From: Cyclobacteriaceae bacterium
GTDB taxonomy: Bacteria; Bacteroidota; Bacteroidia; Cytophagales; Cyclobacteriaceae
DNA length: 64,000 nucleotides
NCBI GenBank assembly: GCA_019638355.1
Contig: JAHBTY010000002.1
Coordinates: forward strand, 325,001-389,000
Reading direction: 5' to 3'
In this document: piece by piece, positions 1-64,000 of the stretch
Layout: every line of letters begins with the position of its first letter
How positions within the stretch are numbered: position 1 is the stretch's first letter
Notes under the pieces: generated by a model
Database searches by the model: none
What the model saw: only the letters and a program-made list of their open reading frames with translations
What the model was told of the DNA's origin: nothing
Made by a program: the position numbers and the translations under genes

Positions 1-264
1 ATTTAATGCAAAGCAGATTCCTTTTGCGGTAGCAACACCAATTCGCAAACCGGTATAAGAACCAGGACCGGAGGCTACCACCACAGCATTGAGCATGTGA
101 GGCTGAGTTGCTGACTCTTTCATGACACTATCAATCATAACAGCTAATTGCGATGCTGCCGAACGAGGCTCGCGCATTTCGCACCGCGCTACTAATTTAC
201 CATCTTGATGAATAGCCGCTGAACAAACGTGCGTAGATGATTCCAGGCTTAGTATGCGCGCCAT
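1..264 (-). CDS. tsaB: TsaB, tRNA threonylcarbamoyladenosine biosynthesis protein (partial)
   Basis: This is the N-terminal 88 residues of TsaB, cut by the left edge of the window. TsaB is the inactive Hsp70/actin-fold partner of TsaD in the complex that makes t6A37 on ANN-decoding tRNAs in the cytoplasm. The visible protein begins MARILSLESSTHVCSAA and contains the family hallmark SGPGSYTGLRIGVATAKG near its cut end. The start codon overlaps the stop of the downstream protease gene in the form TAATG, so the two are probably translationally coupled. Roughly the C-terminal 130-140 residues are outside the window. Confidence 0.93.
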   Translation of the reverse strand, partial: MARILSLESSTHVCSAAIHQDGKLVARCEMREPRSAASQLAVMIDSVMKESATQPHMLNAVVVASGPGSYTGLRIGVATAKGICFALN

Positions 265-1910
265 TAATTAGCAATGAGAATTTTATGATATTCTGTAGCG
301 GTACTCAACACCTGATTTGCACGGGTTAGTTCCGGATCGCGATCCAGCATAACTTCAACCTGGCCTTTTGATAGTTGGTAGTGAAATGCAATTTCCTGTT
401 CGAGGATGCGGGAGAGTTCCGGTTTATTTCGGGTTAGCGCTGAGTTTTTATTCTGTTCGATACGCGTTTTTAAGTCGGTGAATTGCGATTGAAGTTCATC
501 GTAATATTTTTCACGTTTTGCAGATGCAATTAATTCATCAGCTTTTTGATCTAACTCAGAGGTATAAGTGAATTTTTGATCGGATACCCAAGCAACAAAT
601 TGCTGGTATTCCTGATCGGTGAGTCTGAAACTTTTCATAGAAGCAGGACTTACATGCTCGCTGCAATATTTAGTAGCGTACTCAAACACAAGCCCCGAAC
701 TCACCAATTCCATTACAGCTGAACTGAATGTTGCTGCTTCCACCACAACATCGGGATCAAGTCCGGCTCCATCATAAACTTTGCGCCCACTTTTGGTTTT
801 AAACTCGCGCTTCAATGAATCGGGAAATTTAGAAACGGAGCCATCGATTTTGCGATGCTCATAATCAATTGCCTGAATGCAGCGGCCACTAGGGATATAG
901 TACTTGGCAGTAGTTATCTTGAGTTGAGCATTATAGGCCAGTTGCCGAGTTGTTTGTACCAGTCCCTTGCCAAAAGTTTTTTGCCCAACAAGCACAGCAC
1001 GATCATAATCCTGTAAAGAACCCGCTACAATTTCGCTGGCTGATGCACTGCTACTGCTGGTAAGTACAACCAAAGGAATTTCAGTATCGATTGGGTTGTT
1101 GAGTGTGTTGTAGGTTTTGTTCCATTCCTCCACTTTGCCTTTTGTTGAAACTACTTCCTTGCCTTTTGGGATGAACAGGTTAACAATGTTGACTGCTTCG
1201 TATAGCGAACCTCCAAGATTATCGCGCAAATCCAGAATCATTTTTTGGGCACCCCGTTTTTTTAAATCAACAAGTGCTGCTTCAACTTCTTTGGCAGCAC
1301 CAGGAGTAAATTCATCTAACTTGATATAACCCGTTGTGGCATCAACCAAATCAAAGTAGGTAATGTTGGAGATTTTTATTTTCTCGCGTTTCAGTTTAAA
1401 ACTAATGGGTGCGTTTTGGCCTGTCCTTTTTACTTCCATTATTACCTCTGTGTTGGGTTTACCTTTTAGCAGAGCACTCACCTCGCTTGTTGGCTTTCCT
1501 TGAACATTTTGTCCATTTACTGCGATGATTTCATCGCCAACCCGCACACCACCACGATGTGCAGGAAACCCGACATAAGGGTTAGTAATTACAGTTTTTT
1601 TGTTCACAATACCGATGAGTGCCCCCACACCGGCATATTGCCCGGTAGTTTGAATACTAAAGGCTTCGAGATCCTCTTCAGGAATATAATCCGTGTAGGG
1701 ATCGAGTTGATTGAGCATTCCATTTATCCCTGTTTCAATTAATTTTTTAGGGTTTACCTCATCTACATAGTAGGCGTTTACTTCTTTAAACAGTGTGGTG
1801 AAAATATCGAGACTCCGCGCTATATCGAAGTATTTTTCGCTTGGTTGGGTAAAAGCCCAAACTAACATTATTGTAATGATACAGGCACTTACAATCTTCA
1901 ATCGCTTCAT
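264..1910 (-). CDS. S41-family C-terminal processing peptidase (CtpA/Prc type)
   Basis: A 548-residue exported serine protease with a Ser/Lys dyad. An N-terminal hydrophobic segment (about residues 5-20) acts as signal or anchor. A PDZ domain lies at about 85-165, followed by the S41 catalytic core. By alignment with Prc, the nucleophile is Ser290 in SASASEI and the base is Lys315 in KTFGKG, the usual 25-residue spacing. About 150 further residues follow, including a Lys/Glu-rich helical stretch. Such proteases trim the C-termini of periplasmic proteins; the substrate cannot be inferred. The gene lies upstream of tsaB in transcription order with a TAATG overlap. rnpA and rpmH lie further upstream on the same strand. 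Confidence 0.93.
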   Translation of the reverse strand: MKRLKIVSACIITIMLVWAFTQPSEKYFDIARSLDIFTTLFKEVNAYYVDEVNPKKLIETGINGMLNQLDPYTDYIPEEDLEAFSIQTTGQYAGVGALIGIVNKKTVITNPYVGFPAHRGGVRVGDEIIAVNGQNVQGKPTSEVSALLKGKPNTEVIMEVKRTGQNAPISFKLKREKIKISNITYFDLVDATTGYIKLDEFTPGAAKEVEAALVDLKKRGAQKMILDLRDNLGGSLYEAVNIVNLFIPKGKEVVSTKGKVEEWNKTYNTLNNPIDTEIPLVVLTSSSSASASEIVAGSLQDYDRAVLVGQKTFGKGLVQTTRQLAYNAQLKITTAKYYIPSGRCIQAIDYEHRKIDGSVSKFPDSLKREFKTKSGRKVYDGAGLDPDVVVEAATFSSAVMELVSSGLVFEYATKYCSEHVSPASMKSFRLTDQEYQQFVAWVSDQKFTYTSELDQKADELIASAKREKYYDELQSQFTDLKTRIEQNKNSALTRNKPELSRILEQEIAFHYQLSKGQVEVMLDRDPELTRANQVLSTATEYHKILIAN

Positions 1911-2006
1911 ATCTGTCAGTTATTATTTCAACGCAAGGGCTCAAAATTTGCCCAAGCTCGTAGGGCAAATAAAGAATCTAAGTTCATAATTTTTTTGATA
2001 AAAGCA

Positions 2007-2041
2007 CTCACCCCTGGCTCTTCTCCACAGAAGGAGGGGGC
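2007..2041 (-). repeat. REP-like element forming the 3' end of rnpA
   Basis: A C-rich then G-rich stretch (CTCACCCCTGGCTC, then GAAGGAGGGGG) resembles a degenerate copy of the element at 2391-2430 in the same orientation. It encodes the last residues of RnpA (QPPPSVEKSQG), a tail not typical of the family. Confidence 0.45.
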
Positions 2042-2448
2042 TGCGTGGAGAATGTATTGAGCTTGTTTAAGGCCAATAATGTTTTAGTCTTTACTTCGCT
2101 AAATGGCAAAATCTCTTTTGCTGTATAGGCGAGCACGAAGATTAAGGAACATTTTAATACTGCTTTCTGGGTACGATATGCTTCGCGAATTCTGCGCTTG
2201 ATCAAATTTCGTTCGACTGCCTTTTTAAATTGACGACTGGAAACTGTAATCAGTACCTGATTTGGGAGCCCAACATCAGGATGGGGGCAGTAAATAATCT
2301 TGAATGGATATAAATAAAAAGAGGAACCCTTTTCGAAGAGTTCCTGAATCCATTTTTCTTTTGAAAGTCGCTCGGCCTTGGTGAATGTAAACCTCACGCC
2401 CGACCCCTGTCCGGAGGAGAGGGGTGACTCTCGCTCGGATTTTTTCAT
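2008..2448 (-). CDS. rnpA: Ribonuclease P protein component RnpA
   Basis: The protein subunit of RNase P, which binds the catalytic RNA and the tRNA precursor 5' leader. The signature basic helix RNLIKRRIREAYR and the N-terminal FTFTKAERLSKE are clear. As drawn from the first ATG the protein has 146 residues, longer than usual. Residues 1-17 (MKKSERESPLSSGQGSG) and the last ten or so come from REP-like DNA. The ancestral start may be the GTG at 2395-2397 (VRFTFTKAERL), which would give 129 residues, near the family norm. It sits just downstream of rpmH, the conserved rpmH-rnpA order. Confidence 0.92.
   Translation of the reverse strand: MKKSERESPLSSGQGSGVRFTFTKAERLSKEKWIQELFEKGSSFYLYPFKIIYCPHPDVGLPNQVLITVSSRQFKKAVERNLIKRRIREAYRTQKAVLKCSLIFVLAYTAKEILPFSEVKTKTLLALNKLNTFSTQPPPSVEKSQG
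2391..2430 (-). repeat. REP-like palindromic element inside the rnpA 5' end
   Basis: On the plus strand this is a CTCACGCC block followed by ACCCCT, an inner GTCCGGAGGAG, then AGGGGT, so the arms pair as a hairpin. The layout resembles the ctcac-ccccgacccct-ggagaggggt intergenic elements scattered in many Bacteroidota genomes. Here it is translated in frame as the N-terminus of RnpA. Confidence 0.6.
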
Positions 2449-2505
2449 TTTATATTTAATTAAACTTCTTGCAACTTATCTGGTAAGTCAGGTTGCTGAA
2501 GTGTA

Positions 2506-2667
2506 TTAGCGGGTCTTAGAAGTGCCTTCGTCCGATACGGTAAGCTTTTTACGGCCTTTTGCTCTTCGGGCAGCCAATACTCTGCGGCCATTAGCGGTAG
2601 CCATGCGTTCGCGGAAACCGTGCTTATTCTTTCTTTTCTTGCGCGAAGGTTGGAATGTACGTTTCAT
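2506..2667 (-). CDS. rpmH: 50S ribosomal protein L34
   Basis: A 53-residue, highly basic protein beginning [19 protein letters not shown] and containing [20 protein letters not shown]. These are diagnostic of bL34 of the large ribosomal subunit. It is slightly longer than the common 44-46 residues because of a C-terminal [13 protein letters not shown] tail, which is usual in Bacteroidota. It lies 57 bp upstream of rnpA on the same strand, the conserved pair. The plus-strand motif CAAAAATG upstream is one base off the minus-strand form of TAnnTTTG, so no promoter is assigned. Confidence 0.96.
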
Positions 2668-2773
2668 ATCTTTTTGTATGCTAAATTCTTAAAGGGCTGC
2701 AAAAATGCTTAGGATAATCGGATTATACAAGGTGTGGGCTCCGATTTTATATCAAACCACCTCACTTTCAATT

Positions 2774-2802
2774 AAAAAAGGCCGGCTAAACCGGCCTTTT
2801 TT
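2774..2802 (-). terminator. Rho-independent terminator of the M16 peptidase operon
   Basis: A perfect stem AAAAAAGGCCGG / CCGGCCTTTTTT with the 5-base loop CTAAA lies 22 bp beyond the M16 gene stop. T-runs on both strands make it bidirectional in form, but only the minus-strand operon ends here. Confidence 0.9.
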
Positions 2803-2824
2803 AATTTCCAGGATTCCTCAATCC

Positions 2825-4897
2825 TTACTGAACCTTAAAAACTGTATCGTCAATAACCGGATTAACCTCTACCGAAGAAGCTTCAAATTTCAAGTTCATG
2901 GGGCCCTGACTTTGACTCAAAGTATGGGGGATTCTAACACCATTTACATCTTTGTAATTATCATACTTTAAGGTAATCAACATATCGCCTTGCGGGCCCT
3001 TAACGGTTTGAACTGTTTGGGTTTTAAGCCCGGTTTGTTTATCATAATACTCCGACATTTTTTCGCCTTGGGCCATCGTAAACTCAACAACGTATGTTTC
3101 TTTCGAGTCGATTGTTTCTATACCCTTTAAGGAAGCTTTTGCGCCCAGACCAACGTATGCTGTTTCTTTAAATAATGAACCATCAAATATTAATACCTCC
3201 TGCAGTTTGGCATCAACGGGTGGTTTTTGACCCATTGCTTCCACAAAGGCTTTTTTACCATCTGAAACTGACTTAGAAAAAGTCATTCCATTTCCGGAAA
3301 TTTCTTTGATTGATTTTGCCGGGGCTTTTTGTTGCAAACTCAGTACCAGTTCAGTACCCATAGCGTTGCCCTTATAAACAACCTTGAGACTCTTAACCTC
3401 CTTCACTTTCTTATCGCCACCAATTGCTTCAATATATTTTGCAATAACTTTTTCGGCTGTTAAGTCAGCAGGTAATGCCGAAGCTTTGGTTGGTACATAA
3501 CTTTCACCATAAATATCGAAGTACTTTACTTCACCAAATTTTTTCAACTTGTCAGCTACATCAGCACCTTTTCCCACCACAACGATATGGGCATTCTCCG
3601 GGCGAATGTATTTTTTTGCTGTGGCTTGTACATCAGCCAGTGTTACTGCGTCAATTGCCTTTACGTAATTGTTGTAGTAGTCTTTAGGCAGATTGTAGCG
3701 CGCAGTATTAAGCGCAAAGCCGGCTATGGTTGATGGATTTTCCAACGAACGACCAAATGCACCGGAGATTTCCGCTTTGGCAGCAATCAACTCTTGTTCA
3801 GTTACAGGTTCGTTTACCATTCGTTTTAACTCCGACAGAAACTCAAACACAGCACTATCGGTGACTTCGTTGCGCACGCTGGCCGATGCATTAAAATTAC
3901 CAATCAGGTTATCAGAATTAAGTGCAGAGTTTGCACCGTAAGTAAAACCATTCTTCTCGCGTAGGTTCTGATTTAATCGCGCTGAAAAACCACCACCTAA
4001 AATCTGGTTGGTAACACGGGCTTTAATTACATCGGGTGTGCCTGGTTTCAACTCAACCGGGTAGCCAATATTAATAACTGATTGCACTGAAGCTGCGCGA
4101 TCAACCAAAGCTACATATGTTTTGGCAGGCTCTTTTGGCAACGCATACGTTGGGTTTTTTACTTCGCCTGGTGTCCACTTTGCAAAATATTTTTCCACCA
4201 GCGACTTCGCAGTTTTAAAATCAATATCGCCCACAATGGCAAGGTATGCATTGTTTGGTTTGAAGTATGTGTTGTAGTAATTCTTACAATCATCCAACGT
4301 AATGGAGCCCACCGATTTTTCGGATGTAGATAATCCATAAGGATGTTGCTTTCCATATACCAATGCCCTGCGCACCGTGCTGGCAATACTGCTGGGGTTA
4401 TCTTTACTGGCAGCCAGGCCTGATAATGTTTGTGTTTTAAGCTTCTCCATTTCCTCAGGCGAAAAGGCTGGGTTGTAAAGCACATCAGTCATTAATTCCA
4501 ACAACTTGGTTGAATGCTTGCTTAAGCTGGAAGCAAAAATTCCGTCTGAACTTGTACTGAGGTTTGCTCCGATAAAATCAACCTCTTCATCTAACTGAGC
4601 TTTGGTTCTGGTTTTAGTGCCCGTACCAATTAAAGTACCCGCCATTTCTACATAACCTTCTTTATCGCCCTGGTAGATGGGATCATTCTTTAACTGCAAC
4701 GAAAACTGAATGCGGGGCAGCTTGTGATTTTCTACCACAAAAACCTGCAGACCATTTTTAAGTGTGAAGGTTTGATAGGCACCGATCTTGATTTCGCGAG
4801 CTGGTGCTGGTTTAGGAGCCTTTGTTCGATCTACCTGCGCTGTTGCGGCAACTGTTGCCAACAGGCAAATGAAAAGTATATGCTTTTTCATAATCAA
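2825..4897 (-). CDS. M16-family peptidase-like subunit, non-catalytic partner, periplasmic
   Basis: A 690-residue protein with a signal peptide (MIMKKHILFICLLATVAATAQ) and two M16 halves. Where the active partner carries HxxEH this protein reads GTLIGTGTKTRTKAQLDEEV, so the zinc motif is absent. It keeps the Arg/Tyr region of the second half (RLNQNLREKNGFTYGANS). About the last 200 residues form an extra domain rich in VEFTMAQGEKMSEYYD-type strands, resembling those of outer-membrane lipoprotein-handling proteins. Its ATG overlaps the stop of the active M16 gene by 4 bp (ATGA). Heterodimers of one catalytic and one R/Y-type subunit are known for two-gene M16B peptidases, so this is inferred to be the second subunit. 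Confidence 0.87.
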   Translation of the reverse strand: MIMKKHILFICLLATVAATAQVDRTKAPKPAPAREIKIGAYQTFTLKNGLQVFVVENHKLPRIQFSLQLKNDPIYQGDKEGYVEMAGTLIGTGTKTRTKAQLDEEVDFIGANLSTSSDGIFASSLSKHSTKLLELMTDVLYNPAFSPEEMEKLKTQTLSGLAASKDNPSSIASTVRRALVYGKQHPYGLSTSEKSVGSITLDDCKNYYNTYFKPNNAYLAIVGDIDFKTAKSLVEKYFAKWTPGEVKNPTYALPKEPAKTYVALVDRAASVQSVINIGYPVELKPGTPDVIKARVTNQILGGGFSARLNQNLREKNGFTYGANSALNSDNLIGNFNASASVRNEVTDSAVFEFLSELKRMVNEPVTEQELIAAKAEISGAFGRSLENPSTIAGFALNTARYNLPKDYYNNYVKAIDAVTLADVQATAKKYIRPENAHIVVVGKGADVADKLKKFGEVKYFDIYGESYVPTKASALPADLTAEKVIAKYIEAIGGDKKVKEVKSLKVVYKGNAMGTELVLSLQQKAPAKSIKEISGNGMTFSKSVSDGKKAFVEAMGQKPPVDAKLQEVLIFDGSLFKETAYVGLGAKASLKGIETIDSKETYVVEFTMAQGEKMSEYYDKQTGLKTQTVQTVKGPQGDMLITLKYDNYKDVNGVRIPHTLSQSQGPMNLKFEASSVEVNPVIDDTVFKVQ

Positions 4898-6255
4898 TTT
4901 CCTTTTTTGATTTCCGTATTGTCTGGTTTGCTTTGCGCTGATTTGGGCAGGTATTGAAGTACTACCCTATTTTCTTTTACCAGATACTTTTTTGCCACAC
5001 GTTGTAAATCCTCGCGGGTAACTTTCATGTAGCGTTCCAACTCCGTATTGATCAGGTTGGCATCTTTATAATAGACATGATAGTTAGCCAATTGTTCGGC
5101 AATACCAACAGCCGATGAATTTTGTTGCACAAAATTACTTTCTACCTGATTGCGAATTTTTTGAAATTCTTTTTCTGAAATCAATTCCTTTTGAACTTTT
5201 TCAATCTCTGCATCCATTGCATTTTCCAAATCTTCCGGGGTAACACCCATGTTTACCAAACCAAACGTGAGGTACAATCCGGGATCTTCTAACGAAAAAG
5301 GGAAGGCTTGAACCGTATAGGCTTTCTTCTGTTCGTCCACCAACGCTTTGTACATGCGCGAACTCTGGCCGCCACTCAATAAAGTACTCAACATATCCAA
5401 TGCATATGAATCGGGTGTGCCTTGTGCTGGAATGTGGTATGCCTGAATAACAGCCGGTAATTGAATGTTATCAAAAACCACATCGCGGATCTCAGCTGTT
5501 TGTTGTGGCTCTACTACTGTAGGCCGTGGAATCTTTTTTCCTCCTTTCGGGATGTCTTGAAAATATTTTGCCACCATTGCTTTGGTTTGCGCGATATCAA
5601 TATCACCTGCTATTGAAAGCGTTGCATTTTCAGGAACATAAAACGTTTTATAGAAAGCAATAAATTCTTCTAACGAAGCCGCATTGAGGTGATCTAAAGA
5701 GCCAATGGGAGCCCATTGATACGGGTGAACTTTGTAAGCGCGTTTTAATACTTCTGTAAGTATTGATCCATAAGGCTGGTTATCAATACGCTGGCGTTTT
5801 TCTTCTTTCACTACTTCGCGTTGCGTTTCAACACCAATAGTTTCAATCTTGGCATGCAACATGCGTTCCGATTCCATCCACAGGCCAAGCTCTAACTGGT
5901 TAGAGGGCAACACTTCATAATAAAAAGTTCTGTCGTTGGAAGTATTTGCATTATTGGTTGCGCCTGCATTTTGTAAGTACTTATCAAACTCTCCTCGCTT
6001 TATGTTTTCAGAACCTTCAAATAACAGGTGTTCGAAGAAGTGTGCAAAGCCAGTGCGGTTGGGGTCTTCATTTTTAGAACCTACATGGTATAGTACCGAT
6101 ACCGCGACTATGGGCGTGGTGTTATCCTGATGCAGAATAACGTGCAGCCCATTAGGCAAATCGTATTCGGTAAACTCAATTTTTCGGGTCTGGCTGAAAC
6201 TGGTTGTAACTGCAACCAGTAAGAGCCAAAGGGTTAAAGTTTGTTTTTTAAGCAT
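4894..6255 (-). CDS. M16-family zinc metallopeptidase, catalytic subunit, periplasmic
   Basis: A 453-residue insulinase/mitochondrial-processing-peptidase-like enzyme with a signal peptide ending near TTSFSQ. The inverted zinc motif HFFEH is at residues 72-76, with the third ligand expected in the downstream helix containing VETQREVVKEEKRQ. The second half carries GGQSSRMYKAL...KKAYTV, the substrate-clamp region. It is the first gene of a two-gene operon with the inactive partner. It probably degrades peptides in the periplasm; a specific substrate is not visible. Confidence 0.92.
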   Translation of the reverse strand: MLKKQTLTLWLLLVAVTTSFSQTRKIEFTEYDLPNGLHVILHQDNTTPIVAVSVLYHVGSKNEDPNRTGFAHFFEHLLFEGSENIKRGEFDKYLQNAGATNNANTSNDRTFYYEVLPSNQLELGLWMESERMLHAKIETIGVETQREVVKEEKRQRIDNQPYGSILTEVLKRAYKVHPYQWAPIGSLDHLNAASLEEFIAFYKTFYVPENATLSIAGDIDIAQTKAMVAKYFQDIPKGGKKIPRPTVVEPQQTAEIRDVVFDNIQLPAVIQAYHIPAQGTPDSYALDMLSTLLSGGQSSRMYKALVDEQKKAYTVQAFPFSLEDPGLYLTFGLVNMGVTPEDLENAMDAEIEKVQKELISEKEFQKIRNQVESNFVQQNSSAVGIAEQLANYHVYYKDANLINTELERYMKVTREDLQRVAKKYLVKENRVVLQYLPKSAQSKPDNTEIKKGN

Positions 6256-6379
6256 AAGAAAGGATTAATGACAATGAAACAACATCGCAAGATACGATTG
6301 GTTAAGGTGAAGCAATCTCACAACTTGATATATTTTACAAGGGGCAACTGTTATGAAATAGAACTTTGCCTTAAAAAAT

Positions 6380-6958
6380 TTATTTTAGACCGCCAAGAAA
6401 GAGAAAAATTTCGTCAGAATCCCATTTATATTCACCTTCGACCTTAAGATAAACTATACCACCCTTTAGAATTAACGTTGTTGGCCATTTTCTAGGCTCA
6501 AGAAAAAATTGAGGCTCTTTTGAGTACTGATAGAAAGGTAAATTCCAATTTTTCGTCTGAATGAATTTTTTTTGTTTATCTAAACTCTCATTAGACAAGA
6601 AAAAGAAATCTATACTGTCGGTATCTGTTCTTTTACTCAATTTTACAAAAGAATCCATTTCGCGTATACAAGGACCACACCATGTTGCCCAGAAATTAAC
6701 AACAACGATCCCTTTACTATTAAGCGGGATATGTGAAATCTTTAGTGAGTCATTAATTTCTGTAACCCTAAACGATTCCATATTAGCAATTGTGTCCAAT
6801 CTAATTATTGATTTATCGAGTTGATATTCCTTGAGACTAGCCTCTCTCTCAATTCTTGGGAGAATTTTGCTAGTTGTATAAATTGCTAAAACAATTACTA
6901 TTAGAGTAGCTAATAAAAGTCCAACTACAAACCCAACAAAAAATGACTTAACCTTCAT
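6380..6958 (-). CDS. TlpA-like membrane-anchored thiol-disulfide oxidoreductase
   Basis: A 192-residue protein with one N-terminal transmembrane segment (about residues 8-28) and a thioredoxin fold with VVNFWATWCGPCIREMDSF, CGPC at 94-97. The family reduces, or exchanges disulfides on, exported proteins in the periplasm. The cis-proline region reads RKWPTTLIL. It is the last gene in a minus-strand run that begins with a lipoprotein carrying eight clustered cysteines, an obvious candidate client. That link is inference from position only. Confidence 0.85.
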   Translation of the reverse strand: MKVKSFFVGFVVGLLLATLIVIVLAIYTTSKILPRIEREASLKEYQLDKSIIRLDTIANMESFRVTEINDSLKISHIPLNSKGIVVVNFWATWCGPCIREMDSFVKLSKRTDTDSIDFFFLSNESLDKQKKFIQTKNWNLPFYQYSKEPQFFLEPRKWPTTLILKGGIVYLKVEGEYKWDSDEIFLFLGGLK

Positions 6959-7042
6959 TTCAAATAATCTGATATAACCGATTGAATAAACAATAAAATC
7001 ATAAGGTAGGAGTTTTCCTACCTTATGATCTTTTTAGTTTCT

Positions 7043-7225
7043 TTAAGATCTGCGTTTATTTAAATAGTAAATGAAAGCCCCAACAAACTGCAGGAAAATT
7101 ATTGGCCAAATCCACATAATGATATTCTCCCGAGGTTGACTGAAGTTCCTTTTCAAAACATCATAAATTGCCGAAATAATGATGAGCAAATTTAAAAATA
7201 TTAAAAACGTCAATAATCTTTCCAT
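7043..7225 (-). CDS. Small two-helix membrane protein, PLDc_N-like
   Basis: A 60-residue protein with two predicted membrane helices (about 4-24 and 37-57) and a short basic loop between. The second helix (WIWPIIFLQFVGAFIYYLNK) matches the shape of the PLDc_N domain, a short membrane-anchor domain that also occurs alone. Stand-alone forms sometimes act as immunity or accessory peptides, but nothing in the sequence proves this here. It lies 29 bp downstream of the cysteine-tailed lipoprotein gene and 84 bp upstream of the TlpA-like gene, so all three could share a transcript. Confidence 0.6.
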   Translation of the reverse strand: MERLLTFLIFLNLLIIISAIYDVLKRNFSQPRENIIMWIWPIIFLQFVGAFIYYLNKRRS

Positions 7226-7254
7226 CTAAACTTTTTTAAAAGTACCTAGTAATT

Positions 7255-7830
7255 TCACCAGCAAGCCCAAAAGCAAGCTACTGCAATAGATAAGTTACAT
7301 GTCGGAACTAAATCGCACATCATCGCACAGTCATTGTCTGAATTACATGCTTCTTTAAGCGCTGCGTAACAATCACCAGTGCAGCTATTTATTCTTGAAT
7401 TAGAACTTAGTTTTGAATACGAATCAATCAAATCATTATAATTGAATTTATATTGATCACCTAGTTTTATACCCGTCCAATCCAAAATCAATGTACCATC
7501 CGTTAATTTATATGAAATTGTTAAATCTGTTTTTGTAAATGATCGAATTTCAATTAAAGTATTAAAAAAGTTATCTACGTATATAACACCAGTGATTTTT
7601 CCAGAAACCTCAGATGGGATAGCATAAACCTTCGTGCCATTGAAGTCTTCATTCCAGAATTTCTCGAAACTCAAATTTGATTTGAGTTCAGCGAAACTAC
7701 CATCAATAGCATTGAATTGACTGGACTTCTTAAACTGTAACAGTATTTCTGGTATATCTCTATTAACTAGTTCTTGTTCTGTACACGACAAAGCAGACAT
7801 TAGAAAAACTAAAAATATTAACTTTTTCAT
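7255..7830 (-). CDS. Hypothetical lipoprotein with eight-cysteine C-terminal tail
   Basis: A 191-residue protein of unknown function. The N-terminus is a lipoprotein signal (lipobox SALSC, Cys16). Residues 20-145 are hydrophilic without a recognised domain. The last 43 residues hold eight cysteines at 150, 154, 162, 168, 172, 178, 186 and 190. Spacing is C-x3-C-x7-C-x5-C-x3-C-x5-C-x7-C-x3-C, which reads the same in both directions. Paired Cx3C motifs on helices usually mean disulfide-stapled helical hairpins; some cysteine-rich bacteriocins look similar. It starts the run lipoprotein, small membrane protein, TlpA-like thioredoxin. The function is not known, and a bacteriocin role is only a possibility. 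Confidence 0.7.
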   Translation of the reverse strand: MKKLIFLVFLMSALSCTEQELVNRDIPEILLQFKKSSQFNAIDGSFAELKSNLSFEKFWNEDFNGTKVYAIPSEVSGKITGVIYVDNFFNTLIEIRSFTKTDLTISYKLTDGTLILDWTGIKLGDQYKFNYNDLIDSYSKLSSNSRINSCTGDCYAALKEACNSDNDCAMMCDLVPTCNLSIAVACFWACW

Positions 7831-7937
7831 AGGTTATGGATTTACAAATTAATTTTACCGGTTAAACCCTGCTCCGGTTGCAGTTGTTTTGCAAAACATT
7901 TTCAACAACCAAAGATTTTAGTTCAAAGTCAACCCAC

Positions 7938-7980
7938 TACCCCATAAACAGGGTATTGCGGCTACCCCGTTTATGGGGTA
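7938..7980. promoter_or_regulatory. Two tandem palindromic operator-like sites before the NarL-type regulator
   Basis: Two 18-bp boxes, TACCCCATAAACAGGGTA (7938-7955) and TACCCCGTTTATGGGGTA (7963-7980), are each palindromic (TACCC-N8-GGGTA). They also pair with each other with one mismatch across a 7-base spacer, centre to centre 25 bp. They end directly at a TATTTTTA box (7979-7986, one base off TAnnTTTG), 20 bp before the GTG of the response regulator. Dimer binding sites or a leader hairpin followed by a T-run are both possible. Confidence 0.6.
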
Positions 7981-7999
7981 TTTTTAGAAAAAATTTTCG

Positions 8000-8623
8000 G
8001 TGGGGAGCAGCATTCGGGTTTTAGTGGTAGATGATTGTGCAATGGTGGCGGAGGGATTGTCGGCCTTGGTGAAAACGCTGGGCCCTGATATTAAAACTTA
8101 CCATGCCCTTACCGCGCAGGATGCCTTGCGCATTGTTGGCAGCACATCTATTACTGTTGCTTTTATTGATGCCCGCATGCCCGGCACTAGTGGTATTGAG
8201 CTCATTAAAACCCTGCGCAAAGATTATTACTCTCTAAAAATTGTGGGCATTACCTCCTATGCCCAACCCCAAACCGTAGCCGAGATTTTACAAAGTGGTG
8301 TGGATGGCGTGTTGCTAAAAAGCAGTGCTACGAGCGAAGCATTAAGATCATGTTTAACTTCGATACTTGCCGGACAACGTTTTATTAGCGCGGAGGTGCA
8401 AAGTTTACTTGAGGAAGCTCCGCTCGCTTCTATACATTTTACTCCCCGGCAACAACAAATCATTAAACTGATGAGTGAAGGCCTCTCTTCAAAGGAAATA
8501 GCGGCACGACTTATTTTGAGTCCCGGTTCCATCGAAGATTACCGAAAGACCTTGCTTCGAAAAACCAAGTGCAATAGCGCTGGCGAGCTAGTTGCATTTA
8601 TTTCAAAAAATGGACTGCTCTAA
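8000..8623 (+). CDS. NarL/FixJ-family response regulator
   Basis: A 207-residue two-component regulator. The receiver domain spans about residues 5-122, with phosphoacceptor Asp57 (FIDARMPG), acidic Asp11/Asp12 and Lys107 (LLKSSA). A LuxR-type helix-turn-helix lies at about 142-205 (FTPRQQQIIKLMSEGLSSKEIAARL). The start is GTG at 8000, because the receiver begins immediately (GSSIRVLVVDD). It converges on and overlaps by 21 bp the gene for a HisKA_3-type kinase, its likely partner, which is frameshifted. The twin palindromes upstream suggest autoregulation. Confidence 0.88.
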   Translation: MGSSIRVLVVDDCAMVAEGLSALVKTLGPDIKTYHALTAQDALRIVGSTSITVAFIDARMPGTSGIELIKTLRKDYYSLKIVGITSYAQPQTVAEILQSGVDGVLLKSSATSEALRSCLTSILAGQRFISAEVQSLLEEAPLASIHFTPRQQQIIKLMSEGLSSKEIAARLILSPGSIEDYRKTLLRKTKCNSAGELVAFISKNGLL

Positions 8624-9450
8624 CTCGTCTTTGTAAAGAGTTATTTTCAGCCTATAACCCGAAGGCGGGTTAAATTCTTCCATTTCGGCACCAATTCGTT
8701 TAAGTCTTGATTTAACATTATGAGAACCCAGACCCGGTTTAGCAATAATCCTGCTTTGGCCATCATCTTTTATGTTTATAATCAATTCATCCGGCCTCCA
8801 GTCAAGCGAAATTAACACCTCAGTTGCTACTGAGCTTTTTATGCTATTGATAACGGTTTCATGGATTACATAGTACAAATGTTGCGTCTGTTCCGTGGTT
8901 AGACTAAATTCATTTCTTTATTAATAATCTTTGTTATTACTTTTTTTCGTTGCCAGATTTGGTAGTATTTTTTAACCAATTCATCCAATAGTAGTATAAA
9001 AGGCTGCATTTCAAATCGAGGCTGCATTTTGTTTTCGATCAGAAATCGTAACGCATACATGATTGACTCCAATTCTTTCGTTGCAATGTTAATTTCTTCT
9101 TTAAGTGGTGAAGGCTTTTCGTTATAAGCAGCATTAATTAACCGAAGGCGAGTGGCAATTATACGCTGAATGGTATCGTCATGAAGGTCGCGCGCTATTC
9201 GTGTACGTTCTTCCTCTAACAATATCTCCTTGCGAAATTCAAAATCATTTTCTTCAAGACTAATGCGGGCTTCTTCCTGTTTCGAGAGTGTACTTAGTTG
9301 GGCTTCAAGTTCTTTTACCCGTTTAAGCAACTGCTGATTTACTTCTTTCTGCGAGACTAATTCCTGATTGCGCTTTATTGGATTTGAAAATAGATACAGC
9401 GTTACTCCGCCAAAGGCAAATAGAAGGATGAGTAAAACGACAACAACCAT
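8603..9450 (-). pseudogene. HisKA_3-type sensor histidine kinase, frameshifted
   Basis: Two reading frames together make one NarL-partner kinase. Bases 9450-8899 encode an N-terminal membrane helix (residues 2-21), a coiled coil (ELVSQKEVNQQLLKRVKELE) and the phosphoacceptor helix ARDLHDDTIQRI, then stop after KEMNLV. The ATPase half continues in another frame from about 8910 (LTTEQTQHLYYVIHETVINS), with the D-x-G box IKDDGQ and the G2 box GLGSHNVKSRLKRIG, ending at 8603. Restoring one base near 8910-8918 would join them into about 282 residues. The junction G-AAT-TTA is not a canonical slippery heptamer. A real mutation or a sequencing error is more likely than programmed frameshifting. Confidence 0.85.
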
Positions 9451-9543
9451 TGTAAGCCTAACTTAAAAGAAACCGCTACATTTCTCTTTAAAGTTAAGAA
9501 TTAAGGACTTATTGAAAAGCTGTGTTTAGTTAACTGAGATAAC

Positions 9544-10578
9544 TTAAACCAAATCCCCCAAAATCTTCTTTATCTGTTCAGGTTGCAACCGTGGGCCCCA
9601 CTGCGAAACAACTTTAGATGACGCTAACGAAGCTAATTTTCCGGCTTCAGCAAAACTATGACCGTGTGTAATACCATATAGAAACGCTCCTGAAAACATA
9701 TCGCCCGCACCGTTGGTATCGATCGCGCGAACTTTGTAGGGTTCAATTTGTATAAAAGTATCGCCATCGTAAATCAATGCACCATTCGCGCCCAGCGTAA
9801 TAGTAAATCGTTTGGCAACTTGTTTCAGTTTTTCGCGGGCTTCGGTTACGGAATTGGTGCCGGTAAAAATCATGGCCTCTTCTTCGTTGCAAAAAAGTAA
9901 GTCCACGCTTGCTCCCACAATTTCCTGCATCTGTGCAGAGAAGTATTTTACCATGCTGGGATCGGAAAATGTTAATGCTGTGCTTACTTTATTTTTTTCT
10001 GCAATCTTCTTGGCTTCTTTCATAGCTTCCAAGCCTTTGGGGCTTGCCACCAGATAGCCCTCTAAATAAACATACGTGGAGTGTTTGATTGCTGATTCAT
10101 CTAAATGTTCGGGAGACAAAAATGAACTAACTCCTAAAAATGTATTCAGGGTGCGCTCCGCATCTGAAGTCGTCATTACCAAACAGCGGCCGGTGTGTCC
10201 TTCCGGACAAGTTTCGTGTACCATGTTGGTGGCAACACCATTTCGTTTTAAATCATCGAGAAAAAATTTACCCAGTTCATCTTTTGCCACAAGGCAAGAG
10301 TAAAAACTTTTACCTCCAAACTGATTTACAGCCACTACCGTATTGCCTGCCGAACCACCACCCGACATTTTGCTGCGCTTCATGTCGATGGCTTTCATTA
10401 ACTGCAACTGGCGCTTTTCATCCACCAATGTCATCAAGCCTTTTTCAACTTCGTTTTTAGTAAAGAAGTCGAGATCTACTTCGGTAACAATATCTACTAA
10501 GGCATTTCCTACTCCGTAAACATCGTAATGGGTAACTGGTTTCCCGATAGCTATCGGGAGGTTGCTGGTTGCTGGCAT
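9544..10578 (-). CDS. PfkB-family sugar/nucleoside kinase (adenosine kinase-like)
   Basis: A 344-residue ribokinase-fold kinase. It has the N-terminal substrate-side motif GVGNALVDIVTEVD, the SGGGSAGNTVVAVNQFGG region and the C-terminal catalytic signature DTNGAGDMFSGAFLYG, whose Asp is the base. The overall pattern fits the adenosine kinase branch, although ribokinase-like substrates cannot be excluded. I chose the ATG at 10576-10578; a TTG at 10608 is also in frame. The first dozen residues (PATSNLPIAIGKPV) are translated from an 18-bp palindromic repeat and its flank, so the conserved protein really begins at about THYDVYGVG. Likely role: purine salvage in the cytoplasm. Confidence 0.85.
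   Translation of the reverse strand: MPATSNLPIAIGKPVTHYDVYGVGNALVDIVTEVDLDFFTKNEVEKGLMTLVDEKRQLQLMKAIDMKRSKMSGGGSAGNTVVAVNQFGGKSFYSCLVAKDELGKFFLDDLKRNGVATNMVHETCPEGHTGRCLVMTTSDAERTLNTFLGVSSFLSPEHLDESAIKHSTYVYLEGYLVASPKGLEAMKEAKKIAEKNKVSTALTFSDPSMVKYFSAQMQEIVGASVDLLFCNEEEAMIFTGTNSVTEAREKLKQVAKRFTITLGANGALIYDGDTFIQIEPYKVRAIDTNGAGDMFSGAFLYGITHGHSFAEAGKLASLASSKVVSQWGPRLQPEQIKKILGDLV
10542..10559. repeat. 18-bp perfect palindrome at the kinase N-terminus
   Basis: TCCCGATAGCTATCGGGA is its own reverse complement. Elements of the form CCCGATAGCTATCGGG are common between genes in Bacteroidota. Here it is translated as part of the PfkB-family kinase N-terminus. The flank GCAACCAGCAACC also looks intergenic in character. 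Confidence 0.8.
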
Positions 10579-10661
10579 TGAGGTGTAGATTTTATAAACA
10601 GGCTGCAATGATAAAATTAAAAGTTGAAACGTTCTAATGTAGAAGGAATCCCTAAAACATT

Positions 10662-11567
10662 TTAGCGTTGTTTTCTCAAATTCAATGTGCGCTTAAACTT
10701 AGCGGCCCGATCGGGGTAATCGGTAATAAAGCCATCTACATCCAAGCCTTTTACAGATAGCATGTCTTTTTCTTCATTCACCGTCCAGGGTATAACGCGA
10801 ATTTTTTTGGCGTGAAGCAGTTTTACATCTTCGCGTGTAAGTAACTTAAAGTATGGGCTATAGATAGAGGGTAGAAAGCCTAATTCAGCCAGGTTTTCCT
10901 CCACCGATTTTTTATTTTCGACCAAAGCAGCCAGGCGAGCTTCCGGATATTTTTCGTGCCAGTACTTCAGCACCCTGAAATCGAATGATTGAATGACCAG
11001 GCGATCGAGCGGCAAGTATTGATCAACCAGGTTATACACCAGATCGGAAAATACTTCGGGTTTGGGATGATACTTATTATCACCTTCAGGCAGACTTTTG
11101 ATTTCGATGTTATAATCAACTTCGTAGCGGGTAAAGTTTTTGATGTGGTTCTCAATTGCTACAATCGCATCCTGCAAAAGGGGTTTAGTTGCTGCCTGCT
11201 TTGTTTGTTGTGGAAATTTTTCGTTACCTAATGAGCCACAATCCCATTGCTTCACTTCGGCATAGGTCATTTTATAGATGTTGAATTTGCGTTCGTCTTT
11301 CGTTTTGATGGTATCGCCTTGCGGTGAAAGACAAATGGCAGCCGACATCCAGGGTTCGTGCGAAACCACCAGTTGATTATCTTTTGTAACTGCCAGATCA
11401 AGTTCAACGGTTGTTACGCCTAAATCTAATCCGGACAAAAATGCCGGAATAGTGTTTTCAGGCATGAGACCACGCGCACCCCGATGACCTTGAATATCGA
11501 ATTTGGGAATATAGGTTTGGGCGTAAGTAGATACGCTTGCCAGCATAAAGCAGAACAAAAACTTCAT
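10662..11567 (-). CDS. Glycerophosphodiester phosphodiesterase, exported
   Basis: A 301-residue enzyme with a signal peptide (cleavage near STYAQ) and a GDPD TIM-barrel. The catalytic signature HRGARGLMPENT gives His28. Glu55 and Asp57 (TVELDLAV) bind the metal, and His70 (VVSHEPW) is the second catalytic His. It hydrolyses glycerophosphodiesters to glycerol-3-phosphate and an alcohol in the periplasm. A C-terminal barrel strand reads KIRVIPWTVNEEKDM...DGFITDYPD, typical of the family. It lies between the PfkB kinase and the receptor operon with no clear functional link to either. Confidence 0.92.
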   Translation of the reverse strand: MKFLFCFMLASVSTYAQTYIPKFDIQGHRGARGLMPENTIPAFLSGLDLGVTTVELDLAVTKDNQLVVSHEPWMSAAICLSPQGDTIKTKDERKFNIYKMTYAEVKQWDCGSLGNEKFPQQTKQAATKPLLQDAIVAIENHIKNFTRYEVDYNIEIKSLPEGDNKYHPKPEVFSDLVYNLVDQYLPLDRLVIQSFDFRVLKYWHEKYPEARLAALVENKKSVEENLAELGFLPSIYSPYFKLLTREDVKLLHAKKIRVIPWTVNEEKDMLSVKGLDVDGFITDYPDRAAKFKRTLNLRKQR

Positions 11568-11705
11568 GCTGCAAGATAGTACAGGTTTCAGGAAGATTAA
11601 GCAGCAATGGTTTATATCCTTACCAGATGATACTTCGGTCGTGCCTCGATTAGTTAGTGTTTTAAAACCAACCTGTGCTTGGTGCGAATGTACTTTAACC
11701 TTTAA

Positions 11706-11725
11706 CCCCGACCTGAAGGTCGGGG
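11706..11725. repeat. Palindromic repeat in the GDPD-receptor intergenic gap
   Basis: CCCCGACCTGAAGGTCGGGG forms a near-perfect 9-bp-arm hairpin. A second small hairpin (GCCCTTAGAGGGC, 11740-11752) follows. The 283-bp gap also holds CCAGAAACCAGTAACCAG. The whole gap looks like repeat-derived noncoding DNA, and the first hairpin may help terminate the receptor transcript. Confidence 0.65.
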
Positions 11726-11850
11726 CTACACATATTTCGCCCTTAGAGGGCTCCTATAAATAATATTTGTTCGTGGTATCCTTGATATTGTAACGGCAAT
11801 CATACCAGAAACCAGTAACCAGTGAGTACCGAAGGCAACTCGCAACTTCT

Positions 11851-14661
11851 CTATTGATTAATGATCATGCGCATGCCACCTCTGCGCCCGCCAGCCCCCA
11901 TGGGGTTCAGGTGTTTATTAAGTGCATAGGTAAAACTGAGCATGTAATAGCGGCCCAGGTTGTTCATTACTTGTTGTTGTACATAGTTTTCACCGGTTGA
12001 TTGTGTTACACTGTTGCTTTGATCCAACAGGTTATTAACACCAAACTTTATTTCACCGGCATTGTTCTTTAACACAAAACGCGATACGGACATGTTCCAA
12101 AACGGAATGGTTTGACGGAAATCAGTGGTGGTGCTGGTGTAAATCAGGTAATCAAAACTGGTGTTGAAGGCGTACTTTTTCAAGAAGTTAAGATTCAGCT
12201 CCGAGCGGTAGGTTTGATTGAAATAATCCTGATCGGGCGTATTGAAATCGTATTGTGTTAATTGCTTGCTGAAGTTGGCGCTCAAATCAAAAATAATGTA
12301 TTCTTTATAGGTGTAATTGTATCGTACTGAACCACCCAGGTTGCGGTTGCGAACATTGTTTTCCTGGTTATTCAGCACGGTTATGCTTTCGGATAAAGAA
12401 GCCGTAGGCCCAATATTAAAACGGCTATTCAGTTTTTTTACAGGGAAGCCAGCGTTGATGTTGGCGTTAATACTTTGAGCACTTTTTACATTTACCGGGC
12501 GGGTTGTGCGCACCAGGCTATCGTTAACCGATTGAGAATATACAATAGCATTTTTCATGAGTGAAGTATTAATGAAGGCGAAGAAATTCATGAACCGGGC
12601 CGGATTAAACGCTGTAAAGTTTGTGCTAATGCGGTGGGTATAGGCCGGCTTCAGGTCGGGGTTACCAACCGAAATATTAAGCGGGTCGGTATTATCAACA
12701 ATGGGTTGCAACTGCTGAATGGACGGTTCCTGCATAGACGTTTCATAATCAAACCGCAGGTGTTTAAAACTGCTGAAATCGTAATTAAACCGTGCTACCG
12801 GCAGCAAATTCTCAAAATGCTGGTTAATGGTTACGTTGCGCAGCAACAGGTTTCCGATAAGGCTCGTCATCTGGTAACTGGCGCCCAATGTAACGCTGTA
12901 TTTTTCTTTATTCATTCTAAAATTGATGCCTGGCCTGTTATACACATAGTTGCTGGTATATTGATTGCTGAGACCATTGTTAAATTGAGGCGTACCGCTT
13001 TCCCAATCAAAAACCTGACGATCTACTTCATTTCGATTGGTTGAGAAGTTATAGTTAGCCTCCAGGTATTTTCTGCCACCCAGTGGTTCGGTGTATGAAA
13101 GCGAGGTGCCCACTGTTTGGTTTTGGGTTTTCTGTGTGTTGGTTTGATCGATGTTTTGTTCGGTTCCTAACAGGTTAAAAATATTACTTGAGTTTTGCGA
13201 GCCTTCGCCTTCGGTATCGGTAAAGCCAAAGTTAACGGTGGTTGCAAGTGAACGCCCTTTTTTGGCAAACCGGTGCCGCCACAACACGCTGGCATTTACA
13301 TTCTTTGATGTTTGGGCGTTGTACGTAGATCGTTCGCTTTCATTTTGAACAGCCGTGTTACCAATATTCATGGTTTTACTTTGGCTGTAGCTATTGGATT
13401 CCGACTCGGTAAAAGAAGCATTTGCGGTTGCCCGAATGGTATTTGCCGAATCAATGTTATGATCGATCATTAATGTAGCGCGATGATTATCGTTCGTGCT
13501 CAGTTGGCGGCTATTCTGATTAAAGTTGTAAGTGCCAATATTGGGTAACGTATTAACACGGTTCAGCAAACTACTTACATTTCTATCCAGATGATTATAG
13601 AAATAGCTGGAGGTGAGTTTGGTGTCTTTGCTCAGGTCTTTATTAAAATTTACACCTCCGGCATAGTTGGTCATAATACCACTTTGCCTTCCACCAAAGT
13701 TGATAGCCGGGCCACCACCCGATGAGCCACCTGCGTTTCCACCAAATGTAACCGTGCGGATTCCGCCACCGCCTCCCAGCATGCTTTGTGCGCCACCGGA
13801 AAAGTTCATGAAGTCGCCAACAGAAAATCCTTGCTCGTTAATATTGTTTCCCATGCCCAGGAAAGAAAGTTGTTGGCCTTTTGAAAATTTATTTACACTA
13901 CCTGTGGCCTGAAAACGATCATGGGTACCGTAGCCTGCCATCAGGTTACCAAAAGCACCGTTGCGTTTGTCTTCTTTCAATTCCAGGTTAATTGTTTTTT
14001 CGCGTTGGCCATCATCAATGCCTGTAAATTGTGCATTATCAGATTTGCGATCAAACACCTGCACTTTCTCTACAGCATCGGCTGGTAGGTTACGCGTAGC
14101 TAATTTCGGATCGCGACCAAAAAACTCGCGGCCATCAACCGTAACGCGTTGTACTTGTTCGCCTTGTGCGCGCACGGTGCCATCGGTTTCAACTTCAATG
14201 CCGGGCATGGTTTTAAGCAAGTCTTCCACATTGGCATTGGCTTTTGTTTTAAACGAACCTGCATTAAACTCAATGGTATCCTTTTTTACCGTTACCGGAT
14301 TTTTTTCACCTCTTATTATTACTTCATTTAATTCTTTTGCTTGAGGCACCATTTTTATTTTGCCTACTTCAATAATGGCAGGCTCTGCCGGAGTAACAAT
14401 ACGCTGCAGGTGGCTTGCATAACCTACAAATGTTACTTTCAGCAGGTACTCGCCCTTGTTAATGTTTTTAATTTCAAAGAATCCTTTCAGATCACTAACT
14501 CCAAAATTTACAAGTGTAGAATCTTTTGAACTCAACAACATTACCGTGGTTGAGGGCAATGCTGCTGCTAACGTATCGGTTACCTGACCTTTAATTGAAA
14601 ACTTCTGAGCTTGCGCAGCAATAGCAGCCAGCATCAACATCCCTAGTAAAAACTTCTTCAT
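11851..14661 (-). CDS. Outer-membrane TonB-receptor-like beta-barrel protein
   Basis: A 936-residue protein with a signal peptide (ending AAIAAQA) and a carboxypeptidase-regulatory-like fold at about 22-110 (FSIKGQVTDTLAAALPSTTV). A plug domain at about 115-215 has VEDLLKTMPGIEVETDGTV and VTVDGREFFGRDP. A large barrel follows, of the outer-membrane beta-barrel family. A Gly-rich insert at about residues 285-330 (SMLGGGGGIRTVTFGG) is unusual. Transport substrates are unknown. It follows the GLPGLI gene by 96 bp on the same strand, a pairing repeatedly seen in Bacteroidota. Confidence 0.88.
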   Translation of the reverse strand: MKKFLLGMLMLAAIAAQAQKFSIKGQVTDTLAAALPSTTVMLLSSKDSTLVNFGVSDLKGFFEIKNINKGEYLLKVTFVGYASHLQRIVTPAEPAIIEVGKIKMVPQAKELNEVIIRGEKNPVTVKKDTIEFNAGSFKTKANANVEDLLKTMPGIEVETDGTVRAQGEQVQRVTVDGREFFGRDPKLATRNLPADAVEKVQVFDRKSDNAQFTGIDDGQREKTINLELKEDKRNGAFGNLMAGYGTHDRFQATGSVNKFSKGQQLSFLGMGNNINEQGFSVGDFMNFSGGAQSMLGGGGGIRTVTFGGNAGGSSGGGPAINFGGRQSGIMTNYAGGVNFNKDLSKDTKLTSSYFYNHLDRNVSSLLNRVNTLPNIGTYNFNQNSRQLSTNDNHRATLMIDHNIDSANTIRATANASFTESESNSYSQSKTMNIGNTAVQNESERSTYNAQTSKNVNASVLWRHRFAKKGRSLATTVNFGFTDTEGEGSQNSSNIFNLLGTEQNIDQTNTQKTQNQTVGTSLSYTEPLGGRKYLEANYNFSTNRNEVDRQVFDWESGTPQFNNGLSNQYTSNYVYNRPGINFRMNKEKYSVTLGASYQMTSLIGNLLLRNVTINQHFENLLPVARFNYDFSSFKHLRFDYETSMQEPSIQQLQPIVDNTDPLNISVGNPDLKPAYTHRISTNFTAFNPARFMNFFAFINTSLMKNAIVYSQSVNDSLVRTTRPVNVKSAQSINANINAGFPVKKLNSRFNIGPTASLSESITVLNNQENNVRNRNLGGSVRYNYTYKEYIIFDLSANFSKQLTQYDFNTPDQDYFNQTYRSELNLNFLKKYAFNTSFDYLIYTSTTTDFRQTIPFWNMSVSRFVLKNNAGEIKFGVNNLLDQSNSVTQSTGENYVQQQVMNNLGRYYMLSFTYALNKHLNPMGAGGRRGGMRMIINQ

Positions 14662-14757
14662 GCAAAGTTTAGTTTAATTGTATTTCATTTTCGTAAGCGC
14701 ACACCAAGTTCCTGATCCCGCTAAGGAAACATTTTATAACCCGTATAGTGGCAGGTA

Positions 14758-15549
14758 TTAGTTTCGGATTGTCATTCCGCGGCTACCCATTTGTTTCATT
14801 TGTTCTTCCATTAACTTGCGAAACTCAGCTTGTGTTGTTTTGGTGCCGCTTGTTGGTTCTTTCAATTCGTTTTTCTTTAACTCCCGCAATTCAACTGTTT
14901 TCGCTACAATTACACGCTCACCATTATTCATATCAATGGCTAACACAGCACCGGGTAATGTATTGTAGCGTTCAGGCCCCAGAAAAGGTCTAATCTTATC
15001 GGTGTACCAGGCAGTTATTTCGGTGGTGCGTACTTGCGGAGTTCTTTTTTGTTCGGTGGCATTGGGGCCGGCTGTTATTACCATGGCCGGAATGGTATCG
15101 GTTCGGGTAAAGTATGCCATGCGACATTCGTAACCCGCAATGGTTTTTACCTGGTCTCCAAACTTCCAGGGCGACACCTGCACAGAGTCTTCAATCAGGT
15201 AATTCTTTCCCATAAACTCTTGTTTGGAAACTATTTTACCTGAATTATTCATGTACATTTCTGTTTGAGGCATGCGAAAAGACATACGCATACCACCGCC
15301 ACCGGCTGAAAATTGTTCTTCCTCATCTTCAATTACGGTTTTGTAAAGCGACTCTGCATTATTAAAAAATAATTGTTGTTTGATGGTGCGAAACTCGGGG
15401 ATCATAGCCTTCATTCCTTCGCGCTCGGCCGGTATGTTCCGGTGCATGTTTATTTTTTGTTCGTACACAATAACACCGGTTTGAGCCATTACAACATGAA
15501 CTGCCGCTAACGACACCAGAATGCCGACTAAAAGAATTATTTTTTTCAT
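14758..15549 (-). CDS. GLPGLI family protein
   Basis: A 263-residue exported protein (start at MKKIILLVGILVS, cleavage after VVMAQ). It begins GVIVYEQKINMHRN and carries the family features: a repeated strand-rich pattern, SPWKFGDQVKTIAGYECRMA, and the P-G motif region ERYNTLPGAVLAIDMNNG near residue 200. Function is unproven; members sit beside outer-membrane receptors, as here. An upstream in-frame ATG exists but would place residues before a good signal peptide. A TAnnTTTG box on this strand lies at 15587-15594, about 35 bp before the start. Confidence 0.85.
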   Translation of the reverse strand: MKKIILLVGILVSLAAVHVVMAQTGVIVYEQKINMHRNIPAEREGMKAMIPEFRTIKQQLFFNNAESLYKTVIEDEEEQFSAGGGGMRMSFRMPQTEMYMNNSGKIVSKQEFMGKNYLIEDSVQVSPWKFGDQVKTIAGYECRMAYFTRTDTIPAMVITAGPNATEQKRTPQVRTTEITAWYTDKIRPFLGPERYNTLPGAVLAIDMNNGERVIVAKTVELRELKKNELKEPTSGTKTTQAEFRKLMEEQMKQMGSRGMTIRN

Positions 15550-15586
15550 GGTAGAAGAGATTTGCATTTGCGATATAAACACGATA

Positions 15587-15594
15587 CAAATGTA
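15587..15594 (-). promoter_or_regulatory. Putative promoter -7 box for the GLPGLI-receptor operon
   Basis: On the minus strand this reads TACATTTG, matching TAnnTTTG. A good -33 TTTG at 19-21 bp is not seen. Position predicts a leader of about 30 bases. Confidence 0.45.
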
Positions 15595-15680
15595 CGGGCT
15601 TGGATAGTGGGAGTGGGTTAATAGTTCTAAAATCAAGGTTAATTAAGGTTAAAAAGCGGTCGATCGGGCACTTATTGCCG

Positions 15681-15688
15681 TACTTTTG
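15681..15688 (+). promoter_or_regulatory. Putative promoter -7 box for the sensor kinase gene
   Basis: TACTTTTG matches TAnnTTTG. It lies only 5 bp before the GTG start candidate of the kinase, so a transcript from here would be leaderless from GTG 15693 or have a short leader to ATG 15729. No clear -33 TTTG. Confidence 0.4.
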
Positions 15689-15692
15689 TAGT

Positions 15693-17156
15693 GTGAAAAA
15701 GAACAAGAACCGTTTGGCTTTGCTCCTGATGGGCAGTAGCATGGGGTTGCTGCTCGCACTACAGGTATTTTGGTTAACCAACTCGTACGAGAAGGCTTAC
15801 TTTGATATGCGCAGAGAAACCAACGGATTATTCCGAACTACCATTTTTGCCATGCGCGATTCGTTGTTCACGCAAAGTATTTCGCCCGTTTTACCGGAAT
15901 CCATTAATCATATTACGATGCGAAGGGAGGTTGATTCATTGTGGAAGAAATTACCCGAAGCATCATCTCAGGTTCGCGTTTATATTAATGCCCAAAATAT
16001 TAAAGAAGATACCATTGGGAAAATTCTCAGGCCGTTGGCCGGGCGTTTACGCACCGCACAATTTTCAAATGGGAAGAGTTTTGTTATCCAAATAACGCCC
16101 GACTCATTATCGGTTGATTCCATCAATCATTACTTTGCTGATGTGTTGCAAAAAAATAATCTCCAGGTACCCTTCAAAGTAAAAACCATACGACAACTAC
16201 CGCCTCGAATCGATTTTACGCATGGAAGATTCAGAATGAATGAAGCACAATGGGAGGATTCCGTTTCAGGCCGAATCTATTCCAATAAACTTCAAACTGA
16301 TTGGGTTCGGTTCGATCCGGCCAGCAGGTATTCTGTTATCCTTTCCGATTTCAGACCGCTCTTACTCAAGCAAATTGCACCCCAAATTTTGTTCTCTGTT
16401 TTTCTTACGTTATTAACAACCGTTGCTTTTGTTGTGATGTACCGCAGCATTCGTGCGCAACAAAAGTTAATGGATCTAAAAAATGATTTTATCAGTAACA
16501 TTACGCATGAACTAAAAACTCCTGTAACCACTGTGGGTGTAGCACTCGAAGCCATAAAAAATTTTAAAGGCCAAAATAATCCGGAGTTAACGACCGAGTA
16601 CTTGGACATCGCGCAAAATGAATTAAACCGACTGAACATTCTTACCGATAAAATTCTGAAGACGGCCATCTTCGAAGACAAAGGTGTTACCTACACGGCT
16701 GAGCCGGTCGATCTGCATCAGGTTATAAATCAGGTACTGGACTCTATGAAATTAGTTTTCGAAAAGAATAAAGCAATTGTAAACTTCAAAACAGAAGGAA
16801 GTGATTTTAATCTGATGGGTGGGGCCACTCATTTAACCAGCGTAATCTATAACCTGCTGGACAATGCACTAAAGTATAGTCCGGTTAATCCTGAGATCAA
16901 TATCAGCTTACAGGAAAATAAAGAAACAATTACTATTCGCATTCGCGATAATGGGATTGGTATCGCTTCGGAATACAAAAAGAAAGTATTCGAAAAATTC
17001 TTTCGGGTGCCTACTGGCGATGTGCATAACATCAAAGGGTATGGTTTGGGATTAAGTTATGTGGACAGTGTGGTTAAAAGTCACAATGGAACCATTGAAG
17101 TAGAAAGTGAGCCCGGTAAAGGAAGTGCGTTTATTATCCGGTTGCCAAAAAGTTAA
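15693..17156 (+). CDS. Two-component sensor histidine kinase (HisKA type)
   Basis: A 487-residue inner-membrane kinase. A basic N-terminus (KKNKNR) precedes TM1 at about 8-28. A periplasmic sensor region at about 30-230 has no recognised domain. TM2 is at about 232-252, and HisKA has phosphoacceptor His272 (SNITHELKTP). The ATPase domain shows the N box LLDNALKYS, G1 IRDNGIGI and G2 GYGLGLSYV. I chose GTG 15693 for the charged residues before TM1; ATG 15729 is an alternative. The OmpR-type regulator follows 47 bp downstream, so they form a pair, similar in build to RprX/RprY of Bacteroides. The signal is unknown. Confidence 0.9.
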   Translation: MKKNKNRLALLLMGSSMGLLLALQVFWLTNSYEKAYFDMRRETNGLFRTTIFAMRDSLFTQSISPVLPESINHITMRREVDSLWKKLPEASSQVRVYINAQNIKEDTIGKILRPLAGRLRTAQFSNGKSFVIQITPDSLSVDSINHYFADVLQKNNLQVPFKVKTIRQLPPRIDFTHGRFRMNEAQWEDSVSGRIYSNKLQTDWVRFDPASRYSVILSDFRPLLLKQIAPQILFSVFLTLLTTVAFVVMYRSIRAQQKLMDLKNDFISNITHELKTPVTTVGVALEAIKNFKGQNNPELTTEYLDIAQNELNRLNILTDKILKTAIFEDKGVTYTAEPVDLHQVINQVLDSMKLVFEKNKAIVNFKTEGSDFNLMGGATHLTSVIYNLLDNALKYSPVNPEINISLQENKETITIRIRDNGIGIASEYKKKVFEKFFRVPTGDVHNIKGYGLGLSYVDSVVKSHNGTIEVESEPGKGSAFIIRLPKS

Positions 17157-17160
17157 CGAA

Positions 17161-17188
17161 GGCGTCAGGACGCATTAATGGCGTCAGG
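17161..17188. repeat. Short repeat between kinase and regulator
   Basis: GGCGTCAGG occurs twice (17161-17169, 17180-17188) around the hairpin-forming GCGTCAGGACGC and ATTAAT. It lies in the 47-bp spacer between the two-component genes. It is probably an intergenic repeat fragment that could tune expression between the genes. Confidence 0.4.
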
Positions 17189-17203
17189 CGCTTCAACAAG
17201 TAA

Positions 17204-17893
17204 ATGAACAAAGTCAAAATTCTTTACGTAGAAGATGAACCCTTCCTCGGGCGCATTGTAAAAGAAAGTTTGGAAGTGCGCGACTTCGAAGTGCGGATGG
17301 TGGCCGATGGCAAGTTGGTTAGTTCGGTGTTCGATGAGTTTAAACCCGATATTTGTGTACTCGATATTATGCTGCCCAATAAAGATGGGTACGCCATCGC
17401 GCAAGACATTCGTAAAAGCAGTGCGGCTACTCCTATTATATTCGTAACAGCCAAAACACAAACTGAAGATTTATTAAAAGGTTTTGAAGTAGGTGGCAAC
17501 GACTACCTGCGCAAACCTTTTAGTATGGAAGAATTGATTGTGCGCGTAAACAACCTTTTACAACTCACACAAAAGCTTGCTGCCAGTCCAAAAGAAAATA
17601 TTGCACTGGGTGAATATGAATTTGTGCCTCAACGGTATGAGCTTCGAAGAAAAGGAAACGTAAAAAAACTTTCGCACCGAGAGGCCATGCTGCTACAAAT
17701 CCTTGCTGAACATCAAAACAACAACATCGACCGTAAAACCATGCTACTGCGCGTGTGGGGCGATGATTCTTTTTTTAATTCACGCAACCTTGATGTGTAC
17801 ATAACCAAACTACGCGATTATTTAAGGGAAGATTCTTCCATTGAGATTATCACAATTAAAGGTGTGGGCTATCATTTTGTGGTAGGGAATTAA
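17204..17893 (+). CDS. OmpR/PhoB-family response regulator
   Basis: A 229-residue regulator. The receiver domain (about 4-118) has acidic Glu10/Asp11, phosphoacceptor Asp54 (CVLDIMLP), Thr82 (FVTAKT) and Lys104 (YLRKPF). A winged-helix DNA-binding domain lies at about 130-228 (HREAMLLQILAEHQNNNIDRK, then SRNLDVYITKLRDYL). It is the cognate partner of the upstream kinase, resembling the RprY type. Target genes cannot be deduced; the divergent GLPGLI-receptor operon is the nearest candidate. Confidence 0.93.
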   Translation: MNKVKILYVEDEPFLGRIVKESLEVRDFEVRMVADGKLVSSVFDEFKPDICVLDIMLPNKDGYAIAQDIRKSSAATPIIFVTAKTQTEDLLKGFEVGGNDYLRKPFSMEELIVRVNNLLQLTQKLAASPKENIALGEYEFVPQRYELRRKGNVKKLSHREAMLLQILAEHQNNNIDRKTMLLRVWGDDSFFNSRNLDVYITKLRDYLREDSSIEIITIKGVGYHFVVGN

Positions 17894-18003
17894 GGAATCT
17901 ATGGCATAAAGTGGCTTCATTCAAAATCTATTGTAACGATAACAAACCCGCAACAATCGAAACTTTTACTTAGCTTTACTGGTAAGAATTAACTTATTGT
18001 TTC

Positions 18004-18288
18004 ATGGGTAAAGTTTTAATTCTTGCCAACTATATCTTCCTGATTTACGGAACAGATATTTATGAGAAACGAAAGCACATACACGTTACTTACGCACACC
18101 GGGGTTATAAACGCGCCTGTAAGTTTTGGCTTGAGCCTGATATAACTTTGGATTTAAATAAAAAAGGGGATTTTAGTGAATCAGAATTGAATGAAATAAA
18201 AAAACTGATTGTTGAGCACAAAGAAATACTAATAAGTCAACTTGAACTTTTTTATTCTAATCAACCTGTTAAGGCAATAAGAAAATGA
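18004..18288 (+). CDS. DUF4160 domain protein, toxin-antitoxin-like
   Basis: A 94-residue protein with the DUF4160 pattern: an N-terminal strand pair, HIHVTYAHRGYKRACKFWLEPDITL and a C-terminal helix FSESELNEIKKLIVEHKEILI. DUF4160 proteins are small, often paired with DUF2442, and proposed as toxin-antitoxin or mobile small modules; activity is unproven. The next gene overlaps it by 4 bp (ATGA). The gene is AT-richer than its neighbours, consistent with transfer. Confidence 0.8.
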   Translation: MGKVLILANYIFLIYGTDIYEKRKHIHVTYAHRGYKRACKFWLEPDITLDLNKKGDFSESELNEIKKLIVEHKEILISQLELFYSNQPVKAIRK

Positions 18289-18518
18289 CAACTACTACTT
18301 TACTTCCATCTATTAGAAATATTGAGTTTGTTAATAGCAGCATTATGTTCGTTTATCTTGATAACGACCGCACGTTCATTGTGCCATTGGATAAATTTCC
18401 TACTATCAAAAAATTAACTCCTGCACAGCGGAAAAGTTTTGAAATCATTGACGATACCAATTTATCGTTTCTTGACATTGACGAGGTCTACTCCGTAAGT
18501 GAGTTGATTGGTATCTAA
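18285..18518 (+). CDS. DUF2442 domain protein, partner of DUF4160
   Basis: A 77-residue DUF2442 protein: strand-rich N-terminus IRNIEFVNSSIMFVYLDNDRTFIVPLD cut by a turn, LDKFPTIKKLTPAQRKSFEI, and a C-terminal LDIDEVYSVSELIG. In known examples it follows DUF4160 and is taken as the antitoxin-like member. The overlap with the upstream gene implies coupled translation. Confidence 0.8.
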   Translation: MTTTTLLPSIRNIEFVNSSIMFVYLDNDRTFIVPLDKFPTIKKLTPAQRKSFEIIDDTNLSFLDIDEVYSVSELIGI

Positions 18519-18610
18519 AATTAAAACTCCAAAGGCAGGTTGAAAAAACCTGATGGGTAAGCGAAGATTTAAGGGTTAATCAGTAGCTTAGAGTTACCAA
18601 ACTCTACCGC

Positions 18611-19873
18611 ATGTCACACTGGAAAATCAAACTCTCACTCTTTCTCAACTATTTTGTTTTTGCCATTCTTTTAAACAGTGTGGGCACTGTAATTCTGCAG
18701 GTGCAGGGCAACTATGGCGTTACCGAATCGGCTGCCAGTGTGCTGGAGGCATTTAAAGACTTAAGTATTGCAGCCGTTTCATTTCTGGTGGCGAGCTACA
18801 TTACCCGCATCGGGTATAAAAATGCTATGCTGATTGCGTTGGCACTGGTAACACTGGCTTGTGTGGCTATGCCTTCGCTACCAAGCTTTACCATGACCAA
18901 AGTTTTGTTTGCCGTAGTCGGTGTTTCCTTTGCCTTAATAAAGGTGAGCGTATATGCCACCATCGGCATCGTGACTGTAAACAAAAAAGAACATGCCAGC
19001 TTCATGAACTTTATCGAATCATTTTTTATGATCGGCATTCTTACCGGTTATTTTATTTTCGGTGCATTTGTGGATGATAGTCAACCACAATCCACCCGTT
19101 GGTTATCGGTTTATTATTTATTGGCAATTATCTCAGCCGTTGCATTTGCCTTACTACTCACCACGAAACTGGATGAAAGCTCCGTTCAATCCGCAGAAAC
19201 AAAACCCTTGCTGCGCGAGTTTGCGGATATGATTAAGCTTGCCATTAAACCATTGGTGCTGGTATTCATCATCAGTGCCTTTACTTATGTGTTGATTGAA
19301 CAGAGCATTATGAGTTGGTTACCCACGTTCAATAATAAAGTACTGAATCTGCCCACCACGCTAAGTATCCAGATGGCAAGCATCCTGGCAGCAGCAACCG
19401 CGCTTGGCAGATTTTCGGCAGGTATTGCGTTGCGAAAAATAAATTGGTTTATTGTGTTGATGTTGTGTTTAATGGGTGCTGCCTTAATGGTGCTTATTGC
19501 TATTCCGTTGGCGCAATCGGCACAAGGACAACCCGTAACCGGTTGGAGTACTGCACCACTTGCTGCCTTTGTATTTCCATTAATCGGTTTGTTCATCGCG
19601 CCCATTTATCCGGCAATCAATTCGGTAATCTTAAGTACACTGCCTGCGCGCCAACATGGCCCCATGGCCGGATTGATTGTAATCTTTTCTGCTTTGGGCG
19701 GAACAACTGGCTCTATTATCACCGGCCACATCTTTGAAGCTTACGGTGGCGAAACTGCTTTCTATTTTTCATTAGTGCCGATTACAGTGCTGGCTATTTG
19801 TCTGTTCTTCTTTAACAGGTTGCAGAAAAAATCGGAAGCGGTGATTGAGTTTGGTTCTACTAGTGGGCATTGA
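18611..19873 (+). CDS. Major facilitator superfamily transporter
   Basis: A 420-residue inner-membrane protein with about 12 predicted helices and a central loop near residues 190-200 (DESSVQSAETKPLLREF). The short basic loop ITRIGYKNAML between helices 2 and 3 corresponds to the MFS A-motif region but is degenerate. The substrate is not recognisable. It is followed by a small antitoxin-like gene and a trehalase on the same strand, so trehalose or another sugar is a guess from position. A 7-bp hairpin (TAGAGTT/AACTCTA, 18589-18606) lies just before the start. Confidence 0.85.
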   Translation: MSHWKIKLSLFLNYFVFAILLNSVGTVILQVQGNYGVTESAASVLEAFKDLSIAAVSFLVASYITRIGYKNAMLIALALVTLACVAMPSLPSFTMTKVLFAVVGVSFALIKVSVYATIGIVTVNKKEHASFMNFIESFFMIGILTGYFIFGAFVDDSQPQSTRWLSVYYLLAIISAVAFALLLTTKLDESSVQSAETKPLLREFADMIKLAIKPLVLVFIISAFTYVLIEQSIMSWLPTFNNKVLNLPTTLSIQMASILAAATALGRFSAGIALRKINWFIVLMLCLMGAALMVLIAIPLAQSAQGQPVTGWSTAPLAAFVFPLIGLFIAPIYPAINSVILSTLPARQHGPMAGLIVIFSALGGTTGSIITGHIFEAYGGETAFYFSLVPITVLAICLFFFNRLQKKSEAVIEFGSTSGH

Positions 19874-19906
19874 TTTTCAAAAAATGGATATTTAAAAGAG
19901 TGTACT

Positions 19907-20086
19907 ATGTCGGCTACTAAATCAAAAACCGAAATCAACGATGAAGATAATTCCCCAGCAAAAGTTTATATGTTGACTGAGTTTGAAAAAAAAATCGTTG
20001 ACGCTGGCTTGTCAGATGTGGCCCTTGGGAAAGTTTTCTCGTCCGAAGACGCTAATCGAATTTTGAGAGAATGGTTAAATCAATAA
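19907..20086 (+). CDS. Orphan antitoxin-like small protein
   Basis: A 59-residue protein beginning MSATKSKTEINDED and ending VFSSEDANRILREWLNQ. The C-terminal helix-turn pattern (LTEFEKKIVDAGLSDVALGKV, then S-x-E-x-A..WL) resembles the tail of small antitoxins in Bacteroidota whose partners are ParE/RelE-like toxins. No toxin gene follows: the next gene is trehalase, 9 bp on. It may be an orphan or a remnant. The family assignment is by pattern only. Confidence 0.6.
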   Translation: MSATKSKTEINDEDNSPAKVYMLTEFEKKIVDAGLSDVALGKVFSSEDANRILREWLNQ

Positions 20087-20095
20087 TCCTGTCAC

Positions 20096-21589
20096 ATGTC
20101 CGTTTCGATTAAAACCTCCCCACACACCTTGCAGTCGCTCTTCGAAGCCGTGCAACTTCAAAATATTTTTGAAGATGGTAAAACATTTCCCGATTGTTTA
20201 CCCAAACGTAATCTAGCTGAAATTGCCTGCGACTACGAAGCCCAAAAAGATGTAGCCAACTTCGATCTGAAAAAATTTGTTCTGCAAAATTTTACGTTGC
20301 CTACCGCACCGGCATCTCACTACAAAAGCGATCCAGATAAAACTACTGCCCAACACATTCACCATTTATGGAATGAACTCACACGCCAACCCGATGTTGC
20401 CGGTGGCTCACTCATTCCATTACCGCATTCATACATTGTACCCGGTGGTCGCTTTCGTGAGATTTATTATTGGGATAGTTTCTTCACTTTATTGGGTTTA
20501 AAAGTTTCGGGTCGTACCGAGCTGATTCAACACATGGTGAAAAACTTTTCTTACCTGATTGATACGGTAGGTTATATTCCCAATGGCAACCGCACCTATT
20601 ACCTCGGTCGTTCGCAACCACCGTTCTTTGCTTTAATGGTAAATGTATTGGCTGGCTTAAAAAAGAATATCCTTCCCACCTACTTGCCACAGTTGGAAAA
20701 AGAATATAATTTCTGGATGCGTGGCTCAACCGAAGTTACTGCAACACAATCTGCCATGCATCGGGTGGTACGCATGCCCGATGGTAACTTATTGAATCGT
20801 TATTGGGATGAGCACGATACCCCGCGACCCGAATCTTATAAAGAAGATGTGGAACTTGCCCGACATGCCATTCAAAAACCGGAGGTATTGTATCGCCACC
20901 TGCGCGCGGCCGCAGAATCCGGTTGGGATTTTAGCAGTCGCTGGTTTAAAGATGAAAATTTGTTTGCCACCATTCACACCACAGAAATTATTCCGGTTGA
21001 TTTAAATTGTTTACTCTTCTATTTGGAGAAACTCATTTCACAAGCACATCACGAAAGTGGCAACCAAACGCAGGCTACCAAATTTTTACAACTGGCCAAT
21101 GTGCGCAAAGCCGCCATTCGTACGTATTGCTGGAATGCCGAATTAAACTTTTTTGTTGATTATGATTTTGTAACTCAGCAGCAAAAACAAGCGCTTACAC
21201 TTGCTGCGGTGTTTCCGCTTTACTTTGAGTTAGCCACACCTGAGCAAGCATTGGGTGTAGAGACCATATTACGCACACAGTTTTTAAAAGCTGGTGGCTT
21301 AACCACTACGTTATTCAACAGTGGCCAACAATGGGATGCACCCAACGGTTGGGCGCCTTTGCAATGGATGGCTTATTGCGGACTACGCAACTATGGTTTT
21401 GATGATTTGGCTACCGAACTCAAAACCCGATGGCTACGCACCAACGATAAGGTTTACACCGAAACCGGCAAGATGATGGAGAAGTATAATGTGTATAGCA
21501 ACCAGGCCGAAGGTGGTGGTGGTGAATATCCAAACCAGGATGGCTTTGGTTGGACGAATGGAGTGTATTTGGCGATGCAGGAGTTGTGA
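20096..21589 (+). CDS. Trehalase, glycoside hydrolase family 37
   Basis: A 497-residue inverting alpha,alpha-trehalase that splits trehalose to two glucoses. Both family signatures are present: PGGRFREIYYWDSFF (about 122-136) and QWDAPNGWAPLQWM (about 418-431). The C-terminal glycine-rich GGGGEYPNQDGFGWTNGV is also conserved. The catalytic Asp and Glu are expected in the regions ESGWDFSSRWF and near the C-terminal motif. No signal peptide is seen, so it is probably cytoplasmic (TreF-like). It lies downstream of an MFS transporter. Confidence 0.93.
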   Translation: MSVSIKTSPHTLQSLFEAVQLQNIFEDGKTFPDCLPKRNLAEIACDYEAQKDVANFDLKKFVLQNFTLPTAPASHYKSDPDKTTAQHIHHLWNELTRQPDVAGGSLIPLPHSYIVPGGRFREIYYWDSFFTLLGLKVSGRTELIQHMVKNFSYLIDTVGYIPNGNRTYYLGRSQPPFFALMVNVLAGLKKNILPTYLPQLEKEYNFWMRGSTEVTATQSAMHRVVRMPDGNLLNRYWDEHDTPRPESYKEDVELARHAIQKPEVLYRHLRAAAESGWDFSSRWFKDENLFATIHTTEIIPVDLNCLLFYLEKLISQAHHESGNQTQATKFLQLANVRKAAIRTYCWNAELNFFVDYDFVTQQQKQALTLAAVFPLYFELATPEQALGVETILRTQFLKAGGLTTTLFNSGQQWDAPNGWAPLQWMAYCGLRNYGFDDLATELKTRWLRTNDKVYTETGKMMEKYNVYSNQAEGGGGEYPNQDGFGWTNGVYLAMQEL

Positions 21590-21616
21590 TTTTACGCGTA
21601 TGCAAGTTAACACGAA

Positions 21617-22059
21617 ATGAAAAAAATCTTATTGACCTTAACATTTTGCGGACTGATTCTAGTTGTAAAATCACAAACTGCAAGTGTGGAACAATCTACT
21701 TACGGAATACAAACTGGAGTGTTAGGAATTTGGGTGTATAACGAGACAAAATTATCAAATCAACTTGCTTTGAGGGCTGAAATCGGAATGGACGCAGGAA
21801 TAGTGGTAATTTTTTAACGCTGCAGATTAATTATAACCCTAACTGGTTTGTTATTTCAAATTATGAAAATGCAGAGATGGCTGACCAGATTTCCATAATT
21901 CCAACCTGGGGAATTAGAAGAAACATTGGGAATCATTTTACATATGAAACGGGAATTGGAATTGGCTATAGGTATATTTTTGCCAGAAGTGTTGGTTATT
22001 TAGACAATGAAAGTGAAGGAGCTTTGAATTTGCATTTACGAATTGGATATAAATTTTAA
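21617..22059 (+). pseudogene. Small outer-membrane beta-barrel protein, frameshifted
   Basis: The first frame gives a signal peptide (MKKILLTLTFCGLILVVKSQ) and barrel strands up to LRAEIGMDAG, then stops at 21817. The remaining strands run in a second frame (NSGNFLTLQINYNPNWFVIS, then TWGIRRNIGNHFTYETGIGIGY) to the C-terminal LRIGYKF, a normal barrel ending in Phe. One missing base near 21795-21805, beside a run of six T, would restore about 147 residues. It may be a true decay event or a sequencing error. Confidence 0.75.
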
Positions 22060-22344
22060 CTGAATCCCTCCATTGCCGTCAGGGGCAATCCTGCGCAAAT
22101 CGTTTCTCTGATGGTTCTTCGAAAGATAAATCATCAATTTGATTTCAAAATGAACGGAGCGAATGATCTCATCAGTTTTTTCTAAGCGGGAATCCTTCGC
22201 TCTGCAGCTTGAATAAAAGGTTGTATTGTGATACAGCTAAGCTTCGAACGAAGCTTTATTCAGTTGATTGCTATCTGACGAAGTCCATAGTACAGGATTT
22301 GAGGTGAGAAAAAGGTTGGTATTGAAAATACTAAAAACTTACGA
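22060..22344. other. Intergenic stretch with two hairpins, no gene seen
   Basis: No convincing reading frame. A small hairpin ATTGCC/GGCAAT (22072-22089) follows the barrel pseudogene and may be a weak terminator. A perfect palindromic hairpin AAGCTTCG-AA-CGAAGCTT occupies 22239-22256. The rest is AT-rich and unremarkable up to the promoter at 22345. Confidence 0.6.
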
Positions 22345-22376
22345 TTTGTTGAGATGTTCAATATTCAGTAACTTTG
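22345..22376 (+). promoter_or_regulatory. Full Bacteroidota promoter for the DUF433/DUF5615 pair
   Basis: TTTG at 22345-22348, a 20-bp spacer, then TAACTTTG at 22369-22376: an exact fit to TTTG-N19-21-TAnnTTTG. The box ends 7 bp before the TTG start of the first gene, so the transcript is probably leaderless or nearly so. Confidence 0.75.
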
Positions 22377-22383
22377 AATTGCC

Positions 22384-22602
22384 TTGAAACCACTAACTCA
22401 TTATATTACTATTAATCGTGAAATAGCAGCCGGAGCACCAGTCTTTAAAGGCACACGGGTAACGGTTAAAACACTTTTTGATTACCTTGAAGAAAGTTCA
22501 TTAGAGGAATTTCTACTTGGATACCCTTCTGTTTCACGAGAACAAGCGGAAGCTGTTATTGAAATGGCTGCTACAAAATTATTGTCAGACCTGGCAGCGT
22601 GA
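22384..22602 (+). CDS. DUF433 protein, VapB-like antitoxin candidate
   Basis: A 72-residue DUF433 protein: ITINREIAAGAPVFKGTRVTVKTLFDYLEE, a winged helix-turn-helix-like fold, then SLEEFLLGYPSVSREQAEAVI. No ATG is available near the N-terminus, so TTG at 22384 is taken as start, which keeps the conserved length. Members are the antitoxin-like partner of DUF5615 PIN-fold proteins. Its stop overlaps the GTG of the next gene by 4 bp. Confidence 0.85.
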   Translation: MKPLTHYITINREIAAGAPVFKGTRVTVKTLFDYLEESSLEEFLLGYPSVSREQAEAVIEMAATKLLSDLAA

Positions 22603-22949
22603 AAATTCTACTTGATGAAAATATAGACGTTCGATTTAAGCGTCTTTTTTTAGGCTCGCCTCACGAAGTATATACCGTTCGGGATATGGAGTGGACAGGT
22701 ATTAAAAATGGCGAGTTGTTACAACTCATAAAAGATAACAATTTTAATTGCTGGGTAGTCGTGGATAAAAACATTCCCCATCAACAAAATGTCAGTAAAC
22801 TGCCATGTACTGTTATCGTCTTAAATGTTTTTAGGAATACGCTGGAACATATCACTTTGCTTATTCCTGAGCTCTTAGCTGTCTTGAACGATCCTTCTGA
22901 GACCAAGGTATTAATAATCCCTTCTGATAAGAGGACAGTAAAAGATTAA
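22599..22949 (+). CDS. DUF5615 PIN-like protein, toxin candidate
   Basis: A 116-residue PIN-like protein starting with GTG. The N-terminal ILLDENIDVRF carries the acidic Asp/Glu pair typical of Mut7-C/DUF5615. The later WVVVDKNIPHQQNV supplies the second acidic site. PIN folds are metal-dependent RNases in VapC toxins; activity of DUF5615 is predicted, not shown. It is coupled to the DUF433 gene by a GTGA overlap. A defence-related or toxin-antitoxin function is inferred from the pairing. Confidence 0.82.
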   Translation: MKILLDENIDVRFKRLFLGSPHEVYTVRDMEWTGIKNGELLQLIKDNNFNCWVVVDKNIPHQQNVSKLPCTVIVLNVFRNTLEHITLLIPELLAVLNDPSETKVLIIPSDKRTVKD

Positions 22950-22960
22950 TAAAGTTCTTA

Positions 22961-24187
22961 TCACCTCCTATAAACCCCCATCAACACTTCTTCCTTCCCA
23001 TCTATAATCGGTAACGGCAACCCGAGTATTTTTGCAATCAGTGGATACACATGAATATTTTGGAAGGCATTAACCTTTGAGCCTTTGTTAATATTGGGTC
23101 CCTGTGCATAAAAAATTCCATACATGTCGCGCTCGGTGGCGGGGTCGTAACCGTGCACACCCATTTTGGTTCCCAACTTCGCCTGGCTTAAGAAACGTTC
23201 GCGCGTTCCCTCACGGATATAAAAACCCGGTTGCGCCAGTATCATCACATCGCCCACACGGGCATGGGTGTAGTGCCATTGTGCAGGATAATCTTCCTTC
23301 TTTAATACGGTAAAGTTTTTTTCCTGCTGCTTTAGTAAAGCAAACACAGAATCCTTTTTGTGTTGCGAATCAAAATACAAATGCGTTTGCGTGCCGCCAT
23401 TCACCAGTTTAATAGTGCGGTCTTTCCGGTTGATCAGTTCATCAACAAAAATAAATGTCTCCTCCGCCACTGATAACTCTTTCATACCATGATCTGAAAC
23501 CACAATTACATTAACCGGCAATCGCGTTGCCTTTACGCCAGCCATCAATTCACCCAATAAACTATCGGCTCGTAAAACTGCGTGTTGCGTTTCAATTGCG
23601 TTTGGGCCAAAGTCGTGCCCTTCGTGATCGGGAAATGAAAAATAAAGCGTGATCATGTGCGGCCTGTCTTTTGCCGGAAGTTTCAACCAATCTATAACCT
23701 GTTGCACACGCTTGCGCGGATCAACCGTATCATCAAACGGAAAATAATAATCGGGCCTGCGTTGTTCATCACTCAACTCTGATCCTACCCAAAAAAAAGA
23801 AGCCGATTTCATATTGTTCCTTTTGGCTAACTCCCACAACGGCACACCACCGTAATATTGAGGATCGACTACCAACTCTTTTTTGCGCATACCATAGAAC
23901 TGGTTGCTGGCACGATCGTAAAATGAATTATCAACCAGTCCATGATTACCCGGATTTAAACCAGTAACAATAGCGTAATGATTGGGAAATGTTTTGCTGG
24001 GGAAAGATGGAATGATAGCTTCGGCTTGCGCACCATTCGCGATAAACTTTTTGAAGTTTGGTGGATTGTATTTGGCCACGTAATCGTAGCGAAAGCCATC
24101 GAACGAAACGAGAATAACGTATGGCTTTTCCTGGGCTGGCGCTGAAAGGGAGAACAGCAAGGTTGCTGCAAACAAATAATTTCTCAT
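22961..24187 (-). CDS. Ectonucleotide pyrophosphatase/phosphodiesterase-like enzyme, exported
   Basis: A 408-residue alkaline-phosphatase-superfamily enzyme with a signal peptide (to SLSAPAQ). Metal ligand Asp30 (VSFDGF) and nucleophile Thr66 (FPSKTFPNHYAIVTG) are in the classic NPP context. Further ligands lie in FPDHEGHDFGP and VVSDHGM, and the last His in MGVHGYDP. Such enzymes cleave nucleotide or phosphodiester bonds in the periplasm or outside the cell. The substrate is not predictable. It stands alone, converging on the DUF5615 gene and divergent from the cupin gene. Confidence 0.9.
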   Translation of the reverse strand: MRNYLFAATLLFSLSAPAQEKPYVILVSFDGFRYDYVAKYNPPNFKKFIANGAQAEAIIPSFPSKTFPNHYAIVTGLNPGNHGLVDNSFYDRASNQFYGMRKKELVVDPQYYGGVPLWELAKRNNMKSASFFWVGSELSDEQRRPDYYFPFDDTVDPRKRVQQVIDWLKLPAKDRPHMITLYFSFPDHEGHDFGPNAIETQHAVLRADSLLGELMAGVKATRLPVNVIVVSDHGMKELSVAEETFIFVDELINRKDRTIKLVNGGTQTHLYFDSQHKKDSVFALLKQQEKNFTVLKKEDYPAQWHYTHARVGDVMILAQPGFYIREGTRERFLSQAKLGTKMGVHGYDPATERDMYGIFYAQGPNINKGSKVNAFQNIHVYPLIAKILGLPLPIIDGKEEVLMGVYRR

Positions 24188-24260
24188 AGGATGCGCGAAG
24201 ATGATTTTTTTTGTTCAATTCCGCTATGATTTTTATTTCTTTGGATATTAAACAATCATT

Positions 24261-24755
24261 ATGCACCCTGTTGAATTCTGGATTGAGCACCTGAACTTAC
24301 TTCCACACCCCGAAGGTGGCTTTTATAAAGAAACCTATCGTAGTACAGAGGAAATTATACATAAAAACTTACCAGCCCGGTACACGGGTGCGCGAAACTT
24401 TTCAACGGCTATTTATTTTCTGCTACACTCGCAAGATCGCTCGGTATTTCATCGTATTCAATCGGATGAACTCTGGCATTTTTATACCGGCACCACATTA
24501 TTAATATACGTGTTGACTTCTGACGGGTTAAAAATTCATCGGCTTGGGGCCGATCCGGTACAAGGCGATACACTTCAAGTGCTGGTACCAGCAGGTTGCT
24601 GGTTTGGTGCGATGGTAGAAAAACCAGATGGCTATGCCTTATGCGGTTGTACTGTAGCGCCCGGTTTTAACTTTGCAGATTTTGAAATGGCCAGGCGGGA
24701 GGAGTTGTTGAAGGCGTTTCCGGATCAGGAAGATATTATAATGAAGCTTACGTAA
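24261..24755 (+). CDS. Cupin family protein (DUF985)
   Basis: A 164-residue cupin_5/DUF985 protein. The N-terminal FWIEHLNLLPHPEGGFYKETYRS and the middle FHRIQSDELWHFYTGTTLLIYVL are family marks, with the metal-site His/Glu residues in the second. LVPAGCWFGAMV forms the second cupin motif. The family resembles epimerase-like sugar-binding cupins, but its role is unknown. Divergent from the phosphodiesterase gene. Confidence 0.85.
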   Translation: MHPVEFWIEHLNLLPHPEGGFYKETYRSTEEIIHKNLPARYTGARNFSTAIYFLLHSQDRSVFHRIQSDELWHFYTGTTLLIYVLTSDGLKIHRLGADPVQGDTLQVLVPAGCWFGAMVEKPDGYALCGCTVAPGFNFADFEMARREELLKAFPDQEDIIMKLT

Positions 24756-24800
24756 ATTCAAATCACCCACAGAGAACACAGAGATTTGCATAGAGCTTAT

Positions 24801-26405
24801 CTAATTTGAAATCAATACTTTCTTCTTATAGTGAACGCCTTGCCATTCATAACTCAAAAAATATAACCCCTTGGGAAGGTGTTGTACATCAAGCCGGGTT
24901 TGTTGGTTGTTCTGTTCGATGGAAATGTAACTTGATCGGCCTACGTAGTCTTTCAACTCAACGGCAACAACAGGATGTGAAAAATAAATCCAATCCTTAG
25001 CGGGATTCGGATAAAAATCTGAATTACGATCTTCTACTCCCACCACGGTTTCAACTGTAAGTTCTGCTGTGTTGCTATGAACTTCTCCGGCACTATTGGA
25101 AACCCGCACCCGATACAAACCGGCATTGGATGGTTGAGCCGATGAAATAGAATACGTAGCTGCATTTGCAAGATTAATAGCCACATCATCTTTTATCCAT
25201 TGATAGGAAAAGGGTTGGGTACCAGATGCCGATACCGAAAATGAAACCGATGCTCCTGCCAATACCGATAAGGCTTGCGGATGTTCGGTTATAACTGGTG
25301 GATTGGTGGCTGTGTACACCACTTTATATAATGCACCTGCCCCACGACTGAGGTAATACAGATTTCCATCGGGCCCGGTTGTAATTGCTACCGATGAATT
25401 ACCCACATTACTACCAAACAACGTTGGTGTGGGTGTGCCCGAAAGATCAAGCGAATAAATCCAGTGTGGCGAACAAAAATCCTGAAAGAAATATTTGCCT
25501 ACGTAAGCGGCCGGATAAGTTGTTATCTGAGGATTAAAAAAGGTACCACCCGTAATTGCGCAGCCCGTAGGTTGTGGGCCACTATGTAAGTACGCATAAA
25601 CTGGATTAGTGTAGGCGGGGTTTGTGCTATTGCCTTCTGCATTGGGCCAGCCAAAATTTTTTCCACCGGTTGTTGCATCATTAATTTCTTCAGCAGAGCT
25701 CTGACCTACATCGTTCACAAAAATTTTTCCGGTAACCGGTTGAATGGAAAATGTGTAGGGATTGCGGAGCCCATAGGCCCACACGCGTTTACGTTGTTCC
25801 GATGCTGCTTCACTGTAAAAAGGATTATCGGTGGGTGCGCTTCCATCTTTGTTGATGCGCAAAAATTTTCCGTGATAGGTATCTAAGTTTTGCGGGTGTG
25901 CATTATTGGCGTTATCACCCACAGCTACATATAGTTTTCCATCCAACCCAAAGGCAAGGGCACCTCCGTTATGGTTAGTGGCGCCACTCAGGTTATCCAA
26001 TTCCAAAATGGATTGTTCACTTGCCACAAGGGCTACATCGCCATTGGCGGTATAACGTACAATCCGATTGTGAATGGGAGCTACACTTGTGGTATAATAT
26101 AAATAGACATAACCGTTGGTTGAAAAATCCGGATCAAGTGCAATACCAATCAGTCCACGCTCACCCAAAGAATTTACAGAAGATAAGGTGATAAACGGAG
26201 TAGTCAGTAGTGTTCCGTCTTTAATAACACGTAGCACACCGTTTTGCTGCGCTACAAAAATTCTTCCATCGGGCGCAAAAGCCATTACCGTTGGTGAACT
26301 GATTCCGGTTGCTACAGGCACGCGTTCAAACCCGTCAGGAAAAGTTTGCGCTTCCACCAAAGTGAACATGTTTAAACCTAAAAAAACAAAGAGGGCACTT
26401 TTCAT
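24801..26405 (-). CDS. Secreted sorbosone/glucose dehydrogenase-like protein with T9SS tail
   Basis: A 534-residue exported protein. A signal peptide (to LVEAQ) is followed by a six-bladed propeller of the PQQ-dependent glucose/sorbosone dehydrogenase family (about 25-365; NHNGGALAFGLDGKLYVAVGD, VWAYGLRNPYTFS). An Ig-like domain (about 370-452; PPVITEHPQALSVLAGASVSF) follows. A type A C-terminal sorting domain (about 462-534; YPNPAKDWIYF, PKGLYFLSY) marks it for type IX secretion. The catalytic His is expected in NHNGGALAF. It is probably surface-attached and acts on sugars; the cofactor and substrate are inferred from the family. Confidence 0.87.
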   Translation of the reverse strand: MKSALFVFLGLNMFTLVEAQTFPDGFERVPVATGISSPTVMAFAPDGRIFVAQQNGVLRVIKDGTLLTTPFITLSSVNSLGERGLIGIALDPDFSTNGYVYLYYTTSVAPIHNRIVRYTANGDVALVASEQSILELDNLSGATNHNGGALAFGLDGKLYVAVGDNANNAHPQNLDTYHGKFLRINKDGSAPTDNPFYSEAASEQRKRVWAYGLRNPYTFSIQPVTGKIFVNDVGQSSAEEINDATTGGKNFGWPNAEGNSTNPAYTNPVYAYLHSGPQPTGCAITGGTFFNPQITTYPAAYVGKYFFQDFCSPHWIYSLDLSGTPTPTLFGSNVGNSSVAITTGPDGNLYYLSRGAGALYKVVYTATNPPVITEHPQALSVLAGASVSFSVSASGTQPFSYQWIKDDVAINLANAATYSISSAQPSNAGLYRVRVSNSAGEVHSNTAELTVETVVGVEDRNSDFYPNPAKDWIYFSHPVVAVELKDYVGRSSYISIEQNNQQTRLDVQHLPKGLYFLSYEWQGVHYKKKVLISN

Positions 26406-26488
26406 GCCCTCTAAGGTAGTAAATGACAGTTTATAACAATCTGTTACTAATCGCGCTTAATGGTTATCCAACGAAAACCATGCGTTAA

Positions 26489-27976
26489 CTACTTTTTCTC
26501 GCCTTTGTCAACCACCAGGCGATTATCCCGATTGGCAATTTCCCAGGCAACGTGAAATACAGTTTGTGTGCGTTTTGCCAACAAATCAAATTCAATCTTA
26601 TCAACTTCATCGCTGGGTTTGTGATAATCCTCATGAATACCATCGAAGTAGAAAATGATGGGAATATTTTTCTTGGCGAAGTTCCAATGGTCGGAGCGGT
26701 AATAAATACGATCCGGATGATCTTCGGCATTATAGGTATAATCGAACGCCAGATTAGTGTAGGTTTTGTTGGTGGCTTCGCTTAACGTATGCAATTCAGT
26801 TGAAAGTCTATCCGAGCCGATTACATACACATACGGGGCACTGTCTTTATGTTGTGGATCTCTGCGACCAATCATATCAATGTTCAGGTTCACAACCGTT
26901 TTATCTAATGGGTAGATCGGGTTTTCAGAGTAATATTCAGAACCTAACAAACCTTTTTCTTCACCGGTAACGGTCATAAACAAAATACTTCTGCGCGGGC
27001 CATGGCCTTCTTTTTTAGCTTGAGCAAATGCTTTCGCCAATGCTAATACGCCCACCGTTCCGGAACCATCATCATCGGCACCATTATTTATTTTGTCGCC
27101 CGTTGCATTTGGGGATATCCCGATGTGGTCGTAGTGCGATGTAATTACTACCACTTCATCTTTCTTATCCGTTCCTTCCAGAAAGCCCAGCACGTTTTCG
27201 GATTTTACTTCGTACGAAGCAACTGCTACCGAATATGCAATGGACGCAGGTTTTACTTTAGCCACTTTTGCTCCGGCTGATTTTTTTAATTTATCGTAAG
27301 TTGTATTGAAGAGTTTACCCGCTGTTTCGGTTGACACAAAGAAAGCATTGGGCCCACCGCCAGCAGGTTTATTCAAACTTAATCCACCCCCTCTGAAGTT
27401 GCGAGCCATACCTGAAAAGCGCTGAAAGTCTTCGGCTTTTTCAATTACTGCAAATACCGCTTTTGCACCTTTTTCGCGAACAGCTGCCAACGTGGGGTTT
27501 CGCATCATCGATGCTGTGGGATCCAATGAAACCAAAACTGCTTTGTCTTTAATATCAAGCTTAGCAAGTTCATCGGCAGTTCCGGCACCGGCATATACCA
27601 ATGGCAGCGTTACAGTTCCTCCCGTGTCACTTCCTCCAAATGAAATGTATTCATCGGGTTTAAGTTCATTGGTACCAGCCTTAAGTGTAACAACTGGTGC
27701 TGAGGTTCCATACAATGGAACTGTTTGGTAATTGCTGCCGTTAACCGGAGCCTTCAAACCTAAGTCCTGAAAATAAGCTGCGATAAATGCTGCGGCCATC
27801 TTCTGGCCACGCTTTCCGGTTTCCCTTCCTTCCAGTGCATCGGATGCAATAATGGTCAGGTCATCTTTCAGGTTTTTTTCGGTAATGGTAGCCGCATATT
27901 TTACGGCTGTGGGATTTTGTTGGGCAAAGGCAAAAATGCTGGTAGCCCATAATCCGAAAAATAGAATTTTCTTCAT
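26489..27976 (-). CDS. M28-family zinc aminopeptidase, exported
   Basis: A 495-residue metallopeptidase from ATG 27976, which gives a clean signal peptide (MKKILFFGLWATSIFAFAQ). A protease-associated (PA) insert lies at about 110-240. Zinc ligands in the M28 order are seen as His in TSHYDHIG, Asp in GADDDGSG, the catalytic Glu and ligand in TGEEKGLLGS, Asp in NIDMIGR and His in EDYHKPSDE. It removes N-terminal residues from peptides in the periplasm or outside. An upstream in-frame start would add 15 residues that spoil the signal peptide. Confidence 0.92.
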   Translation of the reverse strand: MKKILFFGLWATSIFAFAQQNPTAVKYAATITEKNLKDDLTIIASDALEGRETGKRGQKMAAAFIAAYFQDLGLKAPVNGSNYQTVPLYGTSAPVVTLKAGTNELKPDEYISFGGSDTGGTVTLPLVYAGAGTADELAKLDIKDKAVLVSLDPTASMMRNPTLAAVREKGAKAVFAVIEKAEDFQRFSGMARNFRGGGLSLNKPAGGGPNAFFVSTETAGKLFNTTYDKLKKSAGAKVAKVKPASIAYSVAVASYEVKSENVLGFLEGTDKKDEVVVITSHYDHIGISPNATGDKINNGADDDGSGTVGVLALAKAFAQAKKEGHGPRRSILFMTVTGEEKGLLGSEYYSENPIYPLDKTVVNLNIDMIGRRDPQHKDSAPYVYVIGSDRLSTELHTLSEATNKTYTNLAFDYTYNAEDHPDRIYYRSDHWNFAKKNIPIIFYFDGIHEDYHKPSDEVDKIEFDLLAKRTQTVFHVAWEIANRDNRLVVDKGEKK

Positions 27977-28075
27977 GTGAAATAAATTTGATTTTGCACC
28001 GCAAGAAACTACTGGCGGCAAGGGGGAAATATAATGGCTTTTTCTTTATGATAGATCACAATTAATGTGAGTGGT

Positions 28076-29110
28076 TCAGGTATGTTGATCCAACAATCTC
28101 AACAATTGCAACTGATTTCTTGCCCGTACCAGATTTTGCTCAGCATAATGAATAGTGTAATAAGTATTACCACGCAGAAAATCGGCCAGAAAGCGCAAAG
28201 CCATAATGTAGGTCATCATTTTTCCCGCAAAGGGTGCAGCCGCTAACTCACCATCGCTCATGTTATCTTTCATTTGCGATAGATAACCCTCCTGCAAGGC
28301 ATCATAAATTTCTTTACGGAAGCCAATGCGGGTGATATCTTGTTCTTCTTCGCTTACCGGGCTTACACACGTGCGCACCAGATCGCCCAGGTCATAAATA
28401 AAATAGCCGGGCATGAGTGTATCCAGGTCAATTACGCAGGCTGCTTTTCCGGTGAGCTTATCAAACAAAATGTTGTTGATCTTGGTATCGTTGTGGGTGA
28501 TACGCGGTGTTAACGCACCGCTGCGAATCAGGTTGTTGTACTCTTGAACAAGTGGCTGGAATTGTTTGGCCAACTTTATTTCTTCTTGTGCCTGATTAAT
28601 TACCGAAGGTGAAGCATACGCCAATTCCATTTCAAATTGTTCGTAGCGCCAGTGCAAATCATGAAACCGATCTAATGTAGGTTCAAAGGTTGAACTATCG
28701 ATGCCTTGCAGGTTTCGGGTTAATAAACCAAAGCCTTTGGCAGCTTCAAATGCCTGCTCAGCAGAAGTAACAAAATCTATAGTAAGGGTATTTTCGATAA
28801 GCGGATAAGCACGCCACGGAAAACCATCTTCGGCATAAACCAATTCATGACCTTGTTTAGCGCGCAAAGCGGTAAGGAATAAATAGTGCGGATGGTGAAC
28901 TGCGAGGTAGTCGGCAGCCAACCGATTGTTGCGTGCTATTACTTCCGGTTTGGTGAATACATTTTTATTAATGCGTTGCAATACAAACTTGTGCCCGTCT
29001 TCAACCAAAAAAGTCTGGTGAATGTGGCCCGATCCAATTGGGCTTACAGTTGCCTTTTCTGAAATAGAAAAAGAATTGGTTACGAGAGTTGGTATGGCAA
29101 CACTATTCAT
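28076..29110 (-). CDS. Phosphotransferase, N-acetylhexosamine 1-kinase (NahK)-like
   Basis: A 344-residue aminoglycoside-phosphotransferase-fold kinase. The catalytic loop is HNDTKINNILFD (HxDxxxxN) and the metal site is CVIDLDTLMPGYFIYDLGD, a pattern typical of the NahK branch that phosphorylates GlcNAc/GalNAc at C1. A nucleotide-binding lysine is expected in HKFVLQRINK. It lies 3 bp downstream of a sugar nucleotidyltransferase gene, and the two would convert a hexosamine to its UDP form. Substrate is inferred. Confidence 0.8.
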   Translation of the reverse strand: MNSVAIPTLVTNSFSISEKATVSPIGSGHIHQTFLVEDGHKFVLQRINKNVFTKPEVIARNNRLAADYLAVHHPHYLFLTALRAKQGHELVYAEDGFPWRAYPLIENTLTIDFVTSAEQAFEAAKGFGLLTRNLQGIDSSTFEPTLDRFHDLHWRYEQFEMELAYASPSVINQAQEEIKLAKQFQPLVQEYNNLIRSGALTPRITHNDTKINNILFDKLTGKAACVIDLDTLMPGYFIYDLGDLVRTCVSPVSEEEQDITRIGFRKEIYDALQEGYLSQMKDNMSDGELAAAPFAGKMMTYIMALRFLADFLRGNTYYTIHYAEQNLVRARNQLQLLRLLDQHT

Positions 29111-29113
29111 GCA

Positions 29114-30013
29114 TTACCACAATTTTGCCGGGTACACACCTTGTTGCACCAGGTCTTTTATTTTTTGCGATACCGTTTCTTTGTCTTCTTTATACGTTAC
29201 ACCAAACCAGGTTTTACCTCCGGGCAACACCTGTACTTTTCCCAGGTTGCGATTAATCAGCTCGGTTACCATTAGCGCGATGTAAAACTCAGCCGAAGGA
29301 TTGTGACTATTTTTCGCTACGAAGTCAGTAAACATTTTTTCTGTTAAGTCGAATGCGCCTGGTTGAAAACCCCAGCAATTCATGGAAACCGGTGCAAGTG
29401 CACTCAATTCTTCATCGCCTTCTTTTCCTTTCGAAATAATCTTATCGCCCTCGCGCACAATGGTTGTTAGTTCGCGCATGCCTGTTAAAAATCCGTGCGC
29501 ATCGGTTGTAGCCACACCGCGCGAAACGCTTCCATGATCGCTCAACACATTTTTTAATGTATAGCCTACCATGGCATGATGATCGGCCGGAGCCGTACGA
29601 AAAAATGCCACTAACGATTCAAATGCTTCGCGACCATAAAAATCATCGGCATTAATTACCGCAAACGGACCATCAATTACTTCTTTGCCACACAGCATGG
29701 CATGTGTAGTACCCCAGGGTTTTTTACGATCTACCGGCTGAAATTGAGTCGGCACAAATTTATCGAGCGATTGCACCACAAAATGAACTTCGGCCTTGCC
29801 TTGCAACTTGGGCAGAAAAATTTCTTTCACAGTCTCTTTAATCTCTTCGCGCACCACAAACACGATGCGACCAAAGCCAGCCCGCACGGCATCGAAAAGT
29901 GAATAGTCCATAATGGTTTCGCCAGTAGGCCCAAAGCCATCAATTTGCTTAATGCCACCATACCGGCTGCCCATGCCGGCTGCCATTACTAATAATGAGA
30001 ATGTCTGCTTCAA
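29114..30013 (-). CDS. Sugar nucleotidyltransferase
   Basis: A 299-residue Rossmann-like NTP transferase. The nucleotide-binding signature AAGMGSRYGGIKQIDGFGP is at 12-30, and FAVINADDFYG holds the metal-binding Asp pair. It is likely to activate a sugar 1-phosphate with UTP or another NTP. The partner is the NahK-like kinase 3 bp downstream. A TAnnTTTG box lies on this strand at 30057-30064. It diverges from a sugar transporter, so the region may import and activate a hexosamine. Confidence 0.85.
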   Translation of the reverse strand: MKQTFSLLVMAAGMGSRYGGIKQIDGFGPTGETIMDYSLFDAVRAGFGRIVFVVREEIKETVKEIFLPKLQGKAEVHFVVQSLDKFVPTQFQPVDRKKPWGTTHAMLCGKEVIDGPFAVINADDFYGREAFESLVAFFRTAPADHHAMVGYTLKNVLSDHGSVSRGVATTDAHGFLTGMRELTTIVREGDKIISKGKEGDEELSALAPVSMNCWGFQPGAFDLTEKMFTDFVAKNSHNPSAEFYIALMVTELINRNLGKVQVLPGGKTWFGVTYKEDKETVSQKIKDLVQQGVYPAKLW

Positions 30014-30056
30014 GATTTTAAAGAATTAAAAAGGTTAGCTATTGTTTTACAAGATG

Positions 30057-30064
30057 CAAAAATA
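30057..30064 (-). promoter_or_regulatory. Putative promoter -7 box for the nucleotidyltransferase-kinase operon
   Basis: The minus strand reads TATTTTTG, matching TAnnTTTG, about 45 bp before the start. The only upstream TTTG-like element lies at a 13-bp spacing, too short. Confidence 0.4.
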
Positions 30065-30098
30065 GAAGTTTACTAATCAAAGTCTAACCCCTCTACCT

Positions 30099-31361
30099 AT
30101 GACCCAGGCACGTCCGTCCAGTTATTTGATGTCCATCACTATTATCGGGATTCTGTTTTTCATTTTCGGTTTTGTAACATGGATTAATGGTACACTGATT
30201 CCCTATCTAAAAATTGCGTGTGAACTAAAAACGGACTTTCAATCGTACCTGGTTGCTACCGCATTTTTTATTGCCTATACCGTAATGGCCATACCGGCTT
30301 CGTATGTTTTAAAGAAAACGGGTTATAAAAAAGGTATGTCGGTAGGATTGTTTATAATGGCCATTGGCGCGATTTTATTTGTGCCTGCTGCGCAAGCCCG
30401 CAACTTTGATCTGTTTCTGGTTGGCTTATTCATTATTGGAACTGGTTTAGCACTGCTTCAAACCGCTTCAAATCCATACGCAACTATTATTGGCCCTATA
30501 GAAAGTGCAGCAACACGTATTAGCATTATGGGTATTTGCAATAAGGTGGCTGGTATCTTGGCCGGTTTAATTTTTGGCTATATCGCGTTAAGCGATGCCG
30601 ATGCGCTTGAAGCCAGTTTAACCACAATGGATGAGGCCACAAAAAATGCTACCCTTGATGAACTGGCCAGCCGGGTAATTGTTCCGTACATGATTATTGC
30701 GGGCGTTTTGGTATTTCTGGCAGTCGCGATTTTGTTTTCATCCTTACCCGATATTGATGACAGTGGCGAAAGTGATGGACAGACACAAACTTCATCCGGC
30801 AAAACAAGTGTATTTCAGTTTCCGCATTTAGTGCTTGGCGTTATTACACTGTTCCTATATGTAGGTGTTGAGGTATTGGCTGGTGATACGATTATCAGTT
30901 ATGGAAAATCGCTGGGAATAGAATTGGCTACGGCACGGTACTTTACACAAGCTACATTGGCCTGTATGTTGATTGGTTATGTGATTGGAATAATCGCAAT
31001 ACCAAAATACATGAGCCAGGCTACCGCATTAAAAATATGTGCCTGGTTAGGAGTTGTTTTTACTATTGGCGCTGTTCTAACCAACGGGTTCGTTTCCGTT
31101 GCCTTTATTGCATTACTGGGTTTAGCGAATTCCCTCATGTGGCCAGCTATTTTTCCGTTAGCGATTGATGGTCTTGGTAAATTCACCAAAACAGGATCGG
31201 CCTTGTTGATTATGGCTATTGCCGGAGGTGCCATATTACCGTTGGTTTATGGTTGGCTATCGGAAATTACTACCAGCCAGCAAGCATATTGGATGATGGT
31301 GCCTTGCTATTTATTTATACTCTACTTTGCTACCAAAGGTTATAAAGCCGGAAAAGCATGA
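30099..31361 (+). CDS. Sugar MFS transporter, FucP/GluP type
   Basis: A 420-residue inner-membrane transporter with about 12 helices. The N-terminal FFIFGFVTWINGTLIPYLKIACEL is characteristic of the FucP/glucose-galactose family, with acidic and polar residues for proton coupling. A charged central loop (about 215-240, DDSGESDGQTQTSSGKTS) separates the halves. It begins a plus-strand run with SMP-30, nucleoside hydrolase and phosphodiesterase genes; the next gene overlaps it by 4 bp (ATGA). Sugar identity is not determinable. Confidence 0.9.
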   Translation: MTQARPSSYLMSITIIGILFFIFGFVTWINGTLIPYLKIACELKTDFQSYLVATAFFIAYTVMAIPASYVLKKTGYKKGMSVGLFIMAIGAILFVPAAQARNFDLFLVGLFIIGTGLALLQTASNPYATIIGPIESAATRISIMGICNKVAGILAGLIFGYIALSDADALEASLTTMDEATKNATLDELASRVIVPYMIIAGVLVFLAVAILFSSLPDIDDSGESDGQTQTSSGKTSVFQFPHLVLGVITLFLYVGVEVLAGDTIISYGKSLGIELATARYFTQATLACMLIGYVIGIIAIPKYMSQATALKICAWLGVVFTIGAVLTNGFVSVAFIALLGLANSLMWPAIFPLAIDGLGKFTKTGSALLIMAIAGGAILPLVYGWLSEITTSQQAYWMMVPCYLFILYFATKGYKAGKA

Positions 31362-32248
31362 GCAAAAAATTTCCACTCCTGTTTATCACGTTTTTTATTT
31401 CGCTGTTGGTCGTTTTTACAACTACCAAAAACAAAAAATACAAAGCCAAAGACTTTACGCAGGAGAATCTTTTTACTGAAAACTGCGAAGGTCCAAACTA
31501 CCGCGATGGAAAACTTTATGTGGTGAACTTTCAGAAAGACGGAACCATTGGTGTGGTAGATACAGACGGCAACGTTGAATTATTTGTTACGCTACCCCAG
31601 GGCAGCACGGCCAATGCTATTCAGTTTAATTCAAAAGGCGAAATGCTATTAGCCGATTTTACCGGTCATAATATTTTAAAGGTGAACATGAGCACAAAAG
31701 AAGTTTCTGTTTTTGTTCATGATTCATTATTCAATCAACCAAACGATTTGTGCATTAACAGTCGCGATCAGATTTTTGCTTCCGATCCTGATTGGAAAAC
31801 CAGCACCGGAAAAGTTTGGCGTATTGATGCCGATGGTCAGCATGTGGTTGTTGCCGATAGCATGGGCACAACCAATGGAATTGCGTTGAGCCCTGATGAA
31901 AAAATACTGTATGTAAACGAAAGTGTGCAGCGTAAAATCTGGAAGTTTGATGTTGATGCCGCAGGCAATCTCTCCAACAAAACTTTGTTTAAAGAATATC
32001 CCGATTACGGCTTTGACGGCATGAAGTGCGACCGCGAAGGGAATTTGTATGTTACCCGCTATGGTGCCGGTCAGGTAGATGTGCTTGATCCAACAGGCGC
32101 GGTAACTCGTTCGGTGAAGTTGAAGGGTTTGAAGACTAGTAACATTGCTTTTGGGGGACCAAAAGGTAAAACCTGCTTTGTTACGTTACAAGATCGCAAG
32201 TGCGTAGAAGTATTTGAAAGTAAAGTGGCCGGGAAAAATTTTAAGTGA
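31358..32248 (+). CDS. SMP-30/gluconolactonase/LRE family protein
   Basis: A 296-residue protein with an N-terminal hydrophobic helix (about 6-22), so membrane-anchored or exported. The six-bladed propeller has EGPNYRDGKLYVVNF, NQPNDLCINSRDQIFASDP and TNGIALSPDEKILYVNES. These give the Glu, Asn and Asp metal ligands of the lactonase family. A sugar lactonase role fits the transporter directly upstream but is inferred. Starts inside the upstream stop (ATGA). Confidence 0.86.
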   Translation: MSKKFPLLFITFFISLLVVFTTTKNKKYKAKDFTQENLFTENCEGPNYRDGKLYVVNFQKDGTIGVVDTDGNVELFVTLPQGSTANAIQFNSKGEMLLADFTGHNILKVNMSTKEVSVFVHDSLFNQPNDLCINSRDQIFASDPDWKTSTGKVWRIDADGQHVVVADSMGTTNGIALSPDEKILYVNESVQRKIWKFDVDAAGNLSNKTLFKEYPDYGFDGMKCDREGNLYVTRYGAGQVDVLDPTGAVTRSVKLKGLKTSNIAFGGPKGKTCFVTLQDRKCVEVFESKVAGKNFK

Positions 32249-32253
32249 TTGTT

Positions 32254-33240
32254 ATGCAGAAAACCATTCCTGCGGCTTTACTGATTCTTCTGGTTTTTGT
32301 TGGATGCGAATCAACACGGAAAGCAGCACCGCCTGAATCCAAAATCAGCGTTATATTTGATACCGATACAAATAATGAATTAGACGATCAGCATGCGCTT
32401 GCCTATCTTGTATTCAACCAAGATGTTTTCAACATAAAAGCCATCACCATCAACACCACCAGCAGCGGTGGCAATATCGAAAAACAATATGCCGAAGCCA
32501 TTCGAGTGCTTCAACTATGCAAAGCAGATACACTACACGTGTTAAAAGGTGCCGATCTTTCCTTTGCCGAAATTTTACCTACTCTCAATTCACCTATGTA
32601 CGATGGTAAAGAGGCGGTTGATGCAATTATTGAAGAAGCCCACAAACCGGCTGCTGAAAAACTGGTTGTGCTGGCCGTGGGAAAACTTTCAAACATTGCC
32701 CTGGCATTAAAAAAAGATTCGACCATTGCCCATAAAATCAGGTTGGTATGGTTGGGTTCCAATTATCCTGAACCCGGTGAGCACAATCAAAACAACGATA
32801 CCGTTGCATTGAATTATATTCTAAACTCGCCAATCGATTTTGAAATGGTAACAGTGCGCTACGGTAAAACTACGGGCACCAGTTATGTAAGCATTACGCA
32901 AGAAGAAGTTAACAACAAAATGCCGGGGCTCGGTCCGCGTATTTCCACACCGGTTACCGGAAGGCACGGTGGCGAGTTCTATTGCTTTGGCGATTACTCT
33001 ATCAACTTGTTTGAACACATCGACTATCATGGCGACCCACCATCACGCGCCTTGTTCGACCTTGCTGCTGTAGCGATTGTAAAAAATCCTGCATGGGCTG
33101 AAGTACGCGAACATCCGGCTCCGCTTTTGGTAAATGGTGTTTGGATTGAACGCCCTGCTAATTCCCGTAAAATAAAAATCTGGGAAAACTTTAAGCGCGA
33201 TGAAATTATCCGTGATCTTTTTGCTTCGTTGACTCAGTAA
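32254..33240 (+). CDS. Nucleoside hydrolase-like lipoprotein
   Basis: A 328-residue protein with a lipoprotein signal (lipobox VFVGC, about Cys18). The inosine-uridine hydrolase calcium-binding motif is present as FDTDTNNELDDQHALAYL (DTDxxxDD, about 35-50). Later TGRHGGEFYCFG and PPSRALFDLAAVA match the family C-terminus. It probably hydrolyses ribonucleosides or related glycosides outside the inner membrane. I chose ATG 32254 over a GTG three codons earlier because it begins the signal peptide. Confidence 0.87.
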   Translation: MQKTIPAALLILLVFVGCESTRKAAPPESKISVIFDTDTNNELDDQHALAYLVFNQDVFNIKAITINTTSSGGNIEKQYAEAIRVLQLCKADTLHVLKGADLSFAEILPTLNSPMYDGKEAVDAIIEEAHKPAAEKLVVLAVGKLSNIALALKKDSTIAHKIRLVWLGSNYPEPGEHNQNNDTVALNYILNSPIDFEMVTVRYGKTTGTSYVSITQEEVNNKMPGLGPRISTPVTGRHGGEFYCFGDYSINLFEHIDYHGDPPSRALFDLAAVAIVKNPAWAEVREHPAPLLVNGVWIERPANSRKIKIWENFKRDEIIRDLFASLTQ

Positions 33241-33246
33241 AGCGTA

Positions 33247-34185
33247 ATGAAAAATTTCCTCTTTGTTTTTTTCTTTACCGGATTCTCGGTTTATGCCCAA
33301 CCTGCTTTTCAGGTAGTTCCATTGGGGATTAAAGGCGGTGTTGATGAAAGTAATCTCTCGGCTTACGCTTTGGCTGCAAGCGGCACGCAAGATTATGTTT
33401 GCCTGGATGCAGGTACGCTACATGCAGGCATTCGAACAGCTATTAAAAATAAAGTATGGAAAGGCGATGCAACCACTTTTCTGCGCAAGCATATAAAAGG
33501 CTATCTGATCTCCCATCCGCATTACGATCATGTAAATGGTTTGGTCATCAATTCGCCCGATGATTCGGCTAAATACATTTATGGTATTGAAAGTTGTTTG
33601 GCGGTTTTAAAAGAGAAGCATTTTAGTTGGAAGAGTTGGGCCAACTTTGGCAACGAGGGGGAAGCGCCTACTTTAAATAAATACACCTATCAAACTTTAA
33701 CTCCCGGCAAAGAAGTACCATTGCACAACACTTCTTTATTTGTTACTCCGTTTGTGCTAAGCCATGTTAACCCAACGGAGAGCACAGCTTTTCTGGTACG
33801 CAGTGGTGAAAACTATTTATTATACCTGGGCGATACCGGTTGCGATCGAATTGAGAAATCCGATAAACTGAACCAACTTTGGAAAGCGATTACGCCATTG
33901 ATTCAAACCAAAAAATTAAAAGCAATCTTTATTGAAGTTTCATTTACCAGCGAGCAACCCGATAATTTATTATTCGGCCACCTTACACCTGCCTTGTTGA
34001 TGGAAGAGCTGGGAGCTCTTGAGAAAATTTGTGGTACTGGTCAGCTAAAAAATCTAAACGTGGTGATAACGCATATGAAGCCACAAGGCAAGCGCGAAGA
34101 AACCATCCGGAAGCAATTAATTGACGGGAACACGCTACCTGTTAACCTCATTTTTCCCCGGCAAGGGAAAGGGCTTACATTTTAA
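33247..34185 (+). CDS. Class II 3',5'-cyclic-nucleotide phosphodiesterase-like protein, exported
   Basis: A 312-residue protein of the metallo-beta-lactamase fold with a signal peptide (to VYAQ). The HxHxDH zinc motif is SHPHYDHVNG (about 94-103), then YLGDTGCDR for the bridging Asp, HLTP, and VVITHMKPQG for the final His. This pattern and GGVDESNLSAY fit class II cAMP phosphodiesterases. Its periplasmic location suggests action on extracellular cyclic nucleotides, perhaps upstream of the nucleoside hydrolase in salvage. That pairing is inference. It follows the hydrolase gene by 6 bp. Confidence 0.82.
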   Translation: MKNFLFVFFFTGFSVYAQPAFQVVPLGIKGGVDESNLSAYALAASGTQDYVCLDAGTLHAGIRTAIKNKVWKGDATTFLRKHIKGYLISHPHYDHVNGLVINSPDDSAKYIYGIESCLAVLKEKHFSWKSWANFGNEGEAPTLNKYTYQTLTPGKEVPLHNTSLFVTPFVLSHVNPTESTAFLVRSGENYLLYLGDTGCDRIEKSDKLNQLWKAITPLIQTKKLKAIFIEVSFTSEQPDNLLFGHLTPALLMEELGALEKICGTGQLKNLNVVITHMKPQGKREETIRKQLIDGNTLPVNLIFPRQGKGLTF

Positions 34186-34265
34186 AAAAAGAAATAAATT
34201 TTTTGTCCATGCCGGGCAATCCCGCACGTCATAGAACCAAATGTTTCACTAAAACCTTAAAAAAA

Positions 34266-34610
34266 ATGGAAAAGTACATGTTCATCTTTATTGGGGGCGA
34301 CTCCAGTCATCTTTCACCTGAAGAACAACAAGCCGGCATGGAGAAGTGGTTTGCCTGGGTTCAAAAACTACAGCAACAAGGGCGCTATGATTCTGGCGAG
34401 GCGTTGTTGCCAACCGGAAAAACAATTCGCGGGCTTAAAAAAACTGTAACGGATGGTCCGTATGCCGAAAGTAAAGAAATGGTAGGCGGATATTTTGTGG
34501 TAAAGGCGAAAGACCTGGCCGAAGCCACCGAGATGGCAAAAGATTATCCCGACTTCGAACTGGGTGGTGTAGTCGAAATCCGGGAAGTGATCAAGTTTGA
34601 CAACATGTAA
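34266..34610 (+). CDS. YCII/DGPF domain protein
   Basis: A 114-residue ferredoxin-like protein: MEKYMFIFIGGDSSHLSPEE at the N-terminus, KTVTDGPYAESKEMVGGYFVV in the middle (DGPY is this protein's DGPF motif) and YPDFELGGVVEIREV at the end. DGPF proteins are the conserved neighbours of ECF42 sigma factors, and such a sigma factor lies 440 bp downstream. An upstream in-frame start at 34203 is possible but adds unconserved residues. Confidence 0.87.
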   Translation: MEKYMFIFIGGDSSHLSPEEQQAGMEKWFAWVQKLQQQGRYDSGEALLPTGKTIRGLKKTVTDGPYAESKEMVGGYFVVKAKDLAEATEMAKDYPDFELGGVVEIREVIKFDNM

Positions 34611-34611
34611 T

Positions 34612-35031
34612 ATGAAACACTTATTGGGAAGCATGCTGCTGATACTGGCAGCATGCACTTCACCTGAAAGTGAGGTGGAGAAAAATACAGCGGTAGCACA
34701 AAAACTTTTCGAAGCTTTTAACAAGCACAATTGGAAAGCGATGTCTGAATTATATGCTGAGCCTGCGCAATTTCTCGATCCATCATTTGGCCCTGAGGTG
34801 GTAATCAAAAGTAGATCGGAAACAATAGCCAAGTATTCGGAAATGCAAGCTGCGTTTCCGGATGTTCAGGATGCTGTTCAAAATATTTACCCTTCCGGGG
34901 AAACTGTAACAATTGAATTTATTTCCACCGGTACCGCTCCGGATGGAACAAAATTTTCATTACCCATTGTAAGCATCTTAACTATTCGCGATGGCCTGAT
35001 TGTAAAGGATGCTACTTATTACGATCTGTAA
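34612..35031 (+). CDS. SnoaL/NTF2-like lipoprotein
   Basis: A 139-residue protein with a lipoprotein signal (lipobox LILAAC, Cys15). The SnoaL-like fold reads VAQKLFEAFNKHNWKAMSELYAEP, then PDVQDAVQNIYPSGETVTIEFISTG. SnoaL-like proteins are cone-shaped hydrolase/cyclase folds with diverse or unknown functions. The gene begins one base after the DGPF gene stop and is followed 17 bp later by the sigma factor, so all three are probably co-transcribed. Confidence 0.8.
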   Translation: MKHLLGSMLLILAACTSPESEVEKNTAVAQKLFEAFNKHNWKAMSELYAEPAQFLDPSFGPEVVIKSRSETIAKYSEMQAAFPDVQDAVQNIYPSGETVTIEFISTGTAPDGTKFSLPIVSILTIRDGLIVKDATYYDL

Positions 35032-35048
35032 AATCTTTACTTTTATGA

Positions 35049-36308
35049 ATGGCCGATCAGCACATAAACCAACTTGTAAGTCATCTATTCCGGCACGAAG
35101 CCGGAAAGATGGCGGCTGTGCTGGCACGCATGACGGGCCTGCAACATCTTGAAGTAGCCGAAGACATTGTACAGGATACGTTGCTTCAAGCCATGCAGGT
35201 TTGGAAACTAAAAGGCATCCCCGATAATCCATCGGCCTGGTTATACACCGTTGCCAAACGCAAGGCCATTGACTTTATCCGGCAACGAAACAGCCACGCA
35301 CACATTGAAAAAGAGTTAGCACAGGCATTTAAATCGGAGTGGACATTAGCGCCTGCAATAAAGCATTTGTTTTTTGAACACGAGATTGAAGACAGTCAGT
35401 TGCGAATGATGTTTGCCTGTTGTCATCCGGCTATTCCATACGAATCGCAAATCGCACTCATTTTAAAAACGCTTTGCGGATTAAGCATTTCTGAAATTGC
35501 ACACAGCTTTATCACCACCGATGAAACAATCGCCAAACGTTTGTACCGGGCTCGTGAGAAAATTCGCGAAGAAGGAATTGAACTCGAAACACTTTCGCCC
35601 AAAACGATTGCCAACCGCAAAGACACTGTGATGCATACCTTGTATCTGCTGTTTAGTGAAGGTTATAATTCTACGCATCCCGATAAACTTATCCGACACG
35701 ATTTGTGTGAAGAGGCGATGCGACTTTGCTTGTTGCTGACAAAAAATAAACTCACCAACTCCCCCGCTGTAAATGCTTTGCTTGCGCTGATGTGTCTTCA
35801 GGCTTCACGCGCTGATGCACGGCTTGACGAACATGGAAACATTGTTTTGCTACAAGATCAAAATCGTGAACGCTGGAATAAGGCGCTGATAGAAAAAGCC
35901 AACGAATTTTTAGATAAGTCTGGTGAGAGTGATGAGTTCAGCGAGTACCATCTTGAAGCTGCCATTGCTGCTACCCATGCTCATGCTAAGACCTTTGAAC
36001 AAACAAATTGGGTACGCATAGTTGAATTGTACCAGATACTGTTAACCCTTAAACCCGATCCGGTTGTGGAGTTAAACCTAGCTATTGCGTTGGGTAAAGC
36101 ACAGTCGGCCGAAGTTGGATTGCAGCGATTACAAAATATCAAAGGGCTTGAACAAAATTCAATTTACCATGCTGCCTTGGGCGATTTCCATGCTCAACTG
36201 CAACAACCGGAAAAGGCAATAGCTTATTATCAAAAAGCATTATCATTAACTCAATTGAAAGCTGAACAGGTACTGTTGCAAACTAAGATGGCACGATTGG
36301 AGGAATGA
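35049..36308 (+). CDS. ECF42-type RNA polymerase sigma factor
   Basis: A 419-residue sigma factor. Sigma70 region 2 is at about 15-85 (HLEVAEDIVQDTLLQAMQVWKLKG, NPSAWLYTVAKRKAIDFIRQ). Region 4 is at about 110-165 (CGLSISEIAHSFITTDETIAKRLYRAREKIR), then a DUF6596 region and a C-terminal TPR-like extension (about 320-415). The long C-terminus marks the ECF42 group, which lacks an anti-sigma gene and is linked to DGPF proteins; the DGPF gene here agrees. Targets probably include this cluster, by analogy. Confidence 0.9.
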   Translation: MADQHINQLVSHLFRHEAGKMAAVLARMTGLQHLEVAEDIVQDTLLQAMQVWKLKGIPDNPSAWLYTVAKRKAIDFIRQRNSHAHIEKELAQAFKSEWTLAPAIKHLFFEHEIEDSQLRMMFACCHPAIPYESQIALILKTLCGLSISEIAHSFITTDETIAKRLYRAREKIREEGIELETLSPKTIANRKDTVMHTLYLLFSEGYNSTHPDKLIRHDLCEEAMRLCLLLTKNKLTNSPAVNALLALMCLQASRADARLDEHGNIVLLQDQNRERWNKALIEKANEFLDKSGESDEFSEYHLEAAIAATHAHAKTFEQTNWVRIVELYQILLTLKPDPVVELNLAIALGKAQSAEVGLQRLQNIKGLEQNSIYHAALGDFHAQLQQPEKAIAYYQKALSLTQLKAEQVLLQTKMARLEE

Positions 36309-36375
36309 TGCATAACTCATGCGATCTTCTTAAAATGGTTATACCGTGCCAAAAAAAGATTTATGCCGCATAAAC

Positions 36376-39243
36376 TTAAGCCACCATGCCTTGCTCAAAC
36401 ACTTCAACATATTCCTTCATCTTACCAATAATCCTTTCGCCAATTTCTCTTGCTTTCAAAATACTTGGGCGATCACCCAAGCACTTCAATACCTCTGCAC
36501 GTATTGGTTCTTGACCGCTATAAATGTAGGCATCGATCAAGGCTTTGAATTGTTCTTTATCTAACTGCTCGTCATCGCATAGTTTGGCAAGGGCCAATAC
36601 TTTTTGATCTTGCCAGTATTGTTCAAACTCTTCCTGAATGTTATCGGCATCGCTGATCTTGGGCAGGTTCTCTTCAATGAACTTCTCAATCAATTCGCGT
36701 TTGCTGCGCAACTGCACTTCGCTGTTCAGTAAGTCCATGATGGCCTTCTTCTGTTTGGCAGCATCGCTGGTTTTTGTTTGCTTGAGTTTTGTAATTAATT
36801 TCAGAATATAGGCAACATTGATCAGGTCGCGGTGGATGAGCTCGACTTCAAAGTCAATGTCGTGGAGGATAGAGGTTTTAATCTTCGCGTTGTCGCGCTT
36901 TACTTTATCGTACAGGTCGAGATACTTGGTTTGATAGTTAAGGAAAGTTTCTTCATCAATACCCAATCCCTCCCAGCTAAAATCAGTGTAGGATTCCAGG
37001 ACGTTCTTCGCCCGTAATAATGCGCGGAAGGCTTTAATGAAAGCTGCTTCATCCTCTTCGCTGGCCAGGTCATCCACACTTTGCCAGGTAGGTGCAATTG
37101 TCAACAAATTCTTTAAAGCTTCGTCAAACTTCGCGGCAATCTTTTCGAATGGTGGAAGAATGATTTCTTCAATGGCTTCCTTATTCGAAAACAGTGTAAT
37201 GGATTTGTCGGTAGCCTCTTTCAGGTTACGAAATACCAGGATGTTTCCCTGCGATTTCTTTTCACCCAGTATCCGGTTCGTGCGTGAATACGCCTGGAGC
37301 AAGCCATGATGCTTCAGATTCTTATCGACATAGAGGGTGTTCACTTTCTTGGCATCGAAACCGGTGAGGAACATATTTACTACCAGCAATAAATCAAGTC
37401 GATCCTTCTCGTCATTGAACGACCGCTTCTCGCGCTCTTTCAGTCGCTTGCTGATGTCTTTGAAGTACCCTTCAAACAATTTGTCGTCTTTGGTTGAAAA
37501 GGCGGTGCCATACAATTTGTTGTAGTCGGCAATGAAGACTTCCAGTTTATCGCGATTGTGCGAGGACTGATAGCTTACTTTGGGATCGGCAGCCATTGGC
37601 AATTCATCAGGGAGAAAATCCTGTGCATCTTCGTCATCGTCATTCACTCCGTAGGTAAAGATGGTAGCGATTCGAAGGTCATGTTCCCCGGCTTCTTTCT
37701 TGCGTTTAAAGATCTCGTAGTACTTGATCAGGTTTTCGATGCTGCTGACAGCAAACAAAGCCGAAAACTCCTTGTCGAAGGTTTTTTGATTGTGATACGA
37801 AAGAATGTAATCGGCAATTTTTTCTAACCGCTTCGGGTCGTTCAGCACTTCCGGACGATCGATATCCTCCACTTCAATATCAAAGAGTGTATTGCCTTTC
37901 TGTTTGTACTTGCCAATGTATTCAATGCCAAACCTCAGCACGTTCTGATCACGGATTGCATCTGTGATTACATACTTATGCAAGCATTTTCCAAAGAGAT
38001 CTTTTGTTGTGCGCTTGCCGTATTCGTTCTTGCTGGCATTGTCGGCAAAGATGGGTGTGCCGGTGAATCCAAAAAGCTGAGCCTTGTTAAAGTATTTTAT
38101 GATCCGGTCGTGTGTATCGCCAAACTGCGAACGGTGACACTCATCGAAAATGAAAACGATCTTCTTATCGCGCAGGTGCGTGAGTTTGTTTTCGAAATGC
38201 GCTTTGTTGATGGCGTTGTTCAGCTTTTGAATGGTGGTGAGCACGAGTTTGGTATCGTCTGTTAATTGCTTCACCAGCATGGCCGTGTTGTCGGTAGCAT
38301 CCACGCTGTCTTTCTTGAACGCATTAAACTCGTTCATGGTCTGGTAGTCGAGATCTTTGCGGTCGACTACAAACACTACTTTGTACACCTGCGGCAAGTC
38401 CATAATAATCTGGCTCGCCTTAAACGAAGTAAGTGTTTTGCCCGAACCGGTAGTATGCCAGATGTAGCCATTGTCGTTGCTGGTGCTTACCTGTTTGATG
38501 ATGTTCTCCACTGCATAATATTGATAAGGTCGCAGCACCATCAAATTTTTGAACGTTTCATTCAGCACAACGTAGTTCGAAATGTAATTGCCCAAGTGAG
38601 CCGGGTTGAGAAATGCATTTGCAAAAGTGCTGAGTTCGGTAATGTTCTTGTTGTTCTCATCCGCCCAGAAAAAGGTTTGCAGTACCGACTGCAGCTCGTT
38701 GTTCGCTAAATACTTTGTGTTTACTCCGTTGCTGATGACAAATAGCTGCACATACTGAAACAACCCATAGTTGCTCCAGAACGAATGCTTTTGATATCGA
38801 TTAATTTGGTTAAACGCTTCTTTGATTTCAACACCTTTTCGCTTGAGTTCAATTTGAACCAGCGGCAAGCCATTGACGAGCAACGTTACATCGAACCGAT
38901 TTTTGTAGCTGCCCTCCAGCGTTATCTGGTTGCTAATCTGGTACAGGTTCTTTGAAGGAGCCTCGGTATTGAAAAAACGAACGTAAAACGAAGTGCCATC
39001 TTCCCGCAAAAGATTGTATCGGTCTTTCAGTGTTTTAGCTTTATCAAACACATTGCCTTTGGCGAGGTGATTGAGTATGGCATTAAATTCCTTTTGAGAA
39101 AATGATATTTTATTGAATGATTCGAGTTGGGTTTGGAGATTGGACAATAACTCATTTCCATCAGCAATGCGAACAGATTGATAACCTAATCCAACCAATT
39201 GTTGGATTAGATTATTTTCTAATATCGCTTCTGACTGCACCAT
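36376..39243 (-). CDS. hsdR: Type I restriction enzyme, R subunit
   Basis: A 955-residue motor-nuclease subunit. The N-terminal PD-(D/E)xK nuclease has Asp118 (NRFDVTLL), Glu132 and Lys134 (IELKRKG). A superfamily 2 translocase follows, with Walker A TTGSGKT (264-270), DECH (367-370) and GFTGTPIF. A C-terminal helical domain ends the protein. All core motifs are intact, so it should cut non-methylated DNA after translocation. I use ATG 39241-39243, which overlaps the abi stop as TAATG; upstream in-frame residues are not conserved. It is the last gene of the hsd operon. Confidence 0.94.
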   Translation of the reverse strand: MVQSEAILENNLIQQLVGLGYQSVRIADGNELLSNLQTQLESFNKISFSQKEFNAILNHLAKGNVFDKAKTLKDRYNLLREDGTSFYVRFFNTEAPSKNLYQISNQITLEGSYKNRFDVTLLVNGLPLVQIELKRKGVEIKEAFNQINRYQKHSFWSNYGLFQYVQLFVISNGVNTKYLANNELQSVLQTFFWADENNKNITELSTFANAFLNPAHLGNYISNYVVLNETFKNLMVLRPYQYYAVENIIKQVSTSNDNGYIWHTTGSGKTLTSFKASQIIMDLPQVYKVVFVVDRKDLDYQTMNEFNAFKKDSVDATDNTAMLVKQLTDDTKLVLTTIQKLNNAINKAHFENKLTHLRDKKIVFIFDECHRSQFGDTHDRIIKYFNKAQLFGFTGTPIFADNASKNEYGKRTTKDLFGKCLHKYVITDAIRDQNVLRFGIEYIGKYKQKGNTLFDIEVEDIDRPEVLNDPKRLEKIADYILSYHNQKTFDKEFSALFAVSSIENLIKYYEIFKRKKEAGEHDLRIATIFTYGVNDDDEDAQDFLPDELPMAADPKVSYQSSHNRDKLEVFIADYNKLYGTAFSTKDDKLFEGYFKDISKRLKEREKRSFNDEKDRLDLLLVVNMFLTGFDAKKVNTLYVDKNLKHHGLLQAYSRTNRILGEKKSQGNILVFRNLKEATDKSITLFSNKEAIEEIILPPFEKIAAKFDEALKNLLTIAPTWQSVDDLASEEDEAAFIKAFRALLRAKNVLESYTDFSWEGLGIDEETFLNYQTKYLDLYDKVKRDNAKIKTSILHDIDFEVELIHRDLINVAYILKLITKLKQTKTSDAAKQKKAIMDLLNSEVQLRSKRELIEKFIEENLPKISDADNIQEEFEQYWQDQKVLALAKLCDDEQLDKEQFKALIDAYIYSGQEPIRAEVLKCLGDRPSILKAREIGERIIGKMKEYVEVFEQGMVA

Positions 39244-40190
39244 TATTGCCAAAGTGGTTCTGCTCTCCAATCTAATCGATTTCCTTTTCCATCGGAAGGA
39301 ATTCCCAAAAACTGTATGGGCACGTTGGGGTATTTAGCAAACAACGCTTCTAGTTTTGTCTTCAGACTATTACCGGGATTTGCCCGCAGCAACAAATACC
39401 GTAACACACAAATAAAATAAAACGTCCGTTTGTTATTTTGGAAAGGTTGCCCGATCCAAGGGCCTACCGCCTTGATCAACCGATCAGGTTCAATGGCCAG
39501 ATCGCGGTTCCACAGGCGCGAATGGTGCGCACATAAGTTGCGCACATAGGTTAACGTATGAAGCCACGAAGTAAACACGGTATGGTGCACCTCAAAAAAA
39601 TCAGCAATTCGTTTTTTATCACTGTTGTTTCGAAAGCCGCGATAAATGTGCGAAAGCTCACCGATGGTCAGTAATTCAAGGCACATCCATGCGGGAGGAT
39701 TTGCCGGGGTGTGATAGGTATCAATGTAATGCTTAATGAATACTTCCGGAGTTCGGGCGGTTTTTGCTTTGGAAATAATGGACTGCAAATCCTGGTAGGG
39801 ATCAACCAATGCACCGATTTTATTATAGAAAGGTGTAATGAAGTGCGCCTGATTATCCTGCCAATGCGAATCATTATGATGCATGGCCATCTGGTAAATC
39901 ATTTGTGTACGGATGGCTATTTCAATACGCTCGATACAATCGAACACCAGCAGCCGAAATTCACGATCAAAAGAATAGGTATCAATAATCTGATCGAACG
40001 TAACGCCTGCGTTGAATTGATCTTTAACAGCCTGATAGGGTAAAAAGTAGGCGCTGAGTCGGTAATAACTAATCTCCTTTAAATAGCTGATGGCTTTGGC
40101 CTGATCAGGCACGGCAAGGCCACGGGTTTGCATCAACTGCAATTGATCCTGAAACGACAGTGGAGTTTTACTGTAGCTTTTTTTAGCCAT
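39243..40190 (-). CDS. Abi family protein (Abi_2, AbiD/AbiF type)
   Basis: A 315-residue protein of the abortive-infection Abi_2 family. The N-terminal TPLSFQDQLQLMQTRGLAVPD and AISYLKEISYYRLSAYFLPYQ, and later YSFDREFRLLVFDCIERIEIAIRT, are hallmarks. The C-terminal RNLCAHHSRLWNRDL gives a HEPN-like R-x4-H motif used in RNA cleavage. Phage defence by Abi_2 is known in Lactococcus; here the gene lies inside the restriction operon between hsdS and hsdR. The ATG gives MAKKSYSKTPLSF. A hairpin with a T-run precedes it. Confidence 0.88.
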   Translation of the reverse strand: MAKKSYSKTPLSFQDQLQLMQTRGLAVPDQAKAISYLKEISYYRLSAYFLPYQAVKDQFNAGVTFDQIIDTYSFDREFRLLVFDCIERIEIAIRTQMIYQMAMHHNDSHWQDNQAHFITPFYNKIGALVDPYQDLQSIISKAKTARTPEVFIKHYIDTYHTPANPPAWMCLELLTIGELSHIYRGFRNNSDKKRIADFFEVHHTVFTSWLHTLTYVRNLCAHHSRLWNRDLAIEPDRLIKAVGPWIGQPFQNNKRTFYFICVLRYLLLRANPGNSLKTKLEALFAKYPNVPIQFLGIPSDGKGNRLDWRAEPLWQ

Positions 40191-40201
40191 GGCTATAAAA
40201 G

Positions 40202-40243
40202 AAAAAACCCCCCAAGTGTGCATCAGAGAGAGGCATGGAGGGT
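40202..40243 (-). terminator. Terminator-like hairpin in the abi leader
   Basis: On the minus strand ACCCTCCA pairs with TTGGGGGGT (8 bp, one G-U) around a 20-base loop and is followed by TTTTTT. It lies 12 bp before the abi start and 120 bp after hsdS, so it could end the hsdM-hsdS transcript or attenuate abi-hsdR. Confidence 0.45.
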
Positions 40244-40364
40244 GTATTATTTTTAGTTGCTAAACTTTCTACTGAAATAAAGCCTGAAATACGGTTTTTT
40301 AGTGCACTGGCGCCAGGCTGGTGGACAAAAGTATATAAATTTTTGAATATGAAAAGTTCCCTAC

Positions 40365-41570
40365 TCATACAAACATCTGTTGCAACAATCCTTTTTTAAA
40401 CGTTTGGGTGTGGGTTATTTGCGTGGCCACACCTTCTATTTTTGCATCCAGCGCGGTGAGGAAGCTGGCGATTTTTTGTTGCTCCTTCGGAGAAGGAACA
40501 TTGATTTTTATTGACTTTATATCATCTCCATTCACTGCTGTGAAGGTACTTCCCTGCTCAAGGCGTTTCCATTTAGACTCATAGTCAACCAAAACTTGAT
40601 ACAAATAATTGATGTCTGACAATTCATTATTTCTTATAGCGCAAACCCCCCGCCCGATACATGCTTTGTGTATTGACTTTGATATTGAGCCAACAGGCGC
40701 CCTCACCGTGAGTAATAAGTCACCAACGTCACACACTTTTGTTGGTTCACTTGTCCACTGCCGTGGATTGGAAATTCTCTCACTTATATCTGCGTTTCCT
40801 TGGATCAAAGGCAATCCCTTGCCTTCACTATTGTATGAGCTCGAATCTGGTGATTGCCCCATAGTTATCACACTAACCTCTCCCAACCTTTTCTCCTCCC
40901 ACTTCGAATAAGCTTTCCCATTTTCATCTTTGAAGCGGAGCTTGCCCGAGAAGAGTTGTTGCATCACACCTTTTTTGTAATGCTCCAGCAATTCTTTTTT
41001 GCGCGTGAGCTGCTGTATCTTTTCATCTACCTCACTTAAAAACGAAGCGATTTTTTGTTGTTCGGGGAGGGTGGGAAGATTTAACGGAATACTTTTACAA
41101 ACTTCTTGATTCAACTTTGGCTGAGCTGTCCCAGTGTTATAAATTTCGTAGTTTGTTTTTTCGAGAATATGAGTAAGAAAATCAATGTCAGTATCCCGAT
41201 TTGGTTTAATAACATGAGCGTGATTATTAACCCAACACTTTCCAACGACCTTAAATGCAAGAGGTAAATTCCTTGAAACAATGTTTTCACCATCTTCACC
41301 AAGAAGAATTATTTCATCATCGAATATATAATCATTCACAAAATCAATAATTCCTGAAGCTCCATAGTAAGGAAATTGACCCCTCATCTTTGCTCTATCA
41401 CTTTCTTTAATGGGCTTTCTCTTTCCATCTAAAAAGACAGAAACATCCGATAGCTTCTTATTAATCCATCCACTCTTGAACTCCTTAAACCTCAGCTTAG
41501 GAGCAGTAGGTTTTTTCTTTTCACTATAAGCTTTTTCGTCACTCATATCTCGCACGAAGGATTGAGGCAT
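40365..41570 (-). CDS. hsdS: Type I restriction enzyme, specificity subunit
   Basis: A 401-residue two-domain target-recognition protein. The first recognition domain spans about 30-165 and the second about 225-350 (GEVSVITMGQSPDSSSYNSE). The two conserved helical spacers repeat as LPEQQKIASFLSEVDEKIQQL and PKEQQKIASFLTALDAKI. It directs HsdM and HsdR to a bipartite target. ATG 41570 is directly next to the repeat cassette; an internal ATG at 41546 (MSDEKAYSEKKK) is an equally good start and perhaps the original one. Confidence 0.92.
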   Translation of the reverse strand: MPQSFVRDMSDEKAYSEKKKPTAPKLRFKEFKSGWINKKLSDVSVFLDGKRKPIKESDRAKMRGQFPYYGASGIIDFVNDYIFDDEIILLGEDGENIVSRNLPLAFKVVGKCWVNNHAHVIKPNRDTDIDFLTHILEKTNYEIYNTGTAQPKLNQEVCKSIPLNLPTLPEQQKIASFLSEVDEKIQQLTRKKELLEHYKKGVMQQLFSGKLRFKDENGKAYSKWEEKRLGEVSVITMGQSPDSSSYNSEGKGLPLIQGNADISERISNPRQWTSEPTKVCDVGDLLLTVRAPVGSISKSIHKACIGRGVCAIRNNELSDINYLYQVLVDYESKWKRLEQGSTFTAVNGDDIKSIKINVPSPKEQQKIASFLTALDAKIEGVATQITHTQTFKKGLLQQMFV

Positions 41571-41612
41571 TTGTCAGAATTTGGATTTTTAGGATTCATG
41601 GATGGTTGGATT
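41571..41612 (-). repeat. Left terminal inverted repeat of the GxxExxY cassette
   Basis: Begins TTGTCAGAATTTGGATT, then a 9-base insertion, then CATGGATGGTTGGAT. The first 17 bp match the right end exactly in inverted orientation. The GxxExxY stop codon and last six codons lie inside it. Confidence 0.85.
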
Positions 41613-41996
41613 TCGTTTATTAAGTGGATGACGTAACCGCTTTACTTCCAGACTTTGAGCGCCAAAGTTTAACAAGAGGCCCAGGTCAACTTTGTAGGCC
41701 ACGAGGTAGTTCAGTCCTTGCGCCAGATGCACATCTTCCAATTTTGTTAATGCTTTTAATTCAACCATTACTTTTTGTTCAACCAAAAAATCTACTCTCC
41801 TGCTGCCTATGGGTTGATCATCATAAAACAGTGGCATCTCTAACTCGCGTTCAAAACTCAAACCTTGTTTTGTCATTTCAATAGCCAACGCCCTTTGGTA
41901 GATCACTTCCTGAAATCCATTACCTAAAACGGAATGCACTTTCATGGCGCACCCTATGATTTTGTAAGTCAAGTCATCTTTAATCTCTTCCTTCAT
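41589..41996 (-). CDS. GxxExxY protein, PD-(D/E)xK nuclease-like
   Basis: A 135-residue protein of the PDDEXK_3/GxxExxY family. The name-giving motif is GFQEVIY (Gly27, Glu30, Tyr33). The predicted nuclease core is Asp69 (RRVDFLV) with Glu79 and Lys81 (VMVELKAL), so the catalytic residues are intact. No function is established for this family. The gene sits between hsdM and hsdS inside an inverted-repeat cassette. The last residues (RNPTIHES) are encoded by the repeat itself. Confidence 0.88.
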   Translation of the reverse strand: MKEEIKDDLTYKIIGCAMKVHSVLGNGFQEVIYQRALAIEMTKQGLSFERELEMPLFYDDQPIGSRRVDFLVEQKVMVELKALTKLEDVHLAQGLNYLVAYKVDLGLLLNFGAQSLEVKRLRHPLNKRNPTIHES

Positions 41997-42013
41997 TCTG
42001 TTCTAATCCTTTT

Positions 42014-42045
42014 ATCCAACCATCCCACGAATCCAAATTCTGACA
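42014..42045 (-). repeat. Right terminal inverted repeat of the GxxExxY cassette
   Basis: On the minus strand: TTGTCAGAATTTGGATT then CGTGGGATGGTTGGAT. It ends one base before the hsdM stop codon. It matches the left end over 17 bp exactly and over most of the next 15 bp after one gap. Confidence 0.85.
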
Positions 42046-42046
42046 A

Positions 42047-43597
42047 TTAGAATGGTGCGTCTATTCCCAACTCCTTACAAAACTTTTCAATGGAAGCATC
42101 GGTGGTTTTCATGTCGGCATCGAGTTTCTTCAATTCTTTCGCCACGGCTTTCAGGTTCACCGCTTCTTCTTCTTCGAACGTATCTACATAGCGCGGTATA
42201 TTCAGGTTGTAGTCGTTCTCAGCTATCTCTTTCAATGAAGCTACATAGCTGTACTTGTCTTCTTCTGTGCGCGCTTTATAGGTGTTTACGATCTTATCAA
42301 TATCCTGCGGCCGCAGAAAGTTTTGGGTTTTCACTTTTTCAAAGTGCTGGCTGGCATCGATGAACAACACGTTATCGCTGTGCTCGCGCTTTTTCTTTAC
42401 CACCATAATACACGTGGGTATGCCGGTGCCATAAAAAATATTGGCGGGCAAACCAATAATGGCATCGAGGTAGTTTTTCTCTTTGATAAGATACTCGCGT
42501 ATGTGGCCTTCGGCTCCACCACGGAAGAGTACACCATGCGGCAACACACAGGCCATGGTGCCTTTGTCATCCAACTGGTGAATCATGTGCTGCACAAAAG
42601 CAAAGTCGGCTGTGCCTTTGGGTGCAAGTTTGCCGTAGGCGGCAAAGCGGTCGTCACTCATAAACAACGGGCTGGCACTCCACACGGCAGAGAAAGGCGG
42701 GTTGGCTACAATGGCCTCAAAGCGCATGTCCAAATGCTGGGGGCTTTCTAATGTATCATCCCTCTTAATATCAAACTTTTTGAAATGCAGGTCGTGCATG
42801 ATCATGTTCATGCGACATAAGTTGTACGTAGTCGGATTACTTTCCTGTCCATAAAACGCACCTACTTCTACCTCCTTGCCCACACGTAACAGCAAAGATC
42901 CTGAACCACACGTGGGATCATATGCGTTTTTAATTCTCTTCTTACCTACTGTAACCAATCGAGCTAATACAGTACTCACTTGCTGAGGCGTGTAGAATTC
43001 TCCAGCTTTCTTCCCAGCGCCACTCGCAAATTTTCCGATCAGGTATTCATAAGCATCACCTAAAACATCATTCTGAAGATTATCAAGATCGAAGTTAATC
43101 TGGTCCAAATGCTGCATAACACGAACCACCAGTTTATTCTTTTCATCCTCAGTTTTGCCAAGTTTGCTACTGCGCAAATCCAGGTCTTCAAAGAGATGAC
43201 TAAACTCTTCTTCACTAGCTGTACCCATGGTACTTTGCTCAAGGTTGTTGAGTATTTTTGCAAGTTCATCCAATATGAAATGTGCTTTACCTTCCGCATT
43301 AGTACGCGATGCAAGCGCACCAAATAATTCAGAAGGTTTCAGATAGTAACCTAAGGTATCTATGGCTTCTGCTCGTACGTGAAATAGGATTTCTTTATCT
43401 TCCTTCTTGTCTTCATCAATATCTAAATAGGTGATTCCGTCTGGTTCTAAAATTTCATCTGCATAGGAATGCATTTTCTCGCTGAGGTACTTGTAGAAAA
43501 TGAACCCAAGGATGTAATCCCTGAAATCATCGGCATCCATTTTTCCGCGTAGGGTATCGGCTAATCTCCAAAGGAGTTGTTTGAGGTCTTCAGGCAT
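42047..43597 (-). CDS. hsdM: Type I restriction enzyme, M subunit (N6-adenine methyltransferase)
   Basis: A 516-residue methyltransferase. The helical HsdM_N domain spans about 5-160. The SAM site is DPTCGSGSLLLRVG (227-240), and the catalytic motif is NPPFSAVW (299-306). It methylates adenine in the HsdS-defined target and forms the core of the restriction complex. It is the first gene of the operon and is followed at once by the GxxExxY cassette. Confidence 0.94.
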   Translation of the reverse strand: MPEDLKQLLWRLADTLRGKMDADDFRDYILGFIFYKYLSEKMHSYADEILEPDGITYLDIDEDKKEDKEILFHVRAEAIDTLGYYLKPSELFGALASRTNAEGKAHFILDELAKILNNLEQSTMGTASEEEFSHLFEDLDLRSSKLGKTEDEKNKLVVRVMQHLDQINFDLDNLQNDVLGDAYEYLIGKFASGAGKKAGEFYTPQQVSTVLARLVTVGKKRIKNAYDPTCGSGSLLLRVGKEVEVGAFYGQESNPTTYNLCRMNMIMHDLHFKKFDIKRDDTLESPQHLDMRFEAIVANPPFSAVWSASPLFMSDDRFAAYGKLAPKGTADFAFVQHMIHQLDDKGTMACVLPHGVLFRGGAEGHIREYLIKEKNYLDAIIGLPANIFYGTGIPTCIMVVKKKREHSDNVLFIDASQHFEKVKTQNFLRPQDIDKIVNTYKARTEEDKYSYVASLKEIAENDYNLNIPRYVDTFEEEEAVNLKAVAKELKKLDADMKTTDASIEKFCKELGIDAPF

Positions 43598-43672
43598 GGA
43601 CAGTCTAAATCAAATTACAAGGTATTAAGGAGCCAAAGAAAAACCAACGAAATCTTGCATCAGCCAGGATAC

Positions 43673-44641
43673 CTACACTCCCAACATTTTATCAATCCAC
43701 TTCTTAATCAACGCTTCCCGTTGTTGATAATCTCCACTAACCAATTGATACGGAATATTCCGTACATCTAGTGCTTCTTTAAATACCTGAAACATTTTTT
43801 CGCGTTCACCTCCCAAATCACGCAGGTGATCAGCCACCCAGGGCACATCAATATCAAACAAAAAATAGTAGTCGTATTGAATTTGTTTTTCTAATTCAAA
43901 CAAAACGGCTGGAACAGTTTTGAGGTAATGCTGTGAATAGATTTGTGTGGTGATTGTATCGGTATCGCAAAACAGAATCTTGTTAGCCGTTTTTAACTTT
44001 TCATTAACCCTATCAATCTGTGCATAACCTATTTTGATAATATCGGCTTCTGTAAATTCATTGCTGGTAATTAATTCACGCGCAACTTCAGGCACAAACT
44101 CCGTTTTATATACATGAGCCATTTTCTGCGCCATGAAAGATTTGCCGGTACTCTCCGATCCGTAAAAACAAATCTTCTTAACATAGTATGGCCGCACCAC
44201 TACTGGAATAAAATCCCAATACTGAAATGGTTGCGCACGAATAAGAGAAGCTGAAACCGGTACTTTAGTTCGATCGGGGTCGAATGAAGCATGTTTCGCC
44301 TGGAGGTTATTCGCAAATGGAACACCATAGCTTTCAGAACTCACCACCACATCAATCTTGGGGTAAGCCTTGCGCATAGCTATTGCCCAGGCTTTTGTGC
44401 GCTCTGCAAAGGGAAGCGAATCATCATCAAAATCATCTTGAATGATGCTTGGAATAATCTCTTTTCTGTTTTTGAAAATTTCTTTGATCCAGTTAAACCG
44501 CAACTTCGGATCAATAGAATCATTCGGTGTAAAACTCATTGAGACAATTACCTCATCGGCTTGAGTGGCCGCAAACTCAATCAGCGCCACATGACCGTTA
44601 TGAATGGGCATGAATTTACCAATAACCAAGGCGCGTGTCAT
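43673..44641 (-). CDS. nadR: NadR-type NMN adenylyltransferase / ribosylnicotinamide kinase
   Basis: A 322-residue bifunctional enzyme of NAD salvage. The N-terminal adenylyltransferase has GKFMPIHNGH (HxGH at 14-17). The C-terminal kinase has Walker A GSESTGKS (161-168). It converts nicotinamide riboside to NMN and then NAD. The regulatory helix-turn-helix of enterobacterial NadR is absent. It overlaps the transporter gene pnuC by 4 bp (ATGA), so uptake and phosphorylation are coupled in one operon. Confidence 0.92.
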   Translation of the reverse strand: MTRALVIGKFMPIHNGHVALIEFAATQADEVIVSMSFTPNDSIDPKLRFNWIKEIFKNRKEIIPSIIQDDFDDDSLPFAERTKAWAIAMRKAYPKIDVVVSSESYGVPFANNLQAKHASFDPDRTKVPVSASLIRAQPFQYWDFIPVVVRPYYVKKICFYGSESTGKSFMAQKMAHVYKTEFVPEVARELITSNEFTEADIIKIGYAQIDRVNEKLKTANKILFCDTDTITTQIYSQHYLKTVPAVLFELEKQIQYDYYFLFDIDVPWVADHLRDLGGEREKMFQVFKEALDVRNIPYQLVSGDYQQREALIKKWIDKMLGV

Positions 44642-45300
44642 GCAGCAGTTTTGTACGAATTGTATTGTTTGATCCAGTGAAACAAACCCATGGTTGCCAA
44701 AATGGTTAACACCAGGTAGAGCAAACTGTAAAACCTAATATCGCGTACAAAGTACAAGTAGGTAGCGGTTACGTCAATCAGTATCCAGATTATCCAGCAT
44801 TCAATTTTCTTTTGAATCATGTAATAGGTGGCTACAATACTCATAACAGTAATAAACGAATCAATGAACGGTGAGGCACTGGGCTTTGTAAATAGCAAAG
44901 GAAAAAACTCATGTAACCTGCTGGCAAAGAAACCCATTAACAACGTTCCTGCAACTCCTGTTGCTGTAATAATGGCCATCTGCCGGGGGTTCATCCAACT
45001 GATCTTCAGTTCAGCTTTTAAATCTTCTTCTTCCTTACGGGGATTTTTCCATCGCCACCAGCCAATAATGTTGGTGATGAAGAAAAACACCTGTAAAAAC
45101 ATGTCGGGATAAAGTTGCACCTGGTAAAACAGAAAAAAAGAAAGCACCACATTAATCAACCCGATGGGCCAACTCCATACATTGGCACGTGCCGAATACC
45201 AAACCACTATTATTCCTGAAAGGGTTCCAAAAAATTCGAGGTAGCTGAGTGGGTAGCCTAAAACTGTAAGGAATATCGAGTCAATATCAAAAAGAGCCAT
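44638..45300 (-). CDS. pnuC: Nicotinamide riboside transporter PnuC
   Basis: A 220-residue inner-membrane facilitator of the PnuC family with about seven helices. The family-typical YSARANVWSWPIGLINVVLS is near residues 35-54 and ECWIIWILIDVTATYLY near 165-181. It moves nicotinamide riboside inward, where NadR traps it by phosphorylation. Transcription seems to start right at the ATG: a TAnnTTTG box lies 8 bp upstream. No riboswitch-sized leader is present. Confidence 0.92.
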   Translation of the reverse strand: MALFDIDSIFLTVLGYPLSYLEFFGTLSGIIVVWYSARANVWSWPIGLINVVLSFFLFYQVQLYPDMFLQVFFFITNIIGWWRWKNPRKEEEDLKAELKISWMNPRQMAIITATGVAGTLLMGFFASRLHEFFPLLFTKPSASPFIDSFITVMSIVATYYMIQKKIECWIIWILIDVTATYLYFVRDIRFYSLLYLVLTILATMGLFHWIKQYNSYKTAA

Positions 45301-45307
45301 ATTCTGT

Positions 45308-45315
45308 CAAAATTA
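45308..45315 (-). promoter_or_regulatory. Putative promoter -7 box for pnuC-nadR
   Basis: The minus strand reads TAATTTTG, matching TAnnTTTG. Its near edge is 8 bp before the pnuC ATG, predicting a leaderless or very short leader. No good -33 element. Confidence 0.45.
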
Positions 45316-45358
45316 ACTGTTATAACTTAAAGTAAATCAGAATATTAAAAGGAATTTG

Positions 45359-45366
45359 TATTTTTG
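45359..45366 (+). promoter_or_regulatory. Putative promoter -7 box for the AAA/DUF4143 ATPase gene
   Basis: TATTTTTG matches TAnnTTTG and overlaps the first bases of the palindrome at 45364. The predicted transcript start falls in the palindrome centre. Confidence 0.55.
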
Positions 45367-45382
45367 GGAATTCAATTCCCAA
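45364..45382. promoter_or_regulatory. Perfect palindromic operator candidate at the ATPase promoter
   Basis: TTGGGAATT-C-AATTCCCAA, 9-bp arms with one central base. It covers the end of the promoter box and the expected transcription start, and stops 6 bp before the ATG of the ATPase gene. A repressor bound here would block initiation. Confidence 0.65.
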
Positions 45383-45388
45383 TCGTAC

Positions 45389-46540
45389 ATGATTCCGCGA
45401 ATTGCAGAAAATACACTTAAGAACTTAGCCCGTCAATTTCGGGCAGTGGCATTAGTTGGCCCACGTCAAAGCGGTAAATCAACATTAGCCAAAACTGCCT
45501 TTCCCGGTAAGCAATATGTGTCGTTAGAAAATCCTGAAGTAAAACAAAGTGCGCTTGAAGACCCCAAAGGTTTTTTGAAACGGTTTGAACAAGGAGCTAT
45601 TATTGATGAAGCCCAACGCGTGCCAGCGCTGTTCAACTACTTGCAGCAGATATTAGATGAAAGTAACGAGCGCGGAAAGTTTATTCTTTCTGGCTCGAAC
45701 AATTTCCTGATGTTGGAAAAAATAACTCAAAGCCTGGCTGGTCGTATTGGATACCTTGATTTACTCCCTTTTAGTTATCAGGAGTTATTTACGCAATCTG
45801 CTACAAAAACCATAGATGATTTAATTTTTGAAGGTGGATATCCCGCTGTCGCTTACGAAGGAATTGATCCGCGGTTTTGGTTCCCTGCATATGTACGAAC
45901 CTACATAGAACGCGATGTACGACAGATTAAAAATGTAACAGACTTATCTACCTTTCAGCGCTTCATGTTTCTTTGTGCTAGCCGCATCGGGCAACAAGTT
46001 AATCTCAGCAATTTGGCGATAGAGTGTGGCATTGATCATAAAACAGCACAATCATGGCTATCGGTCATGCAAGCCAGTTACATTGTGCATCTGTTACCTC
46101 CCTATTACAAGAATTACACCAAGCGAATAATTAAATCACCCAAATTGTATTTCTACGATACCGGGTTAGCTTGTTATCTACTTGCTATTGAAGCAGCAAA
46201 AAACTTAATCAACCATGCCCAACGGGGCGCTTTGTTTGAGAATTATATTATTAACGAACTTTTGAAAACCCGCCTAAACCAAGGCTTGCGTAGTAATTTG
46301 TTTTACTGGCGTGATGTAAGTGGCCACGAGCTGGATGTAATTGTTGATAAAAATCCACACCCCATTGCAATTGAAATTAAATCGGGGATGACGTTGAACA
46401 CCGAATATTATAAAGGACTTCGTTTCTGGAATCAACTTAATCCTGAATCTCAAAAAATATTGGTGTATGGTGGTGATCATTCTTTTAAGCAAGAGAATGG
46501 ATTTAACGTAACAAGCTGGAAAAAGCTTGATCACTTATAA
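45389..46540 (+). CDS. AAA ATPase with DUF4143 domain
   Basis: A 383-residue protein of the AAA_14/DUF4143 family. Walker A is GPRQSGKS (24-31), Walker B is AIIDEAQRVP, and a sensor reads FILSGSNNF. The C-terminal DUF4143 part has a PD-(D/E)xK-like core, ELDVIVD followed by AIEIKSG, with the acidic and lysine residues intact, so it may be a nuclease. These genes occur in many copies per genome in Bacteroidota and archaea; function is not established. ATG 45389 starts MIPRIAENTLKNL. It overlaps the converging aldehyde dehydrogenase gene by 6 bp. Confidence 0.88.
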   Translation: MIPRIAENTLKNLARQFRAVALVGPRQSGKSTLAKTAFPGKQYVSLENPEVKQSALEDPKGFLKRFEQGAIIDEAQRVPALFNYLQQILDESNERGKFILSGSNNFLMLEKITQSLAGRIGYLDLLPFSYQELFTQSATKTIDDLIFEGGYPAVAYEGIDPRFWFPAYVRTYIERDVRQIKNVTDLSTFQRFMFLCASRIGQQVNLSNLAIECGIDHKTAQSWLSVMQASYIVHLLPPYYKNYTKRIIKSPKLYFYDTGLACYLLAIEAAKNLINHAQRGALFENYIINELLKTRLNQGLRSNLFYWRDVSGHELDVIVDKNPHPIAIEIKSGMTLNTEYYKGLRFWNQLNPESQKILVYGGDHSFKQENGFNVTSWKKLDHL

Positions 46541-47977
46541 CTTAATACACACATTCTTTTCATCGGTAAAAAACTTCAGCGCTTCAAAACCACCTTCACG
46601 CCCGATGCCACTTTGTTTCATACCACCAAACGGAGTGCGTAAATCGCGGAAGAGCCAACAGTTTACCCATACGATACCACTGTTTACTTTCGCAGCTACA
46701 CGATGCGCCCGCGTCAGGTTTTCGGTCCAAATGGTAGCCGCTAATCCGTAGGTTGTACTGTTCGCGTATTTCAATACTTCCTCTTCGGTGTCAAACGGCA
46801 TGATGGTTACAACGGGGCCAAAAATTTCTTCCTGGTTGGTGCGGCATGTATGCGATAAACCGGTGATAATGGTTGGCTCCAAAAAATAACCCTCGGCACA
46901 ACGCCCGATAAGTTTCACTTGGTTACCGCCTTGTATAATGGTGCCGCCTTCTTGCCTGGCAAGTTCAATGTATGAAAGTATTTTAGTAAGGTGAGCCTCT
47001 GATGCGATTGCTCCCAGGTTTGTCTTTTCGTCAAGCGGATCGCCTACAATTAATGCTTTTGTACGCGTGGTAAATTCAGTTACAAACTTTTCATACAGCG
47101 GTCGCTCTACAAAAATGCGCGAACCACACAAACAGATTTCACCTTGATTGGAAAACGAAGACTGAATACTGGTGGCAACTGCTTTTTCAAAATCGCAATC
47201 CGTAAAAATGATGTTTGGATTTTTTCCACCTAATTCCAGCGAAAGCTTTTTAAACATCGGGCCCGCAGTAGCTGCAATTATCTTTCCGGTGGCCGTTCCA
47301 CCAGTAAACGAGATAGCTTTGATTTCAGCATGTTCAATAATGGCTTGCCCTGCTTTGGCACCAACGCCATGCACAATGTTTAACACACCTGCCGGTAAAC
47401 CAGCTTCGATGCACAACTTTGAAAACAGATAGGCCGTCATGGGTGTAATCTCGGAAGGCTTGGCCACTACCGTACAACCTGCGGCAATTGCGGGCGCAAT
47501 TTTCCAGGTAAACAAATACAAGGGCAAGTTCCAGGGCGAGATACAACCTACTACTCCAACAGGTGTATGTTGTGTATAATTTATTGCTTCCTGATTGGTG
47601 AAGTGTGCCTCGCTGCTTTCGTGAAGAATGGCGGTAGCATAAAACCGAATGTTGGCCGCAGCACGAGGTATATCCAATGCTTTTGCCAATGCAACCGGTT
47701 TACCCTGATCGATGCTTTCCGCTAAGGCAAGTTTATCCAGATCGCGTTCAATCAACTCAGCAATTTTTATGAGAATAGCAGACCGATCGCGGGCCGGAGT
47801 AGCCGACCATTTTGGAAACGCAACTGAAGCTGCTGCAACAGCGTTGGCCACATCTGCTTTATCCGAATCTGAAACGAGCGCATATGGTTTACCGATAGCC
47901 GGATTGATTGTATGGAAGAACTTACCTTCAATCGGTTCGGTCAAAATTCCATTTATATAATTCAGTATCTTATCCAT
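46535..47977 (-). CDS. Aldehyde dehydrogenase, 2-aminomuconate-semialdehyde type
   Basis: A 480-residue NAD-dependent aldehyde dehydrogenase. The catalytic Glu lies in LELGGKNPN and the nucleophile Cys in SNQGEICLCGSR. The C-terminus VNCWLFRDLRTPFGGMKQSG then GREGGFEALKFFTDEKNVC is typical of the 2-hydroxymuconate/2-aminomuconate semialdehyde dehydrogenase branch (ALDH8-like). That role fits the kynurenine-pathway genes 10 kb away. ATG 47977 (MDKILNYING) is chosen. An enzyme for another aldehyde remains possible. Confidence 0.85.
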   Translation of the reverse strand: MDKILNYINGILTEPIEGKFFHTINPAIGKPYALVSDSDKADVANAVAAASVAFPKWSATPARDRSAILIKIAELIERDLDKLALAESIDQGKPVALAKALDIPRAAANIRFYATAILHESSEAHFTNQEAINYTQHTPVGVVGCISPWNLPLYLFTWKIAPAIAAGCTVVAKPSEITPMTAYLFSKLCIEAGLPAGVLNIVHGVGAKAGQAIIEHAEIKAISFTGGTATGKIIAATAGPMFKKLSLELGGKNPNIIFTDCDFEKAVATSIQSSFSNQGEICLCGSRIFVERPLYEKFVTEFTTRTKALIVGDPLDEKTNLGAIASEAHLTKILSYIELARQEGGTIIQGGNQVKLIGRCAEGYFLEPTIITGLSHTCRTNQEEIFGPVVTIMPFDTEEEVLKYANSTTYGLAATIWTENLTRAHRVAAKVNSGIVWVNCWLFRDLRTPFGGMKQSGIGREGGFEALKFFTDEKNVCIKL

Positions 47978-48030
47978 GAGCCACAAAGCAGGCTCAAGTT
48001 AACAGATGTTACGAAATGTTCGTATTTCTT

Positions 48031-50109
48031 CTATTTCTTGATAATCTGAAATTCCACTCTTCTATTGCGTTGCCGGTTTTCTTCAGTGTCGTTTGGTGCA
48101 ATGGGTTTATTGGGACCAAAACCTTTTCCGGTAATCCGATCTTTTTTAATACCCTTGTTGATAAGGTATTCGCGCACGGCCATTACCCGGTTTTCAGAAA
48201 GTTCTTGTAAAGCCAGCTTGTTGCCCACATTATCGGTGTGGCCTTGTATTTCGATTTTAATGGTTGGGTTTTCTTCCAGAATCTGAGCCAGGCGATCGAG
48301 TTCAGGAAATGATTGCGATTTCAAAATTGGTTTGCCTTGTTCGAAGAATACGTTGTTCAATAAAATACTTTCGCCTTCCAGTATGGGTATTAAATACAAA
48401 TCCTTTTTTACTTCGGTATATTCGGTGATAGGCGCTAACTCCATGTTTTCATTAACAGAAAGAAAGCCTTTTGCTTCAGCACGAATTCCATAATGTTTTC
48501 CATCGGGCAACGTAATACGATATGAACCCGTTGCCGGATCGGAAATGGCTTCACCGGCTTCTTCTTTAGTGGCCAGGTCTTCAAAAATTATATCGGCTTT
48601 AACCGGCTCCTTTGTTTTAGCGTTAAGTGTGTGGCCCAATACCAATAAAACCGGATCGGGTTTAATGGCTTGTGGAAGTTTGATGCGCACGATGTCACTT
48701 TTACCGGTTTGGTTGGCGGCACTGCTCATATAGGCATAATCGGCAGAAGCGGGAATAGTGTAATAGGCATCGAATGAAGGTGTGTTAATTTCCGGCCCGA
48801 GGTTTACAGGTTCTGTCCAATCTGTCCAGCTATTGCCCTTACGCTTGCTCATAAAAATATCGGCACCGCCATAACCAGGATGACCTTCTGATGCAAAATA
48901 AAGTGTGCGCCCATCAGCAGCCAGAAAAGGGGAAAGTTCGTTTACTCCTGTATTGATCTTCTTACCAAGATTAATAGGCTTAGACCAAACTCCATTTTTA
49001 TCCTGAACGGTTACATAGATATCTTTATCTTCTGATTTTTGTTGTGCATTGTACTCCACATTGTCAGGAAGCTTAACAGCAAACACAATGGCTTTACCAT
49101 CGGCTGAAAGCGAGCCCTCCATGTGGTTGGCTTCATTCTTAAATTTAACATTAAGCCATTCCGGCTCAGACCAACCAGTAGCTGTTTTCCTCCGCACCTG
49201 AAAACCTTCTGTTTTACAAAACAGCATCATATTATTATCCGCACTAATGGCTGCCAGGTTGTTGGTTCGACTTGTATTTATTTCGGGGCCCAGTTTCTGG
49301 CTTTTGCTCCAAGTTATACCATCAATTGAAGAGGTCATCCAAATATCAGAAGTTTCTTCATCGGGCTTGGTTTGTGTAGCCGGATCATCGCGTACCGCAA
49401 AATAGATTGTGCGGCCATCGGTTGTAATTTTGGGTGAGATGTCGCCATAAATTGTATTTACCTGGTTGCCCAGGTTTTCCTTAACCAACCCGGTAGTCAT
49501 TTTATCGGGCAGATTAATTTTTACATCATGTTTAAAAATAAAATCATCTACTTCTAAAACCATGTTGGTGTAGTTGGTAAACCCAATGGCATTTCCATTT
49601 AGTTTTTGCACTTCAATTTCTTTCACTTTTTTTCCATTGATGTAAAAACTCCACACCGCATTTTTTTGTAGTACCCGTAGGTGATTGGATTTACCCAGCG
49701 GGTTTATATCCTTGTATTTTATCCATTCATCATTTTGCTTTACTTTTTCAGCGCCTCGAATCTTATAGTATCCGTTACTGGTAATCAAAAATTCATAATG
49801 ATTACCCGTTTGATTTTCGCCCCATACCAAGCCAACACCATTATTGACGCTGCCCGATACCTGCAGAAAGGTAGCTTCAATCGAAAAGTCTTTTCGTTTA
49901 TCGAAATAAGGATAGATTCGGATTATACGCCCCTTTCCTTCCTGGGTGGTATTTATAATATACCGGCCACCCTCAATTTTAAGCGTATAATTGTCGCCTG
50001 TACCCAACGGCCATGCCCTGAAATTATCAGTAAAGGTTTCGTTAATAAATACAGGTTGTGCAAAAACATATCCCGAAATAAGGATTAGCAAAGCTGTAAC
50101 TCTGACCAT
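48031..50109 (-). CDS. OmpA/PD40 outer-membrane protein, copy 1
   Basis: A 692-residue exported protein (signal MVRVTALLILISGYVFAQ). A lectin-like/LamG-type domain lies at about 20-205. PD40/TolB-like repeats span about 230-480 (SPFLAADGRTLYFASEGHPGYGG), a short carboxypeptidase-like fold about 490-560. The OmpA peptidoglycan-binding domain covers about 575-692 (IEIQGHTDNVGN, NRQRNRRVEFQ). It would link the outer membrane to the cell wall. The start giving 692 residues equals the length of copy 2. Confidence 0.87.
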   Translation of the reverse strand: MVRVTALLILISGYVFAQPVFINETFTDNFRAWPLGTGDNYTLKIEGGRYIINTTQEGKGRIIRIYPYFDKRKDFSIEATFLQVSGSVNNGVGLVWGENQTGNHYEFLITSNGYYKIRGAEKVKQNDEWIKYKDINPLGKSNHLRVLQKNAVWSFYINGKKVKEIEVQKLNGNAIGFTNYTNMVLEVDDFIFKHDVKINLPDKMTTGLVKENLGNQVNTIYGDISPKITTDGRTIYFAVRDDPATQTKPDEETSDIWMTSSIDGITWSKSQKLGPEINTSRTNNLAAISADNNMMLFCKTEGFQVRRKTATGWSEPEWLNVKFKNEANHMEGSLSADGKAIVFAVKLPDNVEYNAQQKSEDKDIYVTVQDKNGVWSKPINLGKKINTGVNELSPFLAADGRTLYFASEGHPGYGGADIFMSKRKGNSWTDWTEPVNLGPEINTPSFDAYYTIPASADYAYMSSAANQTGKSDIVRIKLPQAIKPDPVLLVLGHTLNAKTKEPVKADIIFEDLATKEEAGEAISDPATGSYRITLPDGKHYGIRAEAKGFLSVNENMELAPITEYTEVKKDLYLIPILEGESILLNNVFFEQGKPILKSQSFPELDRLAQILEENPTIKIEIQGHTDNVGNKLALQELSENRVMAVREYLINKGIKKDRITGKGFGPNKPIAPNDTEENRQRNRRVEFQIIKK

Positions 50110-50198
50110 ACCAAAAAAATTAAAAACCGGAAGTAACACAGATTAGCAATTTTCATCCATACCTGCCTGCTGGTATTTTGGATACGTACTGGTACGGA

Positions 50199-52277
50199 TT
50201 ATTTCTTCACAATCTTAAATTCTACCCTGCGATTGCGCTGGCGGTTGGCTTCGGTTGTATTGGGCACTACGGGTATATCTCCGCCATAGCCCTTTCCTGC
50301 GATGCGATCTTTGTTAACACCCTTTAAAACCAGGTAGTCTTTCACTGCTTTAACACGATTTTCAGAAAGAATTCTCAACGCTTCTTTATTGCCCACATTA
50401 TCCGTGTGGCCGCCTAATTCAATTTTTACGGTGGGGTTATCTTGCATTATCTGTACTAGCCTATCCAGCTCTGGAAACGATTCTGACTTTAACGTTGGGC
50501 GACCCTGTTGAAAAAAAACATTATTCAGCAATACACTTTCGCCTACCACAATGGGTACAAGCAATAAATCTTTATTTAACTCCTTATACTCAACAACCGC
50601 TGCTAATTCAAAATTTTCATTAATGGATAGATAGCCTTTGGCTTCTGCGCGGATACCATAATTTTTTCCTTTGGTGAGGGTAATACGGTACGATCCGGTT
50701 TTCGGATCGGAGATTGCCTCACCTACTTCTTTGCGGGTTGTAAGGTCTTCAAATAAAATATCAGCGCTTAGCGGTTCTTTTGTTTTTGCGTTGAGAGTGC
50801 GCCCCATTACCAGTACTACCGGGTCAGGCTTTATTGCTTCCGGCAGTTTTATACGTACCAGATCTGATGCCCCTATGGAATTACGATCACTTACCATGAT
50901 GGCATAATCGGCAGCAGCTGACAATGTATAGTATGCATCAAAGCTATGCGAATTTATTTCAGGCCCCAGGTTAACAGGTTCGGTCCACTCCGTCCATGAG
51001 GTGGCTACACGTTTGCTCATAAATATATCGTAACCACCGTAGCCCGGCCTGCCATTGGTTGCAAAGTAAAGGGTGCGGCCATCGGCAGCCAGAAAGGGTG
51101 AAAGTTCATCGCCTGCAGTATTGATTTGTTTGCCCAGGTTAATAGGCGCACCCCACTTTCCTTTTTCATCTTGCAGGGTAACGTATATGTCTTTCTCTTT
51201 TACATCATCAGCAGCATTGTAATAAATGTTTTGCGATAGTTTAGCAGTAAAAATTATTGCTTTCCCATCGGCCGATAAATTGGCTTCCATGGTTTTAACT
51301 TCGTTTTTAAAACGTACGTTCAGGTATTCCGGCTCAGACCATCCGTCTTTGGTGCGCCTGCGAATCTGAAATCCATCGTAGCGACAAAACATGAGCATGT
51401 TATTATCGGCACTTACCGCAGCCATGTTATTGGTTTCGGCATTGTTGATAGGTGGCCCCAGGTTTCTGGCTTTGCTCCAGGTAATTCCATCGGTACTGGT
51501 AGTTATGTAAATGTCTTCGCCATCATTTTTACCACCAATGTTGTCGGGAGCGTTTTCACGACCAAAATAAATTGTTCGTCCATCGGCTGTAATTATCGGG
51601 CCCAGGTCATCGTAAGGTGAATTTACCATTGGGCCGAGGTTTTCTTTTACAAGCCCGGTTGTAAGGTTAGGAGGAAGGTTAATTTTTAAATCGTGTCTTA
51701 ACACAAAATTATCAATCTCCAATACCATATCGGTGTGCGTTATAAAACCCAACCGCGAACCATATAAGGGTAATGCTTCAACGTCCAATACTTGTTGTGA
51801 GTTTATGTAAAAGTATAACCGGCTTTTTCGCTGCTCTATTTTTAATAAGTTCACCTGCCCCACGGGTTTAATGGTGTTGGTAGCAATCCAGTCATTCAAA
51901 CCAGTGCGGGTTTCCGGGCTCATTACTCTGAAATATCCGGTAGTAGCGATGGTAAAGTCATGATACTTTCCATTGGCATTATCGCCCCACATTAAACCAA
52001 AGCCATTGTTTTGCGAACCCGATTTTTGCACAAAAGTGGCTTCCATTGAAAAATCTTTTTTGGGGTCGATGTAAGGGCTTATGGTGATATACCGACCCTT
52101 ATCTTTTAACTGGGTAGTCATTACATATTTTCCGCGTTCCACAGCCAGGCTGTAGGTATCGCCTTTGCCTGTCCACCACAACCCATCGCTGTTTGAAGAG
52201 AAATCTTCTTGTAGCAGCACAGGTGGTTGCGCTTGCAACGCAATTGTAGTTACCAGCAGACACACCAGTAGTTTCAA
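50199..52277 (-). CDS. OmpA/PD40 outer-membrane protein, copy 2
   Basis: A 692-residue paralogue of the downstream gene with the same domain order: signal peptide (to LQAQ), lectin-like domain (GDTYSLAVERGKYVMTT), PD40 repeats (DGRTLYFATNGRPGYGGYD) and OmpA domain (IELGGHTDNVGN, NRQRNRRVEFKI). The two share long identical stretches yet differ throughout, so the duplication is old and both copies are under selection. They are 89 bp apart and probably co-transcribed. Confidence 0.87.
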   Translation of the reverse strand: MKLLVCLLVTTIALQAQPPVLLQEDFSSNSDGLWWTGKGDTYSLAVERGKYVMTTQLKDKGRYITISPYIDPKKDFSMEATFVQKSGSQNNGFGLMWGDNANGKYHDFTIATTGYFRVMSPETRTGLNDWIATNTIKPVGQVNLLKIEQRKSRLYFYINSQQVLDVEALPLYGSRLGFITHTDMVLEIDNFVLRHDLKINLPPNLTTGLVKENLGPMVNSPYDDLGPIITADGRTIYFGRENAPDNIGGKNDGEDIYITTSTDGITWSKARNLGPPINNAETNNMAAVSADNNMLMFCRYDGFQIRRRTKDGWSEPEYLNVRFKNEVKTMEANLSADGKAIIFTAKLSQNIYYNAADDVKEKDIYVTLQDEKGKWGAPINLGKQINTAGDELSPFLAADGRTLYFATNGRPGYGGYDIFMSKRVATSWTEWTEPVNLGPEINSHSFDAYYTLSAAADYAIMVSDRNSIGASDLVRIKLPEAIKPDPVVLVMGRTLNAKTKEPLSADILFEDLTTRKEVGEAISDPKTGSYRITLTKGKNYGIRAEAKGYLSINENFELAAVVEYKELNKDLLLVPIVVGESVLLNNVFFQQGRPTLKSESFPELDRLVQIMQDNPTVKIELGGHTDNVGNKEALRILSENRVKAVKDYLVLKGVNKDRIAGKGYGGDIPVVPNTTEANRQRNRRVEFKIVKK

Positions 52278-52333
52278 GGCAATAGTTTTTAATTTATGGC
52301 TGCACAGGGTACACCGCTATTGAAGTTTGCAAA

Positions 52334-53116
52334 TTACAAACTTCCGGTTCTACCACCATCTACCGGAAGGTTGATTCCGTTAATGTAACTTGCTGCCGGG
52401 CTTGCCAGAAAGGCAATTGCTGCCGCTACTTCGTGCGCATTGGCTATGCGCCCAGCGGGTATTTCTTTAATCATATCCGCAAGTGCCTCTTCATACGTTT
52501 TACCTAATCGGGTTGCGTTTGCTTTCAAAATTGCTTCGAGCCGGCCCGTCATGGTTGAGCCTGGCAACACGTTGTTTACCGTTATCGCGAAAGGGGCCAA
52601 CTCAACCGATAGAGTTTTTGCCCAATTGGCTACAGCGCCCCGAATGGTATTGGAAACACCTAACCCCTTGATTGGAATTTTTACAGAAGTAGAAATTACA
52701 TTTATAATACGACCGAATTTTTCATGCTTCATGGAAGGAACAACTGCCTGTACTAATACCTGGTTGCAAATCAAATGATTGGTAAAGGCTCTTAAAAAAT
52801 CAGTTGGTTGCGCATCAATAGCTAATCCGGCAGCTGGGCCACCGGTATTGTTGATCAGAATGTGTACCGGTTTGGTTGCTGTAAAATCCTGTATCTTTTT
52901 CTTTAACGTTTCCGGATCAGAAAAATCAGCAACAATATAGGCATGCGATGCTTCGGTAGAAGCTAACTCATGTACCGTTTGATTTAGCCTATCCTCATCG
53001 CGTGCTACCAACACTACACTTGCACCCAACCGGGCCAATTCAATTGCAGCGGCCTTGCCGATGCCTTGTGTGCTTCCGCATACAATAGCGGTTTTTCCTG
53101 TGAGGTGGAGATTCAT
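52334..53116 (-). CDS. SDR-family oxidoreductase, atypical active site
   Basis: A 260-residue short-chain dehydrogenase fold. The NAD(P) site is CGSTQGIGKA (about 13-22), NNTGGPAAG follows, and the catalytic Ser region reads VISTSVKIPIKGLGVSNTIR. The usual Tyr-x3-Lys is replaced by SNTIR at this point. The same substitution occurs in an SDR subfamily called BKR-like, which may use another chemistry. The C-terminal LPVDGGRTGSL is normal. Related SDR genes sit in tryptophan-degradation clusters of other Bacteroidota as I recall, but no direct proof is here. Confidence 0.8.
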   Translation of the reverse strand: MNLHLTGKTAIVCGSTQGIGKAAAIELARLGASVVLVARDEDRLNQTVHELASTEASHAYIVADFSDPETLKKKIQDFTATKPVHILINNTGGPAAGLAIDAQPTDFLRAFTNHLICNQVLVQAVVPSMKHEKFGRIINVISTSVKIPIKGLGVSNTIRGAVANWAKTLSVELAPFAITVNNVLPGSTMTGRLEAILKANATRLGKTYEEALADMIKEIPAGRIANAHEVAAAIAFLASPAASYINGINLPVDGGRTGSL

Positions 53117-53176
53117 GGTTAAGTATTATTAACCAAAGATGGATAAAATACTTTATCCCGAAGACTCCCTATCAAA

Positions 53177-53917
53177 TTATCTAAAGATAAAATAGGTTAA
53201 AGACAATTCAAGATGCCGTTCGGTAAGCTTACCACTGTTATTATAAACCGATTTGTAAATAGAAAAATCATCGGGAACATTCCAATTATCATCGAGGCCG
53301 GAAAAATACATGTCCTGAAGTGATTTTTTATAGCGAAAAGTAACTTTGGCCCGATTAAGAATCATACCGGCTTCGATAGTTGAAAATAAATAATTCTTTT
53401 CACCATAGTTCTTAATATTCTGATTGTCTTCATAGGTATTTATTCCAAAACCAAAAGTCTCCTCTACAGTTAATTCGTAAAGTGAAGCATCTAACAAAAT
53501 ATGATTAGAGACACCGGCACCTACAAAGAATGAAAAATTTTCTTCTAATGGTTGAGGTTGAATATTGAGCCTAAGGATAAGTGGTATCTGCAAATACCGG
53601 GTTTCATAATTGGAGATAATAGGACGCTGCTGACCGGTTAGCAAAACATAGTAAGTACCGTCCTGATAGCCATTCTTGAGATATGAAAAGCCGCTTCCAA
53701 CTGAAAAATAAGCTGGCTTAAGATTACCTCTGAATACCCATTCTGCATCCACACCAATTATAGATTGTTGTTTTGGCTTAAACCGTACATCGGTTTCCGG
53801 ATCATCAAACTGCCCGAGTACTGTGTTATTAATACCTAAACTAACACCAGCACGAAATTGGGCTTGAGTAACCTGTGCCAAACAGAAAATAATGGCTAGA
53901 ATAAAAAATTGCTTCAT
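53177..53917 (-). CDS. Outer-membrane beta-barrel protein (PorT-like)
   Basis: A 246-residue exported protein with a signal peptide (to VTQAQ) and amphipathic strands ending in the C-terminal YFIFR. The family resembles PorT-like barrels. It is the third gene of an operon with a CHAT protein, 2 bp after its stop. Function is unknown. Confidence 0.75.
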   Translation of the reverse strand: MKQFFILAIIFCLAQVTQAQFRAGVSLGINNTVLGQFDDPETDVRFKPKQQSIIGVDAEWVFRGNLKPAYFSVGSGFSYLKNGYQDGTYYVLLTGQQRPIISNYETRYLQIPLILRLNIQPQPLEENFSFFVGAGVSNHILLDASLYELTVEETFGFGINTYEDNQNIKNYGEKNYLFSTIEAGMILNRAKVTFRYKKSLQDMYFSGLDDNWNVPDDFSIYKSVYNNSGKLTERHLELSLTYFIFR

Positions 53918-53919
53918 AA

Positions 53920-56424
53920 CTAATTTCCTAACATAATGAATGCACCCCAGTAAAATGGATGCGGATATTTTTTACGTACTTCCAATTGTGCTTGCCGGAA
54001 AGATTTAACTGTCTCAGACTGGTTTGCCCAGGCGCGATAAAAAGAATTCATCAACTCGCTTGTAGCAGCGTCATCAACCTTCCATAAAGACATAAGTAAA
54101 TTTCTTGTTCCTGCAGCAATCATGGCACGTTGTAATCCATAAACACCTTCACCGTTTCTTATTTCGCCAAGACCTGTTTCGCAAGCCGATAAAACCACCA
54201 GCTGCGTTTCACGCAAGTTCAGCAAAGACGCTTCGTAAGCGGTTAATATTCCATCCTGATCGGAATCTGTTTTACTGCTTACGCCAGCCAACAATAATCC
54301 CGACCTGATCATGGGATTAATGGTGCGAGTAGAATCACCAATAAAGAAACCATGGGTGGCTATGTGTAGTAGAGAAGGATTATTAACTGCCTTCAGGTTC
54401 TTTTCAGTTGCCAGTTCAGCCTGAAAGCGTTTTACATTCCAGCTATTGGTTTTCAATACCTGCTCGGCAACTTCAATTTCCTGCTGCGTTCCAGGTAGAT
54501 CAGAAAAATTCTGATCTTTTAAGGTAACTAACTCTTCATTTTGTAAACTTCTGAAATTTGCAGTCTGTGCGTCTGAAATTGTCGCACTATAACTAGGTCT
54601 GCCAAATAGAGCCGCTGTTTTGGTAGAGCCGGCCTTCTTGGTTGCCAACAAATCGGAAGTATTGGTAACATAGACCAACTCCAACTCATCAATCAGAAAT
54701 TTCTTTGTTGTGGGATTAAAGATTGTGTTCAGATTGATTTGGCTAAATACACCATCCGGTGATAAATAAACTCGTCTTGGCTGAACCAAATGCGATTGAA
54801 AGGGCAACCAGAGTTTATCATACGATAAATTATCTTCAGAACGAGAAAGAATTGCATTACGATAAAATCGTGCTGACCTTGTTTCCAATTCATTTGCATG
54901 GTTAATAACAAAACATGTTAGTTCGGCTCCAGCTTTATTCACCAACATCATATAAGTTGCGTCCTTTACAGAAATTTCAGGCTGGGCAGGATTAAGTTCC
55001 TCAACCCTGATTATTTCAATTGCATACTCCAAATCGGATAGCGTTACATTAACCTGCCTCCAATCTAAACCAGCCAATTGGGTTGTGGGCATTTTAGTGG
55101 CAAGTTCTTTATCAAGCGTTTCAACTTTACGCGTAAGTTCAAGAATATCACTTTCAGCATTCTTCAAATAATAAGATGCAGAAAGTTGTGTTCGCGCCCT
55201 CTCCCATTCGTTAAAAAGACTGATGAGTTGAGTATCGCCACTATTCAGAATTTTATTCTTTCTCTCATTGGTTGTCCCTACTAATAAGGCCTTCATATTA
55301 AGCTGATTATTATAGGCGACTTGATAAAGTCCATATTGGTCAGCTTTCCCTTGCTTATGACATACTAAAACAAAGGCATTAAAAATCTCAATATCGTGTT
55401 TTAGTGTATAGTAAAACTTTTCGCGTTCGTACTCACTTAGTTTAACAAAATTGCTTACAATATACTGCTGATAATTTTCAACTAACTGTTTAAAACTACT
55501 GGCAGCCGCTTGCAGATTGTTATTAAGCCAATGTAAACGCGCTTGTGTAAGTTGTAACTTAAAGCCTACCAAACCGGTTGATTCAACAGCGGGTAAAAAA
55601 TCCTGAGCGCGATTAAGGTAAAGCTGTGCCTTTTTAAAATCACCTTTCAATAATTCATTACGAGCAAACACATCAAATATCCGGGCAGTTTCGGCTTGTT
55701 GTGCTATTTTAGTTCCATATTGTTCGCGCCCTGCCGATGTTTTGGCCAACAAACTGCTATACAGATCAACTTCTTCAGTACGATTAGTTATTAAACCAAT
55801 CTCCGTAAGGTCGTTATAGATGATTCGATAAATATAATCGTAATTATAGCCTGTAGTGGATGCTGCTTTTAGGATACCAAGTGCCTGGGTGTGATATTCA
55901 TACGCCTGCTGATAATTTTTTCTGTTAAACTCAACTGATCCTAAACCCGCAAGCGGCATCGCTTTGTGCACACTTGCCTTATTAAAATAGTTATCGCGCA
56001 ATGTCTTTGATTCACGAAACAACTGTTCAGCTTTATTAAGGTTACCAATACTCACATAGAAAAAACCTAATCGATCGTAAGCATCAAAGTAAGTTCGTTG
56101 TGATTGGGGCGAACCCAGATAATACTTCTTACCAGAAAGCGGCATGAGCCTTTTTGTCTCATCAAGCGCTTCTATAAACATCTGCTCCGCGTCAGGCAAC
56201 AACCCTTGTCGTTGATAATTTTCGCCAAGCATGAGCTGGTAATAAATCGCGTGGTCTTTATAACCCTTTTGTTTACTTTCATTCAAGGCTGAGACAAGAA
56301 TTTGCTCTGTTTTACTAAAGGACTTAGAGCGATAAAGACTAATGATGTTCCGCTGTAGTTTGCTTTTTTGAGCAAAAGAATGAACACTTATTAATAAGAA
56401 TACTACTAAAATATACTGTCTCAT
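53920..56424 (-). CDS. Exported TPR-CHAT (caspase-like) protein
   Basis: An 834-residue protein with a signal peptide (MRQYILVVFLLISVHSFAQ). TPR repeats span about 25-340 and a helical linker about 340-460. A C-terminal CHAT domain covers about 520-834. The catalytic dyad is present: His691 (IATHGFF) and Cys748 (LSACETGLGE), then WKVDDAATSELM. CHAT domains are caspase-fold proteases; this one is unusual in having a signal peptide, so it should act outside the inner membrane. It overlaps one barrel gene by 4 bp and is followed 2 bp later by another. Confidence 0.87.
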   Translation of the reverse strand: MRQYILVVFLLISVHSFAQKSKLQRNIISLYRSKSFSKTEQILVSALNESKQKGYKDHAIYYQLMLGENYQRQGLLPDAEQMFIEALDETKRLMPLSGKKYYLGSPQSQRTYFDAYDRLGFFYVSIGNLNKAEQLFRESKTLRDNYFNKASVHKAMPLAGLGSVEFNRKNYQQAYEYHTQALGILKAASTTGYNYDYIYRIIYNDLTEIGLITNRTEEVDLYSSLLAKTSAGREQYGTKIAQQAETARIFDVFARNELLKGDFKKAQLYLNRAQDFLPAVESTGLVGFKLQLTQARLHWLNNNLQAAASSFKQLVENYQQYIVSNFVKLSEYEREKFYYTLKHDIEIFNAFVLVCHKQGKADQYGLYQVAYNNQLNMKALLVGTTNERKNKILNSGDTQLISLFNEWERARTQLSASYYLKNAESDILELTRKVETLDKELATKMPTTQLAGLDWRQVNVTLSDLEYAIEIIRVEELNPAQPEISVKDATYMMLVNKAGAELTCFVINHANELETRSARFYRNAILSRSEDNLSYDKLWLPFQSHLVQPRRVYLSPDGVFSQINLNTIFNPTTKKFLIDELELVYVTNTSDLLATKKAGSTKTAALFGRPSYSATISDAQTANFRSLQNEELVTLKDQNFSDLPGTQQEIEVAEQVLKTNSWNVKRFQAELATEKNLKAVNNPSLLHIATHGFFIGDSTRTINPMIRSGLLLAGVSSKTDSDQDGILTAYEASLLNLRETQLVVLSACETGLGEIRNGEGVYGLQRAMIAAGTRNLLMSLWKVDDAATSELMNSFYRAWANQSETVKSFRQAQLEVRKKYPHPFYWGAFIMLGN

Positions 56425-57107
56425 TTTAAACGATAACCAACCTGAATCCCATATACGAACTTAAAAACTGATCCTTCACTATTCAAAAAGATTGAATCGC
56501 TTCTTGTTAAATCCCAGTTGCGTATTAAATCGCCTGTTCCCCGATTAGTTAAATTCAAATTTACATGACCACCCAAAACAAGACGGTTAAGCGCAAAGGT
56601 TAAACCGTATCTAAAATTAACACCAACCCGAGGAAGGAAAGGAGCAACATTACCTTCATCCTGCGTTACAATACTGCTATTAGGATCTGTATAAGATTCT
56701 TTAAGTGAAGCAGACAAAACGTAATAGGGAACCAGCCCTATATCTGTATAGAATGCATTTCTATTACGATTATTGATTCGTAGAAGAAGTGGGAATGAAA
56801 CAAGCGACTGTTTAATTTCACTTGAACCAGAAATACCCGGCTCATGATATACAGTTTGAAATTGATTAAAGGCCATTCCGGAATAAACATATAGTTGGCC
56901 TGACAATCGATTTTCAACTGCCAATTCAATTCCTGGTTGACTAAACTTTGTTAAATATCCAATGCGAGTACCATCGTCAGCGTAATCCCATTCAAAAGCT
57001 ACCTCCGAAGCACCTTGAATTGTACCTAGAAGATACATTCTGGTTTGAGCCTGGCTTATTTGAAACAAGAAACAATTGAAAAAACCTAACGCGATATACT
57101 TGAACAT
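56421..57107 (-). CDS. Outer-membrane beta-barrel protein, first gene of CHAT operon
   Basis: A 228-residue exported protein (signal to ISQAQ) with alternating strands, AYNQFQ-type turns and a C-terminal YGIQVGYRLK. Its stop overlaps the CHAT ATG (ATGA), so the two are translationally coupled. It is not obviously homologous to the third gene. The divergent gene is 3-hydroxyanthranilate dioxygenase. No recognised function. Confidence 0.72.
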   Translation of the reverse strand: MFKYIALGFFNCFLFQISQAQTRMYLLGTIQGASEVAFEWDYADDGTRIGYLTKFSQPGIELAVENRLSGQLYVYSGMAFNQFQTVYHEPGISGSSEIKQSLVSFPLLLRINNRNRNAFYTDIGLVPYYVLSASLKESYTDPNSSIVTQDEGNVAPFLPRVGVNFRYGLTFALNRLVLGGHVNLNLTNRGTGDLIRNWDLTRSDSIFLNSEGSVFKFVYGIQVGYRLK

Positions 57108-57220
57108 TGAGATAGAGTAACTGATTTACACTTGAACAAATTATGTATATAATTATCGCTTCCAAGAAACGCAAGAATTAGTAAATTGCAAATACCTTAC
57201 ATGTAATCAATAAAATAATT

Positions 57221-57751
57221 ATGGCCATCCGCAAACCCTTTAACCTGAAGCAATGGATTACCGATAATCGCGATTTGTTAAAACCACCCGTGGGCAATAA
57301 AAACTTATATGCCGATGCAGGCGATTACATTGTAATGATTGTAGGTGGGCCCAATGCGCGCAAGGACTATCACTTTAACCAAACCGAAGAATTATTTTAT
57401 CAATTGGAAGGGAATATAAATGTGCGCATACAAGAAGATGGTAAAGCAGTAGATATACCTATAAAGGAAGGTGAAATGTTTTTACTTCCTGCTAATACAC
57501 CACATCGCCCGGAAAGACCAGCCAATACCGTTGGGTTGGTAATTGAATGCAAGCGCGAAGATCCAACCTTTGAAGACCGGTTGATCTGGTACTGTGATAA
57601 CTGCAATCATAAACTGCACGAATATAAATTTCACTTGGAAAACATCGAAAAAGATTTTCTGCCACGCTTCCGCGATTTTTACGGCTCGAAAGAACTGCGT
57701 ACCTGTAAAAACTGTGGAAACATAATGGATACCGACCCCAGGTTTGTTTAA
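57221..57751 (+). CDS. 3-Hydroxyanthranilate 3,4-dioxygenase
   Basis: A 176-residue cupin that opens the ring of 3-hydroxyanthranilate. Iron ligands His51, Glu57 and His95, and substrate Arg47 and Arg99, fall at the same numbers as in the Cupriavidus enzyme. The C-terminal rubredoxin-like site has Cys125, Cys128, Cys162 and Cys165 (CDNC, CKNC). The product, 2-amino-3-carboxymuconate semialdehyde, leads to quinolinate or, via a decarboxylase not seen here, to 2-aminomuconate. Gene symbols nbaC or haaO are used in other species. Confidence 0.95.
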   Translation: MAIRKPFNLKQWITDNRDLLKPPVGNKNLYADAGDYIVMIVGGPNARKDYHFNQTEELFYQLEGNINVRIQEDGKAVDIPIKEGEMFLLPANTPHRPERPANTVGLVIECKREDPTFEDRLIWYCDNCNHKLHEYKFHLENIEKDFLPRFRDFYGSKELRTCKNCGNIMDTDPRFV

Positions 57752-57849
57752 CACAATTAAAGAGTTGAAAGGAATCACCAGGAAACAGTATTAAGAATGT
57801 AAATCCTGTTAGACTGCTCACTGCCACCTGCACACTGCCTACTTAAAAA

Positions 57850-58338
57850 ATGAGTATTCAAAAAGGAATAGCCTATTATCAACACCAGCACGTTGGCAAT
57901 TTGATAATTGAATCAGAAGACGACAGCATTACGCGCATTGGTTTTTGGAAAGATACTGGTGGGGCGGAGAGCATAACTCCGGTCATCGAACAATGTTTGC
58001 AAGAACTGGACGAATATTTTTCAAAAGGTCGCAAGTTTTTTACATTCAATCTTGGCTTTCGCGGAACGGAATTTCAAAACAAAGTTTGGCGCGAGCTGAT
58101 TAATATTCCTTACGGAACAACCATCTCATACGAAGAACTTGCCATTCGCTTGGGCGATGTAAAATCGATTCGGGCCGTAGGTCTTGCCAACGGGCAAAAC
58201 CCGATAGCCATTGTAGTCCCTTGCCACCGTGTAATTGGTAAAAATGGTAATCTTACCGGATATGGTGGCGGGTTAGAAAACAAACAGTGGCTGTTGGAAC
58301 ATGAAGGTGCTGTGCTAAAACAGCTTTCGTTGTTCTGA
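57850..58338 (+). CDS. ogt: Methylated-DNA-[protein]-cysteine S-methyltransferase
   Basis: A 162-residue Ogt-type suicide repair protein that takes alkyl groups from O6-alkylguanine. The active site is IVVPCHRVIG with acceptor Cys125, followed by GYGGGLENKQWLLEHE. An N-terminal cap-like domain precedes. It lies between two kynurenine genes without a functional link to them. Confidence 0.94.
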   Translation: MSIQKGIAYYQHQHVGNLIIESEDDSITRIGFWKDTGGAESITPVIEQCLQELDEYFSKGRKFFTFNLGFRGTEFQNKVWRELINIPYGTTISYEELAIRLGDVKSIRAVGLANGQNPIAIVVPCHRVIGKNGNLTGYGGGLENKQWLLEHEGAVLKQLSLF

Positions 58339-58359
58339 ACAAATAGATTAATTTTCAGG

Positions 58360-59631
58360 ATGCAATTTGAGAACACCCTTGCGTTTGCCCGTAAACTTGA
58401 TCGTGCCGATTCGCTTAAAAAATTCCGCTCACTGTTTCACCTTCCGAAGGTAAAAGGCAAAACTGCCATTTACTTTACCGGTAACTCGTTAGGGCTTCAG
58501 CCTAAGTCAACAAAAAATTACTTGGCAGAAGAGTTAAACGATTGGGCTGCCTTGGGTGTAGAAGGGCACGTACACAGCAAACGCCCGTGGTTGTATTATC
58601 ACAAGTTCACCAAAAAAGGATTAGCCCTACTTACCGGGGCCAAAACCTCGGAAGTAGTGGCTATGAATCACCTTACGGTGAATCTGCATTTGTTGATGGT
58701 TTCATTTTATCGCCCAACAAAAAAACGGTTTAAGATTATTACCGAAGCCGGAGCGTTTTCTTCCGATCAATACGCGTTCGAATCGCAAGTAAAGTTTCAT
58801 GGTTTTGAACCTGATAATACTATAATAGAATTAAAACCGCGTGAGCACGAACACACGTTACGAACAGAAGACATTGTATCGGCAATTCAACAACATCAGG
58901 ACGAACTCGCATTAGTAATTTTCAGTGGCGTACAATATTACACGGGTCAATTCTTCGACATTCAAAAAATTACGCAAGCTGGTCATACTGCCGGTGCCAT
59001 AGTAGGTTTTGATCTGGCGCATGCCATTGGTAACGTTAACCTGAACTTGCACAAACACAATGTTGACTTTGCTGTTTGGTGCAGCTATAAATATTTAAAT
59101 ACCGGACCAGGCGCTGTGGCCGGAGCCTTTGTGCACGAACGCCATTCTAAAAGTTTTGACTTACCGCGTTTTGCTGGTTGGTGGGGACATCACGAACAAG
59201 ATCGGTTTCAAATGAAAAAAGGTTTTATCCCAATGGCCGGTATAGATGGTTGGCAGTTATCCAATCATCCCGTGTTGCCCGCAGCGGCTTTACTTGCTTC
59301 GCTCGAAATCTTTCAACAAGCAGGATTGAAAAATCTTCAAACTAAAAGTTCATTGTTAACCGGCTACTTGGAATACTTGCTCAAACAAATTGATGCCACA
59401 GGGGAAAATTTTATTATTCTCACGCCTTCTGATAAGCAAGCGCGTGGCTGTCAGCTTTCTATCTATATGAAACAGAAAGGCAAGAAAGTTTTTAATGCAT
59501 TAACCAAAGCAGGTGTTATTGCCGATTGGCGTGAGCCCAATGTAATTCGCGTTGCACCGGTGCCCATGTACAATACGTTTGAAGAGGTGTATCGGTTTAG
59601 TGAAATTTTTAAGAAGGCTTTGCGTGCTTGA
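58360..59631 (+). CDS. kynU: Kynureninase
   Basis: A 423-residue PLP enzyme that splits kynurenine or 3-hydroxykynurenine to (3-hydroxy)anthranilate and alanine. The PLP lysine is Lys244 in WCSYKYLNTGPG. PLP-site residues lie in NSLGLQP and DLAHAIGNVNL, and the substrate site is RFAGWWGH. Length is normal. It begins 21 bp after ogt and can be co-transcribed with the dioxygenase gene upstream. The monooxygenase lies 1.2 kb further on, beyond an ATPase gene on the opposite strand. Confidence 0.95.
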   Translation: MQFENTLAFARKLDRADSLKKFRSLFHLPKVKGKTAIYFTGNSLGLQPKSTKNYLAEELNDWAALGVEGHVHSKRPWLYYHKFTKKGLALLTGAKTSEVVAMNHLTVNLHLLMVSFYRPTKKRFKIITEAGAFSSDQYAFESQVKFHGFEPDNTIIELKPREHEHTLRTEDIVSAIQQHQDELALVIFSGVQYYTGQFFDIQKITQAGHTAGAIVGFDLAHAIGNVNLNLHKHNVDFAVWCSYKYLNTGPGAVAGAFVHERHSKSFDLPRFAGWWGHHEQDRFQMKKGFIPMAGIDGWQLSNHPVLPAAALLASLEIFQQAGLKNLQTKSSLLTGYLEYLLKQIDATGENFIILTPSDKQARGCQLSIYMKQKGKKVFNALTKAGVIADWREPNVIRVAPVPMYNTFEEVYRFSEIFKKALRA

Positions 59632-59656
59632 TGTATAGGTTACTTAGACTTGTACC

Positions 59657-60778
59657 TTAGATACTTTGAAGCCACCGCATCAACAGCGTATCGTGCAAAA
59701 TGTAGCGGTTGTTCTCATAAATCACAAAGTCCTTCTTCTCAAGGGTGCGTAAGGCTGCACTTACCGAACTGGCCGCCCCTAAACTATTTTGTGAAAGAAA
59801 ATCCTGAGAAAGTGGATTTGCAACAGCTTCGTGCCGGGCCAACGTTACTAATAATTTCCATTGAAATGCCGTGAGTAGCTGTTGGTAAGTTGAGAAGATG
59901 GGTATCTCCTGTTGCAACACTTCAGTATATGCCTCTTGTAGCAGGCTGTCTGAAACCACATTGCCTTTACTATAAAGTTTGTTGCAGATTAATTGCGCAT
60001 AATACGTTTGCATGCGTGTCCAAACAAAAATCTTATCTACTTGTGCACGCGCTATTTTTTTTTCTCCCTTCGAAAAGTGACCCTCGATAAAAAGTGCATA
60101 TTCATCTGGCTTCAATGGCTCAAGCGATTTCAATTGTGCACTTCTGTAAAACGGACGTGCTTCTTCACTAAACATAGAAGTCATCATACCGCGATGACTA
60201 CCACTAAATACAAACCTGATCATTGGAAAATTCTGCATCCAGGTACGAAAAACAGCCTCCGCATTATTCTCTTCATAATTATTAATCTGCTGAAATTCAT
60301 CTATGCAAATCACTACAGGTTTTTTCCGCTCGGCTAAAAAATTACCAATCGCATCAAACGATGCCGGTATTGATTGGCTGTTTGATAAACCAAACGTAAC
60401 CTGAGGTGTGCCGCTCATCGGATCCAACCCTACGGTTGCCCCAATTGCTCCAATCAATTTAAGCAGACGCACACCTAAACCCGATCCCATTTCTCCAAAC
60501 CGATTTACAATTGCAGTAGCAATACGTTTGTTTGCTTCAGTAAGATTAATCGTACCAAGTAAATCCACAAATACGCCTTCTCCCCGATTGGTCTTTTCAA
60601 GATGATAGAAAAAATGTTTGAGCAGCGCTGTCTTTCCCATCCTTCGCCAGGAGTATAATACGGCATTCCGTTCGTTCGCAAACTGCTCTGTTAACCAAGC
60701 CAGTTCAGACTCACGATTGCAGAAATATGCAGGGCTATGATAGCCCGAAACAATAAATGGGTTGGTCGGCTTTCTCAT
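59657..60778 (-). CDS. ATP-binding protein of the archaeal-ATPase type
   Basis: A 373-residue P-loop ATPase. The start is VSGYHSPAYFCNRESELAWL, Walker A is WRRMGKTALLKHF (RRMGKT) and Walker B is VVICIDEFQQI. The sensor region reads IRFVFSGSHRGMM, and a C-terminal winged-helix segment (LGAASSVSAALRTLEKKDFVI) follows. Such PF01637-type ATPases are widely dispersed and of unknown function. It interrupts the kynurenine cluster in the opposite strand. A double inverted repeat covers its start codon and leader. Confidence 0.85.
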   Translation of the reverse strand: MRKPTNPFIVSGYHSPAYFCNRESELAWLTEQFANERNAVLYSWRRMGKTALLKHFFYHLEKTNRGEGVFVDLLGTINLTEANKRIATAIVNRFGEMGSGLGVRLLKLIGAIGATVGLDPMSGTPQVTFGLSNSQSIPASFDAIGNFLAERKKPVVICIDEFQQINNYEENNAEAVFRTWMQNFPMIRFVFSGSHRGMMTSMFSEEARPFYRSAQLKSLEPLKPDEYALFIEGHFSKGEKKIARAQVDKIFVWTRMQTYYAQLICNKLYSKGNVVSDSLLQEAYTEVLQQEIPIFSTYQQLLTAFQWKLLVTLARHEAVANPLSQDFLSQNSLGAASSVSAALRTLEKKDFVIYENNRYILHDTLLMRWLQSI

Positions 60779-60815
60779 TGCGAATCATTCGTTACGTAAA
60801 GTTCGTAACGCAATG
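60776..60815. promoter_or_regulatory. Nested inverted repeats at the ATPase start
   Basis: An inner pair CGTTACG (60790-60796) and CGTAACG (60804-60810) with a 7-base loop. An outer pair CATTGCG (60776-60782, including the ATPase start codon) and CGCAATG (60809-60815). The layout suggests an operator for the ATPase and perhaps for kmo, which starts 60 bp away. Confidence 0.55.
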
Positions 60816-60874
60816 TACGTAATTGATCTTCCTGAATTGCTAAGATGGCTCAAAATCTTACTATTTTCAGCCCT

Positions 60875-62239
60875 ATGAAGAATATTGCTATTGCCGGTGC
60901 CGGCTTGGTGGGATCGCTCTTAGCCATTTATTTAAAGAAGCGGGGGTATTCCGTTACCGTATTTGAACGCAGGGGCGACATGCGAAAGGCTGGTGCCGAA
61001 ACAGGCAGATCTATTAACCTCGCGCTAAGCAACCGCGGCATTCGTGCATTGGAAGAAGTTGGCCTTGCCGATGAACTGAAAAAAGTTGCCATTCCCATGC
61101 ACGGTCGCATGATGCACGATAAGAACGGCAATCTGTCATCGTTTGCTTACGGAAAAGAAGGGCAGTTTATCAATTCCGTTTCGCGCAGTGGTTTAAATGT
61201 AGTGTTAATGAATGAAGCAGAGCGGTTAGGTGTTGAGTTTAGGTTTGAACAGCGAATTGCAAAGGTTGATCTGGAGCGTACTACTCTATTAGTCGATAGC
61301 AATCAGTCAATAGTCCATGGTCAGCTCGCAGCTATCGACCATGGACTATTGACAAATAAAAATTTCGATTACATCATCGGGGCTGACGGAGCATTCTCTG
61401 CCGTTCGCACTGCATTTCAGTTTACCGATCGGTTCGATTACCAACAGGATTACATTGATCATGGCTACAAGGAACTACACATTCCGCCTGGAGCAAACGG
61501 AGTGTTTCAATTAGAAAAAAATTACCTCCACATCTGGCCACGCGAAAGTTTTATGATGATTGCGTTGCCTAATCCTGATGGAAGTTTTACCTGCACCTTG
61601 TTCTTTCCATTTGAAGGTGATCCATCTTTTAGTTCTTTGAAGACCAAACAAGACGTTCAAAGATTTTTCAAAGAAACATTCCCCGATGCCCAATTACTAA
61701 TGCCTGATTTGCTGGAAGATTTTGAATCCAACCCAACTTCTTCATTGGTAACAATCAGGTGTTACCCTTGGGTTCGTAACAAAACCCTACTGATTGGCGA
61801 TGCCGCACATGCAATTGTTCCCTTTTATGGACAAGGAATGAATGCCGGCTTTGAGGATTGCAGAATATTAAATAACCTGTTAACCAAGCATAGCGATAAC
61901 TGGGAAAACGTGCTACCCGAGTTTCAGCAATCACGGAAACCCGATGCCGATGCCATCGCCCAATTGGCGCTGGATAATTTTGTAGAGATGCGCGATTTGG
62001 TTGCCGATTCGGATTTTCTGCTTCGAAAAAAAATTGAAGCCAAACTTTACGAACTCTTTCCTGATAAATGGATTCCACTCTACCCTATGGTTACGTTTAT
62101 GGATACCATGCGGTATTCCGATGCTTTAGCCATCAGCAAAAAGCAAAGTAAAATTATGGATGTGGTGATGAAACAACCTGATATTGAAACCAATTGGCCA
62201 AAGCTAGATTTTACTAAAATTGTTAACCAACTTGTTTGA
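60875..62239 (+). CDS. kmo: Kynurenine 3-monooxygenase
   Basis: A 454-residue FAD-dependent hydroxylase that makes 3-hydroxykynurenine using NADPH and O2. The dinucleotide site is GAGLVG (8-13), then RSINLALSNRG (substrate/FAD contact), and the GD motif LIGDAAHAIVPFYGQGMNAGFED. ATG 60875 starts MKNIAIAGAG. About residues 144-160 (QSIVHGQLAAIDHGLLT) are an insert translated from an inverted repeat, which is absent in typical KMO. C-terminal hydrophobicity is weak, so it is probably peripheral or soluble. Confidence 0.94.
   Translation: MKNIAIAGAGLVGSLLAIYLKKRGYSVTVFERRGDMRKAGAETGRSINLALSNRGIRALEEVGLADELKKVAIPMHGRMMHDKNGNLSSFAYGKEGQFINSVSRSGLNVVLMNEAERLGVEFRFEQRIAKVDLERTTLLVDSNQSIVHGQLAAIDHGLLTNKNFDYIIGADGAFSAVRTAFQFTDRFDYQQDYIDHGYKELHIPPGANGVFQLEKNYLHIWPRESFMMIALPNPDGSFTCTLFFPFEGDPSFSSLKTKQDVQRFFKETFPDAQLLMPDLLEDFESNPTSSLVTIRCYPWVRNKTLLIGDAAHAIVPFYGQGMNAGFEDCRILNNLLTKHSDNWENVLPEFQQSRKPDADAIAQLALDNFVEMRDLVADSDFLLRKKIEAKLYELFPDKWIPLYPMVTFMDTMRYSDALAISKKQSKIMDVVMKQPDIETNWPKLDFTKIVNQLV
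61306..61353. repeat. Inverted repeat inserted in frame within kmo
   Basis: GTCAATAGTCCATGGTC (61306-61322) and its exact reverse complement at 61337-61353 around a 14-base loop. Phrases like CAATAGTCCATGG are a familiar intergenic repeat in Bacteroidota. The element is 48 bp, a multiple of three, so the frame is kept. Confidence 0.85.
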
Positions 62240-62326
62240 TAGATTATCAGCCATTACAGCCATTCATCACTAATCAATTTTACTGGACTGAATTTCAGAT
62301 TAGTTTTCATCAATAAATTAACTACG

Positions 62327-63790
62327 ATGAAATTGTTTTGCCTAAGCTTTTTAACCCTTGTAATCATTTCAAATCTGCCAGCACAAAGCCCCGATTTACC
62401 CAACGATTTTTTGGGCAAGGAATGGCACAAAGAGCGCAGGCAAAAACTACGCGAAAGCATGCCTGCAAATTCGGTAGCGGTGTTTTTTGCCAATGCTGTT
62501 CGCAACCGATCTAACGATGTGGACTATGTTTATCATCAGGATCCTGACTTTTTATATTTAACCGGATACCGTGAACCGGAAGCCGTACTATTAATTTTTA
62601 AAGACAACCAAACAGCTGCCAATGGCACTTCGTACAACGAAATAATTTTTGTGCAGGAACGTAATGCCATGCGCGAAATGTGGACAGGCCGCAGAATTGG
62701 CGCTGATGGAACTAAAAAATTATTAGGCTTTGAACAAGCCTTTAATGGAAGCCAATTCAAGAAATACAATCTTGATTTCTCGAAATTCAGCGAGGTTCTG
62801 TTTTACGATTTTCATAACGATGTGCGCGATAACCCACGCGATTCGGCCGACTTGTATAGCTTAATTGAACAGTTTAAAGAAAAGGCAAATTATCCTAAAA
62901 AAGACAATAGCCTGATCGTATCGAAAGAACAACCCAAAAATAACCTGAACACCCGTGGGTTATACGCACTAATGGCCAACTTGCGCGGAGTAAAAACAAA
63001 AGAAGAGATAGAACTGATTCGCAAAGCTGTTATGATTTCGTGTGTAGGCCAGGTGGAAGTAATGAAAGCCATAGAGCCCGGTATGAGCGAACGAGAAATA
63101 CAGGGGATACACGAATTTGTTTTCAAAAAATACCAGGCCGAAGACCTGGGCTATCCATCGATTGTAGGCGGTGGCCACAACGGTTGTATTCTTCATTACA
63201 CCGATAACTATAAACCTTCCTTAGATAACAAAGAGTTGATCTTGATGGATTTAGGAGCCGAGTTTCATGGTTACACAGCCGATATTACCCGCACTATTCC
63301 CGTAAACGGAAAATTTTCGCCCGAACAAAAATTAATTTATGAGTTAGTATTAAGCGCTCAGGAAGCTTCTATGAAAGCATGCAAGCCCGGTGTTGAATTA
63401 TCGCAGCTGACAGTAGTATCGCGCGATGTGGTAAACAAAGGATTGGTTGAGTTAGGTATTATCAAGACAGAAACGGAAAAGCATTTATTTTTTCCGCATG
63501 GCGTATCACATCATATTGGGTTAGATGTACATGATAAAGGAAATCGCGTGCTTGAACCCAACATGGCTATTACCATTGAGCCTGGAGTTTACATTCCGGA
63601 TAATAGTGCAACTGATCCGAAATGGTGGGGTATTGCCGTGCGCATTGAAGATGACTACCTGGTTAATAAAGACGGTTGCGAATTGCTTTCGGGTTATGCA
63701 CCGCGTACAGTAGCGGATATTGAATCGATGATGAAGCAACCAAGCCCACTTCAGAAATTCAAATTGCCTGACATTAATCCAAAAAAATAA
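62327..63790 (+). CDS. Exported M24 Xaa-Pro aminopeptidase
   Basis: A 487-residue metallopeptidase with a signal peptide (to SNLPAQ). An N-terminal domain spans about 40-180 (YVYHQDPDFLYLTGYREPEA), and the pita-bread fold lies at about 215-470. Metal ligands in order are Asp in MDLGAEFHGYTADITRT, His in FPHGVSHHIGLDVHD, Glu in ITIEPGVYIP and Glu in VRIEDDYLV. It removes residues ahead of proline from peptides outside the inner membrane. It converges on the partial gene at the right edge. Confidence 0.92.
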   Translation: MKLFCLSFLTLVIISNLPAQSPDLPNDFLGKEWHKERRQKLRESMPANSVAVFFANAVRNRSNDVDYVYHQDPDFLYLTGYREPEAVLLIFKDNQTAANGTSYNEIIFVQERNAMREMWTGRRIGADGTKKLLGFEQAFNGSQFKKYNLDFSKFSEVLFYDFHNDVRDNPRDSADLYSLIEQFKEKANYPKKDNSLIVSKEQPKNNLNTRGLYALMANLRGVKTKEEIELIRKAVMISCVGQVEVMKAIEPGMSEREIQGIHEFVFKKYQAEDLGYPSIVGGGHNGCILHYTDNYKPSLDNKELILMDLGAEFHGYTADITRTIPVNGKFSPEQKLIYELVLSAQEASMKACKPGVELSQLTVVSRDVVNKGLVELGIIKTETEKHLFFPHGVSHHIGLDVHDKGNRVLEPNMAITIEPGVYIPDNSATDPKWWGIAVRIEDDYLVNKDGCELLSGYAPRTVADIESMMKQPSPLQKFKLPDINPKK

Positions 63791-63793
63791 AAA

Positions 63794-64000
63794 TCAGGAA
63801 TTAATACGCAGTTTGTATTCATCGTACCGCTGCAGTACTTCTTTTACATAGCGTACGGGACCATCGCACCGGCAATAACCAACAACTGTAACCGGATCGC
63901 GAAAGTATTTGGGATCGCGTTTTTGTAACAAGAAGTACTCTACATTATCGGCCCACAGGGCTGGGTCTTTACCATACTTGCTGGTTAATTTTTGCGCATC
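63794..64000 (-). CDS. MltF-like lytic transglycosylase (partial C-terminus)
   Basis: The last 68 residues of a minus-strand gene cut by the window edge. The pattern KYGKDPALWADNVEYFLL, RDPKYFRDPVTVVGYCRCD and VRYVKEVLQRYDEYK matches the end of Bacteroidota MltF-type proteins (substrate-binding domain plus SLT transglycosylase). Such enzymes cut peptidoglycan. The catalytic part is outside the window. Confidence 0.78.
   Translation of the reverse strand, partial: DAQKLTSKYGKDPALWADNVEYFLLQKRDPKYFRDPVTVVGYCRCDGPVRYVKEVLQRYDEYKLRINS

Follow-up and report, generated by a model that had tools for sequence, protein, structure and literature searches.

The window, that is, the whole 64,000-nucleotide stretch of a Cyclobacteriaceae genome analyzed here, contains a type I hsd operon in which a small inverted-repeat cassette lies between the methylase and specificity genes. 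The relevant features are as follows.

Positions 42047..43597, minus strand: hsdM, the upstream neighbour in the operon; the same junction is empty in relatives G009 and G010.
Positions 41571..42046, no strand assigned: the whole cassette, 476 bp, from hsdM stop to hsdS start.
Positions 42005..42046, no strand assigned: inverted-repeat arm on the hsdM side; its outer end abuts the hsdM stop codon.
Positions 41589..41996, minus strand: GxxExxY gene, 135 aa, with a predicted PD-(D/E)XK (Cas4/RecB-like) nuclease fold; its 3' end is within the arm.
Positions 41571..41612, no strand assigned: inverted-repeat arm on the hsdS side, with a GGATT-type motif every 8-10 nt; its outer end TTGTCAG abuts the hsdS ATG.
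Positions 40365..41570, minus strand: hsdS, the downstream neighbour in the operon.
Positions 39243-40223, minus strand: Abi_2 (Abi-like) gene of this operon, located after hsdS and ahead of hsdR.
Positions 36376-39270, minus strand: hsdR; the operon reads in the order hsdM > cassette > hsdS > Abi_2 > hsdR.

The two arms measure 42 nt each, with 32 of the 42 positions complementary and the outer 17 perfectly so, and their score was reached by none of 5000 dinucleotide shuffles of the flanks. They touch the hsdS ATG (41568-41570) and the hsdM stop codon (42047-42049) directly, with 0 bases between. The initial annotation had described a 475-bp cassette exactly filling the hsdM-hsdS junction; arms, gene and exact fit were confirmed, while the length was corrected to 476 bp and the end to 42046 instead of 42045. 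Its remark that the gene is partly encoded by the repeat also held, since the last 7 codons and the stop of the GxxExxY gene (NPTIHES*) fall inside the arm. As it had further stated, there is no transposase inside the cassette: the GxxExxY gene is the only ORF of at least 60 aa on its strand, and an 86-aa frame on the opposite strand overlaps it. A search of positions 41300-42300 against Rfam gave no match at E<=1. The exact 17-mer of the arms occurs in the window's own genome (G000) at the two ends of the cassette only, and solitary copies of this arm type in G000 do not clearly exceed the control (25 matches when 3 or fewer mismatches are allowed, both ends included, vs 19 for the reversed 17-mer).

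The protein encoded by the cassette matched TIGR04256 (GxxExxY) with an E value of 4.5e-41 and 139.9 bits (cut-off 35) and PF13366 (PDDEXK_3) with an E value of 1.2e-39 and 135.7 bits (cut-off 22), which were the only matches in Pfam and NCBIfam. Asp69, Glu79 and Lys81, initially proposed as the residues of a PD-(D/E)XK core, are present and, together with E30 and Q93, invariant in a 16-sequence alignment, with Y97 nearly so; E30, D69, E79 and K81 are also invariant across 41 sequences. A structure model of the protein had a mean pLDDT of 89, and its best match among solved structures was SSO0001, which we take to be a Cas4 (E 4.4e-4, TM-score 0.53). A sequence search against solved structures gave no match, and PADLOC gave none for this protein at E<=0.1; among 3 relatives run through PADLOC, 1 had weak Cas4 matches at E<0.001. 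Given the best match of the model and the weak matches of this relative, the window protein looks like a small nuclease of the RecB/Cas4 type. The gene family is widespread, being present in 46 of the 58 genomes of a genus sample and in 59 of 118 sampled Bacteroidota genomes. The search of the own genome returned 10 matches, which we interpret as 7 genes, of which 4 are intact and 3 are broken. In the excerpts of open-licence full text that were available, preprints not included, the few papers naming the family give no role for it; one of them places a GxxExxY gene beside a reverse transcriptase and mentions that another program called it cas4 (PMC8934634), and another names GxxExxY (PMC12085832).

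GxxExxY genes are associated with inverted repeats. In the own genome, 6 of the 7 copies lie between inverted repeats, the sequences of which differ by copy, as read from the flanks and in agreement with the shuffles; the remaining copy (L001) had no significant arm pair in the shuffle test. When these 7 copies were combined with the best copy from each of 29 genomes of the genus, 31 of the 36 loci were found to have flanking inverted repeats at p<=0.01. Among the best 80 GTDB loci to the window protein (at least 80 exist), one of which (L156) had no flank and was dropped, 58 of 79 passed the same test. Among these listed matches, the passing loci are mostly from Bacteroidota, and others belong to Calditrichia, Cyanobacteria, Chloroflexi, Fibrobacteria, Spirochaetae, Latescibacteria and Neomarinimicrobiota; Poribacteria, Deltaproteobacteria and Ignavibacterium are represented in the same list by one locus each, none of which passes. 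In a Bacteroidota sample made of the best-scoring copies of 30 genomes, minus one at a contig edge (L348), 23 of 29 loci passed. These counts shift when the shuffles are redrawn (89 of 115 GxxExxY loci had a significant repeat in one draw, 83 in the next).

Several controls were applied. ParE genes of the same genus were inside inverted repeats at 1 of 22 loci, 8 of the 30 ParE loci having been dropped at contig edges. Among 91 control ORFs, taken from the window and from loci that had been selected for their cassettes or units, 10 were flagged, of which 2 were GxxExxY genes themselves, 1 shared a cassette arm, 5 lay in loci rich in units and 2 were plain. In a permuted-flank control that joined the upstream flank of one locus to the downstream flank of another, 0 of 36 loci were above the 99th percentile and 6 above the 95th; since near-identical loci (scoring as high as 390) and others with a motif in common occur in the permuted set, dinucleotide shuffles, ParE genes and other ORFs were used instead. 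The repeats are well above the shuffle and ParE controls and are hence not random with respect to GxxExxY genes, a point that the initial annotation had singled out. Direct repeats were also significant at 42 of the 79 near-relative loci (among the matches listed), and strong direct repeats occurred at several loci of the 36-locus genus and 29-locus Bacteroidota sets. Many GxxExxY flanks are repeat-rich in both senses, direct and inverted, and the direct-repeat signal is read as extra gene-less units beside the gene, such as are seen directly at the hsd junction of relatives.

Two classes of arms were distinguished. The first is an array of a GATT-like motif behind a TTGTC(T/A)GAA end, and the second an array of a CRCDRAG-like motif behind (TTA)ACC or CACGC. 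Successive copies of the commonest 4-mer were spaced by 8 nt (72 times), 9 nt (128 times) and 10 nt (29 times), as compared with about 8-12 occurrences of each spacing in shuffles. The left and right arms agree at 95% of the GATT-motif positions and at 81% of the positions outside, and the mismatches between arms, read on the sense strand, have no bias toward G-U over A-C (86 vs 107, p 0.15). Selection on RNA pairing of the arms was consequently rejected for want of a signal in this test. As the motif is kept better than its surroundings and a G-U bias is absent, the arms look like repeated protein sites in DNA, not like a helix formed at the RNA level.

The arm class follows the protein clade. 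A GATT arm was found on at least one side in 73 of the 79 relatives of the window protein, and among these listed matches none was labelled CRC. Of 33 genus copies of the 'GPG' type, 26 had a CRC arm on at least one side, 6 had none and 1 had a GATT arm on one side, whereas GATT arms were carried by the 2 'GNG' genus copies included in the test, each of them from the own genome. The nearest protein neighbour at no more than 85% identity carried the same arm label in at least 90 of 96 cases, against a shuffled mean of 57.6; this is a lower bound because a CRC label on one side was scored as unlike a CRC label on both sides, the label patterns are loose, and the bulk of the signal is the split between the two clades. 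The link between arm and clade extends across different sites and phyla, so that gene and arms look like one unit that is inherited together.

Of the 82 GxxExxY loci that had a significant repeat and both neighbours visible, 65 were co-directional with both neighbours, and in the own genome 44 of 83 triplets of genes were on one strand (Fisher p 5e-4); this baseline covers the window plus five stretches of 10 kb, all in a single genome, and the loci come from many genomes. The outer arm end had a median distance of 1 nt from the upstream neighbour and of 5 nt from the downstream one. The gap that would be left without the cassette was 30 nt or less in 46 of 65 cases, compared to 21 of 63 same-strand gene pairs of the same single-genome baseline (p 4e-5), and in G056 the arm itself was seen by eye to supply the hsdM stop codon. 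Together, co-direction, short arm distances and small residual gaps identify junction filling, as far as these loci can be read, as a habit of the class and not of every copy. The probable reason for the co-direction is that a gene without a promoter depends on the host transcript, or else that there is an RNA step. Exact junction filling is, from the same comparison, a general habit of such cassettes and nothing particular to hsd, and a regulatory hairpin specific to hsd was ruled out, similar cassettes being found at many other junctions.

The initial annotation had proposed looking for an empty site in close relatives, and such sites were found at hsd, at rnr and at further sites. Among 9 close hsdM loci, 5 have a GxxExxY gene at the hsdM-hsdS junction (G000, G056, G034, G011 and G028), some of them with gene-less units next to it. 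The junction is empty in 2, G010 and G009, the latter with an hsdM that is 94% identical, and in a further 2 (G036 and G042) hsdM is followed by another gene, with no arms at the junction. In one of the filled loci (L105, of G034), the GxxExxY gene and a gene-less unit are followed from ~3490 on by another copy of the hsdM 3' end, ~75 nt long, which by eye is nearer to the hsdM tail of G011 and runs into another cassette; our reading of this duplicated end is recombination or a captured flank.

At a second site, next to genes that we read from their sequence as rnr and a polyprenyl synthetase gene, 26 of 30 loci were read, with 330 nt covered on each side. Upstream of rnr, 4 of the 26 loci have a GxxExxY gene, the own copy being broken, and 3 have internally deleted relics; the downstream junction is filled in G000 only. 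Six loci (L071, L079, L083 and L086-L088) have upstream of rnr what we read as a RelE-like toxin gene in the place where others have the GxxExxY cassette; by this reading, the junction keeps receiving small genes.

Four further sites were compared by a joined-flank search in 15 chosen relatives together with 20 retrieved stretches. The first is filled in G000, where the gene is broken, and in G039, empty in G009, G024 and G008, and occupied by another gene in G018. At the second, full copies in G000 and G032 stand beside reduced ones in G024 and G013, and G039 has other sequence without GxxExxY. The third, that of L001, the copy without paired arms, is filled in G000 and empty in G008, and G009 retains repeat remnants and no gene. 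At the fourth, before a gene read as purH, the orientation of the GxxExxY gene in G000 is opposite to that in G013, G018 and G024; G030 agrees with G000 by coordinates. The proteins at this site are close, the pieces in G000 being 70-84% identical to the protein of G013, and the flip would be explained by an inversion between the arms or by re-insertion. Gene-less repeats were found at the same site in G009, G027, G034 and G020 and a different gene in G039, and G032 has no gene and a stretch of ~20 nt that may be a relic of an arm.

That cassettes come and go at orthologous sites is well supported by these comparisons. All comparisons of filled and empty sites are between species, and therefore no base-exact insertion or excision was seen. 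No target duplication of fixed length was detected among 33 GATT-type arm pairs at lengths 1-9 in comparison with shuffled pairs, the largest excess being 2 pairs at length 5 vs 0.25 expected. A search of plasmid records for filled and empty strain pairs gave 8 records with distant matches, and a phage search gave no match.

Units that lack the gene form another part of the picture. The pattern TTAACCRCDRAGN{1,3}CRCDRAG was found at 237 sites in the 58 genus genomes, with 0 sites for the reversed control. It is present in 34 of the 46 genomes that have GxxExxY and in 1 of the 12 that do not (Fisher 5e-5), in a set of related genomes and with the cassettes' own arms making up part of the count. 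In G031, which has a single GxxExxY match, 33 of 36 such sites are over 1 kb away from it. Many of the sites are gene-less palindromes of 62-135 nt, 25 of them distinct in the loci scanned and some in tandem. Arrays of gene-less palindromic units with a spacing of ~100 nt were seen at L211, L217 and L218 (G031 and G024).

The same kind of arrangement was found around an unrelated gene family. Genes of TIGR02436, a four-helix bundle, were inside inverted repeats at 17 of 30 loci of the genus, at 21 of 29 with new shuffles and at 18 in a third draw (L233, counted with wrong limits in the first figure, was left out of the second), and the direct-repeat control was significant at 2 of 30. Their arms have a period of 7 nt, with an autocorrelation of 0.61-0.63 at lags 7, 14 and 21 vs ~0.32. 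Wherever a TIGR02436 locus had a significant repeat and its two neighbours could be seen, the gene was co-directional with both (17 of 17, and 21 of 21 in another count), and within L225-L254 the genes flanked by a significant repeat occupy tight junctions of operons. One cassette design is, on this evidence, common to two proteins that are unrelated and differ in the period of their motif, which argues that the encoded protein reads the arms; the presence of TIGR02436, which is not a nuclease, in the same design means that the design can do without a nuclease. In the parts of the literature available, the TIGR02436 family is said to resemble Avd of diversity-generating retroelements (PMC10053308), and the 23S intervening sequence of Coxiella, which was called selfish, is described as having a 28-bp terminal repeat stem and heptamer repeats before its S23 gene and as being excised from rRNA by RNase III (PMC4990558). 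DUF559 is perhaps a third nuclease family with a palindrome of its own: of 30 loci, 19 with long open frames were left out and L304 was dropped, and 3 of the remaining 10 short-ORF loci have CCCTCTCC-type palindromes, which are not phased arms. At these loci (L286, L289 and L293), CCTCACCCC...CCCTCTCC palindromes are found on both sides of the nuclease gene.

The association of gene and repeats, the arm design and its link to the clade, the placement, the presence and absence among relatives, the decay and one inverted copy are all read from genome comparison, and taken together these observations point to a small mobile genetic element of a kind not yet described. The best reading, which we hold with some confidence, is a class of selfish cassettes without a transposase, the Cas4/RecB-like nuclease of which acts on its own arms. 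A single nuclease gene would lie between two arms of phased motif, forming one inherited unit that settles between co-directional genes, mostly at tight junctions, in such a way that the left arm comes directly after the upstream stop codon or provides it, while the right arm extends to the start codon of the next gene or close to it. Expression of the nuclease gene is probably driven by the host operon, and the product of the gene may bind the repeated arm motif and cut there or at a cruciform formed by the arms. Host repair would then copy or paste the unit into a new junction, or flip it, leaving no fixed target duplication, and decay would leave internally deleted copies and gene-less arm palindromes. 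A mobile cassette is well supported as a description and moderately supported as a mechanism. The proposal of a nuclease-driven selfish cassette made at the outset is therefore retained as to the selfish cassette, with the part played by the nuclease being inferred only, and the initial interpretation as a whole is partly supported. No paper describing such cassettes was found in the excerpts of open-licence full text available, preprints not included, which is weak evidence of novelty.

A broader and more tentative proposal, to which we give only limited credence, is that selfish junction cassettes exist in several phyla, each moved by its own small protein that reads arms of a register specific to it, and that the 23S intervening sequences are the same class landed in rRNA. 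A lone Cas4-like nuclease would read motifs 9+-1 nt apart and a ring-forming S23 protein motifs 7 nt apart, and the cassettes would hitch-hike on operons between stop and start and seed gene-less palindromes.

Among the alternatives, an RNA-level element like the 23S intervening sequences is considered unlikely. The arms would pair in the mRNA, RNase III would excise the unit, the operon would tolerate it and the gene would be cargo. It would fit with the occurrence of TIGR02436, the protein of the 23S intervening sequences, between arms of the same design, with the terminal inverted repeats, heptamers and RNase III excision of the Coxiella rRNA element in the part of the report available (PMC4990558), and with the fact that the cassettes are mostly read with the operon. 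The window arms also pair in the predicted RNA (z -2.2, with 3 of 100 shuffles equally good). However, the arm mismatches carry no G-U excess over A-C, the letters of the motif agree between arms more often than those around it, as is the case for protein sites in DNA, and at the site before purH the gene in G000 is oriented opposite to three relatives.

The arms may alternatively be acted on by a transposase or recombinase whose gene lies elsewhere, with GxxExxY as a passenger or accessory; an unlinked transposase was among the suggestions of the initial annotation. The use of one design by two unrelated genes, the existence of gene-less units and the absence of a transposase from the cassette itself would all be expected in this case, but arm type and GxxExxY clade go together and the two families of genes have different motif periods, which makes the encoded protein the likelier reader of the arms and the trans-acting enzyme rather improbable. 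A regulatory module of hsd, or of operons generally, in which the arms form an intercistronic hairpin that sets the product ratio, is very improbable: the exact fit between stop and start, the co-direction and the ability of the arms to fold in RNA agree with it, whereas the sporadic occurrence at many unrelated junctions, the decay and the empty sites in relatives and the missing G-U signal do not, and the suggestion in the initial annotation of a module separating methylase and specificity subunits was abandoned in view of these unrelated junctions. A stand-alone defence or addiction gene spread by homologous recombination of its flanks, with the repeats as incidental insertion targets, is hardly credible, since its neighbours, a type I system and an Abi_2 gene, speak for it but the PADLOC result and the fact that arms go with the gene clade and not with the site speak against it.

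If the nuclease of the favoured selfish cassette moves its own arms, the cassette would be a DNA element that owes its movement to a single PD-(D/E)XK nuclease. Families of dispersed palindromes in these genomes would be explained, the unexplained 23S rRNA intervening sequences would find their place in a wider class, and the purpose of small orphan nucleases between repeats becomes a testable question.

The cassette can be compared with several known systems. By score and catalytic residues, the window gene is a full member of TIGR04256 and PF13366, but these models cover the protein only, and arms, junction and gene-less units are outside them. The 23S rRNA intervening sequences, as far as the sources available describe them, likewise consist of one small gene between terminal inverted repeats, in sense orientation to the host transcript. 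However, they encode the S23 four-helix-bundle protein (TIGR02436, PF05635) where the window cassette has PF13366/TIGR04256, the motif period is 7 for TIGR02436 arms as opposed to 9+-1 for GxxExxY arms, and they are situated in rRNA, whereas the window cassette is in the protein-coding hsdM-hsdS operon.

MITEs and IS elements share with the cassettes the inverted termini at several copies, the gene-less derivatives and the empty sites. They differ in that the cassette has no transposase inside and no fixed target duplication in the 33 pairs analyzed, and in that its arm sequences vary between clades while the design stays constant. The likeness to Cas4 and RecB nucleases concerns the predicted fold and the catalytic residues, with SSO0001 as the best solved match, but GxxExxY proteins have ~120-135 residues; a cysteine cluster and a CRISPR context are characteristic of Cas4. 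RAYTs are single-strand transposases related to IS200 TnpA. The REPIN/RAYT systems resemble the cassettes in combining dispersed short palindromes with a presumed DNA-processing gene, the motif being found mostly in genomes that hold the gene, and in having gene-less palindromes, none of them shown for the window arm type in G000. The cassette gene, in contrast, is a PDDEXK_3 and not a RAYT (TnpA-REP), and the arms are phased motif arrays. The cassette is accordingly filed as a form of transposase-less element bounded by inverted repeats, nearest to the intervening sequences and to REPIN/RAYT and a member of neither.
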